Origin: Oscillospiraceae bacterium
Lineage (GTDB): Bacteria; Bacillota; Clostridia; Saccharofermentanales; Saccharofermentanaceae
Direction: 5' to 3'
Length of the DNA stretch: 64,000 bases
Assembly (NCBI GenBank): GCA_902764825.1
Contig: CACWXL010000002.1
Coordinates: 124,001 to 188,000 of the forward strand
Under the pieces are notes generated by a model, which was not told the DNA's origin, did no database searches, and saw only the letters and a list, made by a program, of their open reading frames with translations. A program made the position numbers and the translations under genes. Position 1 is the first letter of the stretch. Each line of letters begins with the position of its first letter. Positions 1-64,000 of the stretch are shown in pieces.

Positions 1-559
1 CTGTCTCTTCAGGAGACTCGCCCATAAATCTGTAAGGATGATGCATGTCCCAGAGGGCAGCTGCCTTACGTGAACCGATCGCATCAAGGACTCTCTTAAG
101 TCTCTTAGTATCAGCATAAACGCCGTTCGTCTCAAGGAGCAGAGTAACGTTCATCTCTTCTGCATAAGGAACGAGTTCCTTCATGATGGAGATAACGACC
201 TCATCATCGATCTCCTTCTCGGGCGCGGGATTACGGTCGCCCAGGACACGGATGTAAGATGAGCCGAGCTTATTTGCGAGCTCGATATATGCGCGGATCT
301 CAGCGATTGCCTTATCCTTTGTAGCCAGGTCATTTACCGGCTCACCGGATGAAAGGCAAGGGATAGCAAGCTTTAATTCCTTGAGCTTTGCTACTGTCTT
401 GGGGAGATTTGCTTCAGTAAACGGCGGAGCCTTAACTGAGAATATATCCTGGCCGAGGCCTCTGATCTCAATTCCGTTGAAATTGAAGTCCTTTGCCATT
501 GAGTAAATGTCCTGCCATGAGAAATCGGGACATGCGAGTGTTGAAAAGCAAGTTAACAT
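1..559 (-). CDS. sugar phosphate isomerase/epimerase (partial, C-terminus outside window)
   Basis: The first 186 codons of a TIM-barrel protein of the xylose-isomerase-like sugar phosphate isomerase/epimerase superfamily; the rest lies beyond the left edge. The visible part opens MLTCFSTLACPDF and contains the family's alternating strand motifs: GIEIRG near residue 30, an LLETNG strand near residue 150 with a likely metal-ligand Glu, and WDMHHP near residue 175 where Asp and His usually bind the divalent metal. An AGAGGA ribosome-binding site precedes the ATG and a good promoter lies upstream. The substrate cannot be told from the sequence. Confidence 0.8.
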   Translation of the reverse strand, partial: MLTCFSTLACPDFSWQDIYSMAKDFNFNGIEIRGLGQDIFSVKAPPFTEANLPKTVAKLKELKLAIPCLSSGEPVNDLATKDKAIAEIRAYIELANKLGSSYIRVLGDRNPAPEKEIDDEVVISIMKELVPYAEEMNVTLLLETNGVYADTKRLKRVLDAIGSRKAAALWDMHHPYRFMGESPEET

Positions 560-596
560 AAATAGATCCTCTTTATATTAAAATAACAACCTTGTG

Positions 597-625
597 ATTA
601 TATAGGTTAAGGGTTGATTTGTAAA
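597..625 (-). promoter_or_regulatory. sigma-A-type promoter of the sugar isomerase gene
   Basis: On the minus strand a TTTACA -35 and a perfect TATAAT -10 are separated by exactly 17 bp, about 40 bases upstream of the isomerase ATG. Just upstream, at 632-651, lies an inverted repeat with perfect 6-bp arms, TCACAA and TTGTGA, separated by 8 bp. It could be an operator for a sugar-responsive regulator, but nothing in the window identifies one. Confidence 0.6.
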
Positions 626-685
626 ATAACCTCACAATTAATGGCTTGTGACTGCCGGCTGAACAAAATAAAACTACGGCCTGGA

Positions 686-820
686 TCAGCCTAGCTCGAG
701 AAGTAGGTCGTTAAGAAGCAGAGAATTAAAAGCAAAGAGGTCAGATGTCAAAGGCAGCGCCGTGAAAGCACCGTCTGCACGATAGTTAATTGAATTGTCT
801 TCTAAGGTGATCTTCACCAT
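686..820 (-). CDS. possible small protein of 44 aa, unrecognised
   Basis: An ATG-initiated frame of 44 codons in the gap below fakA. It begins MVKITLEDNSINYRADG and ends in a Leu-rich tail NDLLLELG. No good ribosome-binding site sits right before the ATG, although an AAAGGTCAGG stretch lies some 20 bases upstream. It could be a small gene co-transcribed with fakA, a decayed gene remnant, or chance. No family is recognised. The rest of the 560-859 gap holds only the isomerase promoter, the TCACAA/TTGTGA palindrome, and no clear terminator. Confidence 0.22.
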   Translation of the reverse strand: MVKITLEDNSINYRADGAFTALPLTSDLFAFNSLLLNDLLLELG

Positions 821-859
821 CAGACATCAATTAGACCTGACCTTTCTTTAGATATACGT

Positions 860-2476
860 TTAAGAAAACGCAATAACGTAATTATATATTTTTTGTCCGC
901 CTACGCAAGAGTAAATTTCAGCCTCAGGACAGAAGGATCTTATCTGCTCTTCCAAACCGTCAGAGATCTCTTTATCGCCGTCATTTCCGGAGAAGATATG
1001 CACAGCCTTGCAGCCTGCGCAGTCCGGAACCGTAGGAATGAATGAAGCCAGGCAGTCCTTAAGGTCAGCAGATGCGCATGTGATGATGTCGTCATCCAGA
1101 ACGCCGATATAGTCACCTGCCGTGACATCTATTCCATTATAGACACCTGTCTTGTCAGCCTTGGCGATAAGACCGGTATGAACGCCTTCAAGAGCGTTGT
1201 TCATGGCCTTTTCGATCTCATCGGCAGAAGCGCCGGTATCAGCAAGAGACAGCGCAAGATAGCCTTCAGCCATTGATTTTGTAGGGATGATGCGGATCTT
1301 GATGTCCTTCAGGACTTCCCTTACCTTCTCGGCTGTCATGATGATGTTCTTGTTATTAGGAAGGATGATAATGTCCTTCGCGCCGGAGGCTTTGCAGGAA
1401 TCGGCAAGGCTCTGGACCGATACGTTGTCGGACTGTCCGCCCCTTGCGATCTTTGTTACGCCCATGTTCTCGAAAAGCTCGGCTATGCCGTCACCGTCAG
1501 CGACTGCCACGATAGCAGCATCCTTCTTATTTGCGATAAAGCTCTCGTGGTGCTGGATCGTCATGTTCTCGATCTTGAGCTTGATGAACTCGCCGAATCT
1601 GTGATAGTAAGTCATTACTGCTTCAGGCTTTAAGGTATGGATATGGATCTTTACCTGATTGCCGTCTTTGACCAGAACCAGAGAATTACCGAAGTCTCTC
1701 ATGTCGGATCTTACAAGTGTCTCATCAAAGCTCGTAAGCTTATCGTCGTCGATCTGAATGATCATCTCGGTGCAGTAACCGAACTCTGCAAGGCCTTCGC
1801 CCATGGCAGGTGAAGAAGCGCCGGCAGAAGCGTTTGCGACTGATTCGAACGCAGAAAGGTCGATATCAAATGACTCATCCAGAGCTTCGAGCATACCTGT
1901 TACAAGGCATACGAAGCCCATGGCGCCGGAATCCAGAACGTTATATTCCTTCAATACAGGAAGGAGCTCGGGCGTGTGCTTCAAAGACTCAGCAGCACCT
2001 TCAACGACGTCCTTCATGAACTGCTCAGTCGTCGTATCCTCATCCAGGTTGTCTTCGGCATTTTCCTGCGCCTCACGGCACACAGTTAGGAAAGTACCTT
2101 CAACGGGCTCTGCTACGGAGTTATAAGCACTCTCCGTGCCTGAGAGGAATGCAGCATAAAGAGAACCTGCATTGAGCTCATCGAAGTCCTTAAATGCGCG
2201 AAGGAATCCCTTGAGCCACTGCGACAGGATAACACCTGAGTTGCCCTGGGAATTCATGAGAGCGCCGGTATAGAGCTTATCGAAATCAGCAGGCTCCAAG
2301 TCCCTGTCGCCGATCTCAGCCAAAGCCTGAAGAACGCCGCCCATGGTCTTATCCATGTTTGTTCCCGTATCACCGTCCGGTATCGGGAAAACATTCATAT
2401 CATTTAACTGCTGCTTGTTATCTAAGATCTTCTTTGCTCCGCCGATGAGCATTTTCTTAAGAACTGACAATTCCAT
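860..2476 (-). CDS. fakA: fatty acid kinase catalytic subunit FakA (DhaL/YloV family)
   Basis: Length 538 aa, close to the roughly 550 aa usual for FakA. The N-terminal DhaL (DAK2) nucleotide-binding domain covers about residues 8-200 and carries the Mg-ATP-binding signature NVFPIPDGDTGTNM (residues 28-41) and an SQGNSGVILSQ loop near residue 80. A central domain and a C-terminal YloV-type domain follow. In the known system FakA phosphorylates a fatty acid held by a FakB carrier, giving acyl-phosphate for phospholipid synthesis. The fakB homologue is two genes upstream in the same operon, which supports the call. An AGGAAG ribosome-binding site precedes the ATG. Confidence 0.9.
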   Translation of the reverse strand: MELSVLKKMLIGGAKKILDNKQQLNDMNVFPIPDGDTGTNMDKTMGGVLQALAEIGDRDLEPADFDKLYTGALMNSQGNSGVILSQWLKGFLRAFKDFDELNAGSLYAAFLSGTESAYNSVAEPVEGTFLTVCREAQENAEDNLDEDTTTEQFMKDVVEGAAESLKHTPELLPVLKEYNVLDSGAMGFVCLVTGMLEALDESFDIDLSAFESVANASAGASSPAMGEGLAEFGYCTEMIIQIDDDKLTSFDETLVRSDMRDFGNSLVLVKDGNQVKIHIHTLKPEAVMTYYHRFGEFIKLKIENMTIQHHESFIANKKDAAIVAVADGDGIAELFENMGVTKIARGGQSDNVSVQSLADSCKASGAKDIIILPNNKNIIMTAEKVREVLKDIKIRIIPTKSMAEGYLALSLADTGASADEIEKAMNNALEGVHTGLIAKADKTGVYNGIDVTAGDYIGVLDDDIITCASADLKDCLASFIPTVPDCAGCKAVHIFSGNDGDKEISDGLEEQIRSFCPEAEIYSCVGGQKIYNYVIAFS

Positions 2477-2532
2477 CTATCCGATTACTTCCTGCTTTAT
2501 ATATTTGCGAATTTGCTTTTTTCGCTTACCTG

Positions 2533-3489
2533 TCAGCCGCCGTAATTTATAAAATCGGTGACTGCCTTATCGTATGCTTCAAGGTTCCTGATCCTTAAGT
2601 GAGAGTGAGCGCCCTCATCGAACCAGACCATCTGCTTTCTCCTGGAACCGCTTGCTTCATTGATCTTATCGAAATACTTGGGCAATGAAGAAACGTCCTG
2701 TCTGCCGCAGATCATGAGCTGTGGTACTTCGACCTTCGGAATAGCCTTGATGGGCGTATTCTTGAAGATGTCGATCCCGGCATACTTCTTAAAAAGAAGT
2801 CCCATCTGGAGACATACCGGGAATGTGGGCTTTCCGAGATTCTTGGTTCTCTGCTTCAGAACGTTATAGAACGAGATGAACGGTCCTTCGAGAACGATCG
2901 AATCGACATAAGGATTGTGGTCTGCAGCCACATAGATGGCCGCAACAGATCCGATGCAGATTCCGTGGATGACAAAGTGGTCGATCGAGAACTTCTTGTG
3001 AACGAGATTGATCCACGCCTCAAGATCCTTGCCTTCGAGGATACCCGAGCCCGTGTACTTGCCTTCGGAAAGGCCTGCGGCTCTAGGATCCACAACGATG
3101 ATGTTGTACTTATTCTTCTGATAAAGATCAGCGAAATAATAGCAGTACTTGCATGTCTCAGCCCTGCCTGCCATTATGATCGCTGCCTTATCGTAACCGA
3201 AGTCAAAATATTCGCCCTTCATCTTCAGGCCGTCAAAGGATGTAACTTCGATCTCCTTCATGTATGAGGCATTCTCATTGCCCCACTTCATTCCGGTATC
3301 GAACATTACCGTATGCTCGGCATTCTCGGGCGCACTGTTTCCGCGGGCCCATTTCTCTTTGGACTCGCGGATGAACATGTTCGTATACTGTTTCTTTGCG
3401 ATCTTCATGCAGTAGAACCACATGAAGATAAATCCGCTGATAAGCAGGAACGCAAGGACTATTAAAACTATAGCTATAATACGACCCAT
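2533..3489 (-). CDS. membrane-anchored alpha/beta hydrolase with Cys nucleophile
   Basis: 318 aa. A single N-terminal membrane helix (residues about 4-26) is followed by an alpha/beta-hydrolase fold. The nucleophile elbow reads HGICIGS (175-181), placing Cys178 where most family members have Ser; dienelactone hydrolases also use Cys here. Asp265 (in GRQD) and His295 or His297 (in GAHSH) would complete a triad. The ATG shares one base with the fakB stop codon (TGATG), so translation is probably coupled. Its place between fakB and fakA suggests a substrate that is an acyl ester or thioester; this is inference. Substrate unknown. Confidence 0.8.
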   Translation of the reverse strand: MGRIIAIVLIVLAFLLISGFIFMWFYCMKIAKKQYTNMFIRESKEKWARGNSAPENAEHTVMFDTGMKWGNENASYMKEIEVTSFDGLKMKGEYFDFGYDKAAIIMAGRAETCKYCYYFADLYQKNKYNIIVVDPRAAGLSEGKYTGSGILEGKDLEAWINLVHKKFSIDHFVIHGICIGSVAAIYVAADHNPYVDSIVLEGPFISFYNVLKQRTKNLGKPTFPVCLQMGLLFKKYAGIDIFKNTPIKAIPKVEVPQLMICGRQDVSSLPKYFDKINEASGSRRKQMVWFDEGAHSHLRIRNLEAYDKAVTDFINYGG

Positions 3490-4418
3490 CAGAGCTTAGC
3501 CTTGATCTCTTCTAAGAGCTTTGTCTCTTCAACAAGACCTTCGGAGATCTCCTTACCCATGTAGAAAGTAACTACCATGCCGGGGCCGATAGAAGAACCG
3601 TTAGCCATGTTGACTGTTGTAGGGATGATCTCAGCCGTAGGGAAATTCTCACGGATGAGTTCCTGGAGCTGGAGCCACTGAGCCTTACGGAAAGAGTGAG
3701 ATACGAAGATCCTCTTCGGCTCAGGCTCGATCGTAGCCTTCATGTATTCGATCATGGCTGTGAAGAGCTTCTTATAACCTGTTACCTTTGTGATGATCTG
3801 GTTCATGCCGTCACGGTTGAACTCAGCGAGAGGCTTGATGTTGATAAGAGAGCCCATGAATGCGGAAACATTGGAGCAGCGGCCCATCTTAGCGAGGAAC
3901 TTGAGGTCATCTACAGTACCTGTCTGGTGGCATCTGTGCTTATTGTTTTCGAGCCACTCGGCAACTTCCTCCAAAGACTTGCCTTCTTTCTTCATCTCGC
4001 CTGCGAAAGAGCAAAGGAGACCGTCACCGCCTGAATAACGGAGTGAGTCAACACAGATGATCTTACGGTCAGGATACTTCTCCATAAGGTTCTGAGCAGC
4101 CTTGCGGCATGAGTCATATGTATTTGAAAGAGCGTGAGAAAGTGAAATGTTAAGGATATCCTTACCCTGCTTTAAGTACTTCTCGAAAAATGCCTCCTGG
4201 ATCTCAAGATTCTTGATACCTGTCGTATACATGGAATCCTTTGACATTGATGTGTAGAAATCCTGAGGTGAGATATTCTCCCAGTCAAGCGTAGAATCCT
4301 CGGTATGTCCGTCAGGGAATGTGATGTTGCCCGGAAGGTAATCATCAATACCGAATCTTTCTCTGAGATCCTTGGTAAGGTCTGTTGAGCTGTCTGTGAG
4401 AATTACATAATCAGCCAT
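3489..4418 (-). CDS. fakB: DegV-family fatty-acid-binding protein (FakB)
   Basis: 309 aa from the ATG best placed behind AAGGAG (8-base spacing); a second ATG two codons upstream is too close to that site. DegV features are visible: N-terminal ILTDSSTDL, the SLSHALSNTY loop near residue 115, a CVDSLRYSGG segment, and the late GLL-like stretch GSLINIKPLAEF near 205-216 typical of the lipid-binding fold. FakB proteins bind a free fatty acid and present it to FakA. The linkage with fakA in one operon is good functional evidence; chain-length or saturation preference cannot be read. Confidence 0.88.
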   Translation of the reverse strand: MADYVILTDSSTDLTKDLRERFGIDDYLPGNITFPDGHTEDSTLDWENISPQDFYTSMSKDSMYTTGIKNLEIQEAFFEKYLKQGKDILNISLSHALSNTYDSCRKAAQNLMEKYPDRKIICVDSLRYSGGDGLLCSFAGEMKKEGKSLEEVAEWLENNKHRCHQTGTVDDLKFLAKMGRCSNVSAFMGSLINIKPLAEFNRDGMNQIITKVTGYKKLFTAMIEYMKATIEPEPKRIFVSHSFRKAQWLQLQELIRENFPTAEIIPTTVNMANGSSIGPGMVVTFYMGKEISEGLVEETKLLEEIKAKL

Positions 4419-4454
4419 TTTCATTTCTCCTTATATAGTTATAATTTTGAAAAC

Positions 4455-4483
4455 AATAAAAAAGATCGTTCAAGATCTGTCAA
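4455..4483 (-). promoter_or_regulatory. possible promoter of the fakB-hydrolase-fakA operon
   Basis: A perfect TTGACA -35 and a weak TTTATT -10 with a 17-bp spacer, in the 92-base gap between the PlsC-PlsC gene and fakB. The same stretch holds a short AGATC/GATCT hairpin followed by six T residues (minus strand), which may weakly terminate the upstream lipid genes. Confidence 0.42.
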
Positions 4484-4510
4484 AGGATCGCTCCCTGTTA
4501 TCTCCCATAC

Positions 4511-5905
4511 CTATTTTCCACCCGCTTTAGCACTCCTCGCCTCTTCGATCTCCTTACTTATCGCAGCAAGATTGGCCTTCATCTCGGCCCTGATCTTCCT
4601 GATATAAGAATTCATCTGAGGCTTGGTCTCGGAGATCGCCTGACGCTTCAAGCTGTAGATAGCTTCACGCATTATTTCATTAGCTTTCTCCACCGACTCA
4701 TTATCGGTTACAAGCCCTTCTTTGTCAAACTCTATCGGGTCTCCTACAACGAACTTCGTCGGCTTGAACATCTTATATGAAGTATGGATATAAACGGGCA
4801 CGACGGGTCTCTTCGAATAGAGCGATAACATCGCCGGTCCCTTCTGGAATTCGATCAGTTCATCATCGTAATTCATGTGTCCTTCAGGGAAGATAATGAA
4901 CGGCTCATGGTTCTTAAGACCGTTCATCATGGTCTTTAACGCATTCCAGTCAAAACCCGTGCGGTCGAGCAATACGCATCCCATGGTCTTCTCGAAAAAT
5001 CCCCATGACTTGTTTACTTCCGCAACGTCCTTTGCCGCAAGACTCCTGCAGTAAACCCTTCTGAAAACATAATAAAGGAGCGCGGAATCGATCCACCAAG
5101 AATGGTTGGCAACGATCACCATACCCTTATCCATATATCGCGTGCCGCGCGCCAGGTCTCCGCCGTAAGAGATCTTCGTTCTCATGAGGAGCTTTATGCC
5201 GGGCAGAGCCGTATATTTCATGAAGTTATAAAGGAAGCCGGCATACTTCGGACGCTTAAGCTTCTCGCCGTCTGCGATCATGAAATTCCTAAGGTAGAAC
5301 TGTCTGTAAGTTTCAGTCCTCTCCTGAAGCTCCCTTGTAAAAGCCTCTGCCCTCTCCTGCAATGTATCAAGGCCTTCGCGGCAGATATAAGTATCAGGAT
5401 ACATAAGGCTTCCGACGAAAACGAGATCGCGCTTGCCGGGGCCGATCCTGCCGTTATGGAAAACAGGCACGATTGGGCAGCCTGAGCTAATTGATATCAA
5501 TGCAGCCGCCTGCTTATATTCCATGAGCTTTCCTTCAGTCTCGATATGGCCTTCCGGGAAGATAAGGATGTCATGGCCTTTGTTTAAGATCTCAACAGCC
5601 TTATTTACCGCATCCATGTTGCCGGTTACTTCGTCAACGCGGATAACGCCCATTGCCTTGAGCATGAAAGTAAGGAACGGATTAAATGCATAGAACTGCG
5701 CTCCGACCAGAACATATTTCCTTCTGCCCGGGAATGCCAGGAGCGCCTCAACGTAGTCCAGGAATGCGGTGTGGTTCATCGCAATGATCTTAGGACCTTT
5801 ATACTTCGGCTTCTTTTCCTTGCGCAGATAGATCTTCTTTATCGGGAAAAGAATGAGCGCAGGGATTATGCTGTTTAAGATAAGGAACCATCTGATAATG
5901 AACAT
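4511..5905 (-). CDS. tandem PlsC-PlsC acyltransferase fusion
   Basis: 464 aa with two complete 1-acylglycerol-3-phosphate acyltransferase (PlsC/LPLAT) domains in a row. Domain 1 has the catalytic NHTAFLD (HX4D, H45-D50) and FPEGH (116-120). Domain 2 has NHSWWID (H268-D273) and FPEGH (339-343). PlsC proteins are normally single-domain and about 200-250 aa, so this is a duplication or fusion that kept both active sites. The N-terminus is hydrophobic. The ATG overlaps the stop of the upstream acyl-AMP ligase by one base (TAATG). Inferred role: adding two acyl chains, or acylating two different acceptors, with acyl groups delivered by the ligase's carrier domain. Confidence 0.88.
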   Translation of the reverse strand: MFIIRWFLILNSIIPALILFPIKKIYLRKEKKPKYKGPKIIAMNHTAFLDYVEALLAFPGRRKYVLVGAQFYAFNPFLTFMLKAMGVIRVDEVTGNMDAVNKAVEILNKGHDILIFPEGHIETEGKLMEYKQAAALISISSGCPIVPVFHNGRIGPGKRDLVFVGSLMYPDTYICREGLDTLQERAEAFTRELQERTETYRQFYLRNFMIADGEKLKRPKYAGFLYNFMKYTALPGIKLLMRTKISYGGDLARGTRYMDKGMVIVANHSWWIDSALLYYVFRRVYCRSLAAKDVAEVNKSWGFFEKTMGCVLLDRTGFDWNALKTMMNGLKNHEPFIIFPEGHMNYDDELIEFQKGPAMLSLYSKRPVVPVYIHTSYKMFKPTKFVVGDPIEFDKEGLVTDNESVEKANEIMREAIYSLKRQAISETKPQMNSYIRKIRAEMKANLAAISKEIEEARSAKAGGK

Positions 5906-7857
5906 TATTCTTTGGACTCCTTATTCTGTTCGATAAGATAATCTGCGATCGCCATAGGCGTGATCAAAGGTGTCTCAGTCATGCTGATCGTTCTTCCTGA
6001 TACTTCAGATACCTTTGAGAGCATCTCGACATACTCCATCGAATCGCCGCCAAGCGTAACGAAATTAGATGTCTCCGTGATCTCCGCTCTGTCCTTGTTA
6101 AGGACTTCGGCATATACATCACATACCTTGCCGATAAGCTCGGTATATTCAGCGCTTCTGGTACGTGTGACCTCCTCATCAGTAGGTCTTGCGCATTCGG
6201 TCGCGAAAAGCTCCTGCTCTTCAAGCTTCATGCTCAATGCCTTGCGGTCGATGCCCTTGAAGTTCTCAGGCATGCTGCCGATGAGATTAAGGACCTTAAC
6301 AGGCCTCTCGGACATAGTGAGAGCGTCTATCGATGTGAATACGTTTCTTAGAGAAGAAGCCTTTTCGAACGCGCCCATTGAGCCGTCATCTGCAAGGACG
6401 AGCACCATCTGCTTCTCGTCTGTACCGGGGAGCTTGCAGTTGATCATGGCTTCCTGCGTGAAGGCGCCCTTGTCGATCCTCGATTCGATCTCCTCAGGTG
6501 AGATATTCTCGCCGTTAGGTCCGATGATGACATCGTCCAAACGCCCGATTATATGAAGTCTCCCGGTCTCATCGATATTGACGAGATCGTTTGTGGGATA
6601 GTATTCGTCGGTAAACTCGCTGAACTTTCCGTCAACATAGATGCCGTTCATCGAGTGGTCTCTGGGGATCAGGAGCTCTCCCTCTTCGCTTACCTTGTAC
6701 TTAACGTTGCTGAAGATCTTACCCGTGCTCGTACCGTTCCTGAATTTCGATTTTCTAGAGAGCTCAACGCAGAGAACGCCGCACTCCGTAAGGCCGTAGC
6801 CCGCATAGATCGAATAGCCGAGTCCGTTTAAGACTTCCAGCGTCCTGGGCGCGATAAATCCGCCGCCTGAGATGAGGAAAGCAAGCTTCTCGCCCATGAG
6901 CTGGCGTCTGATCTTCTTGAAAATGAATTTTCTAACAATGACAGGTCCCAAGAGCGGGAAAATGTTCTGGAGCTTATTTGAGAACTTAATAGCCTTGTTG
7001 AACTTCTCTGTCTTTCCCTGCTTTGCTACTTCCCTCTCAAGCGCTGCAACGGTCTTGTTCCAGACCAGAGGGATCGCGAAGAAATGCGTTACGCCTACGC
7101 GCTTGCACACGAACTGGATGCTCTGCGCATCATACTTCGGCAGGAAAACGAAGCCCCTTCCGAAGAACATGAACCACATCAGTGTCGCAATGAGTCCGAA
7201 GATGTGATAGAACGGCAGGAATGCGAGATTGTGGATATCGAGCTTTGCGTTGTACTGAATCGACTGGTTAGTCCTGACGATATCAGCGCTCATCTCGACC
7301 TGAAGGCAGATCGTCTTTCCGCTGTGGCTTATTATCTTGGGCTTGGATGTCGAACCGGACGTGATGAGGATTATCTCGTCAGCCCAGTTGATCATGGACT
7401 TGTCGAACTTAACGCCCTTGCCCTCTTCCAAAAGATCTTTTACTGAGACGGCTTTATCAACTCTTGCATCTTGGGATACGACGAAAACGGGATCCATCTC
7501 TTTGATGATGTCGTTGTTGATCTGAATGTTATGTCTTGTATTAAGCAGAATCGGCTTAAAGCCTGCCTGCAAAAGTCCCCAGAAAAGAGCGACCCAGTCG
7601 CATGAATTCTCAAGGAATATTCCAACGAACCTGCTGTCCGAATCCATCTTTGCGGCATAAGTGACCGCAGCCTTAGAGAAGCTGTCGGCCCTCTCATAAA
7701 GCTCGTAATAGGACATTTTGCAGACCTCACCGTTTTCGAGCCATTCGCCGAATGTCTCACTCGTGAAGCTGTTCTTTATGATCGTATAGATCGACTCAAA
7801 CGTCTGCGGCGCATTCTTAAGCGCTTCGATGTTCCCGGTAACTATCCTCGATACCAT
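5905..7857 (-). CDS. acyl-AMP ligase fused to acyl carrier domain
   Basis: 650 aa. An AMP-binding (ANL) adenylation domain covers about residues 20-520, with the phosphate loop LITSGSTSKPK near 164-174, the YGLTECGV motif near 355 and the GRLDDVIIGPNGENISPEEIE hinge region. A C-terminal phosphopantetheine carrier domain follows, with LGGDSMEYVEM where Ser606 would carry the prosthetic arm. The layout matches fatty acyl-AMP ligases that load their own carrier. It sits directly upstream of, and overlaps, the PlsC-PlsC gene, which suggests that acyl-carrier thioester is the donor for that enzyme. It could instead belong to an orphan lipopeptide or glycolipid route. Confidence 0.85.
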   Translation of the reverse strand: MVSRIVTGNIEALKNAPQTFESIYTIIKNSFTSETFGEWLENGEVCKMSYYELYERADSFSKAAVTYAAKMDSDSRFVGIFLENSCDWVALFWGLLQAGFKPILLNTRHNIQINNDIIKEMDPVFVVSQDARVDKAVSVKDLLEEGKGVKFDKSMINWADEIILITSGSTSKPKIISHSGKTICLQVEMSADIVRTNQSIQYNAKLDIHNLAFLPFYHIFGLIATLMWFMFFGRGFVFLPKYDAQSIQFVCKRVGVTHFFAIPLVWNKTVAALEREVAKQGKTEKFNKAIKFSNKLQNIFPLLGPVIVRKFIFKKIRRQLMGEKLAFLISGGGFIAPRTLEVLNGLGYSIYAGYGLTECGVLCVELSRKSKFRNGTSTGKIFSNVKYKVSEEGELLIPRDHSMNGIYVDGKFSEFTDEYYPTNDLVNIDETGRLHIIGRLDDVIIGPNGENISPEEIESRIDKGAFTQEAMINCKLPGTDEKQMVLVLADDGSMGAFEKASSLRNVFTSIDALTMSERPVKVLNLIGSMPENFKGIDRKALSMKLEEQELFATECARPTDEEVTRTRSAEYTELIGKVCDVYAEVLNKDRAEITETSNFVTLGGDSMEYVEMLSKVSEVSGRTISMTETPLITPMAIADYLIEQNKESKE

Positions 7858-7863
7858 TTCCCC

Positions 7864-8967
7864 TTAGATTCCCCATACCTTTCTTAACTGATCGCACATC
7901 TCCAGGAGCGCTGCCTGTGCCTGCGGAACGATCCCGAAATAATCCAGGAACGCGTGTGACACGCCTCTGTATCTGATGTGCTTATTAGGAATTCCGGCCT
8001 TATCAAGAAGCCTGGAATAATACTCTGACTGGATGCGGAGGCCGTCGTACTCTGCCGTAAAGATGCCCGTGTAAGGCATACCGCTCAAGTCCGCATAGAT
8101 AGGGCTTACGTCAGGATTGCACTTGACTTCCTCATATCTTCCGCCCGAGTACGCGAAAAGGATATTTGCCATAAGATCGTTATTGCCGTTGCCGTCAGCA
8201 CGACCCAGCTGAAGTCTCGAAGTGATGAGTTCCTTCTGCTCTTCGCAGATGTCATACATCGAGATGTCCCAGTCGTAGCGCCTGTCGCGTGAATAAAGAT
8301 CGACACAGGGATAGAACAGGCCCGCATAAGTGATCTTTGCTTCCGTCTTGTTATCAAGGATCGCAGCGAGCACGAGATTCGCGCCGGCGCTGTCGCCGAA
8401 GAAACCGATGTGCTCCTTATCGACGCCAAGAGACGTACTGTCAGCGTAGATCTTTTCGAGCGCGGCAAGAACGTCCTCGATAGCCGCCGGATAAATATTC
8501 TCAGGCGCAAGGCTGTAATCGACATTGAACACCCTGACGCCCAGATTCTCGGCAACGTAGCGGCACGGCTCCTTATAATACTCAGCCTTTGAAGCCATGA
8601 ACGAACCGCCGTGGACATATATCATCGCAGGAAGCGTCTCGTCCTTTCTGTCGTCAAGCACATAAGAGAAAACCTTTACGCTTCTGCCCTTCACATCGAT
8701 ATCAAAGCTGTCTTCCGCAATGGGCTTCGAGCACATATCCTTGCAGTAAGTCTTGGTCGTCTGGCGCATTCCCTCAATAGAGAACTTCATGGGCGCCGAC
8801 TTCTGGAAAGCATAGATCGCGCTCCTTATGAAGAACTCACGCTTATCCATCATTCCGGTCTTGTCGTTGTCAGGCACCGCCTTAACAATGATCTCGCCCT
8901 CACCGTTCGAAATGACTTCCTCAGAAGCCATAATCTTCTTTACCAACTCAAAATCGCAGCTATCCAT
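7864..8967 (-). CDS. alpha/beta hydrolase, HSL/acetyl-esterase family
   Basis: 367 aa from the ATG behind AAAGG. It shows the hormone-sensitive-lipase family signature: the oxyanion-hole motif HGGSF, the nucleophile motif GDSAGAN, an acid Asp in FTAEYDGLR and a catalytic His in GVSHAFLDYF near the C-terminus. No signal peptide. Such enzymes hydrolyse short or medium acyl esters. It is packed between the GT2 gene and the acyl ligase with gaps of about 20 and 6 bases, so it likely belongs to the same lipid pathway. The exact substrate is not visible. Confidence 0.85.
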   Translation of the reverse strand: MDSCDFELVKKIMASEEVISNGEGEIIVKAVPDNDKTGMMDKREFFIRSAIYAFQKSAPMKFSIEGMRQTTKTYCKDMCSKPIAEDSFDIDVKGRSVKVFSYVLDDRKDETLPAMIYVHGGSFMASKAEYYKEPCRYVAENLGVRVFNVDYSLAPENIYPAAIEDVLAALEKIYADSTSLGVDKEHIGFFGDSAGANLVLAAILDNKTEAKITYAGLFYPCVDLYSRDRRYDWDISMYDICEEQKELITSRLQLGRADGNGNNDLMANILFAYSGGRYEEVKCNPDVSPIYADLSGMPYTGIFTAEYDGLRIQSEYYSRLLDKAGIPNKHIRYRGVSHAFLDYFGIVPQAQAALLEMCDQLRKVWGI

Positions 8968-8989
8968 ATAAACCTTTCCCAAAATTCCT

Positions 8990-10000
8990 TTATACCTTTC
9001 CTAAGATTCCAGAGCGTCCGAAAACATAACTCAACAACATGATGACACCCAGGCAAAGCACGCCGCCCAGGAACATGTTCCAGCCCATGAAATAGAACAG
9101 GAGCATGATCAATGTCGAGATAAAATACTTTATCGAACACGTAATGTAATAGATAACACTAATCTTTTGCTTGTGCCTGATTCCGGCCGAGAAAACATTC
9201 AGCACCGCATGCATCGCGGTAACCCACGTAAAGATACCGATAAGCCAGAAATAGAAATACGGTATCCCGAACCATACCAGCACGGAAATGGTCAGAAGAT
9301 AAAGCGTATAGAGCAACGCGGAAATAAGTCCGTAAGCCCAAAGCGACTTCTGTATCCTTATCGTATCCTTTATCGGCCTGAAATGCGTATTCTTATTGTT
9401 ATTCTCGTAGATCGTCTTAATGTCGATGCCCGTGACCTTCATGCCCTCTTTGTGAGCCGTCGCAAGCACATTAAGCTCAAACTCATACTTGTTGCCGGGA
9501 ATATCCTGCAGCCACATGCAAAGTCTTACCGGAAACCCTCTTAAGCCCGATTGGTTGTCCCTGAGATAAACTCCCGTAACGATCGTATAAACGACCTTCG
9601 ACATGTCATTTCCGATCCTCGACTTGATCGGGATCTTCTCCGACAGGTCTCTCATGCCGAGCACGATGCCGTCAGTCTTCCTTGTAAGCTTGGCAACCCT
9701 CTCGATATCTTCGATCGCATGCTGTCCGTCAGAATCAGCCGTAACGATATAGTCGACCTCTTCGCTTAAGTTGTTGCCGATATACTCGAATCCGCGCTTT
9801 AACGCATAACCCTTGCCCTTGTTATCCTTATAACCGATAACATCCGCAAAAGGCTGTGCTCGCTTGAAGAACTCGTCGCACCTCTCAAGGCTGCCGTCAT
9901 TAACAGCAACGACCTTAAATCCGCGCTTATAAAGCTCTTCGACAAGGCGGAGGAACTTCTCATCCGGATTATAAACAGGCAAAAGAACAGCTGTCTTCAT
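8990..10000 (-). CDS. GT2 glycosyltransferase with C-terminal membrane segments
   Basis: 336 aa. The N-terminal GT-A domain starts with AVLLPVYNPDE and carries a DSDGQH metal and nucleotide motif near residue 90, as in dolichyl-phosphate-mannose synthase-like and polyprenyl-phosphate glycosyltransferases. From about residue 215 three or four hydrophobic helices anchor it in the membrane. It is the first gene of the run down to the PlsC-PlsC gene, so a glycolipid or lipid-linked sugar product is plausible. A GGAAGAAG ribosome-binding site supports the ATG. Confidence 0.83.
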   Translation of the reverse strand: MKTAVLLPVYNPDEKFLRLVEELYKRGFKVVAVNDGSLERCDEFFKRAQPFADVIGYKDNKGKGYALKRGFEYIGNNLSEEVDYIVTADSDGQHAIEDIERVAKLTRKTDGIVLGMRDLSEKIPIKSRIGNDMSKVVYTIVTGVYLRDNQSGLRGFPVRLCMWLQDIPGNKYEFELNVLATAHKEGMKVTGIDIKTIYENNNKNTHFRPIKDTIRIQKSLWAYGLISALLYTLYLLTISVLVWFGIPYFYFWLIGIFTWVTAMHAVLNVFSAGIRHKQKISVIYYITCSIKYFISTLIMLLFYFMGWNMFLGGVLCLGVIMLLSYVFGRSGILGKV

Positions 10001-10206
10001 GACCGACTTCTTCCAAACACCTTTCCCTTAAACAGCTAAGCACGATTTTCGAGTTTAAGATTTTAAACAAGTTATTTTACTATATTTAATTTATAAAATA
10101 TAGGCTTGCTGGGTGCACGGAACCTTAACATTACATTAAAAAGGGCTGAAAGACTCGTTCTGACTGATGGATTAGCATTTTAAGGCCAAAGGACGGCAAA
10201 ACCAAC

Positions 10207-10347
10207 GGCGGTGCCTGGCATTCCGCCTGGAATTCGGCTATTTTTACCCCAAACTCCAGGCAAAACATCCGGCGGTGCCTGGCATTCCGCCTGGAATTCG
10301 GCTATTTTTACCCCAAACTCCAGGCAAAACATCCGGCGGCGCCTGAA
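10207..10347. repeat. 64-bp tandem repeat, two full copies plus a truncated third
   Basis: Copies start at 10207 and 10271, both beginning GGCGGTGCCTGGCATTCCGC, and are essentially identical. A third, diverged start (GGCGGCGCCTGAA) begins at 10335. Each copy contains inverted repeats: TCCAGGC with GCCTGGA, and CCAGGCA with TGCCTGG across the copy junction, so the RNA or single-stranded DNA could fold into stacked hairpins. An open frame that runs through the repeat is not considered a gene. Confidence 0.9.
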
Positions 10348-10370
10348 GTTTTGCCCGTTATTATTCAGGC
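10341..10370 (+). terminator. hairpin, possible terminator in plus orientation
   Basis: Perfect 7-bp arms GCCTGAA (10341-10347) and TTCAGGC (10364-10370), followed on the plus strand by a T-rich stretch. It lies just past the 3' end of the minus-strand gene at 10379 and looks like a variant of the adjacent repeat unit, so terminator function is uncertain. Confidence 0.3.
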
Positions 10371-10378
10371 TACTATTT

Positions 10379-11170
10379 TTAATCTTCTTTCCATACTAAT
10401 GCATCATCCGGGATCATGTCGTTGAATGCCGACAACACCTGGCTGACAAAGTAATCTTTATCAAAATTGTATTTGTCGTAAACAAACACATATATTACTT
10501 CCCTGCCAGGCCTATAAGTCTCTTTTGAGAAGCCGTATATTTTGTTGCTTGTTCTGGCAAAATAATCGATCTTGTCACTCATGCCAAATATCTCAAGATA
10601 AGCGCATCTGTCGATCTCATAAAAGTTAACAAGGCCGTCGGGATTGATAGTTTCGTCTATTTCCTTGAGGTATAACTCGGTCTCATATTTGAACGGAATA
10701 CCCATATCTTTAAGCAGATCAAGGCCCATCAATTCATTCTTAGACTTTAAATCGCCGTGTTCGCTTGTTGTCGGATTATCGGGAGTGTATTTGCCTAGTT
10801 TATCCGGACGAGAATTGTAATATTCGTTATTCATTCGGTGCGAATCAGAATATTGCGATATTGGAAACTTAACCTTAGGAGGCGCAAACCGAAATCTTGA
10901 ATACCAGTCGTTTAATAGTGAATCATACTCAGCCTTAAGGTTTTGATACTCGTTGATCGCTTCTAAATAATTCTTGCCCACTTTCGATCTGGAACTAAGA
11001 ACACGCGGATGACGTGTGGTAATCTTAGGAATAACCGGATCAAAGGTAATAACTATGTATCTTTTTCCATCCTTCTCAATAAAATAGCCCTTCACCATCT
11101 TCTCCAACTTCAGCCTTCTGTACTCCAGCTTTACCGCTAATACTTTCATCGGGAATTCGATCTTGTTCAT
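10379..11170 (-). CDS. hypothetical protein with PD-(D/E)XK nuclease-like core
   Basis: 263 aa from the ATG behind AAAGGAG; longer upstream readings lack support. The N-terminal 90 residues are charged and partly helical. From about 144 the pattern SKNEL, GIPFKYE, NPDG and YLEIFGM (E146, D178, E193) resembles the E...PD...E-x-H/F pattern of small restriction-endonuclease-like proteins common in Firmicutes, in which the last strand reads YWEH. The usual Lys is not obvious, so activity is uncertain. No partner methylase or defence gene is nearby. The gene stands alone with its own upstream palindrome. Confidence 0.55.
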   Translation of the reverse strand: MNKIEFPMKVLAVKLEYRRLKLEKMVKGYFIEKDGKRYIVITFDPVIPKITTRHPRVLSSRSKVGKNYLEAINEYQNLKAEYDSLLNDWYSRFRFAPPKVKFPISQYSDSHRMNNEYYNSRPDKLGKYTPDNPTTSEHGDLKSKNELMGLDLLKDMGIPFKYETELYLKEIDETINPDGLVNFYEIDRCAYLEIFGMSDKIDYFARTSNKIYGFSKETYRPGREVIYVFVYDKYNFDKDYFVSQVLSAFNDMIPDDALVWKED

Positions 11171-11279
11171 GGCGCGTTCTCCTTTGGGGTTTTCCCACAT
11201 TATGACCGGCGTAAAGCCTCTTGTGCGCACGACTTGACTGAAAATGAAAATATGGGCTCGAAAATGAGACTTTTTGGCA

Positions 11280-11303
11280 AAAATTGAGACTGGTCTCAAT
11301 TTT
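11280..11303. promoter_or_regulatory. perfect palindrome between divergent genes
   Basis: Arms AAAATTGAGAC and GTCTCAATTTT (11 bp, perfect) are separated by two bases, in the 287-base divergent region between the nuclease-like gene and the zinc-ribbon gene. The geometry suits a dimeric repressor site. The core GAGAC-TG-GTCTC resembles the CAGACCGGTCTG core of the 54.5-kb repeat array. Confidence 0.4.
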
Positions 11304-11397
11304 GCGGAGCGGAATGATGGCTTCGGGCACATCGCCGCAAAACTGAAAGAACAAAAGAAATCAGCCACTTCTTAAGCAAATGTTAAGGTCGATTTTA

Positions 11398-11426
11398 TTG
11401 CACCCCAAAATCAATAATGCTAATAT
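11398..11426 (+). promoter_or_regulatory. extended -10 promoter of the zinc-ribbon gene
   Basis: TAATAT -10 preceded by TGC (extended -10), with a weak TTGCAC -35 at 17-bp spacing, about 30 bases upstream of the ATG at 11458. Confidence 0.5.
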
Positions 11427-11457
11427 TTCACTATCTCAATAAATGGAGGGTAATATA

Positions 11458-12099
11458 ATGTTTTGTACTAATTGCGGATCTAAATTCGAAGACGGTAATT
11501 TATTCTGCCCTAACTGTGGAACAAAGGTCGAGTCAGTAGCTCAGCCCGTTGAGGCTTCTGCACCTGCAGCTGCACCTGTTGAGGCAGCTCCCGTTCAGGC
11601 TGCACCTGTTGAGGCAGTTGCTCCCGTTGCAGTTCCTGTTGCAGCAGCACCTGTTGCAGCGGCTCCTGTAGAACCTGCTCCTGCTCCGGCTCCGGCACCT
11701 GCTCCCGCAGCAACTCCGGTTCAGCCCGTTGCTCCTGTTCAGCCTGTAGCTCCCGTTGCTCCGGTTCAGCCCGTTTATGCTCAGTCTACACCTGTTCAGC
11801 CTGTTGCCGGTGCAGCTATCGTCACAAATGAAGGACTTGGCAAGACTGTTCTTGTCCTTGGTATCGTTGCTGTTGCATGCTGCATTTTCTATATCTTCTC
11901 GATCGCTGCCATCATTTGCGGCGCAATCGGTCTTTCGAAGGCTAAGAAGTTCCTTGAAGAATGCGGCCAGCTTTACGGCGTTGCAAAGGTCGGCAAGTAC
12001 CTCTCATTGGGCGGACTTATCGGCGGCTGTGTAATCACAGGTATCTTTGCACTTAGTTTTACGGTTTCATGCCTCTCATCTCTTGCTGAAAGATACTGA
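11458..12099 (+). CDS. zinc-ribbon protein with Ala/Pro/Val-rich linker and membrane tail
   Basis: 213 aa. An earlier ATG overlaps the GGAGGG ribosome-binding site, so the start at 11458 is preferred. The N-terminus is a four-Cys zinc ribbon (C3, C6, C17, C20, two CxxC pairs). Residues about 28-120 are a low-complexity linker built from AAPV and VQPV repeats. The C-terminus has two hydrophobic helices separated by a KAKKFLEE loop, as in DUF4190-like membrane proteins. This layout is common in Firmicutes proteins of unknown function. A strong terminator follows. Confidence 0.8.
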   Translation: MFCTNCGSKFEDGNLFCPNCGTKVESVAQPVEASAPAAAPVEAAPVQAAPVEAVAPVAVPVAAAPVAAAPVEPAPAPAPAPAPAATPVQPVAPVQPVAPVAPVQPVYAQSTPVQPVAGAAIVTNEGLGKTVLVLGIVAVACCIFYIFSIAAIICGAIGLSKAKKFLEECGQLYGVAKVGKYLSLGGLIGGCVITGIFALSFTVSCLSSLAERY

Positions 12100-12123
12100 T
12101 ATCCGGCTGATTTAAAACACAAG

Positions 12124-12151
12124 GGGCTGCCTTCAACCGGCAGCCCTTTTT
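12124..12151 (+). terminator. rho-independent terminator after the zinc-ribbon gene
   Basis: Stem GGGCTGCC paired with GGCAGCCC, 7-base loop, then five T residues. Confidence 0.9.
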
Positions 12152-12159
12152 ATCGCTTG

Positions 12160-12320
12160 TTTTTCAATGCTTTCGACGGAAATAGCAGGAATAATACTCT
12201 TCTCAATTCCGCAATGTCTTCAAGAAATCTTCGACGTCAAATCGCAGGAATAATGCTCTTCTCAATCCCGTAATGTCTTCAGGAACTCTCCGTACGGTAC
12301 ATCGCATGAATAATGAAGTG
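12160..12320. repeat. decayed tandem duplication of the licD 3' end
   Basis: The last ~60 bases of the licD gene at 12262 (encoding roughly HYSCDVPYGEFLKTLRD) are repeated downstream of its stop. A copy at 12185-12243 still spells a DFLKTLRN tail but has a one-base deletion (59-bp spacing), and a more eroded copy reaches about 12160. No selection for reading frame is seen outside the first copy. Confidence 0.75.
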
Positions 12321-13155
12321 TCGAGTGCATCGATTTTATCTGCATCGGGGTGCGCCAGTCTCCGAAATCCTGCTCGAGGCGCTTCTCGTAACCGGTCTGG
12401 CAAGGGATCATCCTGTCTTCGAAAGGCATGTCGACCGTGCCGTCAAACCATTCCCTGTTCCAGATATATCTCTTGTTGCCCGGGAAAACGGTAACATAGC
12501 CAAGACGCTTTGTTTCCGGGCCGACTTTCGTGGCGGTCTTGATGAATTTACGACAGATCTTGTCCGACGACGTGAATATGCCGCAGATCTTCCAGATGAC
12601 CTGTGCAAGCCTGCGCTTGGATGTTTTCCTGGCGCCGTACAAAGATAATGCTCTGTCTGTCTGATAGCACTCGAAAAGGAACTTCAGCCGCTTTAGTCTG
12701 CCTGACTGAATGGCAAAGGCGAGCTTGCCGTCGGGGACGTTATATGCCGGGAAGATGTCGACGAAGATGCCGCGGTTGCCGCCGGGATTGTTCTCGATCT
12801 CCCATTCGGTAAAGCATGCGGTGTCGCTTTTCCTGACCTTGAAAAGCCAGGGATAGAAGCCTTCTTCCGTCTCCCACGTCTGAAGAAAAAAAGGCGGCTT
12901 AAGTTCGTCTTTGGCGACCTTGCAGAACTTCTCAAGGTCGTCCCTGTACATCTGGACGTCGAGGTCGTCATCCCACGGAATAAAGCCCTTGTGCCTTATG
13001 GCGCCCAGGAGCGTGCCGCCGTCGGCATAATATGTAATGTCGTGCTTTTTGCAGATACGGTCGATCTCGTCCAGGATCTCCATCTGGACTGACCAGAGCT
13101 TTTTCATATCAGCCGATACTTTATAGCCGTCTCTAATCTCTTCTTCGAGGTTCAT
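12262..13155 (-). CDS. LicD family phosphotransferase (paralogue 1)
   Basis: 297 aa. Carries the LicD core ADGGTLLGAIRHKGFIPWDDDLDV near residues 45-68, including the paired Asp residues (DDDLD) expected to bind metal, and an FVDIFPAYNVPD segment near 150. LicD proteins transfer phosphocholine or other nucleotide-activated phospho-alcohols onto glycans. Closely similar to the next gene, so they look like a tandem duplication. An AAGGGGATC ribosome-binding site precedes the ATG. Its 3' end has been tandemly duplicated (see 12160-12320). Confidence 0.88.
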   Translation of the reverse strand: MNLEEEIRDGYKVSADMKKLWSVQMEILDEIDRICKKHDITYYADGGTLLGAIRHKGFIPWDDDLDVQMYRDDLEKFCKVAKDELKPPFFLQTWETEEGFYPWLFKVRKSDTACFTEWEIENNPGGNRGIFVDIFPAYNVPDGKLAFAIQSGRLKRLKFLFECYQTDRALSLYGARKTSKRRLAQVIWKICGIFTSSDKICRKFIKTATKVGPETKRLGYVTVFPGNKRYIWNREWFDGTVDMPFEDRMIPCQTGYEKRLEQDFGDWRTPMQIKSMHSTLHYSCDVPYGEFLKTLRD

Positions 13156-13167
13156 ATTCTGATCCCC

Positions 13168-14070
13168 TTATTTGGCCCGGGCCTTAAGATCCTTAATGTA
13201 ATCGTGGTAATCGGTATCCACAGAGAAATTAAGGCCTGAATGGAGCGACGTTCCCTTAACGAACTGATGCCAGTCGCCGAACTGTGATGTCAGCACTTCA
13301 TCGTACATATGGGGTCCCAATATGGTTATGTCCTCGAAAGGAAGCTCAACGGTCTTGTCGAACCAGGTCCTGTCCCAGACGAGCTTTTTGTTGCCGGGAT
13401 CAAATGAGATTACGCTGACACGCTTGGTCTTATTCTTTTCGAGTTTGCAGAGATCCATGTACTGCCTGCAAAGCTTTTCGGGGCTCGTGAAAATGGAATG
13501 GAGCTTCCACAAAAGCTGCTGCTTGGCCTTGAATTTTGTCTTCTTCACGCCGAATTTGGTGAGGGCGCGGTCTATCTGATAGTAGCCGTAGATCTTTCTG
13601 ATCTTCTTTAATTTCTTTACCTGCTTTGCGAAAACAGCATCGTCGTCAGGAACGTTATAGATCGGGAAGATATCGACAAAGATGCCTCTGTGACCTTCGG
13701 GACTCATCTCGAGCTCCCAGTCAGTGATGCATGTCGTGCCGCTCTTTCTTACCTTTAAGTGAAAAGGAGGATAGCCGGGTTCAGTCTCGCATGTCTGGAG
13801 GAAATATGGTTCCTTCAATTCGTCCTTGCAGTATTCGATGAATTTCTCATAGTCGTCGATATACATGTCGAGATCGAAATCATCGTCCCACGGAATGAAG
13901 CCCTGATGTCTTACGGCACCAAGGAGCGTACCGCCGTCGGCTATGACAGTCAGGCCGTGTCTTTTGCAGATCTGATCAATCTGATCATAGATATCCAGGA
14001 ATTCCGCCCAGAGTTTCTTCATGTCAGAAGAAATGAGATAGTCGCATCTTACCTCTTCGTTAAGGTTCAT
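13168..14070 (-). CDS. LicD family phosphotransferase (paralogue 2)
   Basis: 300 aa. Core ADGGTLLGAVRHQGFIPWDD near residues 44-63 followed by a DFDLDM metal site, then FVDIFPIYNVPDD near 150. Strongly alike paralogue 1 throughout. Its start overlaps the stop of the SDR gene by 4 bases, suggesting translational coupling. The transferred group is not visible from the sequence; the neighbouring cytidylyltransferase suggests a CDP-linked donor. Confidence 0.88.
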   Translation of the reverse strand: MNLNEEVRCDYLISSDMKKLWAEFLDIYDQIDQICKRHGLTVIADGGTLLGAVRHQGFIPWDDDFDLDMYIDDYEKFIEYCKDELKEPYFLQTCETEPGYPPFHLKVRKSGTTCITDWELEMSPEGHRGIFVDIFPIYNVPDDDAVFAKQVKKLKKIRKIYGYYQIDRALTKFGVKKTKFKAKQQLLWKLHSIFTSPEKLCRQYMDLCKLEKNKTKRVSVISFDPGNKKLVWDRTWFDKTVELPFEDITILGPHMYDEVLTSQFGDWHQFVKGTSLHSGLNFSVDTDYHDYIKDLKARAK

Positions 14071-15125
14071 AAGCCGTATGTCTCCTTTAAGATCTGAACG
14101 GTATGAGTAAAGCCTGCCTCAGCGTCAAAGCAGCCTCTCCAGCCAAGCCCTGTAAGGCTCGTGCTCTCGAGTGACGAATTGCTCATCGGGTTGAAGCCCT
14201 TGCGCTCTTCGTCAGTAGGCAGCTCCATTCTGAGCTTAACGCCTGCGCTCTTTACGAGGATCTCAGCCATCTGCTTTATGCTTATGATCGAATCGGGATT
14301 CGAGATATTATATGCGTGGCAGTTCTCGCCGCAGAGAAGGACTTTGAGCATTGCAGAAGCGCAGTCTAAGCAATAGCAGTAGCTTCTTATCTGAGCGCCG
14401 TCGCTCTTCATTACGATGTCTTCGCCCTTTGCAACTGCATAAGACCAGGCCGAAGCAACTCTGTTATCGTAAGGTGAAGCAGTCGGACCGTAGATGTGGC
14501 CGGGGCGTACGATAACTGACTCGACGCCGTATTCGTCGGCATATGAAGCGCATAATGTCTCTGCTGCCCTCTTGCCTACGGAATAGGAATTTCTCGCCTT
14601 CAGAAGATCGATGTAGCCGTACTGGCCTTCCTTGTAAGGCTCAGTGCCTTCCTTCTCGCCATAGACTTCGCTCGAGCTGATGTAAAGGATCCTCTTTGTT
14701 CCCTGCTCTTTCGCGTAATCTAAAAGATACTTCATTCCGAGGAAGTTGCTCATCATGGTCTCAACAGGCTCTTTTACGATCATGTTGGGTGATGCGTTGC
14801 TCGCGCCGTGGATGATGTAATCGGAGTGAACATCGATAACGTTATCGGTCTTTGATGCATCGTAAACGACGAAGGTGAAATCATCCCTGTTAACGAGATC
14901 GCCGAATCTGCCTGACATCTCTTCAGGCCATCTGCCTGCAGCAAGGACCTGTATCTTCTTGTCGTGAGTATCGTTGTAACGGAAGATGATGTCTACTACC
15001 GCAGAGCACACAAGGCCTGCAGCTCCGGTGATCATCAGTGACTTTCCGGCAAGTTCGTCGAGCTCCGGAACGACTTCGATGACCTTATCAATGTCTGCTA
15101 TCCAGTTCTTGTTATCGTAAAGCAT
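14067..15125 (-). CDS. NAD-dependent epimerase/dehydratase (extended SDR)
   Basis: 352 aa. A Rossmann motif near the N-terminus reads ITGAAGLVCSAV, where the third Gly of TGxxGxxG is replaced by Cys. The active-site region has SSSEVYGE and YSVGKRAAE, giving the Tyr and Lys of the YxxxK pair. A late VIVRPGHIYGP motif is typical of UDP-/dTDP-sugar epimerases and dehydratases. It sits between the IspD/TarI-like gene and two licD genes, so it probably makes or modifies the sugar or alditol part of the LicD donor. The specific reaction is not assignable. Confidence 0.8.
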   Translation of the reverse strand: MLYDNKNWIADIDKVIEVVPELDELAGKSLMITGAAGLVCSAVVDIIFRYNDTHDKKIQVLAAGRWPEEMSGRFGDLVNRDDFTFVVYDASKTDNVIDVHSDYIIHGASNASPNMIVKEPVETMMSNFLGMKYLLDYAKEQGTKRILYISSSEVYGEKEGTEPYKEGQYGYIDLLKARNSYSVGKRAAETLCASYADEYGVESVIVRPGHIYGPTASPYDNRVASAWSYAVAKGEDIVMKSDGAQIRSYCYCLDCASAMLKVLLCGENCHAYNISNPDSIISIKQMAEILVKSAGVKLRMELPTDEERKGFNPMSNSSLESTSLTGLGWRGCFDAEAGFTHTVQILKETYGL

Positions 15126-15134
15126 CTTGATCCC

Positions 15135-15848
15135 TCACTTAAGCCAGTCAGAACGCTTTGCAGCGAGCAAAGCCTTGAAGATATCGATATCTTCTACGGT
15201 CGTGAGCTTGATGTTCTTCTCGGAACCTGCAGAGAAATAGACCTGCTCGCCCATCTCGATCTTCAATGTGCAGGAAGCAACGGAATTCGTGATGCCTGCT
15301 TCCAAAGCTCTTCTGTGGAGATCACAGATATCACCGATGCGGAAAGCCTGCGGTGTCTGCGTTCTCTTCAGTCTGTCTCTGGGATAGCTTCCGACAGATA
15401 CGAGGCCGTCTTCGGTCTGCATCATTGCCTCCGCGCAAGGGATGACCGTGATCGCATTGCCGTACTGCTGGGCAACTCTGATGTTGTCTGAGATTATCTC
15501 GGCGCTGACCATCGGACGGATCGCGTCGTGAATGAGTACTAAGTCTGTGGGCTCGAAATGCTTTTCGAGCTCCATAACGCCGTTTCTTATTGAATCCTGG
15601 CCGTTCTTGCCGCCGGGTACCACATACTTGAGCTTTGTGATGTTGAACTGCTTGGCATATGCCCAGAGGACCTGGTCCCAGCCTTCGATGCAGACGACTG
15701 CGATGCAGTCGATCTCCGGGTGATTCTCGAAAGCCTCAAGTGTATAAACGATTACAGGCCTCTCGTTTACAGTGATGAACTGCTTCGGGATGTCCTGATG
15801 CATTCTGTTTCCGGAACCGCCGGCGATCAATAATGCTACGTTGCTCAT
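15135..15848 (-). CDS. IspD/TarI-type cytidylyltransferase
   Basis: 237 aa from the ATG behind CGGAGG. Signature N-terminus LLIAGGSGNRMHQDIPKQF (CTP-binding loop and PKQF), the VLIHDAIRP motif near residue 105, and RDRLKRTQTPQAF near 165. The family includes IspD (methylerythritol 4-phosphate) and TarI (ribitol 5-phosphate). The licD and SDR neighbours favour a TarI-like role in making a CDP-alditol for surface glycan; a housekeeping IspD role cannot be excluded. One base separates it from the upstream licD stop. Confidence 0.82.
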   Translation of the reverse strand: MSNVALLIAGGSGNRMHQDIPKQFITVNERPVIVYTLEAFENHPEIDCIAVVCIEGWDQVLWAYAKQFNITKLKYVVPGGKNGQDSIRNGVMELEKHFEPTDLVLIHDAIRPMVSAEIISDNIRVAQQYGNAITVIPCAEAMMQTEDGLVSVGSYPRDRLKRTQTPQAFRIGDICDLHRRALEAGITNSVASCTLKIEMGEQVYFSAGSEKNIKLTTVEDIDIFKALLAAKRSDWLK

Positions 15849-15849
15849 G

Positions 15850-16746
15850 TTATTCCTCCGTATTGATCCTGAACTCTGCGCAGCTGTGAATGACACGGTC
15901 CTTCTCAGGCGGGAGTCTCATATAGTCTTTATAAAGGTTCTTCAGATACGAATCGTAGTCTGAAGGTATCTTAAACATCTCACCATTAAATTCTACCTCA
16001 ATTAAGTCAGTAAAAAGAGACTTCTTAAAGACTTCGCGGTTATAGCTTATCGCCGACGGAACTGCGACGACGCCTGTCTCTTTCTTCGTGTGATCGAGCT
16101 TTGAGCAGATCTTAAGATAGAATCTCATGCCGAAGAAAACATTCAGAAGTCCGCCCATCCTGCGTCTTGAAGCATAGTATTTCCGGACTTCCTCGTCGGT
16201 CTTGCCCTTCTCGAGGATAATGGGTGACGGATATTTGTAGTCGCCGATAAAGCTCGACGCGTGGAATGCGAAGTCGTAGATCTTGCCGATGAATTTCCTC
16301 TTGGAAGCAGATGCGGGAACGTCTTCAATGATGAACACGTCGATAAAGACGCGTCTGTATTCGGCGGGGAGTCCGGCGTAGACCACTTCGGTAAACACGG
16401 AATTCTTAAGGAAGAGCTTCGGCTTCTTATTTGTATACTTGCCGTCCAAAGGTTCCACGAGATCGTATTTGTCAGTCATCTCGGAGAGCACGGCCTTCCT
16501 GAACTTCACGTACTCGGAGCGGAGCATCATGATGTCGAGATCGTCGTCCCACGGGATAAAGCCCTTGTGACGGACGGCGCCGAGCATCGAACCGCCTGAC
16601 AGAAGGAACGTGATGTCATGCTTTTCGCACACGCGCTTGATATCCATGAGCATGTCAAAAAGCGTCTTATGGAGAAGTTCTATCTGTGAATCCGAGAAAA
16701 CGAATTCACTGAAGACTTTGGAATATATATCTTTCTGCTTCTTCAT
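15850..16746 (-). CDS. LicD family phosphotransferase (paralogue 3)
   Basis: 298 aa from the ATG behind AAGGTGGGG; a longer reading would overlap the upstream GT2 gene. Core LSGGSMLGAVRHKGFIPWDD with DLDIMM metal site near residues 48-75, and VFIDVFIIEDVPA near 150. It is more diverged from the other two than they are from each other. Operon order is GT2, licD3, cytidylyltransferase, SDR, licD2, licD1. Confidence 0.86.
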   Translation of the reverse strand: MKKQKDIYSKVFSEFVFSDSQIELLHKTLFDMLMDIKRVCEKHDITFLLSGGSMLGAVRHKGFIPWDDDLDIMMLRSEYVKFRKAVLSEMTDKYDLVEPLDGKYTNKKPKLFLKNSVFTEVVYAGLPAEYRRVFIDVFIIEDVPASASKRKFIGKIYDFAFHASSFIGDYKYPSPIILEKGKTDEEVRKYYASRRRMGGLLNVFFGMRFYLKICSKLDHTKKETGVVAVPSAISYNREVFKKSLFTDLIEVEFNGEMFKIPSDYDSYLKNLYKDYMRLPPEKDRVIHSCAEFRINTEE

Positions 16747-16756
16747 CTTCCCCACC

Positions 16757-17575
16757 TTATGATTTGCGCAAAAGCGTCTTATATAAGAACTTGCGGAGCC
16801 AGTTAGGCGCAAGAGCACCGGCATATCTCATGTTCATGCGCTTGAAGTACTGCCATTTTGTTATAAAGCCCGTATCTCTCATGTACTTGAAAAGAGCCTT
16901 CACGGATTCCGCATACTTCTTGCCGCCCCTGCGCTTATACATATCAGCGCCGGCGCGCATCCAAAGGAGTGACTCCTTGATGTTATATCCTCTGAATCCG
17001 TGCTGGAGAACACGTACCCAGAGGTAATAGTCTTCGATATGAGAAGGGATATATCCACCTGATTCGATAATCGCAGTCTTCTTGTACATGATGCAGGGAT
17101 GGTTGAAAGGACATCTCTTCTTGCAGTATTCATATACGTCTTCCGGCTCCTGCGGCATCTCGCGCCTGGATTCTATGACGTCCTTATTCTCAATGAATTC
17201 TTCGATTGTGCCGGATACAAGATCCACGTCGTCTCTTGATTCAAAGATCTTAAGCTGCCTCTCGCATCTGTCAGGATAAGAGATATCGTCAGAATCCATT
17301 CTGGCGACCAGTTCGTTCTTACAGAGCTTTATGCCGATATTGAGAGCATTTGCAAGGCCGCCGTTCTTTTCGAGCCTTACGACATGGAGCACATCAGGAT
17401 GAGCCTTAACATTCTCATCGATGACCTTGTCCAATTCTTCATTTAAGGGACCGTCGCAGATAAGCACAAAATCATTTGTCTGCACCGTCTGATTCCAGAT
17501 ACTGTCCAAAGCCTCACGGAGAAATTCTGCTTTTTCCTTGTGATAAACACTCATCAGAACAGAATAATTATCCAT
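16757..17575 (-). CDS. GT2 family glycosyltransferase
   Basis: 272 aa. GT-A fold with SVLMSVYHKE at the N-terminus, SIWNQTVQ near 27 and RMDSDDIS (DxD-type metal site) near 92-99. No membrane helices. First gene of the licD operon; an AGAGGG ribosome-binding site precedes the ATG. Likely adds a sugar to the glycan that the LicD proteins decorate. Confidence 0.85.
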   Translation of the reverse strand: MDNYSVLMSVYHKEKAEFLREALDSIWNQTVQTNDFVLICDGPLNEELDKVIDENVKAHPDVLHVVRLEKNGGLANALNIGIKLCKNELVARMDSDDISYPDRCERQLKIFESRDDVDLVSGTIEEFIENKDVIESRREMPQEPEDVYEYCKKRCPFNHPCIMYKKTAIIESGGYIPSHIEDYYLWVRVLQHGFRGYNIKESLLWMRAGADMYKRRGGKKYAESVKALFKYMRDTGFITKWQYFKRMNMRYAGALAPNWLRKFLYKTLLRKS

Positions 17576-17599
17576 TTGCGCGGTTCCCTCTTTTACAAA

Positions 17600-17635
17600 G
17601 TCTCATTAGATAATAACAAATAATCTAATAAAGAC
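17600..17635. promoter_or_regulatory. inverted repeat upstream of the licD operon
   Basis: ATTAGAT (17605-17611) and ATCTAAT (17623-17629) are separated by 11 AT-rich bases, with flanking GTCT and AGAC extending the symmetry. It lies 30 bases upstream of the GT2 ATG and could be an operator or a weak hairpin. Confidence 0.35.
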
Positions 17636-17654
17636 AAAATAATAAAGAGGCAAT

Positions 17655-18020
17655 TCAGGCAGGAGATACCGCTTTTGTCGCAACAACAGGGATTCCCGTG
17701 CCCGCACAGTCTTCGATAAGCACATCGCCGATCGCGACCGGAGCCTTGCATGAAGCCTTGTTAATCGCTTCCATGACCTCGAAAACCTTGATCTTGGGCA
17801 CAGGCTCTTTTGTCTTGCAGCTTACACGGTCAGACACGCCGCCTTCTACCCTTACAGTTGAAGTCACGGTCCTTACGGGAGTCCTAACCTCATTACAGGC
17901 ATATAGATAGCCGCGCTTACAGGTATTGCCTTCAACGGCGATGATATCGTCACCTTCCATCGTGACGGTTATACGGCATCCCATGGGACAGTTGATACAT
18001 GTAAGTTCACGCTTTTCCAT
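17655..18020 (-). CDS. DUF1667 small Cys-rich protein
   Basis: 121 aa from the ATG with GGAGAA eight bases upstream. Five Cys residues are visible at 8, 11, 15, 34 and 42 (CINCPMGC and CKRG...C), suggesting a metal or Fe-S site. DUF1667 proteins are regularly found as the third gene after two flavoproteins of a glycerol-3-phosphate-dehydrogenase-like set, exactly as here. One base separates it from the stop of the preceding gene. Confidence 0.85.
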   Translation of the reverse strand: MEKRELTCINCPMGCRITVTMEGDDIIAVEGNTCKRGYLYACNEVRTPVRTVTSTVRVEGGVSDRVSCKTKEPVPKIKVFEVMEAINKASCKAPVAIGDVLIEDCAGTGIPVVATKAVSPA

Positions 18021-18021
18021 A

Positions 18022-19275
18022 TCATTTCTCCGCAATACTGATCAGTATCTCTGAAGGAGCTGGTTCCAGATCTTCCTTCTTGAGAATTACCTGTTCCATC
18101 TCGCCCGGCGTAATTATCGGCTTTCTTCTGTGCATTTTATTAACGCCGTCGAAAAGGACATCGATATAAGAATCCCTGTAAACACCGCCGGATCTGAATC
18201 TAATGACGAGATCGCCGTCCAGCTCTGATGTTCTGACAGTTGACGGAACGGTATAACGCACGCCGGCTCCGTTCTTTACCTTTATCACCGGTCCGCTGCC
18301 ATTGCCCCTGTTCTTAACATATCTTGCAGCGGCCCTACCTGCCCTTCCGGATTCTTCAGAGACATAATCAACGAGGTCATGAACGTGAAGGACATTGCCG
18401 CAGGCAAAGACGCCCGGTATCGAAGTCTCAAAGGACTCATTTACGACAGGACCGTTGGTTGCAGGATTTATCTCTACGCCTGCTTCTCTTGAGAGCTCAT
18501 TCTCAGGAATAAGCCCGCATGACAGGAGCAATGTATCGCATGAGATCTCCTGCTCAGTGCCGGGAATGGGCTTTGAACGTTCATCGACTTCAGCGATAAC
18601 GACCGAAGATACTCTTTCCTTGCCCTTGATATCAACGACTGTATGAGACAGCAGGAGCGGAATTTCAAAATCATCAAGACACTGAACTATATTACGCTTA
18701 AGGCCGCCCGAATAAGGCATCAGCTCGCATACGGCCTTTACCTTCGCGCCTTCCAAAGTCATGCGGCGCGCCATAATAAGGCCGATATCGCCCGAGCCCA
18801 AGATAACGACTTCTTTGCCCGGCATATAGCCTTCGATATTTACAAGACGCTGGGCAGTGCCTGCAGTAAAGACTCCGGCAGGACGGAGACCCGGAATGTT
18901 AAGTGCTCCCCTGGGCCTTTCCCGGCAACCCATGCAGAGAACAACAGCGCCGCAGTCCACGTTAAATACGCCTTCTTTGCCGTTAACGGCAGTAACAGAA
19001 TCTGAAGCGACATCAAGTACCATGGTATCGAGCATATATCGGATGCCAAGATCATCTAATTGGGCTTCAAACCTTGCTGCATATTCAGGTCCGGTCAGTT
19101 CCTCATTAAATGTATGAAGGCCGAAGCCGTTATGTATGCACTGGTTTAAGATCCCGCCGAGCTCGTGATCGCGCTCGAGGATCAGGATATCAAGAGTATT
19201 GTCTTCCTTTGCCGCAGCTATCGCAGCCGCAAGGCCTGCAGGACCGCCGCCGACGATTACGATATCAGCCTTCAT
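18022..19275 (-). CDS. FAD/NAD(P)-dependent oxidoreductase
   Basis: 417 aa. N-terminal FAD motif VIVGGGPAGLAAAIAA (residues 5-20) and a second nucleotide motif VVILGSGDIGLIMARR near 155, as in two-domain pyridine-nucleotide oxidoreductases. VFACGNVLHVHD near 290 is the usual second FAD contact. The start overlaps the preceding gene by 11 bases. It likely passes electrons between NAD(P) and the GlpA-like subunit. Confidence 0.85.
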   Translation of the reverse strand: MKADIVIVGGGPAGLAAAIAAAKEDNTLDILILERDHELGGILNQCIHNGFGLHTFNEELTGPEYAARFEAQLDDLGIRYMLDTMVLDVASDSVTAVNGKEGVFNVDCGAVVLCMGCRERPRGALNIPGLRPAGVFTAGTAQRLVNIEGYMPGKEVVILGSGDIGLIMARRMTLEGAKVKAVCELMPYSGGLKRNIVQCLDDFEIPLLLSHTVVDIKGKERVSSVVIAEVDERSKPIPGTEQEISCDTLLLSCGLIPENELSREAGVEINPATNGPVVNESFETSIPGVFACGNVLHVHDLVDYVSEESGRAGRAAARYVKNRGNGSGPVIKVKNGAGVRYTVPSTVRTSELDGDLVIRFRSGGVYRDSYIDVLFDGVNKMHRRKPIITPGEMEQVILKKEDLEPAPSEILISIAEK

Positions 19276-20710
19276 CTTTGGTCCTCCCTAAAACTATATG
19301 AGAATCTCCGCCGCTCTTGGTTATCGAATCAAGCGGCAGTCCTAATTCCCTGCTTAAGATCTCCATAACGCGCGGCGAACAGAAGCCGCCCTGGCACCTG
19401 CCCATTCCGGCTCTTGTACGTCTCTTAACACCGTCTAAAGACTTTGCGCCCAGAGGGCGTCTTATAGAATCAATGATCTCGCCTTCCGTAATGGTCTCGC
19501 AGCGGCATATGATTCGTCCGTATTCAGGATGCTCCTTTATAAGAGCAGCACGTTTTTCTGCAGGAAGTTCAAACGGTTTGATCACATCCCTGCAGATCCC
19601 GTTCCAGGAATCTTTCTTAACGAGGCAGAGCTTTTCAGACACAAGCAAAGCCATGTATTCGCCTATCGCAGGACAAGCAGTAAGGCCCGGTGATTCAATG
19701 CCGACGCAGTCAAAGAATCCGGGGCATCCCGATGCTTCTTCCAGGATGAATTCGCCGCCGTCTTCGTGTGCTCTAAGACCGGAGAAGCCGGTGATAACTT
19801 GCTTTAAAGGCAGTCCCTTAACATTCTTTATGGCGCCTTCCTGAACCTTTGAAAGACCTTCGGAAGTAACCGGAGCTTCGTCCTTATCGTCAGTATCAAT
19901 TGCAGTCGGTCCGACCAGAGTGTTGCCGTGAACCGTAGGCGTTACGAGGATTCCCTTACCCATTTTCGTAGGCTGCGGGAAGATAACATGCTTTACGAAG
20001 CCGTCCAGCGAACGGTCAAGGAGCATGTAATCGCCTCTTCTGGGCGTAATGTGATATTTCGTGTCTGATACGAGATTATGCAGTTCATCTGCGTGACACC
20101 CTGCTGCATTGACCACTGCGCGAGCCATGTAAGTATCTTTATCCGTCACGACTGTCCATGAATCATCAGTGCGACGGATGCCAATTACCTTGGTATCGAA
20201 CCTGAAGACAACACCGTTCTGCTCAGCGCATTCACCTAGTGCGGCATTAAGCCTGAACGGACAGATAACGCCTGCCGTGGGAGCATAAAGAGCGCAGACA
20301 GCATCATCAGAGATGTTAGGCTCTATCTCTCTAAGTTCATCTTTTTCGAGTATTTCAAGACCGGGAACACCGTTGGCAATTCCCCTCTGATAAAGATCCT
20401 CAATGCCTCCGCGGTTTGCTTCGTCCGTGCATACGACAAGCGACCCGATCTTCTTAAACGGGATATCAAGTTCCTCGCAAAGAGATGTCATCATCTCATT
20501 GCCTCTTATATTCATCTTTGCCTTGAGAGTGCCGGGCTTAGCATCGTAGCCCGCATGGACTATGCCGCTGTTGGCCTTGGAAGTGCCGCAGCAGACATCC
20601 TCGTCCTTCTCGATAACTAGCACAGAACAGTCATAGCGCGAGAGCTCTCTTGCCACCGCACATCCTGTTACGCCTGCTCCGATGATGATCACGTCAAATG
20701 AATTGTCCAT
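19265..20710 (-). CDS. GlpA-like FAD-dependent glycerol-3-phosphate dehydrogenase subunit
   Basis: 481 aa. N-terminal FAD site VIIGAGVTGCAVARELSRYD (7-26) of the DAO/GlpA/LhgO fold. The C-terminal 90 residues form a BFD-like [2Fe-2S] domain with IICRCE and GRCQGGFC, giving four Cys ligands. The combination with an NAD(P)-flavoprotein and DUF1667 matches a known anaerobic glycerol-3-phosphate oxidation set. The exact substrate (glycerol-3-phosphate or a 2-hydroxyacid) is not proven by sequence. Confidence 0.83.
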   Translation of the reverse strand: MDNSFDVIIIGAGVTGCAVARELSRYDCSVLVIEKDEDVCCGTSKANSGIVHAGYDAKPGTLKAKMNIRGNEMMTSLCEELDIPFKKIGSLVVCTDEANRGGIEDLYQRGIANGVPGLEILEKDELREIEPNISDDAVCALYAPTAGVICPFRLNAALGECAEQNGVVFRFDTKVIGIRRTDDSWTVVTDKDTYMARAVVNAAGCHADELHNLVSDTKYHITPRRGDYMLLDRSLDGFVKHVIFPQPTKMGKGILVTPTVHGNTLVGPTAIDTDDKDEAPVTSEGLSKVQEGAIKNVKGLPLKQVITGFSGLRAHEDGGEFILEEASGCPGFFDCVGIESPGLTACPAIGEYMALLVSEKLCLVKKDSWNGICRDVIKPFELPAEKRAALIKEHPEYGRIICRCETITEGEIIDSIRRPLGAKSLDGVKRRTRAGMGRCQGGFCSPRVMEILSRELGLPLDSITKSGGDSHIVLGRTKDEG

Positions 20711-20763
20711 AAGCCTTTACACCAATAATCAGGAAAGCCGTTACGTCAATTCAATTATATCAA

Positions 20764-22191
20764 TTATTTGCAGTCTGCGTCGTGCATTTCTTTCGCACGC
20801 TCGCTGTCAAAGCCCTCAGTGCTTTCCTTCTGGAACAAGATCTTGATGGTCTCGAAAATGATCTGGAAATCAAGTAAAACGCTGTAGTTAGCGATATATG
20901 TGAGGTCGAGCTTCAGCTTATCGAGAGCTGAAGTGTTGTACTTGCCGTAAACCTGCGCATAACCTGTAAGACCGCCCTTGACCTTCTCTCTGAACTTGAA
21001 TTCGGGGATATCCTGGGTGTACTTGATAACGTGCTCGTAACGCTCAGGCCTCGGTCCGACGATACTCATATCACCTGCAAAGATATTGAAGAGCTGGGGA
21101 AGCTCGTCTACTCTGCATGCACGGATGATATTGCCGACCTTAGTGATCCTGTCGTCCTTCTCGCCTGCCGGATGCGGACGTCCGTCCTTCTCTGCATCAA
21201 CGATCATGGAACGGAACTTCAGGATCATGAAGTGCTTGCCGTCCTTGGTTACACGTTCCTGCTTGAAGAACACGGGACCATGGTCTTCGATCTTGATGGC
21301 AAGAGCCGTGATGAGGAAGATCGGACTGAATACGATAAGCGCAAGTCCTGAAAGAATGATATCCATTGTTCTCTTCGCAAATCTCTGACCGAAGCTCATA
21401 CCGAAGTTACGGCTTAAATACAAAGGCGTATCGATAACGTTGATACTGTCAGAACACTTGAGGATGATATCTGCGATCTTCGGAACAACATAAGTCCTGA
21501 CATCCTTATCAAAGCACAGCTTAATGATCTTATTCTCGATCTGTGAAGGAACGTCGTTGATAAGAACGCTGGAGCTGCCGTTAATTACGGCTTCGAGATC
21601 AACACCGGGATCGTCAAACTTGACCCTGTTTACGACCTGATACTTATGAGGAAGGCATGCAAGCTTATCTTCGATATTATTCGGGTGATAGCCGTAGATA
21701 AGCGTGATATTCAAAGGCGGAATGATCTTCCTGTATATGAAGTTCATGATTATGACCAATACACCCAGAACTATGGACTGTCCTAAAGCAAGGAGCAGAT
21801 ATCTCCAGGCAAACTGAGGCATATATCTGAAGTTATTCTGGATCGTGGCAGATACCAGGATCTCTGCAACTGCGGTGGTAAAAAGGCATAAAGCAACACT
21901 TACCGTCTGCTTCGCGATCCTCTCAACGCCGATCGAGAAAGCCCTGAAAAACCTGCCGAATATGATGAACATCAGGATGTAGATGATCGCTGACATCGCA
22001 ATGTTGCCCTTGCCGAGCAAACGATCAGTATTATTGTTCTGATTGATTACGTAATCCAGCCATACCAGCATGAAGCTCAATGTGGAAAGTGCCGTAAGAA
22101 GCACCGCGCAGATGCCGCGGTATATATATCTTGAGCCCTGACTCTTAGTCTTGGCTTTCTTAGCAGAAACGCTGTTATTATCTTTACTCAT
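20764..22191 (-). CDS. polyprenyl-phosphate sugar-1-phosphate transferase (WcaJ/PglC-like)
   Basis: 475 aa from the ATG behind GGAG. Five hydrophobic helices in the first 160 residues, a cytoplasmic linker, then the C-terminal bacterial sugar transferase domain: a reentrant helix, KRTMDIILSGLAL, FKQERVTKDGKHF and ILKFRSM, then RVDELPQLFNIFAGDMSIVGPRPE cut across residues about 360-385. These enzymes start glycan assembly on undecaprenyl phosphate. It follows the PEP mutase gene but is separated from it by a strong terminator. Confidence 0.88.
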   Translation of the reverse strand: MSKDNNSVSAKKAKTKSQGSRYIYRGICAVLLTALSTLSFMLVWLDYVINQNNNTDRLLGKGNIAMSAIIYILMFIIFGRFFRAFSIGVERIAKQTVSVALCLFTTAVAEILVSATIQNNFRYMPQFAWRYLLLALGQSIVLGVLVIIMNFIYRKIIPPLNITLIYGYHPNNIEDKLACLPHKYQVVNRVKFDDPGVDLEAVINGSSSVLINDVPSQIENKIIKLCFDKDVRTYVVPKIADIILKCSDSINVIDTPLYLSRNFGMSFGQRFAKRTMDIILSGLALIVFSPIFLITALAIKIEDHGPVFFKQERVTKDGKHFMILKFRSMIVDAEKDGRPHPAGEKDDRITKVGNIIRACRVDELPQLFNIFAGDMSIVGPRPERYEHVIKYTQDIPEFKFREKVKGGLTGYAQVYGKYNTSALDKLKLDLTYIANYSVLLDFQIIFETIKILFQKESTEGFDSERAKEMHDADCK

Positions 22192-22251
22192 CAGTTCTCC
22201 ATAAAATAAACACAAATATCAACGCTATTATACACTAAATCTTTTTAATCA

Positions 22252-22282
22252 ATAAAAATCGGTGCCCAATAACCGGGCACCG
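22252..22282 (-). terminator. rho-independent terminator after the PEP mutase gene
   Basis: Stem CGGTGCCC with GGGCACCG, 7-base loop, followed on the minus strand by ATTTTTATTG. It marks the 3' end of the phosphonate genes. Confidence 0.88.
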
Positions 22283-22312
22283 TTTGTTGTATTAATCAGA
22301 TACCAGCCAAAA

Positions 22313-23608
22313 TCAGATCTCGTCGATCAGAGTGATGATCTCCTTGATGGACATAAGTCTGTCATCGACTTCCTTAGCTCTGTGATACTTAAGGATATCC
22401 TCAGCTGTCTTCTGCATTGCAGGGAATGCCGATCTTGTAAGCTGGTTAGCATAAATAACGATATTAACGCCGTGAGCAGCGAGCTCTTCTTCCGTGATCG
22501 TATTGAAGGAAGAAGGAACGACAACGATAGGTGTTGTCTTATCGAATGCTCTGAACTTGTCGCAGAATTCAAGGATCTCAGCAGGATCCTTCTTGCGGCT
22601 GTGGATCATGATCCCGTCAGCGCCAGCCTCAACGAATGCCTTGGCTCTTGCAAGAGCGTCTTCCATACCCTGCTCTAAGATAAGGCTCTCGATACGTGCG
22701 ATGATCATGAAATCATCTGTGAGCTGGGCTCTCTTGCCTGCAGCGATCTTGGCACTCATCTCTTCGATGGTAGCCTGTGTCTGCTTGACTTCAGTACCGA
22801 ACAGAGAGTTCTTCTTTAAGCCCTTCTTATCTTCGATGATGACTGCGGAAACGCCCATTCTCTCGAGTGAACGGACTGTATATACGAAGTGCTCTGTAAG
22901 TCCGCCGGTATCTCCGTCGAAGATGATCGGCTTTGTCGTTACTTCCATGATATCGTCGATCGTTCTGAATCTTGATGTCATGTCAACGAGTTCGATATCA
23001 GGCTTGCCCTTTGCCGTGGAATCACAAAGAGATGAGATCCACATTGCATCGAACTGCTCGAGCTTACCTTCATGCTCTACAACGGTCTTCTCAACGATAA
23101 GACCGGTAAGACCGCTGTGAGCCTCCATCGTCTTAACGATAGGCGTCATCTTGATAAGCTGTCTTAAGCGCTTGCGGCGGTATTCAGGCATTGCGAGCTT
23201 TTCACGAAGCTGCATGTCGATCTTCTTTACCTTCTCGTTATATGTGTAAGGAACGTCGATCAGTTCACCGCCGTATTCCTTGAGGAGTTCTTCAACATGA
23301 TCGCGGATGGCGCTCTCGGGGCCGTTCTTCCAGTTATCGCCGTGGATGACATAGTCAGGCTTTATGGAAGCAATAACGTCGTTATACATGAAATCATTCT
23401 GGATGACGACCTCATCAACACCATCAAGCTCCTTATAGAGCTTTATCCTCTCTTCAAGAGAGAGCGTCGGGAATCTGTTGTATTTGATGAGAGCCTCATC
23501 AGTAAGAGCGCCTACGACAACGCGGCCGTGCTCTTTTGCCTTCTCGATGATGTTCAGATGTCCTTCATGGATAACATCGGTGCAGAAACAGGTATAAACA
23601 GTCTTCAT
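22313..23608 (-). CDS. pepM: phosphoenolpyruvate mutase with N-terminal cytidylyltransferase domain
   Basis: 431 aa. Residues 1-130 are a cytidylyltransferase-like domain with HEGH (H14-H17) and YVIHGDNW near 86-93. Residues about 155-431 are PEP mutase: DGDTGG near 231, the diagnostic EDKKGLKKNS (259-268, matching EDKxxxKxNS) and ARIESLI near 304. The mutase turns phosphoenolpyruvate into phosphonopyruvate, forming the C-P bond; it is the entry step of nearly all phosphonate biosynthesis. Fusion to a cytidylyltransferase is known in the family, but the usual ISSTxI-type motif after VPYT is missing here (reads YNEKVKKI). AAGGAG precedes the ATG; the phnW gene is 3 bases upstream. Confidence 0.93.
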   Translation of the reverse strand: MKTVYTCFCTDVIHEGHLNIIEKAKEHGRVVVGALTDEALIKYNRFPTLSLEERIKLYKELDGVDEVVIQNDFMYNDVIASIKPDYVIHGDNWKNGPESAIRDHVEELLKEYGGELIDVPYTYNEKVKKIDMQLREKLAMPEYRRKRLRQLIKMTPIVKTMEAHSGLTGLIVEKTVVEHEGKLEQFDAMWISSLCDSTAKGKPDIELVDMTSRFRTIDDIMEVTTKPIIFDGDTGGLTEHFVYTVRSLERMGVSAVIIEDKKGLKKNSLFGTEVKQTQATIEEMSAKIAAGKRAQLTDDFMIIARIESLILEQGMEDALARAKAFVEAGADGIMIHSRKKDPAEILEFCDKFRAFDKTTPIVVVPSSFNTITEEELAAHGVNIVIYANQLTRSAFPAMQKTAEDILKYHRAKEVDDRLMSIKEIITLIDEI

Positions 23609-23611
23609 GAT

Positions 23612-24751
23612 TCAATTCTCCTTATACTTAACAGGGATCTGAATATTATTCGTTCTCAAGGCTTCCTCGAAGACTTCGAAAAAGTCATTTATGTCCTTTA
23701 CGTCGATAGCACCCAGAGCGCAGAGTCTGAATGTGTTCGTGGAAGAGATCTTGCCGGGATAGATCGTAAAGCCTCTCTCATAGCAGTAATCGTGTACCTT
23801 CTCAAAGCTCCAGTTCGGATCATCGGGATAGACCGCGGTACTTACAAGACCTGCACGGTCTTCAGGCTTGATGACCTGCTTAAAGCCGAGCTTATCAAGA
23901 CCTTCGTTGATGGCATTGAATACTCTGGTGTGGCGTGCCCACTTGCCTTCCTCACCTTCAGCCCAGTATTCCTTAATACCCTGGAGTGCTGCATAGATAG
24001 TCTGGACCGGAGGCGTAAAGTGCATCTCGCCGGTCTTTTCGAAGCAGTCGTACTGAAGGAAGAGATTGCAGTAATAGCTTCTCTTGGGATAATCCTTGGA
24101 CTTCTCGATGATGGCTCTGTTGCCTACAACAAAGGAAAGACCCGTCATGGCCATAAGACCCTTCTGGGCAGAAGCCATGCAGAAGTCGATATTGTCTTCT
24201 TCGATGTTGATCGGGCGCATCGCATATGTGCTTGTCGTATCAACAGTAAGGATAGCGCCGTATTTATGAGCAAGAGCACCGATCTCCCTGATGGGATTTA
24301 AGATGCCCGTGCCAGTCTCGTTATGAGTCGTATGTACGAGCTTAATGGAAGGATCGTTCTTCAGTGTCTCTTCGACGAGGGCCAGATCAGGCTTCTGATC
24401 TACCGGGAACTTAAGATCGATATGGGGAAGCCCGTAGTATTCGCAGATCTCAACTGCTCTGGTGCTGTAAGCGCCGTTATTAACTACAAGGACTTTGCCG
24501 CCTTCGGGAAGCAGAGAATTGATGCAGACATCGATATTTATCGTGCCTGAACCGCAGAAAAGTACGGATGTGTATTTCTCAAGATCACCGTGAACGATCC
24601 TTACGAGATCTTCACGAAGTCCCTTCATAAGTGATGCGAATTCCTTCTCTCTCGGACAGATATCCGGAACTACCTGTGCCATCTTAACCGTATCAGTCGT
24701 TGTGGACGGACCGGGATTCAAGAGAACATTTCTTTTAACGATAGGATCCAT
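23612..24751 (-). CDS. phnW: PhnW-type 2-aminoethylphosphonate:pyruvate aminotransferase
   Basis: 379 aa from the ATG with GGAGG eight bases upstream. Class V PLP transaminase with PhnW landmarks: LNPGPSTTTDTVKMAQVVPD (11-30), ICPREKEF, CGSGTINID near 66, MASAQKGL with Lys197 as the Schiff-base residue, FTPPVQTIYA and GFTIYPGK. In biosynthesis it would aminate phosphonoacetaldehyde to 2-aminoethylphosphonate. The active-site context SAQKGLMAM differs slightly from the usual SSNK..QG pattern, so another phosphono-oxoacid is possible. Only 3 bases from pepM, hence same operon. Confidence 0.88.
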   Translation of the reverse strand: MDPIVKRNVLLNPGPSTTTDTVKMAQVVPDICPREKEFASLMKGLREDLVRIVHGDLEKYTSVLFCGSGTINIDVCINSLLPEGGKVLVVNNGAYSTRAVEICEYYGLPHIDLKFPVDQKPDLALVEETLKNDPSIKLVHTTHNETGTGILNPIREIGALAHKYGAILTVDTTSTYAMRPINIEEDNIDFCMASAQKGLMAMTGLSFVVGNRAIIEKSKDYPKRSYYCNLFLQYDCFEKTGEMHFTPPVQTIYAALQGIKEYWAEGEEGKWARHTRVFNAINEGLDKLGFKQVIKPEDRAGLVSTAVYPDDPNWSFEKVHDYCYERGFTIYPGKISSTNTFRLCALGAIDVKDINDFFEVFEEALRTNNIQIPVKYKEN

Positions 24752-24793
24752 TAAAACGCCTCCTGCGTTCATTTTACGAGTAAATCGAACTCA

Positions 24794-24821
24794 ATATTAG
24801 CACAACAGGAGGCAAAAACAA
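24794..24821 (-). promoter_or_regulatory. possible promoter of phnW-pepM
   Basis: TAATAT -10 with an upstream TGC (extended -10) and a weak TTGTTT -35 at 16 bp, about 45 bases before the phnW ATG. Confidence 0.4.
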
Positions 24822-24840
24822 TATATATTTAATTGAAAGC

Positions 24841-24876
24841 GTTCATTTTTCACCAATATTGCCCAGAAAAATGAAC
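24841..24876. promoter_or_regulatory. long perfect inverted repeat between the HTH-nucleotidyltransferase gene and phnW
   Basis: Arms GTTCATTTTTC and GAAAAATGAAC (11 bp, perfect), 14-base spacer. It could be a weak AT-rich terminator for the upstream gene or an operator acting on the phnW-pepM promoter that lies 20 bases downstream. The HTH domain in the upstream gene makes the operator idea attractive, but there is no direct evidence. Confidence 0.55.
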
Positions 24877-24888
24877 TAATTTGTCAGA

Positions 24889-25785
24889 TCAGACGTCGTA
24901 ACTCTTATCTATGGCCTTCAATTCCTTGAAAGAATCGATCTCCACGATGTCCTCGTCGAAGCATTCCTTGACAGCAACTTTATAGTTTTCCTTGCGGTAA
25001 ACAAGGGGAACCTGCTCCCAGTATCTCTCGCGTCCGCCGGGTGTCTGGAACACGTCATCGATATCCTGTGAGAGCTTGTGGCCGTCTGCTTCATTCCAAT
25101 AAGAGATGCCGACCATCTGCCAGCAGTCAAGACCTCCCACCTTCTCTTCGACGATGATGCCGTCCTTAACGGTAAAGCACCAGTCATCCGTACGGTCCTT
25201 CTTTATCGCGAGGAAGTCAGAAGAATAGTGATATTTCTTGATTATCTCCGGATTGCTGCAGACAAGGTCAGCTTCCAGTACATATGCATTCGAGAGCAGA
25301 TATCTTGCGACAAGGGCGCTCGAAATGTTATTTGCGTCGTTATAGGAAGGGTTCTCAAGGAACTTGATCATCGGATACTTATAAAGGAGCTGGTCGAACT
25401 GCTCAGCGAGATATCCTCTTACGATATAGATCTCTTCGATCCCTGCAGCAAGGCATGCGTCTATCAGAGTATCGATGATCCTCTTTCCGTTGACTCTTAC
25501 GAGCGGCTTGGGAGTGTTCAATGTGATCGGAACCATTCTCGAACCGAAGCCTGCAGCGATAAAGACTGCTCTCTTAGCCCTGTAAGGCTCTAACGCCTCA
25601 ATGCCCTTATCAGTGATCTTGCTCTTCTCTATATAGCCCAGATCTGTAAGTTCTTTTATAGCCTTATTGACGGTTCCGAGAGAATAGCCTGTGTGCTTTT
25701 CGAGATCACGCTGCGAGAAAGTCTTATCTGCAGTAGCCAAAGCTTCCAGGATATCGAATTGCTTTCTGGTAAGTTCAGTAGTCAT
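24889..25785 (-). CDS. winged-HTH fused to LicC/PntC-like nucleotidyltransferase
   Basis: 298 aa. Residues about 1-65 form a MarR-like winged helix (TRKQFDILEALATADKTF, then SLGTVNKAIKELTDLGYIEK cut across 32-55). Residues 70-298 form a sugar-nucleotidyltransferase fold with FIAAGFGSRMVPITLNTPKP (77-96) and VLEADLVC (metal Asp) near 178. LicC makes CDP-choline and PntC makes CMP-2-aminoethylphosphonate, and both share this fold. With pepM and phnW next door a PntC-like role is likely. The HTH could bind DNA and regulate the operon or be a structural remnant. The start follows the upstream stop with no gap. Confidence 0.85.
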   Translation of the reverse strand: MTTELTRKQFDILEALATADKTFSQRDLEKHTGYSLGTVNKAIKELTDLGYIEKSKITDKGIEALEPYRAKRAVFIAAGFGSRMVPITLNTPKPLVRVNGKRIIDTLIDACLAAGIEEIYIVRGYLAEQFDQLLYKYPMIKFLENPSYNDANNISSALVARYLLSNAYVLEADLVCSNPEIIKKYHYSSDFLAIKKDRTDDWCFTVKDGIIVEEKVGGLDCWQMVGISYWNEADGHKLSQDIDDVFQTPGGRERYWEQVPLVYRKENYKVAVKECFDEDIVEIDSFKELKAIDKSYDV

Positions 25786-28083
25786 TTATGCCTCCAATTC
25801 TGAATTGCCCAGGATCTTATGATACAGGGAATCTATCGTATCCCTGTCCAGAGCGATCGGATGATTCTTCAGTCTATCAACATTTACGGATGATGCAAGC
25901 AACATATACTCTGCTTCATTCGCAGATGGTGTAGACATGTTAAGCCTCTTATATAGTTCATCAAGATAGGTGCATACCAGTTTGGGGTCGGGGAATCCGA
26001 ATGCCTCAGCGATATTATCCATTACCGAAGCAAGATATTCCTTTCCTCTCGGATCTATGCACTTATCAAGGTTCTCAAGCATCCACGGGAACAAAGCTCT
26101 TACGCAAAGCATTGCAGCATGCCCGTGAGCAAGACCGTATAAAGACGTGAGCTTATAGCACATGGCATGTCCTGCTGTCGTCTGTGAGATGTTAATGGCT
26201 TTTCCTGCCTTATATGCGGCATTCATCATTTCGAGATTGGCAACTTTATCATTGGCAAGATAACCGTCGAGATTATCCAGTATGAGATGGATCGCCTCGC
26301 TTGCATAAGCCTTGCTCTCATCAGTACTGTTGACTGACCAGAGGGATTCAATAGAATGGCAGAGCGCATCGAACATTGTGCATTTACGCTGATACAAAGG
26401 CAGCGTCTTAAGAAGGCTGCTGTCCATAAGGACAGTCTTAGGGATTATGCTCTCATGATTTACGGACTGCTTGGCACCGTTATAGTAGATAACGGCAAAT
26501 CTCGTTGCCTCAGAACCTGTTCCTGCCGTTGTCGGAGCTGCAAGGAACGGAATGTCATTTGCTTTGATCTCCTGCTTAAGGAAGTTCTTATCAGGATCCA
26601 TATTAGAGAACAGCTTAATGCACTTGGCTACGTCAATCGCAGATCCGCCGCCTATAGCAATGATCGCCTGGCATTTCTCGCGGTTAAAGACGCTTACACC
26701 TTCTACGACCGAATCATATAAAGGATTAGGCGTGAAATCGCTGAAGATGACTATCCTGACACCTAGTCTTGATTCAACAGTGTCCAGATACCTCTTAATC
26801 GGCATGCCATTGATGGAAGGCCCGCAAACGAGAAGAATTGCTTTCGCGCCCGTTGAAACGATCCATTTATCAAGCTTCTCGTAATTATTCTCAGCCGTGA
26901 TGATGCCTTCGACGGATCTCCACACGTTCAGTTCAAGATCGCGGTTCTCCTGATCGGTTATCTCACCGCTGAAGGTATTCTCGATCGACTTATATTTGGC
27001 ATCAGCTGAATAAGGGAACTCAACAAGCTTTCCGCCATATTCTGCAAGGAGCTTGATGACCTCCTCCCTTATCGGCTTCTGATAACCCGTGACCCAGTTA
27101 TCGCCGTGAACGACGATATCAGGCTTATATTTACGGATATTGTCCGCATAAGACAATGTATCCTGATCTACAACCCTGTAAACGCCTGCAATAGATGCAA
27201 CGAGGGCTTTACGCTCGGATCTCGGAACGATCGGCGCATACTTATAGCTTGCGACCACTTCGTCTGAAAGGACGCCGACAGTAAGCTTACCGAGTTTTGC
27301 AGCTTTCTTTATGATGGAGATATGTCCGCCGTGAATAACGTTCGTGGACAAGGACATATAAACCGATCTGTTCTCCACTTCCTTAAGTTTTGCAGATACA
27401 GCTGCAAGATCTTCAGGATTGTCGATCTCAGAGCAAAGCCTGTCCTTAACGTCAAACGCAGCGATATTGCACGCGCCGTCAAGTTCATTAAGAGCATTCT
27501 CGGCATAGCACTTGCGGTTGCCGTTCTCACAGAATTCGATTATCTTATCAAGCCAGAGCTTCCAGTCCTCACACTTAAGCTTATAAAGGGCCTGGGCTTC
27601 CATAGCATCGTCGAAGAAGTTGATTCCCACCTTCTGAACGAATCCGTCCTTGATAACAGCCTTAAAGTCCTTCTCAGGCAAAGGTATGGTCGATGATACC
27701 TTCATGCAGCTCGTAGGACATGCGATTATGTCTTCCAATACCGAGCACTCGAAAACAAGGTCTCCGTGCATCAGCACGATATCGTCATCAAGGTATTCCC
27801 TCGCGCAATAGATGCTGTAGATATAATTAGTCTCAGCATAAAGAGGGTTATTGACAAAAGTGAAGTTCAAAGGAAGGCCCAGCGAATGGCAGTAATCGAC
27901 CAGAATTGAATCAAAATACCCTGTCGTCATAACGACATCGGTTATCCCGCAGCTCTCAAGGAGCCTTAACTGCCTGGAAAGAATAGTCTCGGTGGCAGAT
28001 ACTTCCGTCATGCACTTTGGGTGTTCTGACGTAAGAACGCCCATTCTGTGGCCCAAGCCGGAATTAAGAATTAATGCCTTCAC
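25786..28083 (-). CDS. three-domain fusion: nucleotidyltransferase, cytidylyltransferase, iron alcohol dehydrogenase
   Basis: 765 aa, GTG start behind GAGG. Residues 1-235: sugar-nucleotidyltransferase fold with LNSGLGHRMG, HPKCM and MHGDLV. Residues 238-372: cytidylyltransferase-like domain with HGGH (251-254) and IVVHGDNW, clearly related to the N-terminal domain of the nearby PEP mutase. Residues about 385-765: group III iron alcohol dehydrogenase with AIGGGSAIDVAK (476-487), PTTAGTGSEAT and metal-ligand DALCHS and GLAHGHAA motifs. Phosphonoacetaldehyde reductases (PhpC/FomC type) belong to this dehydrogenase family. It may both make 2-hydroxyethylphosphonate and activate it. First phosphonate gene of the operon. 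Confidence 0.87.
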   Translation of the reverse strand: MKALILNSGLGHRMGVLTSEHPKCMTEVSATETILSRQLRLLESCGITDVVMTTGYFDSILVDYCHSLGLPLNFTFVNNPLYAETNYIYSIYCAREYLDDDIVLMHGDLVFECSVLEDIIACPTSCMKVSSTIPLPEKDFKAVIKDGFVQKVGINFFDDAMEAQALYKLKCEDWKLWLDKIIEFCENGNRKCYAENALNELDGACNIAAFDVKDRLCSEIDNPEDLAAVSAKLKEVENRSVYMSLSTNVIHGGHISIIKKAAKLGKLTVGVLSDEVVASYKYAPIVPRSERKALVASIAGVYRVVDQDTLSYADNIRKYKPDIVVHGDNWVTGYQKPIREEVIKLLAEYGGKLVEFPYSADAKYKSIENTFSGEITDQENRDLELNVWRSVEGIITAENNYEKLDKWIVSTGAKAILLVCGPSINGMPIKRYLDTVESRLGVRIVIFSDFTPNPLYDSVVEGVSVFNREKCQAIIAIGGGSAIDVAKCIKLFSNMDPDKNFLKQEIKANDIPFLAAPTTAGTGSEATRFAVIYYNGAKQSVNHESIIPKTVLMDSSLLKTLPLYQRKCTMFDALCHSIESLWSVNSTDESKAYASEAIHLILDNLDGYLANDKVANLEMMNAAYKAGKAINISQTTAGHAMCYKLTSLYGLAHGHAAMLCVRALFPWMLENLDKCIDPRGKEYLASVMDNIAEAFGFPDPKLVCTYLDELYKRLNMSTPSANEAEYMLLASSVNVDRLKNHPIALDRDTIDSLYHKILGNSELEA

Positions 28084-28193
28084 GCTAATGCCTCAAATCA
28101 TTTTTATGCTTGTTGAATTATAGCATAAGTAAGACTTAAGCGAGCATCTTCCTCTATCCGGGATTACGGATGACGGTTACAGTTCAGATTATC

Positions 28194-30557
28194 TTATTCC
28201 TTGAACTTGACCCTGATGTAATTCAGGACACAGGACTTACCGGATTTATTTGTAACCTTGAACTCACAATCATTAAGCGTCTCGGTTACCGTAAACTCAT
28301 ATTCAATCCTGTTATCAGTATACGTGACTGCCTTACCCTCTACAGGCTTCATTTCTCCGTCCTGTTTATAGGTAACGCCAAATTCCGTCCCTTCAAGGCC
28401 GGTTCCTTCAATTTCCATAATATAAGTGCCGGGAACCAGGGTCATGTATGGTCCGAAGGAGACGCTGTCAGCATCAAGTTCACGCGTTCCTTTATTGTCA
28501 GATGCGCCGGATACAAACTGGGAACTGAAGAAGTCACTGTGATAAACGTATTTCTTGGTTATCAGTAAACTGTCAATATGGCAGTAAGAAGAACCGTTGT
28601 TATGTGCGGTTATCTTCAATGTCTTCGTTTGCTCACCGAGTTTGAACTTCAAGACCACATGATCACCGCTTCTTGATACGACAGTACCGGAGATCTCCTG
28701 AGGTCTGTTCCAAGTAGTCTTTTTATAATCCTTTACGATCACGGGATTATACTCAACACCAAAATCAGCCTGATCAAGATCTGATCCTTGTACCGTCACA
28801 TAGTACCAATCCGGATAAAGCTCAACATTTCTGGTCTTATATTCCTTACCGGGAGCGATAGTATAATTGTCGGAAATAGTAATATTTCCTATCAGGCCGT
28901 AGAGTTCATCGTAACTGCTGAACCCGTAAACATAGTACCTCTTTACGAGTTTTTCACTGTCAAAGACATCCCAGTTCACTTCTTCAGGTGTCTCATAGAT
29001 AATGTGCTGGTCAGGAACATACTTTATCAGTCTGCTGTCCCTTCTTTGAGCTTCAGATAATACCCAGAATACTTTTCCTTCGGGATGCTCACAGACATGG
29101 GATTTTTTCTGAAGCCATTCAAATGTGCGGTCGTTGTTTTCGCCTTCATTTAATTCATCGCTGCTTATCCAGACATCAAGATATCCGTTTGAAAGTTCGG
29201 TTAAGACATTGCCGTTCCAGAAAGTGGCATAGCCGTCCCTGTAACCGTTCTCTGTGAGGAATACTGCGATCTTCTTAAGCTCAGCAAGGTCATCCCTCTC
29301 GGATAGAGTCTTATACCTGAATGCACCGGTAATCAACATCAATCCGCAAAACATGATCACGGGTAAATATCTTAAATTGATCTTGTTCCTGATCTCTTCA
29401 AACAAAAAGAAAATACAAGGGAGAGTCATCCATATAAGGACAAGGCTGTGCCGGTCTTTGAAGATGATATCCGAAAAGATGAAAACAAGAACATATACCA
29501 GATATGAAGCAAGTGTCAGCAATGAGAATCTGAAATACAGATCTTTCTTTTTTCTCTTTAATCCCACGATAAGTGAGACAACGAAAAGCGCAAACCATAC
29601 AAAGCAGACGATGTTATGAACGAGATTTTCGGAAAAGACCTTACCTTCCGTATATCCGAAATTCCGGAAATAAAACGCTATAACATCTTTTAACCTGTTA
29701 ATGTTGAACGATTTGAAATTGATATCATAGCTAAAGTAATCATAGTAAAGATGCAGTACGGTCGAGTTGATAATAAACCCGGCAAGGCCAAAGACAAAGG
29801 CCAGAACAGAACACAATAAAGGTGATGAGCCTGCTGCTATTGAATCTTTAACACATTTTCCGATACTCTTTTCACCATTCTTATATTTTTCGACACTGTC
29901 CAAAACAAGAAGAATAACAGCCGTAACAAGAACAGGAAGATAAACGATAAGTATCTGCCTCGGCCCCCCCAGGCCTGACAGAAAAGCCAATACACAAAGG
30001 ACTGTAAGAAGGATGAAGGATAAAAGCTTCTTCCCTTTTAGATTCATTAAACTCTCAAGTATTGCAACCGTCAGGATCGATATCACGATGTGAGGATAGT
30101 AATATGCGCCCTTTAGCACGATCTCGAAATAATGAACTGAGGTCGGAATGAGCAACATTGCAAGTCCCAACCAGGCATATTTCTTCAGTTTGAAAACTCT
30201 GAAAAGCCAATATGCGGATACGAGCATCGTTAAGGTCAGCAGTATATCGGATACGATTCTGATCTTATGCCAGTTATTGAAGAACTTAAAAAAGAAAGCA
30301 TAAACGATCTGCGTATTAAAGACTCTGAGTTCTGTCGAATAGAACCAGTTCGGTGTAATGAGGCGGTTCTCTTCTGCGAGCATTTTGGAAAGGATTAACT
30401 CACTCGTATCATCAGAATTTAAAAACCTCTCCATATTAACGTTCAGAAACCAGAACAGGAAACAAAAGCAAAGGCAGAACAGGATAAATGATGCGACCGT
30501 AAAGATCCTGTCGTTTCTGTCATGGCTTTCGATAATGTTAGAGGGCTTCAAAAACAT
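28194..30557 (-). CDS. large GT-C-like membrane protein with C-terminal soluble domains
   Basis: 787 aa. About 10-11 hydrophobic helices in residues 18-430. The first extracytoplasmic loop holds LNSDDTSELI, an acidic DD pair as in many GT-C glycosyltransferases that use polyprenyl-phosphate sugars. Residues about 430-787 are soluble, probably outside the cell, with two similar beta-rich blocks (each ending in a GTYIMEIEG- or WYYVTVQG-like strand), reminiscent of carbohydrate-binding folds. Specific function unknown. It lies between the phosphohexomutase gene and the phosphonate genes, with a weak ribosome-binding site. Confidence 0.65.
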   Translation of the reverse strand: MFLKPSNIIESHDRNDRIFTVASFILFCLCFCFLFWFLNVNMERFLNSDDTSELILSKMLAEENRLITPNWFYSTELRVFNTQIVYAFFFKFFNNWHKIRIVSDILLTLTMLVSAYWLFRVFKLKKYAWLGLAMLLIPTSVHYFEIVLKGAYYYPHIVISILTVAILESLMNLKGKKLLSFILLTVLCVLAFLSGLGGPRQILIVYLPVLVTAVILLVLDSVEKYKNGEKSIGKCVKDSIAAGSSPLLCSVLAFVFGLAGFIINSTVLHLYYDYFSYDINFKSFNINRLKDVIAFYFRNFGYTEGKVFSENLVHNIVCFVWFALFVVSLIVGLKRKKKDLYFRFSLLTLASYLVYVLVFIFSDIIFKDRHSLVLIWMTLPCIFFLFEEIRNKINLRYLPVIMFCGLMLITGAFRYKTLSERDDLAELKKIAVFLTENGYRDGYATFWNGNVLTELSNGYLDVWISSDELNEGENNDRTFEWLQKKSHVCEHPEGKVFWVLSEAQRRDSRLIKYVPDQHIIYETPEEVNWDVFDSEKLVKRYYVYGFSSYDELYGLIGNITISDNYTIAPGKEYKTRNVELYPDWYYVTVQGSDLDQADFGVEYNPVIVKDYKKTTWNRPQEISGTVVSRSGDHVVLKFKLGEQTKTLKITAHNNGSSYCHIDSLLITKKYVYHSDFFSSQFVSGASDNKGTRELDADSVSFGPYMTLVPGTYIMEIEGTGLEGTEFGVTYKQDGEMKPVEGKAVTYTDNRIEYEFTVTETLNDCEFKVTNKSGKSCVLNYIRVKFKE

Positions 30558-30563
30558 ATATCT

Positions 30564-32234
30564 TTAACTTAGCTTACCTGATAATTCAGACATGATCTCA
30601 GATTCAACAGCCATAGCGTTTTCCTTGTTGTCAGATATTACGCTCACATATGTCTTGAGCTTAGGCTCAGTGCCGGATGGCCTTACGACAACGGAGATAT
30701 CCTTTGTATAGAACTTCAGAACGTCAGACTTAGGAAGGCCGTTTAAGCCCTTGCTGTAATCCTCAGTCTTAATGACTTCCTGACCTGCGATCTTATCAAG
30801 ACCCTTATGGAAGCCTGCCATGATGGAACCCATCTTCTCCATGCCGGCAGAACCCGGGAATTCGAATGAATGCAGAGTATTAAGGCAGTATCCGTATTCC
30901 TTATAGAGCTCACCCAGCTTATCGATAAGGCTGATTCCCCTTGTCTTATAGAAAGCAAACATCTCGGCGATGATGAATGCGGCATTTACTGCATCCTTAT
31001 CTCGTACATATGAACCGGTAAGATAGCCGTAGGACTCTTCAAAGCCGCAGATATAATCAGCTTCCCTGCCTTCTGCTTCCATCTTTCCTATTACTTCACC
31101 GATGAACTTAAATCCCGTAAGAACGTTTACGGTCTCAACGCCGTAATGGCTTGCGATCTTCTCTGCGAGATCCATCGTAACGATAGTCTTAATGAATACG
31201 GGATGCCCGGGCATCTTACCGTGCTTGGATCTCTGGCTGCAGATATAATCGAGGAGCAGGATTCCCACTTCGTTGCCTGTAAGAAGCTGATACTCTCCGT
31301 CAGGAGCCTTGATCGCAATGCCGCATCTGTCAGCATCAGGGTCGGTCGCGAAAAGAAGATCCGCGCCATACTTTGCGCAATACTGAAGGCCCAGCTCCAT
31401 AGCTTCCCTTATCTCCGGATTCGGATAAGGACATGTCGGGAAGTTTCCGTCAGGGTTCTTCTGCTCTTCAACTACTATGATGTTGGTAAATCCGGACTCA
31501 GCCAAAGCTCTCGTAACAGGCTTAAGACCGGTACCGTTCAAAGGTGAATAAACGATAGTTACGTTCTTGTCGATCTCATCTCCGAAGAGGACAGACTGGC
31601 TCTTAACGGCCTCAATGAAGCCGTCCATGACTGAATCAGGGATATATTCTATCTTTTCTTCTTCAACCGCCTTCTCGAAATCCATTGACTTAACGTCAGC
31701 AAAGATATCGAGCTTCTCTATCTCGGAAAGGATAGTTGCGGCAGCTTCAGTCGTGATCTGGCATCCGTCAGCGCCATAGACCTTATAGCCGTTATATTTA
31801 GCAGGGTTATGGGATGCAGTGATCATGATGCCCTGTGAAGCCTTGAGATCTCTTATCGCAAAGCTTACCGTCGGAACAGGATTCAATGTAGGCCAGATCC
31901 ATACCTTAAGGCCGTTGGCAGCAAATACTGATGCAGCAACCTTTGCAAAGAGGTCAGACTTGATTCGGCTGTCATAGCCGACAACTACTGAGGGCTGGCC
32001 GTCAACGGTCTTGAGCAGATAATCTGAAAGGCCCTGGCTCGCCTTTGCTACAACATAGATATTCATGCGGTTTGTGCCTGCACCGATCGTTCCGCGGAGT
32101 CCGCCCGTACCGAATGCGAGGTTCCTGTAGAATGCATCCTCCATGGCAACGTCATCCATTCCCTGAAGCTCTTTATTGATCTCGCTGTCAGAAGCAAGCT
32201 TTAACCAGCGCTCATATTCTGCTTTGTAATCCAT
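30564..32234 (-). CDS. phosphoglucomutase/phosphomannomutase
   Basis: 556 aa. Alpha-D-phosphohexomutase family: TASHNPAKYNGYKVYGADG (active-site Ser in the SHNP loop near 138), ATDPDADRCG metal-binding loop near 290, GFEESYGY sugar-binding loop near 390 and VVRPSGTEPKLKTY phosphate site near 525. The length and sequence fit the PgcA-like group with glucose and/or mannose phosphates as substrates. In the GDP-fucose context it would make mannose-1-phosphate. AGGAGAT precedes the ATG. Confidence 0.9.
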   Translation of the reverse strand: MDYKAEYERWLKLASDSEINKELQGMDDVAMEDAFYRNLAFGTGGLRGTIGAGTNRMNIYVVAKASQGLSDYLLKTVDGQPSVVVGYDSRIKSDLFAKVAASVFAANGLKVWIWPTLNPVPTVSFAIRDLKASQGIMITASHNPAKYNGYKVYGADGCQITTEAAATILSEIEKLDIFADVKSMDFEKAVEEEKIEYIPDSVMDGFIEAVKSQSVLFGDEIDKNVTIVYSPLNGTGLKPVTRALAESGFTNIIVVEEQKNPDGNFPTCPYPNPEIREAMELGLQYCAKYGADLLFATDPDADRCGIAIKAPDGEYQLLTGNEVGILLLDYICSQRSKHGKMPGHPVFIKTIVTMDLAEKIASHYGVETVNVLTGFKFIGEVIGKMEAEGREADYICGFEESYGYLTGSYVRDKDAVNAAFIIAEMFAFYKTRGISLIDKLGELYKEYGYCLNTLHSFEFPGSAGMEKMGSIMAGFHKGLDKIAGQEVIKTEDYSKGLNGLPKSDVLKFYTKDISVVVRPSGTEPKLKTYVSVISDNKENAMAVESEIMSELSGKLS

Positions 32235-32236
32235 CT

Positions 32237-33274
32237 TTATATCTCCTGTTTTGTGTTGTTTTCGATTATATCCGCGATCTTCGAATACTCATTCTCATAG
32301 ATCTTATCTGACCATTCGAAGCTGTCCATCTTCTCAATTACTTTGCCGATATCCTTAAGCTCATCGACCTTGATCGATATTGCAAGTTTTCTGTCCTTAA
32401 GCTGGTTGATGGTCATGGTATCCTCAGGCGTGTCGTCGCGCTCAAGAAGTGCCGTTCTGACACCTGCGGTTACAAACTCTGATACCGTAGACCAGCCTGC
32501 CTTTGCAATGCAGTAATCAGCAGCTGCGACATAGTCCTGCGTGTTACTGGTCTTGGGGTCAAGATACTCGACATTATCGCCTATCAGCTTAAGCGCTCTT
32601 GTTACGATGAACGAATAAGGAAGCCTGCTTACGTCGATATCAAAATCGAATCCCGAATTGCTCGCGCCGCATGTGATCACGACGATCGGCTTATCGTGAG
32701 CATCTCTTATCTCCTTGACCTTAACGGGGTCAAAAGGCCTTGCGGAAAAACCGACTTCGAATCCTTCACCGAGGAAATTTCTTGATGCTTCGTTGGCAAG
32801 ATCGAAAAAGATCACCTTGTCAGCCTGTCTGTATGCATCCCTGTATCTGTCAACGAGTTCTTCCGGAACAAACGGTTCATACTGCTCGACCCATGTGAAG
32901 TTCGTCATGAGAAAGCTTCTGATGCCCTTTCTTTTCGCTGCCATAACAGCCCACGGACAGATATCGATCACATAGGCATCAGCATCAACGCTCTTCTCTA
33001 TCAGACTTTCCCACTTGTTAATGTGTTCACGGATCTTTGCTACAGTAGCATCGATGTCGATGATCAAAGAGCCCGGAATAACGACAAGCCCGGCATCAGT
33101 ATTCTCAACTATAATCTCAGCCTTGTGGTCCAGATATTCATCTGTTACTTCCGCCTGCTGCAAGCCTGTGACAACTGTTACTTTATGGCCTCTTCTGATG
33201 AGTTCTCTCATAACGGGAAGTTCTCTCATAAGATGGCCGAATCCGTGATCGGTAATAAAATATGCAAATTTCAT
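32237..33274 (-). CDS. GT-B glycosyltransferase, MurG/GT28-like
   Basis: 345 aa from the ATG; a TTG three codons earlier is an alternative. N-terminal FAYFITDHGFGHLMRELPVM resembles the acceptor-binding Rossmann half of MurG-type enzymes (GxGHxxR-like), and the C-terminal half has VITCGASNSG, YIAKAGWSTVSEFVTAG-type donor loop (residues about 258-275). No membrane helices. Packed between ManA and the phosphohexomutase, so it is likely a glycan assembly enzyme. Donor and acceptor unknown. Confidence 0.7.
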   Translation of the reverse strand: MKFAYFITDHGFGHLMRELPVMRELIRRGHKVTVVTGLQQAEVTDEYLDHKAEIIVENTDAGLVVIPGSLIIDIDATVAKIREHINKWESLIEKSVDADAYVIDICPWAVMAAKRKGIRSFLMTNFTWVEQYEPFVPEELVDRYRDAYRQADKVIFFDLANEASRNFLGEGFEVGFSARPFDPVKVKEIRDAHDKPIVVITCGASNSGFDFDIDVSRLPYSFIVTRALKLIGDNVEYLDPKTSNTQDYVAAADYCIAKAGWSTVSEFVTAGVRTALLERDDTPEDTMTINQLKDRKLAISIKVDELKDIGKVIEKMDSFEWSDKIYENEYSKIADIIENNTKQEI

Positions 33275-33276
33275 AA

Positions 33277-34251
33277 TCAACAACTTACATCCAAGATCTG
33301 TGCCTGGCCGTGAAGCTTCATTTCGATGCTGTTTGCAGGAACAAAGATGCAGTCTCCTTTAAAGAAGTTGAGCATAAAGCCGTCTGCTGCTATTATTCCG
33401 CAGCCGTCGACGCAAAGCAACGCATGGAATGAGTTTTCTTCCGTCTTATAAGATGCAAGTTCCCTGTTTACTTCAGTGTTGAGAAGGAGCCTTTCGACCT
33501 GGAAATACTTGCAGCGGCACAAGAATTCGCTTGCGCAGCCGTTCCTGTATCTTAAGACTCTCATAGGCTGTCTGGGCGCTGCAGAAGCCTTAAGGTTTGC
33601 AACCTCCAGGCCCTTTTCTATGTTCAGTTCACGCTGCTCGCCGTTCTTGTCGACACGGTCATAGTCGTAAAGACGGTATGTGACATTGGAATTCTCCTGG
33701 ATCTCTGCGACAAGGCAGCCTGCGCCTATAGCGTGGACCGTTCCGGATTCGATGAAGAAAAGGTCATTCTTCTTTACCGGAACGTGATTTAAGAGATTGC
33801 CTACGGCACCGTCATCTATAGCCTGTCTGACTTCACCTGCTTCTACATCACGGTTAAAGCCATAGACAAGCGATGCATCCTTCTTGGCATCAAGAACATA
33901 CCAGAGCTCTGTCTTTCCGAGCTGGCCCTCATTTGCGAGGCTGTATTCATCGTCAGGATGGACCTGAACAGACAGATCCTTATTGGCATCGATGAGCTTT
34001 ATGAGGATCGGGAAATGTCCTCCCGCAACAGTCGAAGCGTGTGTTCCGATGTATTCGGGATGAGCTTTCAGGACTTCTCTTAAGGTCTCGCCCGTAGTAA
34101 GAACAGAACAGCCGTCACGGTGCGTGGAACATACCCATGCTTCTGCAAAGGGATCGGCATCCATGCCGAACTTGAAGTCGTCATTAAGCCTGGAACCACC
34201 CCAGAGGTAGTCCTTAGATGCAGGCTTTAATAAGAACGGCTTGTTGTTCAT
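33277..34251 (-). CDS. manA: mannose-6-phosphate isomerase, class I
   Basis: 324 aa. Cupin-fold type I isomerase: KPASKDYLWGGSRL at the N-terminus, the zinc site QVHPDDEYS near 98 and ELWYVLDAK with the second ligand, plus FIESGTVHAIGAG. Converts fructose-6-phosphate to mannose-6-phosphate, the first step toward GDP-mannose and GDP-fucose. AGGAGAGAC precedes the ATG; 12 bases from manC. Confidence 0.92.
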   Translation of the reverse strand: MNNKPFLLKPASKDYLWGGSRLNDDFKFGMDADPFAEAWVCSTHRDGCSVLTTGETLREVLKAHPEYIGTHASTVAGGHFPILIKLIDANKDLSVQVHPDDEYSLANEGQLGKTELWYVLDAKKDASLVYGFNRDVEAGEVRQAIDDGAVGNLLNHVPVKKNDLFFIESGTVHAIGAGCLVAEIQENSNVTYRLYDYDRVDKNGEQRELNIEKGLEVANLKASAAPRQPMRVLRYRNGCASEFLCRCKYFQVERLLLNTEVNRELASYKTEENSFHALLCVDGCGIIAADGFMLNFFKGDCIFVPANSIEMKLHGQAQILDVSC

Positions 34252-34263
34252 CGGTCTCTCCTG

Positions 34264-35577
34264 TTACAGTTCGTACTTATGCTTGTCAGCAACATTGATA
34301 TCTTCGCCCAGCTGGACTTCGATAAGCTGAATTCCTTCATCTCCGGCAAATACGGTATGCTTGCATCCTGCAGCCATCGTGATAACGTCACCCGGCCTTA
34401 CAAGCTGCTCCATGCCGTCAACGACAGTGCGGCCGGAACCGGAGATAACTGTCCAGACCTCGTCACGCTTATCGTGGCTGTGATAGTTCATCTTGTTGCC
34501 GGGGTTAAGCGTTACCTTTACGGTCATGGAAGTCTCTTCGATATCAAGGACCCTGTATGAACCCCAGCTCTTCTCAGCGAACATAACGCGCTGGTCGATC
34601 TCATCGACGAAGGGCTTGATGTATGAGCTCTGCTCCTTATCTGATACGAGGATTCCCTCAGGGCTTGCCGAGATTACAACATCCTTAAGGCCCATACCGA
34701 TGATCGGGATACCGAGTTCGTTTACTATATGGACGTTGGAGCACTTATCGTTAAGAGCGCCGTCTCCGATGACCGGATCGACCATTGCTTCGGTAAGAGT
34801 ATTCCAAGTACCGAGATCTTTCCATTCGCCGTTATATCTGAGAACGTCTATTGAAGTCTCAGCCTCAACTACTGCATAGTCGAATGAGATCTTCTTTAAG
34901 TTTGCATAATTCGAAAAGAGCTCATCGTAATCGTCTGTGCCCAAAAGCTCCTTACTCTTATCAAGAACATAAGAGAGCTTGTATGCGAATACGCCGCCGT
35001 TCCAGAGGGCGCCGCCGTCAATATATTCCTGTGCTTTCTCTGCAGTAGGCTTTTCTGTAAAGCCCCATCCGTCAGAACCGTCTTCGTTCTTGATCGGCTT
35101 GATATAGCCGTACTTCTCGGACGGATAAGTCGGTTCGATACCCATGAGTGTCAGGTTTTTCGCGCCCGTGGAAGCCGCTTCGTAGAGCCTGTTCACGCAC
35201 TCGAAATAAGAATCCTCAACATAAGGATCCACCGGGCATACGACGACCGCCTCATCTCTCGGAACATTCATTACGCAGTTAAGATATGAAGTCGCAAGAG
35301 CGATAGCAGCGAAAGTATCTCTTCTGCAGGGCTCTACGGAAATTCCGACGTCCATTCCGAGCTGGTTATGGATAGCAGAGACCTGCGATTTGGATGTAGC
35401 GATGGTTACGACCGCGTCAGGATCAACTGCCTTGATCTGGCCGTAGATACGCTGGACCATTGACTCATATTCACCGTTCTCTTTCTTGAAGATCTTGATG
35501 AACTGCTTGGAGCGGATATCGTTCGACAAAGGCCAGAGCCTTTTTCCTGAACCGCCGGAAAGTAGGATTATGTTCAT
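34264..35577 (-). CDS. manC: mannose-1-phosphate guanylyltransferase (ManC/AlgA family)
   Basis: 437 aa. N-terminal nucleotidyltransferase domain with LLSGGSGKRLWPLS (5-18) and KQF, FTEKPTAEKA near 174 and a C-terminal cupin domain from about 335 with WGSYRVLDIEE and NYHSHDKRDEVWTVISG. Makes GDP-mannose from mannose-1-phosphate and GTP. The cupin part is the region that in bifunctional members has isomerase activity, but a separate ManA is present. Followed by fcl, 3 bases apart. Confidence 0.92.
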   Translation of the reverse strand: MNIILLSGGSGKRLWPLSNDIRSKQFIKIFKKENGEYESMVQRIYGQIKAVDPDAVVTIATSKSQVSAIHNQLGMDVGISVEPCRRDTFAAIALATSYLNCVMNVPRDEAVVVCPVDPYVEDSYFECVNRLYEAASTGAKNLTLMGIEPTYPSEKYGYIKPIKNEDGSDGWGFTEKPTAEKAQEYIDGGALWNGGVFAYKLSYVLDKSKELLGTDDYDELFSNYANLKKISFDYAVVEAETSIDVLRYNGEWKDLGTWNTLTEAMVDPVIGDGALNDKCSNVHIVNELGIPIIGMGLKDVVISASPEGILVSDKEQSSYIKPFVDEIDQRVMFAEKSWGSYRVLDIEETSMTVKVTLNPGNKMNYHSHDKRDEVWTVISGSGRTVVDGMEQLVRPGDVITMAAGCKHTVFAGDEGIQLIEVQLGEDINVADKHKYEL

Positions 35578-35580
35578 AGA

Positions 35581-36525
35581 TTACCTTTCTGCCCTCATCG
35601 GGTTCTCGAGGAAGTCCTTATATGCAAGCCTGATGCCGTCTTCAAGCTCAGTTTTGTATGTCCAGCCGAGCTTTGTAGCCTTGGATACGTCAAGAAGCTT
35701 TCTGGGCGTACCGTTGGGCTTTGTCATATCCCACTCGATCTTTCCCTCATAGCCAACGACCTTTGCAACGAGCTCTGTAAGCTCCTTGATCGTAAGTTCC
35801 TTGCCTGTTCCGGCATTTACGGTCTCATCACCGCTGTAGTTATTCATGAGGAATACGCATAGGTTGGCAAGATCGTCAACATATAAGAATTCACGCAAAG
35901 GTGAACCGTCACCCCAGCATGTTACTGATTCCCTGCCTTCGACCTTAGCTTCGTGGAAGCGGCGGATAAGTGCAGGAAGCACATGGCTGTGCTCAGGATG
36001 GTAATTATCATTGGGGCCGTAAAGATTTGTAGGCATTACGGAGATATAGTCCGTGCCGTACTGGCCGTTAAGATATTCGCAGTACTTAAGGCCTGAGATC
36101 TTTGCAAGAGCGTAAGCTTCGTTGGTCTGCTCAAGGCTAGATGTAAGAAGGCATGACTCAGGCATCGGCTGGGGAGCCATTCTCGGATAGATGCATGAGC
36201 TTCCGAGGAATTCCAGCTTCTTGCAGCCGTTCTTCCACGCGCTGTGGATTACGTTCATCTCAAGGATCATGTTATCGTACATGAAGTCAGCCTTGGCCTT
36301 TGCATTTCCCATGATGCCGCCTACCTTAGCAGCTGCAAGGAATACATATTCAGGCTTTTCCTCTTCGAAAAACTTCTCGACCTGATCCTGTCTTGTGAGA
36401 TCTAATTCCTTATGCGTTCTTAAAACGAGATTGTGATATCCCTGACGCTCAAGCTCTCTTACGATAGCTGAGCCGACCATGCCCTTGTGTCCGGCAACGT
36501 AGATCTTTGCATTTTTGTCCATCAT
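35581..36525 (-). CDS. fcl: GDP-L-fucose synthase
   Basis: 314 aa. Extended SDR with AGHKGMVGSAIVREL (11-25), FLAAAKVGGI near 65, GSSCIYPRMAPQPMPE near 107 and YALAKISGLKYCE giving the YxxxK pair. Performs the epimerisation and reduction that yield GDP-L-fucose. Its start follows the gmd stop by one base. Two adjacent ATG codons are possible starts. Confidence 0.94.
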   Translation of the reverse strand: MMDKNAKIYVAGHKGMVGSAIVRELERQGYHNLVLRTHKELDLTRQDQVEKFFEEEKPEYVFLAAAKVGGIMGNAKAKADFMYDNMILEMNVIHSAWKNGCKKLEFLGSSCIYPRMAPQPMPESCLLTSSLEQTNEAYALAKISGLKYCEYLNGQYGTDYISVMPTNLYGPNDNYHPEHSHVLPALIRRFHEAKVEGRESVTCWGDGSPLREFLYVDDLANLCVFLMNNYSGDETVNAGTGKELTIKELTELVAKVVGYEGKIEWDMTKPNGTPRKLLDVSKATKLGWTYKTELEDGIRLAYKDFLENPMRAER

Positions 36526-36526
36526 A

Positions 36527-37570
36527 TCAGAGCGCCTCTTTCATTGCTTTCTGCTGCTTTGCGAGCATTCTGTCGTGCTTGGCCATGATCTCAATAAGTT
36601 CCTCATATGTTGTCTTCTGAGGATTCCAGCCGAGAACGGTCTTAGCCTTTGTAGGATCGCCCCAGAGATTGTCAACGTCTGTAGGTCTGAACCATGCGGG
36701 ATTTACGCAGACGAGCATCTTGCCTGTCTTTACGTCATAGCCCTTCTCATCAACGCCGGTACCTTCCCAGCGGATCTCAATGCCGTTAGCCTTGAAAGCC
36801 TTCTCCGTGAAGTCACGAACCGTGTGCTGCTCACCTGTTGCGATAACGAAGTCATCAGGTGTCTCCTGCTGCATGATGAGCCACATGCATTCAACATAAT
36901 CCTTTGCATAACCCCAGTCACGGAGGCTGTCCATATTACCGAGCTCCAGGTGATCCTGAAGGCCTTCAGCGATCCTTCCTGCAGCAAGTGTGATCTTTCT
37001 TGTTACGAAGTTCTCGCCTCTTCTCTCAGACTCATGGTTAAAGAGGATGCCGTTTACGGCGAACATTCCGTATGCTTCACGGTATTCCTTGATCATCCAG
37101 AAACCGTACTGCTTAGCAACTGCATAAGGGCTGTAAGGATGGAAAGGCGTAGTCTCTCTCTGGGGTACTTCCTCTACCTTGCCGAAGAGCTCTGATGTTG
37201 AAGCCTGATAGATCTTGCAGGTCTTCTCCAAGCCCAGCATCCTCATTGCTTCAAGAAGCCTTAAAACGCCGACGGCATCAACATCGCCGGAGTATTCAGG
37301 AACGTCAAAGCTTACCTGAACATGGCTCTGAGCTGCCAGGTTATATATCTCATCAGGCATTACTTCCTTGATGATGCGGATAAGAGAAGTCGAATCCGTA
37401 AGGTCGCCGTCATGGAGCTTGATCTTATCCATGATATGTTCGATACGTCCGGTGTTTGCGATACTTGCGCGGCGTGTGATGCCGTGAACTTCGTATCCCT
37501 TATCGAGCAGGAACTCGGCCAAATATGAGCCGTCCTGACCTGTGATGCCTGTGATCAATGCTTTTTTCAT
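36527..37570 (-). CDS. gmd: GDP-mannose 4,6-dehydratase
   Basis: 347 aa. Short-chain dehydrogenase with [20 protein letters not shown] (7-26), the [10 protein letters not shown] segment (here [10 protein letters not shown] near 125) and [10 protein letters not shown] with the YxxxK active site. Converts GDP-mannose to the 4-keto-6-deoxy intermediate used by fcl. First gene of the GDP-fucose operon; TTGGAGGAATG precedes the ATG. A TATAAT box in the 127-base gap upstream may belong to its promoter, but no good -35 was found. Confidence 0.94.
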
Positions 37571-37697
37571 TTATCTCATTCCTCCAATTAGTAATCGGTT
37601 ATCACAATATGGTTCAAATACTTCACCATAATAAAATAAGCGAACCGCCCGAAGAATTCATCTTTTTGCAGTTCACTTACATTATATAGCTTTTTTG

Positions 37698-38564
37698 TTA
37701 CCACTGCTCCCGGTAAACTGTAGGAGATACTCCCTCTACTTCTTTGAAAACCCGTGAAAAATAATGCGGCGCGCCTATTCCGACTTCATATCCGATCTCT
37801 TCGACGCTCTTATTCGTAAATCTCAAGAGCTGCTTGGCATGCGTGATCCTGACAGATAACAGGTACGAAGTAATCGTCATGCCGAACTGTTCCTTGAATG
37901 AATGGGTCAGATAATGCTTGGATATGAAGAACTTGGCACAAAGGCCGTCTAAAGATATCTTCGATTCATAATTTTCATCAAGATATGCCTTTACCTCAAG
38001 AACGCTCGCTTTCTTTACGGGCAGCGCCTTATCTTCAGGGTGCCAGGACTCAGCCATTATGAGCCTTAAGAGCAGGGACAGCTTCTCATTTATGAGCATA
38101 TCTCTTATATGCTCGCCGCTCCTGGCAATTCCGATCAGTTCTCTTATCACATTAACGAATATCTCAGTATCAGAGGGCGCGAAAACAGGCCTGCCGCCTC
38201 TCTCGCAATACTTGTTATAGATCGATGAGAGCGTCGGACCGTAGAAATGGCACCAGGACAGTGTCCAAAGATCATCAGGATCAGGCTGGTGTGAATATGG
38301 CTTGCGGCAATCAATAAAAACACATGAGCCTTTTGAGAGCTCATATTCCCTGCCGTTATATTTCAGGAGCCCGGAACCCTTTTCGACGATGAAGAAAAGA
38401 TAGGACTGAAGGTTGGATCTTGAAGATGTATGAGGCTTTAACGCTTCAAGTCTTCCGATCTCCTGAAGATGGAACAGAGAGTTCCTTGCAAAGGTGGACG
38501 CAGTATAAAGAACGCGGTCGGAGTCTACGATCTTTGACTTACTGTTGGTAAATAAACTCTCCAT
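37698..38564 (-). CDS. AraC-family transcriptional regulator
   Basis: 288 aa. An N-terminal cupin-like sensor domain (VEKGSGLLKYNGREYEL near 55-72, then CVFIDCRKPYSHQP) and a C-terminal double HTH (about 188-285) with GLCAKFFISKHYLTHSFKEQ cut across 208-228 and the conserved SVEEIGYEVG...YFSRVFKEVEGVSPTVYR ending. It is the last gene of the exopolysaccharide operon and directly upstream of the GDP-fucose operon, so it may regulate one or both. GGAGA precedes the ATG. Confidence 0.88.
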   Translation of the reverse strand: MESLFTNSKSKIVDSDRVLYTASTFARNSLFHLQEIGRLEALKPHTSSRSNLQSYLFFIVEKGSGLLKYNGREYELSKGSCVFIDCRKPYSHQPDPDDLWTLSWCHFYGPTLSSIYNKYCERGGRPVFAPSDTEIFVNVIRELIGIARSGEHIRDMLINEKLSLLLRLIMAESWHPEDKALPVKKASVLEVKAYLDENYESKISLDGLCAKFFISKHYLTHSFKEQFGMTITSYLLSVRITHAKQLLRFTNKSVEEIGYEVGIGAPHYFSRVFKEVEGVSPTVYREQW

Positions 38565-38582
38565 CTGTTAGTCTCCGGATAC

Positions 38583-39812
38583 TTATGCCTTAAACTTTAA
38601 CCTGTTCTTCAACCGTTCGATCAGCTTATCCTTCCGGGAATTATTATACTTGCAAAGCAATGCCAGAGAATATGCCAGGAAGATATAATTGTTATCAATG
38701 AAAGATTCACAGAGCATAACTACGAAAAAGCAGAAAAGAAGCACGAGCAAAAGCCCGGATTTCTTATCTTTATTGCCGGAGACGGTCTTAAATACCGTAA
38801 ATACCATCGCAAGATAACCTAAAAGAAGAACAAAGCCTCCCTGGATAAGTATGTCAAAGAAAAGATTATGCGCATTTCTGTTGATCCCGTGCCACGTGAT
38901 GATCCAGCCGTTATCAAAGTTGCCGTAACCGATTATGGGGTGCCTGGATATCATTTTCAGGCAGCTCTCCCAGATATAGGTCCTGCCTGAAAACGTCAGA
39001 TCCTTATGAAGCACTTCACGGATAATGTGAGCAAGAGGCGGTATCAAGCCCGCATAAACGATAAGGAACATACAAAAAACATAAGCAACAAGCAGCGTCT
39101 TTACGTTGATGAGCTTTTCCCTGACCTTTGTCTTGTGGATGAATAAAACATAAATGAGCATTACAAAATAGCTTCCGATTCCGGTGCCTGACATCGTAAG
39201 AAGATTAGTAAAGCCGCCTGCTGCCAGAGCTGTAATCCGAAGGATCTTATTGATCTTTTTATCAGGCAGAAGATACGCTGTCGCGATAGCCAGCAAGGAC
39301 GGGAGCGATAACCTGTTATCAACTTCCAGAAAATTCATTCGGTCTATCTGCCTGAACTGACCGTCAGCAGAATATGTTTCCATGGTGATTATTCCCTCCG
39401 GCTTTAATACGAGGATCACCAGGTTGATCAGAATTATCACGGTAAAATACCATGCGCACGCTTCCAAAAAGCAGTTATCTTTCCTGTAAAACTCATAAGA
39501 TACAAGAAATAGAATTGCGAACAGATGTATCGCCGCGCGGAACAAAAGCTTATAATCGCCTCCGTGCAGAATGGCCACGACAACGCCTGTCAGAATAAAA
39601 ACAAATGCACCTGCTGTTATGGCGTTTTTTAGATTCTTAAAGCTGATCGTCGCAGACATGATTATCGCAGCAAGGAACACCAGGCAGTGAATTGGAAACA
39701 TTTGTGTATAAACAAAAGAAACAACAGGCAGTACCTCAAATGCCCTTGGCGTAAACAGGATCACCAGGAAGAACATAAGGAGAATAAATTCGATGAAATT
39801 ACTTCTTCTCAT
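38583..39812 (-). CDS. O-antigen polymerase/ligase family protein (Wzy-like)
   Basis: 409 aa with about 11 predicted membrane helices and one larger outer loop (about 285-325) holding GRTYIWESCLKMISRHPIIGYG (across 278-300), the pattern GxxxxW...iGxG typical of the O-antigen ligase/polymerase (PF04932) family. In this context it probably polymerises repeat units exported by a flippase. No Wzx flippase is evident in the window. Confidence 0.78.
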   Translation of the reverse strand: MRRSNFIEFILLMFFLVILFTPRAFEVLPVVSFVYTQMFPIHCLVFLAAIIMSATISFKNLKNAITAGAFVFILTGVVVAILHGGDYKLLFRAAIHLFAILFLVSYEFYRKDNCFLEACAWYFTVIILINLVILVLKPEGIITMETYSADGQFRQIDRMNFLEVDNRLSLPSLLAIATAYLLPDKKINKILRITALAAGGFTNLLTMSGTGIGSYFVMLIYVLFIHKTKVREKLINVKTLLVAYVFCMFLIVYAGLIPPLAHIIREVLHKDLTFSGRTYIWESCLKMISRHPIIGYGNFDNGWIITWHGINRNAHNLFFDILIQGGFVLLLGYLAMVFTVFKTVSGNKDKKSGLLLVLLFCFFVVMLCESFIDNNYIFLAYSLALLCKYNNSRKDKLIERLKNRLKFKA

Positions 39813-39815
39813 CTT

Positions 39816-40568
39816 TTACCACTCATTCCTTAACATATGCTTCAGGTTCCAGATAAAAGCCTTAAGCTTGATCAAAGGGCTTTTCCTGATTATGCCGTTC
39901 TTTATCCTTACATTGTAGTTATCAAGGATTGTTTTGTAATAAGCTTTATTGGATGTTCCTTCAACTGAATATACACAGACCACTCTGTTCTCGTGATAAA
40001 ACTTATACCCTTTAAGATAAGCCTGAAGGAAGAAATCATAATCAGCGCAGATCTTAAACCGGCTGTCAAACATTATCTCATCAAAGACTTTTCTTCTCGT
40101 AAAAGTCGCCTGATGGCAGAAGAACTTAAAATCTTTAAGAGCTTCGAGATCTTTGTCTGCAATATCAAGCTTTTTCCGGTCTCCCTTAATGCGGTAACTG
40201 TCACCGTAGACAACATCGATTCCGTCATGATCATTATCTGCGAAAATATCTTTCAACACATCAGCATCTGCAAATGTATCATCTGCATTCATATAGATGA
40301 GCCACTCGCCATTACAGCTTCTTACTGCCTTATTCATTGCATCATAGATGCCGTTGTCTTTCTCGGAGATAAGATTTAATAAAATGCCTTTCTCCTCAAA
40401 CTCCGGCTTATATCTTTCAACGATCTTAAGCGTGTTATCCTTTGATGCTCCGTCAATGATAACATATTCAAAATCTTTATAAGTCTGCTCAAGAACTGAC
40501 TTCAACGTATTCCCGATCGAAGCTTCAGCGTTATAGCAGACTGTGATCACACTTACCTTGGTTCCCAT
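39816..40568 (-). CDS. GT2 family glycosyltransferase
   Basis: 250 aa. VSVITVCYNAEASIGNTLKS at the N-terminus, EYVIIDGASKDNT near 35 and MNADDTFAD (DxD-type) near 94. A short version of the WcaA/EpsE-like GT-A enzymes, no membrane helices. Closely packed between wzy (3 bases) and the Stealth gene. Confidence 0.87.
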   Translation of the reverse strand: MGTKVSVITVCYNAEASIGNTLKSVLEQTYKDFEYVIIDGASKDNTLKIVERYKPEFEEKGILLNLISEKDNGIYDAMNKAVRSCNGEWLIYMNADDTFADADVLKDIFADNDHDGIDVVYGDSYRIKGDRKKLDIADKDLEALKDFKFFCHQATFTRRKVFDEIMFDSRFKICADYDFFLQAYLKGYKFYHENRVVCVYSVEGTSNKAYYKTILDNYNVRIKNGIIRKSPLIKLKAFIWNLKHMLRNEW

Positions 40569-40580
40569 ATTTTTCCTTTA

Positions 40581-41579
40581 TCAGATCTCAAAAGAAGACT
40601 TATCAGGCAGAATGCTTTCAAATGCATCTTTCAAGTCTTTCTGAGCCTTGCTTATGTCATCCCCTGAAAACTCATCGTTAATACAGAGGATACTCTTTTT
40701 CTGATTCTTTATCGTGCTTATGAGGAATGAATTATCCCCGTCTGTGACAGGAATGAATGTCCTCTTGTTTTGCGAAGTGGGAACGAAATTCCCGCTCACA
40801 AGTCTCCAGTATCTTATAAGCCAGTGGCTTATGTTTTCCTTATTTCTGAATTTGCTGTGAACAGTTGCATTCATAAGTTCAGGATAAAGGTTCCACATGT
40901 CGTCGAATTCTTTTTTCAAATATGCGACAGGCGTGTGATAGTCACGAAAACCCGTGAACTTATTCCATGGCTTAGTAAGTTCCAATGTTCTTATAACTGA
41001 CTTGATATCCTTCATGTTATACCACTGAGAACGGTTCTTCTTTAAGACTTCACGTTTACTGAAGTTCTCATTGATCACCCTCACGTTATTTGCAAGGATA
41101 TAACCGAAATCCTCAGAAAATTCTATTGCATCCAAAGCAGCAAAATCACAGGGCTTTCCGGCCTTGAAAAAATCCGTCTCTTTTACTTCATCAAGAATGA
41201 AGAAGTCATCGTTAAACAGAATGAACCTGTCAGATAAGCCTTCGATCTTATTGATGCCAAGCTCAATTGCATTAGAATTAAATGTGGGAAGCGCATCTTC
41301 CGGCATATAGTCTTTATGGTCAACAAGCTTAAGTTTAGGATGATCCGGATTAAGCCACTCCAGCCTCTGGCCGCAAGTAACGAAATAGACCTTATTTACC
41401 CAGGGAGCAAACTTTTCGACACCTCTGAACCAGTAGCGCATAAGATCCCAGTCGCGGTATCTCCGGGCTCCGGCATTATCCTCTGATGTCTTGATGCCGA
41501 GATATTCATTTCTGGTCTTCTGCCATTCCGGATCGTTACCGTCGACCCATGTAACTATGAAATCAATCTTATCGCTCAT
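40581..41579 (-). CDS. Stealth-family sugar-phosphate transferase
   Basis: 332 aa. Shows conserved region 1 (IDFIVTWVDGNDPEW, 6-20), region 2 (YRDWDLMRYWFRGVEKFAPW across 41-60 and ALPTFNSNAIE with FILFNDDFF near 125) and region 3 (FRDYHTPVAYLKKEF near 212). Stealth proteins transfer hexose-1-phosphate to hydroxyls, as in GlcNAc-1-phosphate capsule polymerases. This gives a second way, besides LicD, of adding phosphodiester bonds to the surface polymer. Overlaps the next upstream gene by 4 bases. Confidence 0.9.
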   Translation of the reverse strand: MSDKIDFIVTWVDGNDPEWQKTRNEYLGIKTSEDNAGARRYRDWDLMRYWFRGVEKFAPWVNKVYFVTCGQRLEWLNPDHPKLKLVDHKDYMPEDALPTFNSNAIELGINKIEGLSDRFILFNDDFFILDEVKETDFFKAGKPCDFAALDAIEFSEDFGYILANNVRVINENFSKREVLKKNRSQWYNMKDIKSVIRTLELTKPWNKFTGFRDYHTPVAYLKKEFDDMWNLYPELMNATVHSKFRNKENISHWLIRYWRLVSGNFVPTSQNKRTFIPVTDGDNSFLISTIKNQKKSILCINDEFSGDDISKAQKDLKDAFESILPDKSSFEI

Positions 41580-42718
41580 ATCCCTGCCGCCTTCATATAA
41601 AACTTCTCCAAAACTTTTATCTGCGCACTTATATCATAACCTTTATCTGTAAATAAAGACTTCCTGTCGCTTCTGGTCTTAAACGCATCAAGAGATGCTT
41701 CGATCTTGTCAGCCCACGTCTTTGCATCTTTATCAAGGCCAAGGCTCACCGCCTTTTCCGTAACAAACGAAGAAGGAGAAACCGTGTCCGAAACAATGCA
41801 TATAAGATCAGATGCCTGAGCCTCAAGCAAGGCGATGCTTAATCCCTCATAAAGCGACGGGAAAAGGAATACGTCAGCTGCCTGAAGCAAGCGGTCTACA
41901 TCATTCCTGTTTCCGAGGAACCGAACTTTGCCTGATAAACCCATCCCGCTGACCATATCTCTTATCCTGTATTCGTCCTCGCCCTTACCGACCAATATCA
42001 GTCTGTATGCTTCATCACGCGAACAAAGCTCACTGAAGATTTCGATGACCTTGTCATGATTCTTCTGTGTACGGAACTGTCCGACGTGGATTATTACCTT
42101 CTTCCCTTCAAAGCCTAATTCCTTCCTGACTTCAGCGCGGGTCTCTTCGTCATAACTGTATCTTGATGATTCGATAGCATTTGTAAGGAGCAGGTAATTC
42201 TCACCTTTGCATCTCTTCTTTCCGAAGAGCCATTTGCCGGCTTCAGGAGAACATGCGACATAATATTCCGCATAGCGTCTTAACAGGTGCTTCTCATACT
42301 TGAGATAAGCCCTGTGAAGATGATCTTTAAGGCCCTTGGGGTTATCTAACTGGTCAGTGTTGTGGCTGTGCGCGATCCTTGCCTTAATGCCATGCTTTTT
42401 CGCCGCCTTAAGAGCCTCTTCACCTATTGCATCCATATGTGTATGAACGATATCGTATCTATGGTCTCTGAAGAAATCATCGAGTTCTTTGTTGTGGAGC
42501 TTTCTGTCAACGCCCCTGGCCGTTATCTGATAGAATCTGCAGCCTAAAGACTCAAGATATTTCTTATCATCAGAAGTATCCGTTGTCTTGTCGAAAATGA
42601 GAAAATCAATATGGAACATCTCACGATCGATATTCTTTACGATATTGATCATGACATTCTCTGTTCCGCCCTTTTTCAAAGGACAACCGAAAACAAACAG
42701 TATCCTTAACGGGTTCAT
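41576..42718 (-). CDS. GT4 family glycosyltransferase
   Basis: 380 aa. GT-B fold: ILFVFGCPLKKGGTENVMIN at the N-terminus, HTHMDAIG near 95, VIIHVGQFRTQKNHDKVIEI near 213 and the donor motif FLFPSLYEGLSIALLEAQAS near 293 (EX7E). Overlaps both neighbours by 4 bases (ATGA), indicating coupled translation. Confidence 0.88.
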   Translation of the reverse strand: MNPLRILFVFGCPLKKGGTENVMINIVKNIDREMFHIDFLIFDKTTDTSDDKKYLESLGCRFYQITARGVDRKLHNKELDDFFRDHRYDIVHTHMDAIGEEALKAAKKHGIKARIAHSHNTDQLDNPKGLKDHLHRAYLKYEKHLLRRYAEYYVACSPEAGKWLFGKKRCKGENYLLLTNAIESSRYSYDEETRAEVRKELGFEGKKVIIHVGQFRTQKNHDKVIEIFSELCSRDEAYRLILVGKGEDEYRIRDMVSGMGLSGKVRFLGNRNDVDRLLQAADVFLFPSLYEGLSIALLEAQASDLICIVSDTVSPSSFVTEKAVSLGLDKDAKTWADKIEASLDAFKTRSDRKSLFTDKGYDISAQIKVLEKFYMKAAGI

Positions 42719-43899
42719 ATCAATTCCTCGTACAACTTCATATATGCCTCGTAAGTCTTATCCTTCGGGAATCTGAAAGAACTTACATCCGGTCTTCTTC
42801 TCTGCTCACATATCGTTCTGATCCTGTCTGCAGCGCTCATAAGATCATGAGGTTCGACGATATAACCTTCATTCTCCGTAACGGTCTCCGGAATGCCCGT
42901 GCAGTTATAAGCAACAACGGGAGTTCCACAGGCAATGGCTTCTATGTTCGGCAGGCCGAATGTCTCTTCTACACTCGCATTAAAAAGGACATTGGCAGCA
43001 CTGTAAATCCCGGCGAGTTCCTTAGGTCCGTCAGTCCTTCCGATACCTATCATGTTGTCAGGCAGCGAGGCCTTTTGCTTGTCATTAAGGCCGACCAGGA
43101 CGATCTTATATCTGTCGTCCAGAATCTTAGACAATTCAATAAAATCAGCAAGACCTTTTCTGGTGTCCCACGTGCTCGCAACGCCCAAAACGACAGCCTT
43201 GTCACCGACATCATACTTCATCCTGAAATCACAGGAGGACGGCTTGAAGACATTAGTATCTATTCCGTTGTATATGACTCTTGAAGGCAGATCTTTCAAG
43301 AAAGAATCCTTCAGTTCGTTGTTAAGCCAGTTTGAGACACATACGAGGTTAAGACCTTTAACAGAATGGACCATCTGATTCTTTTCGCTGAAATTCTTAG
43401 CAGAATTATCTTTGAAAAGGCTCGCCGGATAGGACTTTTTCTGCGGGCATCTGCTGCATCCTTCCTGCCTCCACTTGCTGCATTCCGCCATGCTGTAATA
43501 GCAGCAGTGCCCTGTATAAGCCCAGCAGTCATGCAACGTCCAGACAACAGGCTTATCAGCTTCTGCCAGATACTCAAAGAGCATCGGAACATTTATGTAG
43601 TATCCGTGCAGATTGTGAAGATGAATTATATCCGGATCATAATCTTTTATCTGCTCAATGAGTTTTGCCGTGGCGCCTTTTGAGTAATGACCTGCCTTAT
43701 CCGTAAACCTCGTAAAAACGCCGTCAGCATAAATGGAAAATGAGTTGCCGATCCTGATCGACGGAACATCTCCGGGCACATCATTTCTTGCAAAAGCGAC
43801 AACGCCTTCGTGACCGCGTGCTTTTAAAGTGCGGTATATATCAACGGCGATCTTGCCGGTGCTTAAGTTTCCGAATGTGTTTATCTGCAGTACTTTCAC
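42715..43899 (-). CDS. GT4 family glycosyltransferase
   Basis: 394 aa. GT-B fold: VLQINTFGNLSTGKIAVDIY, HLHNLHGYYINVP near 96, WTLHDCWAYTGHCCYYSMAE (Cys-rich patch, about 120-158, with further Cys), and EETFGLPNIEAIACGTPVVA near 322. Members with this Cys-containing segment are usually colanic-acid or exopolysaccharide enzymes of the WcaC type. Donor not identifiable. Confidence 0.87.
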   Translation of the reverse strand: MKVLQINTFGNLSTGKIAVDIYRTLKARGHEGVVAFARNDVPGDVPSIRIGNSFSIYADGVFTRFTDKAGHYSKGATAKLIEQIKDYDPDIIHLHNLHGYYINVPMLFEYLAEADKPVVWTLHDCWAYTGHCCYYSMAECSKWRQEGCSRCPQKKSYPASLFKDNSAKNFSEKNQMVHSVKGLNLVCVSNWLNNELKDSFLKDLPSRVIYNGIDTNVFKPSSCDFRMKYDVGDKAVVLGVASTWDTRKGLADFIELSKILDDRYKIVLVGLNDKQKASLPDNMIGIGRTDGPKELAGIYSAANVLFNASVEETFGLPNIEAIACGTPVVAYNCTGIPETVTENEGYIVEPHDLMSAADRIRTICEQRRRPDVSSFRFPKDKTYEAYMKLYEELI

Positions 43900-43918
43900 G
43901 CTATATTCACCCGGTATA

Positions 43919-45196
43919 TCAGAGCCTGGATATCACATCGATATATTTCTCAATGCTTATATCTTTTGTCAGATTCCTGACAAGATAATCGTGGCCTTTA
44001 TTTCCCATATCGATCAGTTCCTTGCTGTCAGCATTATCGATGAACCATCTTATGTTATCTTCAACAGCCTTATAATCACCGGGCTCTGATACTTTGCCGC
44101 AGCCGATCTCAAAGATCAGCATCTCGATCTCGGAACCTTTTTCGAGCACGGCAAGAACAGGCTTTGCAACTCCCGCGATACCATAGAACTTGCTGGGGCA
44201 AGAGACACCCTTGATGCCCTTGGCATTGACGCACCAGTGAACATCAGCGGCATTCAGGCTGTAGATGAGCTTGTCCTTGTCCTGATAAGGAATGAACTTA
44301 ACGGAATCCATCTTATGCTCATTAACATATGAGGTGAGCTTATCAAGGACAGATCCGGCGCCGACGAACGCGAAAACAACATCCCTGCCGTCTGACGTCT
44401 TAGTGCCGTTGAACTTCTCGATGACCTTGATAAGTCCTTCAAGATCATAGTAAAGTCCGATATTACCCGAATACATGATAAGGAACTTGCCCTCAAGGCC
44501 GTATTTCTGCTTGAATTCGGCTATGCCGGGGTCACCGGGATCCAGAGGATATATCTGCTTCTCGTCGATCCAGTTGTTGATCATGGTGTAATCGGGAACA
44601 GTTTCTCCTGCGAATCTGTTCTTCAATGTGTCGACAAGATCTCTTCCGACCGTGATAACAAGATCAGACTTCCTGCATGACTTCTTATCAAGGCTCATCG
44701 CGATCTTCATTGCGGGCTTCATCTTCACATAGCCCGTAGCTTCGATCTGCTCAGGATTAAAGTCCTGGATGCAGTATATGAACTTAGGGTGATCCCCGTT
44801 TGCAGTCCTTATCTTTTTCTTGCCATAAAGACCGAGCATGCCGCCCATTACGGGAGGCTGGGATATAGTGAAGACATAGTCCTGCGGGCCGCACTTCTTA
44901 GTCGCTTTCTTTGCCTGTGTGTAGTAAGCAAGAAGGTTCTTTATCCTGCTCTTTTTGCTGCTCTTGGTAAACTCCGGTACAGGAACTCTTAAGATCCTTA
45001 CGCCGTTTAATTCCTCTTCGTAGATCTTCTTTTCTTTATATTCTGCAGCGATCACGCCTGTATATGAAGGAACGGTACAGATGACCGTAACGTCGAAATC
45101 ATCCTTCATGCCCTCAGCCATATCCTGAAGGATCTGGCCGGTTGAAGCGGCATCAGGTGCATAATAATGAGCGTAGATCAGGAGTTTTTTCTTCAT
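43919..45196 (-). CDS. GT4 family glycosyltransferase, WbuB-like
   Basis: 425 aa. LLIYAHYYAPDAASTGQILQ at the N-terminus, DFNPEQIEATGY near 147, IMYSGNIGLYYDLEGLIKVI near 235 and GVSCPSKFYGIAGVAKPVLA near 355. Resembles L-fucosamine/N-acetylamino-sugar transferases of the WbuB group, which matches the fucose pathway nearby only loosely. Shares one base with the acetyltransferase gene upstream. Confidence 0.85.
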   Translation of the reverse strand: MKKKLLIYAHYYAPDAASTGQILQDMAEGMKDDFDVTVICTVPSYTGVIAAEYKEKKIYEEELNGVRILRVPVPEFTKSSKKSRIKNLLAYYTQAKKATKKCGPQDYVFTISQPPVMGGMLGLYGKKKIRTANGDHPKFIYCIQDFNPEQIEATGYVKMKPAMKIAMSLDKKSCRKSDLVITVGRDLVDTLKNRFAGETVPDYTMINNWIDEKQIYPLDPGDPGIAEFKQKYGLEGKFLIMYSGNIGLYYDLEGLIKVIEKFNGTKTSDGRDVVFAFVGAGSVLDKLTSYVNEHKMDSVKFIPYQDKDKLIYSLNAADVHWCVNAKGIKGVSCPSKFYGIAGVAKPVLAVLEKGSEIEMLIFEIGCGKVSEPGDYKAVEDNIRWFIDNADSKELIDMGNKGHDYLVRNLTKDISIEKYIDVISRL

Positions 45197-45777
45197 CAGG
45201 CGTTCTCCAGCTTTCTTATTACCCTGCCGGGATTGCCGGCAATTACAGAACCGGCTTCGAACTTTCCTGATACAACGGCGCCCGCGCCTACAACGCAGCC
45301 GTCGCCGAGTTCCGTTCCCTTAAGGATTATCGCATTGCATCCGATAAAGCAGTTCTTGCCGATCTTGATGGGCTTTGAAGGAACGAGATCACTGTCGCCG
45401 CCGTTCTTATCTGCAAGGAGCTTATTCCTTGTCTCAGCTTCGATCGGATGGAAATCATTATCGAGGATCTTCGTATTGCCGCCAATGGCAGTATTCTCGC
45501 CGATCTCGATGCCTTTTCGCGCATAGATCGTAACACCGCTCATGCCGACATTGTCACCGATCCTGATATATGCTCCGGGAGCACGCGTAACGATTATCGT
45601 TCTGCTGTAAAGTCCGACCAGATTTGAGAGGAATGATGACTTGACGGTAACGTTGTTTCCGATGGTAAGCTCAGCGCCCTTTTTATTGAAGATAACCGGA
45701 ACACCCTTCAAAAGAAGGCCCTTGCCGTACTTAACCTTTGTAGCTTTCATAACAAGCTTATACCAGTTGCTGCTCAT
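45196..45777 (-). CDS. left-handed beta-helix O-acetyltransferase
   Basis: 193 aa. Hexapeptide repeats, e.g. IGDNVGMSGVTIYARKGIEI, IGENTAIGG and IGKNCFIGCNAIILKGTELG, GDGCVVGAGAVVSG, as in CatB/WcaF-type acetyltransferases. The loop NDFHPIE with His is the probable acetyl-CoA active-site region. Likely O-acetylates a sugar of the repeat unit. AAGGAGGGG precedes the ATG. Confidence 0.88.
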   Translation of the reverse strand: MSSNWYKLVMKATKVKYGKGLLLKGVPVIFNKKGAELTIGNNVTVKSSFLSNLVGLYSRTIIVTRAPGAYIRIGDNVGMSGVTIYARKGIEIGENTAIGGNTKILDNDFHPIEAETRNKLLADKNGGDSDLVPSKPIKIGKNCFIGCNAIILKGTELGDGCVVGAGAVVSGKFEAGSVIAGNPGRVIRKLENA

Positions 45778-45806
45778 GTCCCCTCCTTGATATACCCTGC
45801 CTGAGA

Positions 45807-47249
45807 TTACTTTGCGCCTCTTCCGGTAAATACAACACCGATAGTCTTCAACAGTATCTTAAGATCAAGGCCGAGACTCCAGTTGGAGATATACTCGGTA
45901 TCGAGTCTTACTACTTCTTCGAAATCAGTGATCTCGGATCTTCCTGATACCTGCCACATTCCGGTAATGCCCGGCTTAACGGCCATTCTGGCACGGTGAT
46001 GATAATGATATTTCTCGTATTCATCGATCGTAGGAGGTCTTGTACCGACAGTCGACATTGAACCGGTCAACACATTGAAGAACTGCGGGAATTCATCAAG
46101 ACTCGTCCTTCTAATGAATTCGCCTATACCTGTCTTTTTGGTACCGTCAGGAAGGACTTTGTTGCCGATGATCCTGGGATCGAAATCCATCTTGAACATC
46201 ATGCCGTCCTTCACGAGGTTATCGTCCATCAGTTCCTGCTTCATATCTTCTGCATCCATTCTCATCGAACGGATCTTATAGATCCAGATATGCTGGCCGT
46301 TCTTACCGACTCTCTTCTGCTTGAACAGGATCGGCCCCGGCGACTGGATCTTGATGACAGGTCCTATGATGATCATGATGAGAACTGCTATTATGCTTCC
46401 GATAACGCCTGCGAAAATATCGAAAAGACGCTTAATGAGGATCTGAACAGGAGTAGCATAGTTTACGGCCGTTGTAAGGACCGAAGTACCGCCGATCTTC
46501 TCGGAGAACCTCTTAACGCCGGTCCTTCCCATGTACGGAACATGATAATGCGTAGGAACAGCCATTACCGCGCATGAATCCATAAGCCTTACGACCTGGC
46601 GGTCATTGATGGGAGCATCGATATAGACGGAATCGACCCATTCCTTAGCGATATACTGTGTTACCTTCTTCATATCCGATACGACAGGGATGCCGTGAAC
46701 ACTCATGATATTGGAAGTCTCAAGAAGTACGACTCCGACGATATCGTAACCGGCGCGGTTATCACTTAAGAGCTGTGAGATTATCTGGTCGGCATTCTTC
46801 TCTGATACGACAACAAGCATATTGTTGCGTTCTCTTTTGAACCTGCTGTGCTGAAGGATAGCCTTCCAAAGGCATCTGAAACCATAACCCGCTATGCAAT
46901 ATGAAAGAGCCGAGCCTCCAAGAACGAGTCTCGAATAATAAACATCCTGCTGTGCAGCGAAGAGATAAAAAAGAACAACGGCAAAAACATAAAGACAGTG
47001 CTTGCCGAATTCGATAAGCTCCTTGATGTAGCTGCGCTTGATTACATCATGAAGAGAATTATTCAAAACGATGATCAAAAGATCGGTCAAAAAGAGCAAA
47101 ATGCCGAGATTCCTGTATTTCTGCGAGAAATACACAAAATCATGGAAACGCAGATAATATACGAGCACATAAGAAATCTGAAGGATAGCAAGATCCAACA
47201 CCATAAAGTCTATATGCTTTGACCAGCCTTGTGCATTACGCTTGTACAA
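45807..47249 (-). CDS. initiating polyprenyl-phosphate sugar transferase
   Basis: 480 aa, starting at a TTG behind AGAGG; the next ATG is 15 codons in. Four or five N-terminal membrane helices, a CoA-binding-like middle domain and the C-terminal bacterial sugar transferase domain: IKRLFDIFAGVIGS, LFKQKRVGKNGQHIWIYKIR, TSLDEFPQFFNVLTGSMSTV and GTRPPTIDEYEKY. Transfers a hexose-1-phosphate to undecaprenyl phosphate. It is the first enzymatic gene after loaP. Second enzyme of this class in the window (other at 20764). Confidence 0.9.
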   Translation of the reverse strand: MYKRNAQGWSKHIDFMVLDLAILQISYVLVYYLRFHDFVYFSQKYRNLGILLFLTDLLIIVLNNSLHDVIKRSYIKELIEFGKHCLYVFAVVLFYLFAAQQDVYYSRLVLGGSALSYCIAGYGFRCLWKAILQHSRFKRERNNMLVVVSEKNADQIISQLLSDNRAGYDIVGVVLLETSNIMSVHGIPVVSDMKKVTQYIAKEWVDSVYIDAPINDRQVVRLMDSCAVMAVPTHYHVPYMGRTGVKRFSEKIGGTSVLTTAVNYATPVQILIKRLFDIFAGVIGSIIAVLIMIIIGPVIKIQSPGPILFKQKRVGKNGQHIWIYKIRSMRMDAEDMKQELMDDNLVKDGMMFKMDFDPRIIGNKVLPDGTKKTGIGEFIRRTSLDEFPQFFNVLTGSMSTVGTRPPTIDEYEKYHYHHRARMAVKPGITGMWQVSGRSEITDFEEVVRLDTEYISNWSLGLDLKILLKTIGVVFTGRGAK

Positions 47250-47283
47250 CTATAAATCCTCTGTAAAAAGATCTGAAAATGAT

Positions 47284-47790
47284 TCAGGGGATCTTCTCGA
47301 TGATCTCAAGACCTACCTTGATCTCACGCGGACCGCCCATGAAATCAGCCCTGATGATCGCTATGCGCTTATGACGGTTAACCTTTAAGATGCTTCCTTC
47401 GAGTCCGTGCAAAGGTCCGTATTTTATCGTAATCTTATCCCCTTCGATCACACCTACAGATTCCTGGGCAATGTAGTCGTCTCCGATAAGGATCCTCAGG
47501 AACCTCTCTTCATCTGCCGATATGGGGCTGTAACCGCTCTCGGTTCCAAGTATCTTCGTAAATGCATTTATCTTCTTCAAGCGAAGATAAAAGCTCTCTA
47601 CATCATTTGTCTGGAAGAAAATGTATCCCGGGAAAAGCGGAGTAGTTACTTTGGTCCACTCGCCCTTGAAACATTTTCTCCGTTCAAACAAAGGAACGAA
47701 GATCTCCTCATCATCAGCTTTGACTTCGAGCTTCAATCTGTCTGCCAGTTTACGCTCATCGCCCGTGCGCACTTGAACTACGTACCACAT
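47284..47790 (-). CDS. loaP: LoaP-type transcription antiterminator (NusG paralogue)
   Basis: 168 aa. NusG N-terminal domain (WYVVQVRTGDERKLADRL, then FKGEWTKVTTPLFPGYIFFQ across 42-61) and a C-terminal KOW domain (IKYGPLHGLEGSILKVNRHK near 124-143). LoaP proteins sit in or near long polysaccharide or polyketide operons in Firmicutes and let RNA polymerase read through terminators. Its place second in the 12-kb exopolysaccharide operon fits. No clear ribosome-binding site precedes the ATG. Confidence 0.85.
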   Translation of the reverse strand: MWYVVQVRTGDERKLADRLKLEVKADDEEIFVPLFERRKCFKGEWTKVTTPLFPGYIFFQTNDVESFYLRLKKINAFTKILGTESGYSPISADEERFLRILIGDDYIAQESVGVIEGDKITIKYGPLHGLEGSILKVNRHKRIAIIRADFMGGPREIKVGLEIIEKIP

Positions 47791-47867
47791 GACGATATTT
47801 TATCATTAAACCTAAAAGTATTATAAATAAGAAAAATGGGCTATTTTGTAAGGCTTTTGGTGATATT

Positions 47868-47912
47868 GTGTAAGAAAAATGAAAGAATCCCCCGCATTTT
47901 GCCTGCGGGGGA
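47868..47912 (-). terminator. terminator between wzz-like gene and loaP
   Basis: On the minus strand ATCCCCCGCA pairs with TGCGGGGGAT across a 7-base loop, followed by TTCTTTCATTTTTC. It would stop most transcription from the wzz promoter before loaP unless read through, making it a candidate attenuation point for the operon. Confidence 0.85.
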
Positions 47913-47940
47913 TCCAATTCTTAAATTGCGTTGATTATTA

Positions 47941-49470
47941 TCAGATTATGATCGCTCCGATGATCTTCGTGCCCGCATTATTGATGAGATTGATCTCGTT
48001 TGCGATATTCTTGCTGAGAGATACTTTTCGCTGTTCGAGAAGAACAACCCCGTCATAATCAGGAATCACCTTAAGGATGTCAGGATCACTGAAAAGATCC
48101 GGCTTGAAATCACCCTTAATGCCGAGCTTCTTGACTGTCTCTTCCATTGCCTTCTTTTCGCCGGTACCGGTAATGAGAACCTTGTTAAGACCCTTGGTTA
48201 TATTGCTGTAGTTATTTGCGATAAGCTTGGTATTGTTCTCCGCACTCATCACTGAATCGTCTTCGGATCTTACGTCGATAAATTCAGTATACTTGCATCT
48301 CTTTCCTGTGGGCTTCATGACACCGATCTTCTTAACAGACTTGAACTTCCCGAAGAACTGGGCCTGCGTAGTGATCTTCTTTCCGAACACATAAGCGAGA
48401 ACAAGGATAACGGCAACGACAGCAAAGCCTGCGACAAAGCCGATCACGCCATACTTGAGGCCCGGCTTAACGGTTCCCCAGAAGCTTACATTCTCTGCAT
48501 AATCTGCTGCCGGAACGCCTGCTTCACCGTACAGATCCTCAGATGCAAAATACTCAAGGATCTCTTCCTTGCCGGAAACACCGAGATCTTTTGCGATCTG
48601 GTCAAGGGCATCATTAAAGCCGATTATCTGCTTCTGCAAAGTCTCGATCCTTGTTGTCTGATTTGCCTGGTTATCTCTGATACCTGCATCGACCTTGATG
48701 TTATCCTGAACCGCAACAAGAGTGATCTTGTGGTCAGCGACATTGTTCTTGAGCTGGCCGAAAGATGCCTCGACCTTCTCCTCGATAAGAGCAGCGATAT
48801 CACCGGTGAATTCATTTGAAGGTCCGATGATCTTGGCTGTAAAAGAAGCCGCCTTGCTTACACCGTTTTCAGTCGAGAATATCGTGGAATCTGAAACGGC
48901 GCTTTCGAAAGAAATGACTTCCTTGATGTAATCGGACTTCAGATCATGCTCCTTGGCATAATCATCAAGATAAGTTCCGCTGCTTATCGCATTCTGATAA
49001 GCATTGACCAGCGCGCGGTCGACACCTGCAGTAGCATTATCCTTAAGCGTGATAACATACTGAACCTTCGTCTCATATACGTTCTCGGCATCGATCTGCA
49101 TATATACGGAATCGGAAAGATAACGTCTCTGGTGATCGATTTGCGAATTGATCTTTGTGATCGTATTCGCGAGGTCTTTAGCCCTGCCGACCTTCTGCTT
49201 GCGGAGCTGATACTCAACATCAGATTCACCTTCATTCTGAGCGCTAATGTTGAGCACGTTGCTGCCTGTGGCAGAGCCGCCCGTTCTTGTTATCTTGTAT
49301 GCGAAAAGCACACCGCCGAGCAATACAGCCACGATAAGAATGATGCCGAGATTTCTCAGCAACGCATAAAGCAGGTCCTTAAGGCTAAGCATTGAATCAT
49401 TCTCGTTAGGATCCAGCATCAGAACGACATTATCATTGATCCCGGACTGCTCTCTTTTATTCGAATCCAT
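47941..49470 (-). CDS. polysaccharide co-polymerase (Wzz/CapA-like) with vestigial tyrosine-kinase-like tail
   Basis: 509 aa. Membrane helices at about 36-57 and 338-362 flank a mostly helical extracytoplasmic domain, the Wzz chain-length-regulator layout. The cytoplasmic tail (about 400-509) reads like a worn BY-kinase domain: KVLITGTGEKKAM replaces the Walker A motif, and YDGVVLLEQRKVSLSKNIA with a final TKIIGAIII matches the kinase C-terminal strands. No ATP-binding Lys-Thr/Ser is present, so it is probably inactive. First gene of the operon, with its own promoter. Confidence 0.82.
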   Translation of the reverse strand: MDSNKREQSGINDNVVLMLDPNENDSMLSLKDLLYALLRNLGIILIVAVLLGGVLFAYKITRTGGSATGSNVLNISAQNEGESDVEYQLRKQKVGRAKDLANTITKINSQIDHQRRYLSDSVYMQIDAENVYETKVQYVITLKDNATAGVDRALVNAYQNAISSGTYLDDYAKEHDLKSDYIKEVISFESAVSDSTIFSTENGVSKAASFTAKIIGPSNEFTGDIAALIEEKVEASFGQLKNNVADHKITLVAVQDNIKVDAGIRDNQANQTTRIETLQKQIIGFNDALDQIAKDLGVSGKEEILEYFASEDLYGEAGVPAADYAENVSFWGTVKPGLKYGVIGFVAGFAVVAVILVLAYVFGKKITTQAQFFGKFKSVKKIGVMKPTGKRCKYTEFIDVRSEDDSVMSAENNTKLIANNYSNITKGLNKVLITGTGEKKAMEETVKKLGIKGDFKPDLFSDPDILKVIPDYDGVVLLEQRKVSLSKNIANEINLINNAGTKIIGAIII

Positions 49471-49500
49471 CTATTATCTCCTGTAATTTTAAATATAAAT

Positions 49501-49529
49501 ATTATAAACTCCGCACGTAATCTCTACAA
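49501..49529 (-). promoter_or_regulatory. promoter of the exopolysaccharide operon
   Basis: Perfect TATAAT -10 and TTGTAG -35 with a 17-bp spacer, about 30 bases upstream of the wzz-like ATG. Confidence 0.65.
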
Positions 49530-49662
49530 ACGCACAACCTTGCCTATACTGCCGCACGTCATCAGACATACTATCGGCAAAATGCCAAAAAGGACTAAGC
49601 TTCTCCTTCAGTCCGGACCAATTGTGTTATTATTCAAAATAGCAAAGATATCGGAGGCGCAA

Positions 49663-50979
49663 ATGGAAAAATCCTCATTATCCGAACAGGAATTCGGCTT
49701 TATCACAAAGCTCATTTCAATAGACAGCACAGGCTCTTCGCCTGAGAAAAACGATACTTACGGAGATCTTCCCTACGGCATAAAACCTTTCTCCGCACTG
49801 AAGTTTTTCCTGGATACGGCAGCAAAAGACGGCATGCGCACGGGAACCATAGATAACCGCGTCGGCTGGTGCGAGATCGGTCCCGACGGCGCGGATCTGA
49901 TCGGAATCGTATGTCATCTGGACGTAGTCCCTTCAGGCGACGGATGGGATACTCCCCCGTTCAAGTTAACTCTTAAAGACGGCATTCTCTACGGCCGCGG
50001 GATCGTTGACGACAAAGGCCCTGCAGCAGCAAGTTATATCGCTATGAAGAGACTTCTGGACAGCGGTTGTAAGCTCTCCAAGAGAGTCCGTCTTATTCTC
50101 GGAACCGACGAAGAAAGAACATGTTCCTGCGTTGAGACCTATGCCGCAAAAGGCGAGATTCCTTCTTTCTCGATAACACCTGATGCGGAATTCCCTGTCA
50201 TCTATGCCGAGAAAGGCATCATGAACATCAAGATCTCAGACGATGCACCTTCTAAGATTTCAGCCACTGCAGGTTCAGCTGCAAACATGGTCCCTGCAAA
50301 GAGCACATGCATGATAAACGGAAAAGAATACAAGGCCATGGGCAAGACAGCTCATGCATCAAAGCCGGAACTCGGAGTAAATGCGATTTTCGAGATGATA
50401 AAGATGCTTAATAACGATTCTGCAGATTATTCGGATTCTCCGATATTGAGCTTTATCGCGAACGAGCTCGTTGATAAGACATCTGCCGAATACACCGGCT
50501 GCGACATCACTGACGAATCAGGCTCCGTTACAGCAAATCCTTCTATCTTAAAGTGCGGCGAAGACGGCGAATCGCTTATCATCGACATCAGGTGCCCCGT
50601 CAGCTACCAGATGGATTCGATCACGTCCTTTATCGCCATGAAGGCTGCAAACTACGGTCTTTCCGTGGAAGTCACGACCCAGATGGAGCATCTTTACAAG
50701 GCAAAAGATCTTCCCGAGATCTCGCTTCTTACCGACATCTGGAAAGAAAACATGCCGTTATACAGCGGCTACAAGCCCGAATATCTGGATCTCTATACAG
50801 AGCCTATCGCGATCGGCGGCGGCACTTATGCAAGACATATGCCCAATACGATCGCATTCGGCATCCAGACACCCTGGCAGGAAGATCAGTGCCACCAGGC
50901 TAACGAATGCCGCGCGCTTAAAAACTTAGAGACCGACGTAAAGGTACTCACCGAAGCGATCAAAGCACTCGCAGAATAA
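49663..50979 (+). CDS. pepV: M20 family dipeptidase (PepV/Sapep-like)
   Basis: 438 aa from the ATG with GGAGG six bases upstream; a longer frame to 49540 has no ribosome-binding site. M20 metallopeptidase motifs: GIVCHLDVVPSGDGW (His and Asp metal site, near 85), YGRGIVDDKGPAAASY (Asp ligand, near 110), LGTDEERTCSC (catalytic Glu-Glu, near 146), and the late GGGTYARHMPN His ligand near 390. Cytoplasmic, hydrolyses dipeptides. Transcribed divergently from the exopolysaccharide operon. Confidence 0.88.
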   Translation: MEKSSLSEQEFGFITKLISIDSTGSSPEKNDTYGDLPYGIKPFSALKFFLDTAAKDGMRTGTIDNRVGWCEIGPDGADLIGIVCHLDVVPSGDGWDTPPFKLTLKDGILYGRGIVDDKGPAAASYIAMKRLLDSGCKLSKRVRLILGTDEERTCSCVETYAAKGEIPSFSITPDAEFPVIYAEKGIMNIKISDDAPSKISATAGSAANMVPAKSTCMINGKEYKAMGKTAHASKPELGVNAIFEMIKMLNNDSADYSDSPILSFIANELVDKTSAEYTGCDITDESGSVTANPSILKCGEDGESLIIDIRCPVSYQMDSITSFIAMKAANYGLSVEVTTQMEHLYKAKDLPEISLLTDIWKENMPLYSGYKPEYLDLYTEPIAIGGGTYARHMPNTIAFGIQTPWQEDQCHQANECRALKNLETDVKVLTEAIKALAE

Positions 50980-51002
50980 GACTGTATTGAAAAGCGTTAA
51001 TG

Positions 51003-51038
51003 ATACGGCGGCGGCTTGATGTTCGTCGCCGTATTTAT
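51003..51038 (+). terminator. probable terminator after pepV
   Basis: ATACGGCG pairs with CGCCGTAT, loop of 16 bases, followed by a short TTATTG tail; moderate strength. Confidence 0.55.
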
Positions 51039-51094
51039 TGCCGTGTTGATGTATTGATAACGAAAACCGGAATACCGTCATCATAATCACATCA

Positions 51095-51127
51095 CAACAA
51101 AAAGGCCATCTCTTGATTGAGATGGCC
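51095..51127 (-). terminator. rho-independent terminator after the NlpC/P60 gene
   Basis: On the minus strand GGCCATCTC pairs with GAGATGGCC across a 6-base loop, followed by TTTTTGTTGTG. Confidence 0.9.
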
Positions 51128-51148
51128 CGTTAATTAGTTGATCAGATC

Positions 51149-52444
51149 TTACAGAACTCGTCTGATGTGAGCGATATTCTTTGCGCTCGAGAAATTGTCT
51201 TCGACTACGCCGTAAGCTTTGCCCTTGGCATGTACGTACTTGCCGCCGCCGATATAGATCGCTGAGTGTTCCATCGTTCCGTCACCGTTACGGTCGAAGC
51301 AGATAATATCGCCGCACTGGATGTCATCCTTGGATACCTCTTTACCCTTCTTGGACTGCGATGTAGCGCCGTGAGGCAGCGAGATATTGTAGTAATTCTT
51401 GAAGCAGTACATAACGAATCCTGAGCAGTCAAATCCCTTGGAAGGAGATGCACCGCCGGCAACGTACTTGCATCCGATAAAACTTCTTACGTACTTGGCG
51501 AAATCGCCTGACTTATCACCAACCTTCGAAGAGGAAGATGATGAGCTGCTGCTACTGCTGCTGCTCGAAGATGACGACGAGGATGATGATGACGAAGAAC
51601 CGCCGCTTGAAGGTGCTTTGGACGAAGTAAGGCTAGCCTTAACATAATATCCTGAACTCGACTTGTACCAGCCGTTGTCCGTCTCTGCAACTACAGATAT
51701 CTTGGCTCCTGACTTAAGTGTTGAGAGCAATGAATATGAGATGCCCGGACCGGATCTTGTATTGAGGGCGCATGTAGCATAAACGGTCTTGGAGACCTTA
51801 GTCTCCTTAACATTATTACTTGTCTTCGTAGAAGATGAAGATGAGCTGCTTGCCTTCTTCTTCGGCTTAGGTGTCGGCTTAGGAGTAGGAGTGTTCGTAG
51901 GAACGGGTGTGATCAGAGTTGCAGAAAGATCCTCATTCCTGAGATAACCGGTCGTACCGTCTGCAAGTCTTACAAGAGACCATTCCTTCGTATATGAGAG
52001 CCTTCTGAAAGAATCACCGATCTTAAGCTTGATCTCAGGAACGGGCTCATCCTTCTTGGTCTTTACATCAGAACTGTTCGGGAGCGTAGGTGATACAAGC
52101 GAAGTATCGACCTTAAGCCAGTATGTGGCACCGTCATAAGTAACCGGATCCGTAGGATCGTTGCCGTAGTCTATCTTAACATCTGAAAAAGAAGTAGTAG
52201 CTACAAAGGTATAATCCTTGATGCTTACATTAGGATTGCCGAGGCTTACGGTAACGAGTCCGGTCTCCAAAGGTTCGTCGTCCATTAACTGCCTCTGGAA
52301 GAAATCGACTGTGCCGGGACCAAGGAGCGAAGGGCTCTGAAGACGCGCATCATTTTTTGATCCGCATTCATAAATGCAGATAGAACCGACTGCAACAACA
52401 GCCGCTAACGAAGCAGATAAGATGTTGAACACTCTGTAGTTCAA
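51149..52444 (-). CDS. secreted SH3b-NlpC/P60 cell-wall endopeptidase with poly-Ser linker
   Basis: 431 aa, TTG start behind GAGAAGG. An N-terminal hydrophobic signal (8-27) is followed by two SH3b-like regions (about 85-175 and 215-272, the latter with TRSGPGISYSLLSTLKSG), a Thr/Pro/Lys spacer, an uninterrupted Ser run of more than 20 residues, and a C-terminal NlpC/P60 peptidase with GFDCSGFV (Cys340), MEHSAIYIG (His393) and YVHAKG (His405). It would cut peptidoglycan stem peptides outside the cell. The Ser run uses mixed TCN/AGY codons, so it is kept at protein level rather than being a simple DNA repeat. Confidence 0.9.
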   Translation of the reverse strand: MNYRVFNILSASLAAVVAVGSICIYECGSKNDARLQSPSLLGPGTVDFFQRQLMDDEPLETGLVTVSLGNPNVSIKDYTFVATTSFSDVKIDYGNDPTDPVTYDGATYWLKVDTSLVSPTLPNSSDVKTKKDEPVPEIKLKIGDSFRRLSYTKEWSLVRLADGTTGYLRNEDLSATLITPVPTNTPTPKPTPKPKKKASSSSSSSTKTSNNVKETKVSKTVYATCALNTRSGPGISYSLLSTLKSGAKISVVAETDNGWYKSSSGYYVKASLTSSKAPSSGGSSSSSSSSSSSSSSSSSSSSSSSSKVGDKSGDFAKYVRSFIGCKYVAGGASPSKGFDCSGFVMYCFKNYYNISLPHGATSQSKKGKEVSKDDIQCGDIICFDRNGDGTMEHSAIYIGGGKYVHAKGKAYGVVEDNFSSAKNIAHIRRVL

Positions 52445-52608
52445 TTAAGACCTTCTCCCTTGGTATCACAATCTTCTTTGTACTGTAATTCTACCATCTA
52501 TGCCCCTGATATTTCCCGAATTTTTAAGCAAAATCAAGGCAGATGAACAAAAATGCCACGAATTTGTAACATAAAAGGGCTGTTTTCGATGTTTTCGCGG
52601 ATTATTCG

Positions 52609-52637
52609 AAAAAACAGCCTCCGCTTCAGACGGAGGC
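52609..52637 (-). terminator. terminator of the tRNA-His-Gln-Lys transcript
   Basis: Stem GCCTCCG with CGGAGGC across a 7-base loop, then TGTTTTTTC on the minus strand, 16 bases past tRNA-Lys. Confidence 0.88.
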
Positions 52638-52652
52638 CGGGATTAATCAATT

Positions 52653-52728
52653 TGGTGGCTCACTGGAGGTTCGAACTCCAGACCCCTTGATTAAAAGTCA
52701 AGTGCTCTACCGGCTGAGCTAGTGAACC
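52653..52728 (-). tRNA. tRNA-Lys (anticodon TTT)
   Basis: 76 nt with encoded CCA. Acceptor arms GGTTCAC and GTGAGCC pair fully, the anticodon loop reads CTTTTAA, and the T-arm contains GTTCGAA. Last of three tRNA genes read in the order His, Gln, Lys. Confidence 0.95.
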
Positions 52729-52731
52729 ATT

Positions 52732-52806
52732 TGGCTGGGGTGGCAGGATTTGAACCTACGAATGCGGGAGTCAAAGACCCGTGCCTTACCCCTTGGCTAC
52801 ACCCCA
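52732..52806 (-). tRNA. tRNA-Gln (anticodon TTG)
   Basis: 75 nt with encoded CCA. Acceptor TGGGGTG pairs with CACCCCA, the anticodon loop is CTTTGAC and the T-loop contains GTTCAAATC. One apparent T-T mismatch closes the anticodon stem. Confidence 0.92.
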
Positions 52807-52829
52807 GTGATAAGAGGCAATTAAAAAAT

Positions 52830-52907
52830 TGGGGTGGGATATGGGATTCGAACCCATGATATCTAGTGCCACAAACTAGCGCTCTAACCAACTGAACTAA
52901 TCCCACC
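52830..52907 (-). tRNA. tRNA-His (anticodon GTG)
   Basis: Acceptor GTGGGAT pairs with ATCCCAC, with an extra 5' G as expected for tRNA-His, anticodon loop TTTGTGG and encoded CCA. First gene of the tRNA operon. Confidence 0.94.
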
Positions 52908-52928
52908 ATGACAGCCAATTGCCTCAAA

Positions 52929-52957
52929 AGTATAATGTTAAGTGCGTTTTAAGTCAA
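52929..52957 (-). promoter_or_regulatory. promoter of the tRNA operon
   Basis: TTGACT -35 and TATACT -10 with a 17-bp spacer, about 20 bases upstream of tRNA-His. Confidence 0.8.
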
Positions 52958-53018
52958 GCAGTTTATTGCACCATAAAATAAAGATGTATAATATACGGTC
53001 GTTACTGATATTATTCAG

Positions 53019-53047
53019 TTGACTACTATCTTACGCAAGTGTATTAT
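53019..53047 (+). promoter_or_regulatory. argJ promoter
   Basis: TTGACT -35 and TATTAT -10 with a 17-bp spacer, about 70 bases before the argJ ATG. Confidence 0.72.
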
Positions 53048-53085
53048 ATGCAGAATTATACAATCTCTTGCATAAATATTCATTT
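53047..53085 (+). promoter_or_regulatory. ArgR-type operator (ARG boxes)
   Basis: TGCATAAATATTCAT at 53069-53083 differs by one base from the Gram-positive ARG-box consensus as I recall it, and a second, weaker half-match ATGCAGAATTATACA lies at about 53048-53062, just past the -10. A pair of boxes over the transcription start suits repression by ArgR with arginine. Confidence 0.6.
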
Positions 53086-53116
53086 GCATCAGATTCTTAT
53101 TTTAGAGGTTTTTATT

Positions 53117-54370
53117 ATGGAAGAAGAATTAACTAAATCCTATATAACAATGCCTAAGGGCTTTAAGGCAAACGGCGTATCTGCCGGCATGAAGTGCGCT
53201 GATCCCGCAAACATAAATGAGAACGACCCCAAATCCTCTTACCTTGATGTCGGTATGATCTGTTCAGACACCTTATGCAACGTTGCCGGCGTTTACACAT
53301 CCAACCTCGTAAAGGGTCATTCCCTCGTAAGATCACTTAACATCATTGAAAATACAGGCAAAGCACGTGCGATCATTACAAACAGCAAGGTCGCTAATGC
53401 AGGCGTAGGAGCAGTCGGCGTTGAAGACGCAGCCAAAGTCGCGCAAGCCGCTTCTTCCCTTCTCGGCTGCGATGCTTCTGAGATCCTCACGGCTTCCACA
53501 GGCGTTATCGGATCAAGACTTCCTCTTGATAAGATGCTTCCCGTCATCCCTTCTCTCGTAAACGGTCTTTCTTCTTCCGAAGATGCCGCTCACAACGCAG
53601 AGTATGCCATGATGACAACAGATACGGTTCCCAAGGAAGTATCCGCACAGATCGAGCTTACAGGCGGCAAGACAGTTACCATCTCCGGCATCGCTAAAGG
53701 TTCCGGAATGATCCACCCTAACCTCGCCACCATGATCAGCATCTTCACCACTGACTGCGGCATCGATTCAGCTTCCCTGAAGAAGATGCTCCAGAAGGCC
53801 GTTAAATACACTTTTAACCGCGTCTCAGTCGACGGAGACACATCCGTCTGCGATATGGTCGTAATCTTCGCTAACGGCGCCTCAGGCGTTTCCGTAGAGG
53901 AAGGAAGTGATGATTATCAGCTCGTTGAGAACGCGTTCTGCGGGCTCGCTGAGGACATTGCAAGGATGATCGCTGCAGACGGCGAAGGTGCTACCAAGTT
54001 CGTTGAGATCGAAGTTCACGGCGCTAAGGACGAGAAAGACGCAAAGCTCATCGTCACATCAGTCGCAAGATCCCCTCTCTGCAAGACCGCTTTCTTCGGC
54101 GAAGACGCAAACATCGGCCGTATCCTCACGGCAGTCGGCTACTCCGGTGCTATGTTCGATCCCGAGAAGGTCGACATTCATTTAAACGGAATGCTCATGT
54201 ACAAGGACGGCGCAGCCGTTGCTTTCGATGAGGACGAAGCCGCCAAGCTGCTCTCCGAGCACGACCTCAAGGTAGACATCACACTCTACGAAGGCGATGC
54301 TTACGACAGAATGTTCACCTGCGACTTCTCCTACGACTACGTAAAGATCAACGGAAGCTACAGAACATAA
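53117..54370 (+). CDS. argJ: bifunctional glutamate N-acetyltransferase/amino-acid acetyltransferase ArgJ
   Basis: 417 aa from the ATG behind AGAGG; a longer frame from 53039 runs over the promoter and operator and is rejected. The self-cleavage site HPNLATMIS places Thr205 as the nucleophile of the beta chain. KGSGMIHPNLA, DTSVCDM and the final ENGSY-like KINGSYRT are family landmarks. ArgJ recycles the acetyl group in the cyclic arginine pathway. No other arg genes are in the window, so it is a detached member probably under ArgR control. Confidence 0.93.
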   Translation: MEEELTKSYITMPKGFKANGVSAGMKCADPANINENDPKSSYLDVGMICSDTLCNVAGVYTSNLVKGHSLVRSLNIIENTGKARAIITNSKVANAGVGAVGVEDAAKVAQAASSLLGCDASEILTASTGVIGSRLPLDKMLPVIPSLVNGLSSSEDAAHNAEYAMMTTDTVPKEVSAQIELTGGKTVTISGIAKGSGMIHPNLATMISIFTTDCGIDSASLKKMLQKAVKYTFNRVSVDGDTSVCDMVVIFANGASGVSVEEGSDDYQLVENAFCGLAEDIARMIAADGEGATKFVEIEVHGAKDEKDAKLIVTSVARSPLCKTAFFGEDANIGRILTAVGYSGAMFDPEKVDIHLNGMLMYKDGAAVAFDEDEAAKLLSEHDLKVDITLYEGDAYDRMFTCDFSYDYVKINGSYRT

Positions 54371-54394
54371 GCTTTTTAATATTTTGCTCTAGTC

Positions 54395-54427
54395 AGGCAG
54401 TCAGCTCAATTGAGCGGCTGCCTTTTT
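54395..54427 (+). terminator. terminator after argJ
   Basis: AGGCAG pairs with CTGCCT, with an inner GCTCAATTGAGC palindrome extending the stem, followed by five T residues. Confidence 0.85.
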
Positions 54428-54447
54428 CATTGTTATGCGGAGTTCCG

Positions 54448-54540
54448 GGCGGCGCCTGAATCTTAATTCAACACTTCGAATAATCAAGATCGAACATGAA
54501 AAATATAATCAACATTTTGACAATGATTTTCCGGACTTAT
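54448..54540. other. intergenic stretch with a repeat fragment
   Basis: GGCGGCGCCTGAA at 54448-54460 is identical to the third repeat start at 10335-10347. Otherwise AT-rich, no gene seen. Confidence 0.5.
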
Positions 54541-54858
54541 TTTTTTTTCGAGAATTAGTACGTAAAAAAGCTGTATCAGACCGGTCTGAACCTCAAAATA
54601 AACGGACTAAAAATGGATTTTCGAGAATTAGTACGTAAAAAAGCTTCATCAGACCAGTCTGAAACTCAAAAAATACGGACTAAAAATGGATTTTCAAGAA
54701 TTAGTACGTAAAAAAGCTTCATCAGACAGGTCTGAAACTCAAAAAATACGGACTAAAAATGGATTTTCGAGAATTAGTACGTAAAAAAGCTTCATCAGAC
54801 AGGTCTGAAACTCAAAAAATACGGACTAAAAATGGATTTTCAAGAATTAGTACGTAAA
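54541..54858. repeat. 73-bp tandem repeat array (four units plus a partial fifth)
   Basis: Units start at 54552, 54625, 54698 and 54771, with a partial fifth at 54844; spacing is exactly 73 bp. Units differ at only a few positions. Each has a palindromic core TCAGAC-NN-GTCTGA (perfect 14-bp palindrome in unit 1, 54576-54589), a TACGTA site, and an ATG starting MDFRELVRKKA that runs 32 codons into the next-but-one unit before TAA (54613-54711, 54686-54784, 54759-54857). There are no unique spacers, so it is not CRISPR. No ribosome-binding site precedes the small frames. Confidence 0.92.
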
Positions 54859-55060
54859 TTCAGCCTTCTGTGACGCCGGATTCCGAAAAAGTAACGGAAA
54901 AAAATCTATTTCGCATAGTCCGTAGATTATCATCGGGCGGCGGCGCCATTCATTCAGCCGTTCAAATAAAATGCAGGCTAAAAGTACGGTTATAGCCGTT
55001 CAAACAGGCATTTTTAGGTCAAACGAACGGCAAAACCAGCGGCAACACTTACACACCGCA
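54859..55060. other. intergenic stretch with dispersed repeat copy
   Basis: About 200 bases without a gene. AGCCGTTCAAA occurs twice (near 54956 and 54994). The part 55008-55046 is a diverged copy of 10175-10212. Nothing else recognised. Confidence 0.55.
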
Positions 55061-55097
55061 AATAAAACACCCCGCAAGGATCATCCTCACGGGGTGT
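55061..55097 (-). terminator. terminator after trigger factor gene
   Basis: ACACCCCG pairs with CGGGGTGT, followed on the minus strand by TTTTATTTG. Confidence 0.88.
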
Positions 55098-55121
55098 GTA
55101 ATAACATAATTCAGGAAGAAA

Positions 55122-56450
55122 TTACTCTTCTGTCTTAGCCTCTTCAGCGGGTGCCTCAGGCTCCTTGGGCTCAACCTTGACTGCCTTGGATGCAAGATAC
55201 TCAACCGTCTTACGGGCGCGGATGGAATCCTTGATGAATGCGGAATCCTCGCCGATGGACTTCTTAACTTCCTCAACGTCGATCTTGTATGTGTTAGCGA
55301 TCTGTGAGAGCTCTTCGTTGTAGTCCTCGTCTGTAACCTCAGGGTTGATCTTCTCTGTGATCTTTTCGATAACGAGTGAAGACTTAACTCTTACGCGTGC
55401 CATGGGCTCAAGAGACTTCTTGAATTCGTCCATGCTCTGGCCGACATACTGGAGATACATGTCAAGAGCGATGCCCTGATTGGACATACGAGCTGCCTGA
55501 TCGTCAGCCATCTGCTCTACTTCGTTCTGTACCATGGACTCAGGGATGTCGATCTCGCAGTTGTCGCAGATAGCGCGTACTGTCTCGTTCTCGAAAGCAG
55601 CCTTGTTGTCCTTGTCAGCTCTCTCCTGCTGCTTTGCTCTTACGTCAGCCTTAAGCTCGTCAAGAGTATCGAACTCGGAAACGTCCTTTGCGAACTCATC
55701 ATCAAGCTCAGGAACGATCTCTGTCTTGATAGCGTGGATCTTTACGTTGAATGTAGCATCAGCACCCTTGAGGTCTTCTGCATGATAATCTTCAGGGAAC
55801 TTAACTTCGATCGTGAATTCCTCACCTGCATTGTGGCCTGCTACCTGCTCCTCGAAGCCGGGAATGAAGGACTTGGAGCCGAGCTTTAAGTTATAGCCCT
55901 CGCCCTTGCCGCCTTCGAAAGCAACGCCGTCCTTGAAGCCTTCGTAGTCGATCGTAACTGTGTCGCCTTCCTGAGCTGCACGGTCAGTAACTTCCTCGAG
56001 AGAAGCATTTCTCTTTCTCATGCGCTCGATCTCAGCGTCAACATCCTCATCTGTAACTACCTGCTCCTTGAAAGGAACTTCAACGCCCTCATACTGACCG
56101 AGCTCGAATTCAGGCTTAACGTAAACTGTGATCGTGTACTTGATGCCGTCCTCGTTGATGTCAGTAACGTCCATCTCAGGTCTGGAGACAACCTTGAGGT
56201 CATGCTCCTTAACTGCTTCAGGATACTGGGTATTTGCGATTTCATTCATAGCGTCCTCATAAAGTACGCCCTCGCCATAATACTGGCAGACAAGCTGATA
56301 AGGGACCTTGCCCTTACGGAAGCCGGGAACCTGGAAACGGTTCTTGTTCTTGTTGTAAGCCTTCTTTAAGGCTTCGTTCCACTCTTCCTTGCTTGACTCA
56401 AGGCTGATTACTACCTGAGAGTGTTCTTTCTTCTCAATTGTGGATGCCAT
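55122..56450 (-). CDS. tig: trigger factor, ribosome-associated chaperone and prolyl isomerase
   Basis: 442 aa. N-terminal ribosome-binding domain with GFRKGKVP (43-50), an FKBP-type domain at about 150-245 (GDTVTIDYEGFKDGVAFEGG cut across 161-180, and IPGFEEQVAGHNAGEE), and a helical C-terminal chaperone domain ending in an acidic tail EEAKTEE. Full family length. GGAGG precedes the ATG and a promoter is visible upstream; single-gene transcript with its own terminator. Confidence 0.95.
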   Translation of the reverse strand: MASTIEKKEHSQVVISLESSKEEWNEALKKAYNKNKNRFQVPGFRKGKVPYQLVCQYYGEGVLYEDAMNEIANTQYPEAVKEHDLKVVSRPEMDVTDINEDGIKYTITVYVKPEFELGQYEGVEVPFKEQVVTDEDVDAEIERMRKRNASLEEVTDRAAQEGDTVTIDYEGFKDGVAFEGGKGEGYNLKLGSKSFIPGFEEQVAGHNAGEEFTIEVKFPEDYHAEDLKGADATFNVKIHAIKTEIVPELDDEFAKDVSEFDTLDELKADVRAKQQERADKDNKAAFENETVRAICDNCEIDIPESMVQNEVEQMADDQAARMSNQGIALDMYLQYVGQSMDEFKKSLEPMARVRVKSSLVIEKITEKINPEVTDEDYNEELSQIANTYKIDVEEVKKSIGEDSAFIKDSIRARKTVEYLASKAVKVEPKEPEAPAEEAKTEE

Positions 56451-56498
56451 GTTATATATCCTCCAAATTAATTATTATTAATTTATAGCCGAGTATGA

Positions 56499-56528
56499 AT
56501 TGTATCACAGCACGGCGAAAGATTGCAA
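56499..56528 (-). promoter_or_regulatory. tig promoter
   Basis: TTGCAA -35 and TACAAT -10 with an 18-bp spacer, about 45 bases before the tig ATG. Confidence 0.6.
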
Positions 56529-56530
56529 TA

Positions 56531-57055
56531 TTATAATACGGTTACTTGTATTCCCTTTAAGACATCGAGCGTTGCCTGATGAAGATCGGGAGCAAAAGAA
56601 GCCGTGAGAGACGAATCAACGATGATCTCTGCTTCAGGGCACGCTGCCTTTGCGATCACGGCATTGGATACAACGCAGATGTTGGAGACCAGGCCGCAGA
56701 CTTCGATGGAAGATATCTCAGATGCGTTCTCCTTAAGGTATTCGGCGAGCTCGACACTTCCGAATGTGAGCTTCTCGAAGCACTTTTTGCCTTCGAGCAG
56801 AGGCTTTAACTCATTGCAGAGCCCCCAGCCGTCAGAACCCTTGATGCAGTGAGGCACGGGCAGGTTCTTTCCTTCCTGTGTTTCCATGTAGTTCTCGAAA
56901 TGAGTATCAAGCGTATAGACTATCTCATCGCCTGATCCTTCAAAATCCCTGATCTTTGAGATGATGCCGGGAATGATCTTGTCAGCACCGTCAAAGCCGA
57001 GTGCTCCGTCGATAAAATCCTTCTGCATGTCTACGACAACAAGAACCTTACGCAT
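56531..57055 (-). CDS. isochorismatase-family cysteine hydrolase (nicotinamidase-like)
   Basis: 174 aa. Catalytic triad candidates Asp9 (VVVDMQKDF), Lys95 (CFEKLTFGS) and Cys127 (SNICVVSNA). Asp50 and His52 (LDTHFENY) correspond to metal ligands seen in nicotinamidases. The length and triad suit PncA-like amidases, but other amide substrates are possible. AGGAGG precedes the ATG; it lies just downstream of the tRNA-Arg terminator. Confidence 0.85.
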   Translation of the reverse strand: MRKVLVVVDMQKDFIDGALGFDGADKIIPGIISKIRDFEGSGDEIVYTLDTHFENYMETQEGKNLPVPHCIKGSDGWGLCNELKPLLEGKKCFEKLTFGSVELAEYLKENASEISSIEVCGLVSNICVVSNAVIAKAACPEAEIIVDSSLTASFAPDLHQATLDVLKGIQVTVL

Positions 57056-57077
57056 TTGATTACCTCCTTCGGGTATT

Positions 57078-57108
57078 AAAAAAGCTGCCGCCTGTCAGCA
57101 GCAGCTTT
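57078..57108 (-). terminator. terminator after tRNA-Arg
   Basis: AAAGCTGC pairs with GCAGCTTT across a 12-base loop, followed by a run of T on the minus strand. Confidence 0.85.
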
Positions 57109-57113
57109 GTGTA

Positions 57114-57190
<77 letters not shown>

Positions 57191-57222
57191 GTGTAAAGCA
57201 TTGGTCTCCCAATAGCCTAATA

Positions 57223-57251
57223 ATGATATTACTTGACGCCTTGAATGTCAA
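57223..57251 (-). promoter_or_regulatory. tRNA-Arg promoter
   Basis: Perfect TTGACA -35 and TATCAT -10 with a 17-bp spacer, about 33 bases before the tRNA. Confidence 0.8.
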
Positions 57252-57269
57252 TCACGATTTGTATAGAAT
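57241..57269 (+). promoter_or_regulatory. promoter of the tyrosine phosphatase gene, overlapping the tRNA-Arg promoter
   Basis: TTGAAT -35 and TAGAAT -10 with a 17-bp spacer, about 30 bases before the ATG. Its -35 overlaps that of the divergent tRNA-Arg promoter, so the two may compete. Confidence 0.6.
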
Positions 57270-57299
57270 ACTTCAGATTAAAAAATATGGGGAATAAAT

Positions 57300-58046
57300 A
57301 TGAGCAAATACAATCCTGATACACAGCTGGTGAAGGAACTGGCTTTGATCAACTGCAGAGAACTTGGCGGAATGCCGCTTAAAGGCGGCTGCACTTTCAG
57401 GCACGGACTGTTTATCAGATCCGGTTCACCTCACTACCTTAAGCCTTCCGAAGTAACGGAGGTTAAAGAATACGGCATCAAGACAGTCATTGACTTAAGA
57501 GGTGTCGAAGAGATAGCCCAGGCCGGAAATCCTTTTATCGAAGATCCTGATGTCGATTATTACAACATCCCGCTTCTTAACGGCAATCCCAATGATACCA
57601 AGGACCAGACGATGGAATATCTCAGGACCCATGTTCTCGGTGATTACTACATGATAATTGCCGAAGAGATGGGTGACCGCCTGGTACAGATCATGAGAGT
57701 CCTATTGGACTGCAAGGGCACTGCCCTGTTCCACTGCCATCACGGCAAGGACAGGACCGGCGTCGTTGCCGCTATCCTCTACCTCATCAGCGGGGCATCG
57801 AGAGAAAACATCATAAGCAACTACAAGATCTCATACGAATACCTTAAGGAATTCCTTGAGCCTTATATGCGCAGGATGCCTGACGATCTTAAGCATGCTT
57901 TAAGATCAGATGAACAGAATATGGTCATATTCCTGGATTATATCGACCGGAAATGGGACGGAAACATATGTAATCTTCTTATGGCTAACGGCCTTTCTTC
58001 ACATGAGATAGACCTGCTCAGGGCAAAGTGCGTTAAGAAGCCTTAA
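57300..58046 (+). CDS. tyrosine phosphatase (PF13350-type, dual-specificity fold)
   Basis: 248 aa. Active-site loop FHCHHGKDRTG with Cys146 and Arg152 (CX5R), preceded by VIDLRGVEE near 63 and opening with the family's INCRELGG segment near 18. This GKDRTG variant is common in bacterial Tyr/lipid phosphatases of the LipA/PtpB group. It might act on phospho-Tyr, phosphoinositides or small phosphoesters; the kinase-like domain of the Wzz protein is inactive-looking, so no partner is suggested. Converges with the next gene, overlapping by 4 bases. Confidence 0.87.
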   Translation: MSKYNPDTQLVKELALINCRELGGMPLKGGCTFRHGLFIRSGSPHYLKPSEVTEVKEYGIKTVIDLRGVEEIAQAGNPFIEDPDVDYYNIPLLNGNPNDTKDQTMEYLRTHVLGDYYMIIAEEMGDRLVQIMRVLLDCKGTALFHCHHGKDRTGVVAAILYLISGASRENIISNYKISYEYLKEFLEPYMRRMPDDLKHALRSDEQNMVIFLDYIDRKWDGNICNLLMANGLSSHEIDLLRAKCVKKP

Positions 58047-59332
58047 CCTACGCTCTCACCCAGATCGATACGGGTAACATTTCCGAAGTCGTCAAATGTG
58101 AAGGCCAGAGTAAATTCGCCGTCCACGTTTTTGAACGAGCTCTGATAGTTGCACTCATCGAACATCGGATATACAAGGAGAAGCTCCGAAACGTTCATTC
58201 CGACATAGATGTCCCCGCCGAGCGAGAAATCACCCTGATTGCGGACAACTACGGAGAAGAGCTTTCCTGCGGACCACTTACCGTCCTTGATGTCAGCGGT
58301 GAACCTTAAAGTTACGCCCCTGTACGCAAGTGCGACGATGCCGTTGGAGGCCGTGGAAAGGACAGGCTCACCAAGAAGTCTGTAGATCTCGCTCTGGCTG
58401 TATGTGGAACCCATTCTGAGCTTGCTCGCGCCGTTCTTAAAAAGACTTATCTCTCCGATCGTCGACTGGATATGATCCTGGATGCAGAATCCGTTGCTGC
58501 CGTCGTTATAGACTCTGAGAGATACGTTTTTCGAGACGAGCGCATCATTATAATCAGAGAAGGTCTCAGGTATCCTGTACAGGACATGCGTCGGCGACAG
58601 GATCTTCAGTTCATAATCCTTGGTGCTGGTCTTAACCTTCATTTTGTAGTATTCGACGATGAAATCAGCCTTCGCTTTGATTACTGAATTCATATAGATA
58701 TCGGAATTGTACGAAGATCTGATAACCGCTTCCAATCCGTCTGCATTGCCATCGTCGATCATATCGAAATAGTGATTTATAAAAGCATATGCAAACATCG
58801 AATCAGTTATATATTTGCCGCCGAGTGAATAATCGCCGTCATTATCAGCCAGGATGAATCTTACGGGGGATGCCTTTGAGTCCCTGTCCTTGGAATAGAC
58901 GAGTTCTACGACTTCCATATCACCATATTCATCAATGGTCTTGAATTGTTCTCCGGCATCCGCATCGATCTCACTGAAATAAGCTGTCTTCTCGGATTCG
59001 GTCAGGAACTTGAAAGAATCAGGCGTGCCGTGGACCTGTGAATTCTTCCGGAGCACAGAACAGTATTCGGCAAAAACAGAATATGACAGGCCGTCGAGCT
59101 GGCTTTCGGGGATCTTCGAGAAAGCATCTGACACATTACGTTCGTCAGATATTGCAACGACAACGATCCTGGCAAGTTCGGCTTTGGAAAGCTCTTTCTG
59201 GGATGTCTTAAATCCTTTGGAAAGACCCGTAAAGAAATTGCATCCGGTAAGGCAGACAGACATTCCGAACGCCATGGAAATGCACATGATAACAGCAAGG
59301 ATCCTTCGTGCAGATCCCTTGAAGAGCTTCAT
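58043..59332 (-). CDS. predicted lipoprotein of unknown function
   Basis: 429 aa from the ATG behind AGAAAGGGTG; a longer frame starting in rlmB is rejected. A type II signal peptide is clear: KGSARRILAVIMC, hydrophobic core, then lipobox LTGC at about residue 29-32. The mature part has alternating beta strands and charged helices, with two regions that resemble outer-surface repeats (FSLGGDIYVGMNVSELLLVY near 385 looks like a SmpA/OmlA- or BLIP-like fold). No enzymatic motif. Last gene of the cysS-mrnC-rlmB run, 25 bases after rlmB. Confidence 0.75.
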   Translation of the reverse strand: MKLFKGSARRILAVIMCISMAFGMSVCLTGCNFFTGLSKGFKTSQKELSKAELARIVVVAISDERNVSDAFSKIPESQLDGLSYSVFAEYCSVLRKNSQVHGTPDSFKFLTESEKTAYFSEIDADAGEQFKTIDEYGDMEVVELVYSKDRDSKASPVRFILADNDGDYSLGGKYITDSMFAYAFINHYFDMIDDGNADGLEAVIRSSYNSDIYMNSVIKAKADFIVEYYKMKVKTSTKDYELKILSPTHVLYRIPETFSDYNDALVSKNVSLRVYNDGSNGFCIQDHIQSTIGEISLFKNGASKLRMGSTYSQSEIYRLLGEPVLSTASNGIVALAYRGVTLRFTADIKDGKWSAGKLFSVVVRNQGDFSLGGDIYVGMNVSELLLVYPMFDECNYQSSFKNVDGEFTLAFTFDDFGNVTRIDLGESVG

Positions 59333-59357
59333 GCTGTCACCCTTTCTGTTCAAAGCC

Positions 59358-60227
59358 TCAAACCTCTTTATGTCTCTTTGCCTGTGCCTCGAAAAGCACG
59401 ACACCTGCTGCAACGGCAGCATTTAAGCTGTTTACGTGCCCTGACATCGGAATGGATACCGTAAAGTCACAGCACTTCCTTACGCCGTCTCTCATTCCGT
59501 CGCCTTCGCTGCCAATGACCACTACAAGATTACCTGAATAATCCGCATCGTGGTACTCATAATCGGCATTCATGTCTGTACCGCAGACCCAGAAGTTTTC
59601 CTTCTCCTTAAGTCTCGTAAGCGTCTGTGCAAGGTTCGTTACCCTTGCCACAGGAACATACTCGATCGCTCCTGCGGAAGCCTTGGCAACCATCGAATCC
59701 AGAGCAACGGAACGCCTCTCCGGAATGATGACACCGTCAACGCCGCAGCAGTCAGAGATCCTTAAGATGGAGCCCAGATTATAGGCATCCTTGATCTCAT
59801 CCAATGCGACGAGCAAGGCGGGTCTTCCCTCATCCCTGCACTTACCGATTATCTCATCAAGATCGGCATATTTATGAGGTGCAACTGAGGCAATAACGCC
59901 CTGGTGATTGTGTGTGCTGCTCATCTTATCAAGGATCTGTCTTGTGGCCCTTGTAACGATGATACCGCGCTTGTTTGCTTCGTCTAAGATCCTGATAAGG
60001 CCGTGATCCAAAGGCTTATCACCCTCAGGCTTTAAGATCCAGATCTTATTGAAGTCTCTGCCTGCGGCAAGCGCTTCAGTAACGGCATTTCTGCCTTCGA
60101 GCTTATCCGTGGAACCCTGCTCGGCAAAAGCGTCATCCTCACGGTCGCGCTTGAATTCGGGCCTGACCTGTTTTGCAGGTCTGCCGGGCTTTCTGTCCTG
60201 ATTAAAACGTCTCTTACCTTTGTCCAA
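59358..60227 (-). CDS. rlmB: 23S rRNA 2'-O-methyltransferase RlmB (SpoU/TrmH family)
   Basis: 289 aa with a basic N-terminal extension of about 40 residues. The substrate-binding domain begins LEGRNAVTEAL (near 43) and the SPOUT domain contains ALDEIKDAYNLGSILRIS (motif 1, near 142), VVIGSEGDGM (motif 2, near 236) and IPMSGHVNSLNAAVAAGVVL (motif 3, near 258). Likely methylates G2251 of 23S rRNA. Position after mrnC matches the usual Firmicutes order. Confidence 0.9.
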   Translation of the reverse strand: MDKGKRRFNQDRKPGRPAKQVRPEFKRDREDDAFAEQGSTDKLEGRNAVTEALAAGRDFNKIWILKPEGDKPLDHGLIRILDEANKRGIIVTRATRQILDKMSSTHNHQGVIASVAPHKYADLDEIIGKCRDEGRPALLVALDEIKDAYNLGSILRISDCCGVDGVIIPERRSVALDSMVAKASAGAIEYVPVARVTNLAQTLTRLKEKENFWVCGTDMNADYEYHDADYSGNLVVVIGSEGDGMRDGVRKCCDFTVSIPMSGHVNSLNAAVAAGVVLFEAQAKRHKEV

Positions 60228-60230
60228 AGC

Positions 60231-60674
60231 TTATTCCTTCTCTTCCTCTGTCTCTGCCGGAGGCGCCTTTTTAATAACGCCGTCGCAGATATCAAAACTC
60301 TTATAGATCAGATATTCCATCCTGGGCTCTTCGTTGTTGAGGAAGAGATATCCCAAAAGGGCTTCAAATCCTGTTGCATACATGTAATCGGCATGGTTCG
60401 CATTTTTCGAGACCGCGTGAGGATTGGAATTCTTGCCTCTTCTGAAGTAATCGGTCTCCTTCTCCGTCAGCTCGTCCTGCAATATCCTGATGCTGTTTGC
60501 CTGCGCTTCGGCAGACACATAGCGCACCGTGTTGTTATGCATCTTGTTATTGCTCCCGGCTCCGAGCGAAGCTGATTTGCAGCGTGCGTAGAGCTCGTAG
60601 ATCGAATCCCCGATATATGCCAATACCAGAGGCGATACTTCGCGAAGATCCTGTGCAATAAACGGTTTTATCAT
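60231..60674 (-). CDS. mrnC: Mini-ribonuclease III
   Basis: 147 aa. RNase III catalytic fold without a dsRNA-binding domain; AYIGDSIYELYAR carries the catalytic Asp23, and ATGFEALLGYLFL near 100-112 holds the second acidic site. Processes 23S rRNA ends. Its ATG shares one base with the cysS stop codon. Confidence 0.93.
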   Translation of the reverse strand: MIKPFIAQDLREVSPLVLAYIGDSIYELYARCKSASLGAGSNNKMHNNTVRYVSAEAQANSIRILQDELTEKETDYFRRGKNSNPHAVSKNANHADYMYATGFEALLGYLFLNNEEPRMEYLIYKSFDICDGVIKKAPPAETEEEKE

Positions 60675-62083
60675 TAATTTGCCTTCTCGATCTTAAAGCC
60701 GCCGGGTACGTCCTTTACGACATAACCTTTGGACTGGATCTCATCTCTGATGCGGTCTGCCTCAGCATAGTCCTTGGCCTTCTTAGCTTCAGCTCTCTTA
60801 TTTGCAAGTTCCGTGATCTCTTCGGGGATCGCATCCTCAAGATCCAAAACGATTCCCAGAACGCCTGTGAGTTCAAGGATCTTATCTCTTGCGGCCGTGA
60901 GCATCGCGGCAGATACCTTTGCTTCCTGTGCGCTCGTGTTTGTCTGGCGTACAAGATTGAAGATATCGGTAATCGCGTCGGCACTGTTCAAGTCGTCGTC
61001 CATGTGAGCGATAAAGCTGTCGCCTGCTGCCTTGATGGCATCTTCAAGTACCTTATCGGCTTCCGGATCTCCGGCAAGATTACCGTTGCCTAATACGAAG
61101 TTGGCATTTCTTACGCAGTTGGAGATCCTTCCGAGACTCGTCTGGGCAGCTGCAAGAAGCTCATCTGAGAAATTGATGGGGCTTCTGTAGTGGCCGAGCA
61201 GGATGAAGAACCTGATTACGTTATACGGATACTTCTTAACGATATCCCTGATCGTGAAGAAGTTGCCCAAAGACTTGCTCATCTTCTCGCCGTCGATGTT
61301 TACGAAAGCGTTGTGGACAAAGTAATTGCAGAATTTGCAGCCGTTGGCAGCCTCACTCTGGGCGATCTCGTTCTCGTGGTGCGGGAAGATAAGATCCTGT
61401 CCGCCGCCGTGGATGTCGATCGTGTCACCAAGATACTGCTTGATCATGGCAGAGCACTCGATGTGCCAGCCGGGTCTGCCTTCACCCCAGGGAGATCCCC
61501 ATGAAGGCTCGCCTTCCTTCTTGAACTTCCAGACAGCAAAATCGCCCGGATTCTTCTTGCCTTCGTAAGAAGCCTTGCGCTCACCGCCGCCTGCTTCAAG
61601 CTCATCGAGCTTATAGTGTGAGAGCTTGCCGTAATCAGCCTTCTTGGAAACATCATAGTAAACGCCGTCACCTTCTATTACGTAGGTGTAGCCGTTCTTT
61701 TCCATGGCCTTGATGAGGCCGATTATGGCCTTCATGGACTGTGTTGCTCTGGGCTGGAATGACTGGCGCTTGATGTTAAGACCGTCTGCATCAACATAGT
61801 ATTCCTTGATGAAGCGATCAGCGAGTTGCTCTACAGTGATGCCTTCCTCGTTTGCGCGCTTGATCATCTTATCGTCGATATCAGTGAAGTTCTGGACAAA
61901 AGTTACGTCATAACCTCTGTATTCAAGATATCTTGCAAGCGTATCGAAAGTAACAAAAGGCCTTGCGTTGCCAAGATGGAAATAGTTATAGACCGTAGGG
62001 CCGCACGCATACATCTTGACCTTGCCTTCTTCAATAGGCTTGAAATCTTCCTTATATCTTGTGAGTGTGTTGTAAAGTTTCAT
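60674..62083 (-). CDS. cysS: cysteinyl-tRNA synthetase
   Basis: 469 aa. Class I synthetase: [18 protein letters not shown] with zinc-ligand Cys27 and the HIGH-type HLGN at 36-39, WHIECSAM near 206, [15 protein letters not shown] near 229, KMSKSLGNF near 268. A full-length enzyme. AAAAGGAGA precedes the ATG, and a long leader with a small ORF lies upstream. Confidence 0.96.
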
Positions 62084-62134
62084 ATTAAAAAATCTCCTTT
62101 TCGTGTTAAATCATTAAGCCTGTCAGTTTAAGAT

Positions 62135-62251
62135 TCAACATCGGCAGGATCTGAAATTAATAAATTTTTGGTATAAAAAAACAGCACCAGCCACACTAAA
62201 AGAGGCCGGGCCGGAAGATGCCAGATTATTTGCATCGATGTATTGTTCCAT
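62135..62251 (-). CDS. possible 38-aa leader peptide of cysS ending in Cys-Arg-Cys
   Basis: An ORF in the cysS leader with a strong AAGGAG six bases before its ATG (another ATG directly precedes it). The product begins MEQYIDANNLASSG, has a short hydrophobic stretch and ends NFRSCRC, so two Cys codons lie next to the stop. The stop is 51 bases before the cysS ATG. Within the ORF lies a possible intrinsic terminator (62175-62209). Leader peptides whose codons match the regulated amino acid are a known attenuation device, so this could sense charged tRNA-Cys. It could also be a small membrane peptide. Confidence 0.5.
   Translation of the reverse strand: MEQYIDANNLASSGPASFSVAGAVFLYQKFINFRSCRC
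62175..62209 (-). terminator. possible attenuator inside the cysS leader
   Basis: On the minus strand CCGGCC pairs with GGCTGG (one G-U), an 11-base loop, then TGCTG and seven T residues. An upstream AGCACC at 62315-62320 could pair instead with GGTGCT across the 3' arm and break this hairpin, which is the geometry of an antiterminator. Confidence 0.4.
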
Positions 62252-62444
62252 CATATTCTCCTTAAAAACCCCCGAAACACAGCGGACTCTGATTGACACC
62301 CGGAAATCCAGGGCGGTGCTCAGGTATCAGATCTCAATAGTCCAACTTACAAGGCTTTACATCAAAAAGACAGGCCCAAGCTCCTTATTACGTCATGTAG
62401 GTCCAATTTAGAGGCCACCATGCTCGAGTTGATTATATTTTAAT
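62252..62444 (-). other. cysS leader RNA, upstream part
   Basis: About 190 bases between the purB terminator and the leader ORF. A TATAAT-like box near 62430 may start the transcript, though no -35 is clear. On the minus strand a CTGAT...ATCAG stem encloses a CCTGG/CCGGG hairpin near 62288-62330. No T-box consensus and no known riboswitch was recognised. Confidence 0.35.
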
Positions 62445-62495
62445 ATAAAAAGCGGGATATGCCAAACTGCGATAACGCAAGCCGGAATATCCCGC
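62445..62495 (-). terminator. terminator after purB
   Basis: GCGGGATAT pairs with ATATCCCGC around a 26-base loop, followed by TTTTTATATT on the minus strand. Confidence 0.78.
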
Positions 62496-62526
62496 ATAAG
62501 TTCTGGTCTGTTACGCTTACTTGTTC

Positions 62527-63969
62527 TTATACTTTCAGCTCTACTTCACTTACCTCAAGGTCATCCTTGTGCGCTGCGATCAAAGGTCTGACACACTCAT
62601 TGAGGAATGCGTCGACCTGCTCGGGACATCGACCGATGTAGAGCTTGGGATCTCTGAGCTTAAGAAGCTCGTCCATCGTCATGCCGAACTTCGGGTCAGC
62701 TGCGATCCTCTCAAGGAGGTCATTGGGCTTGCCTTCGTTCTTGACGACAGAGCCTGCCTGCATGGAAAGCTGACGGATCTCCTCGTGGAGTTCCTGACGG
62801 TTTCCGCCCTTCTTGGTAGCTTCCATCATGATGTTCTCTGTCATCATGAAAGGAAGTTCATCCATAATGTGCTTTTCGATCATCTTGGGATATACGACAA
62901 GACCGGAAACAACATTTGTATAGATGCCGAGGATGGCGTCTACTGCGAGGAATGCCTCAGGTACAGAGATCCTCTTATTTGCAGAGTCATCAAGCGTTCT
63001 CTCGAACCACTGCTCTGATGAAGTCATTGCAGGATTGAGGACATCAGCGATTACGTATCTGGAAAGTGATGCGATCCTCTCGGATCTCATCGGATTTCTC
63101 TTGTAAGCCATGGCGGAAGATCCGATCTGGTTCTTCTCGAAGGGCTCCTCGATCTCCTTTAAGTGCTGGAGAAGTCTGATATCGTTGGAGAACTTGTGAG
63201 CGCTCTGAGCAATAGCGGCAAGTGCAGAAAGAACAGTATAGTCGATCTTTCTGGAATATGTCTGGCCGGATACATAGTAGGACTGCTCAAAGCCCATCTT
63301 CTCGCAGATCTTCTTGTCGAGAGCAACACACTTTTCGTGATCGCCGTCGAAAAGATCATAGAACGAAGCCTGAGTACCTGTAGTACCCTTGCAGCCGAGG
63401 AGCTTCAATGAAGCGATGGCATTCTCTACTGTCTCAAGATCGAAAACGAGATCCTGGAGCCAGAGTGTTGCCCTCTTACCTACCGTAACGAGCTGTGCAG
63501 GCTGGAAATGAGTAAATCCCAGAGTCGGCATAGCCTTGTATTCGTCAGCAAAATCAGCAAGCTTTGCGATAACGACAACGAGTCTCTTCTTAATGAGTTC
63601 CAAAGCTTCCCTCATTATGATGATATCGGTATTGTCACCAACATAGCATGATGTGGCGCCAAGGTGAATGATACGGTCAGCGCCCGTACCCTTTACCTGC
63701 TTACCGTATGAATGGACGTGAGCCATTACGTCATGACGGCGGATCTTCTCTTCGGCAGCGGCATCCTCATAATCGATGTCATCCTTATGAGCCTTAAGAT
63801 CGGCAATCTGCTCATCAGTAATATCAAGACCTAATTCCTTCTCAGCTTCTGCCAATGCGATCCAGAGAAGTCTCCATGTACGGAACTTCTTATCAGGCGA
63901 GAAGATGTACTGCATCTCGCGACTGGCATAGCGGGAGTTTAAAGGGCTCTCGTAAGTGTCTTTAGTCAT
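62527..63969 (-). CDS. purB: adenylosuccinate lyase
   Basis: 480 aa from the ATG; a TTG two codons upstream is also possible behind GGAGG. Fumarase/aspartase superfamily signature SSAMAYKRNPMRSER near 292-306, the GATSCYVGDN segment near 110 and HDVMAHVHSYGKQ near 84. The length and KRNPMRSE match the eukaryote-like/Clostridial PurB type. Acts in purine synthesis (SAICAR to AICAR, adenylosuccinate to AMP). Followed by its own terminator. Confidence 0.93.
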   Translation of the reverse strand: MTKDTYESPLNSRYASREMQYIFSPDKKFRTWRLLWIALAEAEKELGLDITDEQIADLKAHKDDIDYEDAAAEEKIRRHDVMAHVHSYGKQVKGTGADRIIHLGATSCYVGDNTDIIIMREALELIKKRLVVVIAKLADFADEYKAMPTLGFTHFQPAQLVTVGKRATLWLQDLVFDLETVENAIASLKLLGCKGTTGTQASFYDLFDGDHEKCVALDKKICEKMGFEQSYYVSGQTYSRKIDYTVLSALAAIAQSAHKFSNDIRLLQHLKEIEEPFEKNQIGSSAMAYKRNPMRSERIASLSRYVIADVLNPAMTSSEQWFERTLDDSANKRISVPEAFLAVDAILGIYTNVVSGLVVYPKMIEKHIMDELPFMMTENIMMEATKKGGNRQELHEEIRQLSMQAGSVVKNEGKPNDLLERIAADPKFGMTMDELLKLRDPKLYIGRCPEQVDAFLNECVRPLIAAHKDDLEVSEVELKV

Positions 63970-64000
63970 TATCAAAGATCCTCCAACAATTTATCAACTG

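Follow-up and report, generated by a model that had tools for sequence, protein, structure and literature searches.

A three-domain fusion protein predicted to produce and activate hydroxyethylphosphonate in an exopolysaccharide operon of a rumen bacterium

Bacterial phosphonate capacity is thought to serve mostly cell-surface tailoring, and the steps that follow PEP mutase are poorly known (PMC6697681). In a 64,000-nucleotide stretch of a rumen Oscillospiraceae genome (hereafter the window), one open reading frame joins two nucleotidyltransferase folds to an iron alcohol dehydrogenase (Fe-ADH), raising the question of whether it is a genuine single protein and, if so, which reactions it performs.

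The original prediction of one 765-residue protein with two nucleotide-transfer folds and a dehydrogenase was borne out by the reading frame, which starts with GTG and has GAGG upstream of the start, and by a Pfam search, which returned NTP_transf_3 (NTP3; residues 3-121), CTP_transf_like (248-342) and both halves of the dehydrogenase, Fe-ADH (394-554) and ADH_Fe_C (569-757), every one over its curated cut-off. No PEP mutase domain (PF13714) is present and the Fe-ADH stands in its stead, so the protein is not the triple fusion described previously (PMC6697681). An AlphaFold2 model, computed from an alignment with 77 relatives, displays folded domains with a mean pLDDT of 87.9, and the motifs at all three active sites are kept among the 77 relatives. 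Since metagenome assemblies make up most of the genomes and there are unfused versions too (L028, L050), separate genes wrongly merged by sequencing or assembly could be suspected. Such a join is nevertheless excluded for all practical purposes, because a survey across genomes found the same three-domain frame in 16 others, at 58-91% identity to the window protein, one of which carries no MAG label (L011, Ruminococcaceae YRB3002), and because the linkers are clade-specific.

Table 1. Features of the fusion gene and of its operon (window coordinates)
Feature	Position	Strand	Evidence
Fusion gene, 765 aa: LicC-like NTP transferase, Fom1-like cytidylyltransferase and iron alcohol dehydrogenase	25786..28083	(-)	ORF, Pfam, 16 same-architecture relatives
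Domain 1, residues 1-235: NTP_transf_3/LicC-like; GLGxR...PK motif, D108/D221 metal ligands, His106	27379..28083	(-)	Pfam, alignment; residue roles from PMC6697681
Domain 2, residues 236-365: CTP_transf_like cytidylyltransferase (CyT), HGGH motif	26989..27378	(-)	Pfam PF01467, PDB 5x3d match
Linker between CyT and Fe-ADH, residues 372-391: low confidence, disordered	26911..26970	(-)	AlphaFold2; length varies among fused clades
Domain 3, residues 392-758: iron alcohol dehydrogenase, GGGS, metal ligands D572, H576, H639, H653	25810..26910	(-)	Pfam PF00465/PF25137, alignment
wHTH (MarR-like) and LicC/PntC-like nucleotidyltransferase, Glu/Glu amine pocket, predicted AEP cytidylyltransferase; begins at the fusion's end	24889..25785	(-)	Pfam, alignment
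PhnW/AepZ 2-aminoethylphosphonate (AEP) aminotransferase	23612..24772	(-)	TIGR03301, 454.7 bits (cut-off 360.8)
CyT-PEP mutase, Fom1-like layout, EDKKGLKKNS motif	22313..23608	(-)	TIGR02320, 409 bits (cut-off 319.6)
Undecaprenyl-phosphate sugar phosphotransferase, directly after CyT-PEP mutase	20764..22215	(-)	PF02397, TIGR03025
LicD-family protein, candidate CMP-phosphonate transferase	15850..16824	(-)	PF04991
Two more LicD-family genes (12262-13155 and 13168-14070)	12262..14070	(-)	PF04991

The best PDB match of the central CyT domain (1.4e-38) is 5x3d, the hydroxyethylphosphonate (HEP)-specific CyTase of Fom1, with which it shares 62 of 124 residues (50%), as compared to 48 of 124 for the CyT fused to PEP mutase in the same operon. 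The histidines of the HxGH motif (H251 and H254) are invariant in all 48 aligned rows. By its fold, this motif and its nearest match, the domain fits the Fom1 CyTase type, and formation of CMP-HEP is predicted.

The N-terminal domain finds its best PDB match in LicC, a CTP:phosphocholine cytidylyltransferase (1JYK). Residues G9, G11, R13, P22, K23, D108 and D221 are present in 92/92 aligned NTP3 domains; relative to the PntC motif GXG(T/S)RX4-8PK, the window domain has His at the T/S position before the Arg and a spacing of 8 before PK. The amine of AEP is faced by two glutamates in Treponema PntC, Glu104 and Glu196, both of which correspond to Asp in LicC (PMC6697681). By alignment, the fused pocket contains His106 and Glu195, whereas the wHTH-PntC of the operon has Glu at both positions; Glu104 was matched to His106 through the Treponema row, LicC being shifted by one residue in that block, and Glu195 was placed through the LicC row, since the available Treponema domain comprises its first 116 residues only. 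The acidic residue at the Glu104 position is absent from the fused NTP3 domains, His106 occurring in 92 of 92, while Glu occupies this position in nine of ten PntC homologues. Such a putative non-amine pocket favours activation of HEP over that of AEP.

In the Fe-ADH domain, the metal ligands D572, H639 and H653 are invariant and H576 is found in 40 of 46 sequences, with Gln in the other six. The assignment to the phosphonoacetaldehyde reductase family made in the original prediction did not hold at the level of family models: the NCBIfam model for phosphonate Fe-ADHs, TIGR03405 (PsrA), gives 141 bits against a cut-off of 423.7, the fusion is not a member, and its substrate is consequently deduced from context instead of a family match. 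The nearest fold is 6jko, a sulfoacetaldehyde reductase, which acts on the sulfonate counterpart of phosphonoacetaldehyde; many other Fe-ADHs score nearly equal. With Fe-ADH substrates being highly varied, and no model above cut-off to fix this one, the domain could have a different pathway aldehyde or ketone as its substrate (e.g. converting phosphonopyruvate into phosphonolactate), or a fermentation aldehyde from outside the pathway. This we regard as unlikely, given that its unfused orthologue is in most loci a neighbour of PEP mutase and phosphonopyruvate decarboxylase and that identity between the fused domain and the remaining Fe-ADHs of the same genome does not exceed 31%.

We then compared 80 related loci, of which 61 encode NTP3-CyT-PEP mutase, 16 (besides the window) NTP3-CyT-FeADH and three (L028, L050 and L083) an unfused NTP3-CyT without PEP mutase. 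In 53 of the 61 triple-fusion loci the next gene encodes an Fe-ADH with full-length homology to the fused domain, whereas a few (L040, L142) have no adjoining Fe-ADH and count against the pattern; phosphonopyruvate decarboxylase is present in 48 of the 61, mostly without PhnW. Three genes, for NTP3-CyT-PEP mutase, Fe-ADH and decarboxylase, are thus predicted to cover every step between PEP and CMP-HEP. One locus, L072, where a PhnW-like gene and not an Fe-ADH comes after the triple fusion, was considered as a counter-example and discarded: the contig breaks off shortly beyond, and in L038, whose gene order is comparable, the Fe-ADH is found further along. In the 19 other genomes with a form lacking PEP mutase, a PEP mutase is encoded elsewhere in 19/19 and the decarboxylase in 18/19; this PEP mutase has two domains and a length of about 435 aa (in one genome its gene is divided between contigs), and adjoins PhnW in most of the window clade as well as in G007-G010 and G014-G016. 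The simplest reading is that the PEP mutase domain was dropped where another copy provides phosphonopyruvate, and that the neighbouring Fe-ADH gene would have been joined to the former triple fusion in its place.

Apparent four-domain fusions in G160, G402 and G459 and an apparent NTP3-FeADH fusion in G151 were rejected as neighbouring separate genes, their open-frame lengths reading through stops. A plasmid search returned only generic Fe-ADHs and a Segatella copri protein annotated as PEP mutase, which matches residues 1-397 at 64% identity. Two relatives have, close to their phosphonate genes, NTP_transf_3 fused to a class I/II PLP enzyme, in an FrbH-like layout (L005:8020-9894, L126:531-2333).

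The operon around the fusion is devoted to exopolysaccharide synthesis, with the sugar phosphotransferase, GDP-mannose/fucose genes and a Wzy-like protein; phosphomannomutase, mannose isomerase, mannose-1-phosphate guanylyltransferase-like and GDP-mannose dehydratase genes lie upstream of the fusion, and the three LicD genes 9-13 kb downstream. The candidate transferase among the latter has an 85% identical copy in L128, near NTP3-LicD-FeADH-PEP mutase genes. The CyT-PEP mutase of the operon is the sole PEP mutase of the genome, and the single phosphonopyruvate decarboxylase above threshold is located on another contig (G000:C5:170038-171114), none being found in the window. No phosphonatase scored above cut-off in the genome, and a degradative role of the phosphonate genes was rejected on this ground. 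Several other features of the window were noted: the gene that follows the fusion joins a winged-helix domain of the DNA-binding type to a metabolic enzyme; the three LicD genes, an epimerase gene and one for an IspD-like cytidylyltransferase (12262-16824) possibly make up a second CDP-activated side-group pathway; a 787-aa membrane-like protein encoded upstream of the fusion (28194-30557) has no Pfam or NCBIfam match, with homologues only in the close relatives L008-L010; and the exopolysaccharide operon encodes a Stealth-family protein of the sugar-phosphate transferase type (40581-41579).

Four lines together favour phosphonoacetaldehyde reduction and subsequent CMP activation: homology to the Fom1 CyTase, the unfused Fe-ADH as a neighbour of the triple fusion, joint occurrence with PEP mutase and decarboxylase, and the putative non-amine pocket. 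We consider it likely that the fusion is a phosphonoacetaldehyde reductase and HEP cytidylyltransferase that yields CMP-HEP, as the HEP branch of a two-branch phosphonate tailoring pathway. Reduction of an aldehyde and activation of the resulting alcohol by one polypeptide, as originally proposed, is therefore supported as a prediction; of the suggested CDP/CMP-hydroxyethylphosphonate synthase, CMP-HEP is retained as the predicted product and the CDP compound is not. In this pathway, PEP mutase would form phosphonopyruvate, which the unlinked decarboxylase would convert into phosphonoacetaldehyde. Part of this pool would be turned into AEP by PhnW and then into CMP-AEP by wHTH-PntC; the remainder would be reduced with NAD(P)H to HEP by the Fe-ADH domain of the fusion, whose nucleotidyltransferase part would convert HEP and CTP into CMP-HEP and pyrophosphate. 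LicD-type transferases may finally attach HEP to the exopolysaccharide that the genes around the fusion produce. The fusion thus probably adds an HEP branch beside the AEP branch (PhnW, PntC) in the exopolysaccharide operon of this rumen bacterium. CMP-HEP is also the substrate of Fom3 in fosfomycin biosynthesis (PMC8158854) and could feed a secreted, fosfomycin-like small molecule instead of a surface glycan; the exopolysaccharide operon with its three LicD genes, and the lack of a Fom3-like gene among the annotated ORFs, make this quite improbable.

Note that two nucleotidyltransferase domains are redundant for one substrate, which counts against the HEP reading as formulated. HEP may be made while only one of the two domains acts on it, the other serving AEP, a sugar or alditol phosphate, or a structural role. 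Both active sites are kept complete; stand-alone NTP3 proteins, 81% identical to the fused domain, lie beside an Fe-ADH with no CyT attached in L127 (7340-9196) and L128 (8015-10767, with a LicD gene in between); and the CyT is still joined to PEP mutase, as the 435-aa forms, in relatives without a match to the fusion. Nothing, however, points to a separate substrate for the second domain, and NTP3 carries His in place of the amine-contacting Glu of the AEP enzyme. We give this division of labour a substantial chance, somewhat short of even; it can be seen as a refinement of the HEP reading, with which it is compatible.

We finally examined how widely the fusion is distributed. Of 188 genomes in the window's order, 45 match the protein at 1e-80, and 17, all from one family and spread over two of its genera, contain the full fusion (truncated at the 5' end in one); in a class-wide sample of 391 genomes, the full fusion occurs in two only, both of the window genus. 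Three Lachnospiraceae loci (L015-L017), from a differently named family, also carry it. PEP mutase is found in 42 of the 45 matching genomes vs 50 of the other 143 in the order (p = 1e-12, indicative only, since genomes of one order are related and the test overstates their independence). A single origin of the fusion is rejected on the Fe-ADH tree (p-AU 0.001, or 0.006 without the long-branch row L017) and is not rejected on the NTP3-CyT tree (p-AU 0.145), which makes repeated fusion likely rather than proven. More tentatively, and with the odds rather against the whole combination, the His106-type LicC-like domain may represent an uncharacterised HEP-specific cytidylyltransferase family, the phosphonoacetaldehyde pool being split between AEP and HEP to decorate the surface, and the fusion of reductase and activating enzyme having arisen more than once because the alcohol formed from the aldehyde is channelled by it.

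Together with its unfused three-gene counterpart, the fusion predicts CMP-HEP as an activated metabolite in rumen and gut Clostridia, and is a single protein in which this prediction is directly testable. The His/Glu contrast between the neighbouring nucleotidyltransferases offers a concrete candidate marker of specificity.

Reduction of phosphonoacetaldehyde to HEP by Fe-ADHs and cytidylylation of HEP by Fom1 are known or proposed steps (PMC8976061, PMC8158854); it is their joining into a single protein that appears undescribed. A full-text literature search found no paper on this phosphonate dehydrogenase-cytidylyltransferase fusion, in line with the original statement that no described example was known, although a prior mention cannot be fully excluded and that statement overlooked the closest relatives, the published NTP3-CyT-PEP mutase triple fusions, of which 42 cases were reported (Rice et al, 2019; PMC6697681). 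Their first two domains are homologous to those of the window protein and in equal order, with NTP3 domains about 69-78% identical, but PEP mutase occupies the place of the Fe-ADH, which is normally the next gene. Fom1 of Streptomyces wedmorensis (CyTase-PEP mutase, fosfomycin) shares the CyT domain and performs the HEP cytidylylation predicted for the fusion; its CyT is joined to PEP mutase, without NTP3 or dehydrogenase, the fosfomycin route otherwise using the separate Fom2 and FomC. Reductases of the AlpJ/PhpC/FomC type resemble the window Fe-ADH as iron alcohol dehydrogenases with a predicted conversion of phosphonoacetaldehyde to HEP, but are stand-alone enzymes from actinomycete antibiotic clusters. 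LicC has the fold and motif of domain 1, with D105 at the position of Treponema Glu104 (Rice et al; PMC6697681) where the fusion has His. Tde1415, the PntC-AEPT of Treponema denticola (6PD1/6PD2), likewise unites a phosphonate-forming enzyme and a CMP-activating domain in one polypeptide, with an aminotransferase, AEP and Glu104 where the window fusion has a dehydrogenase, predicted HEP and His106.
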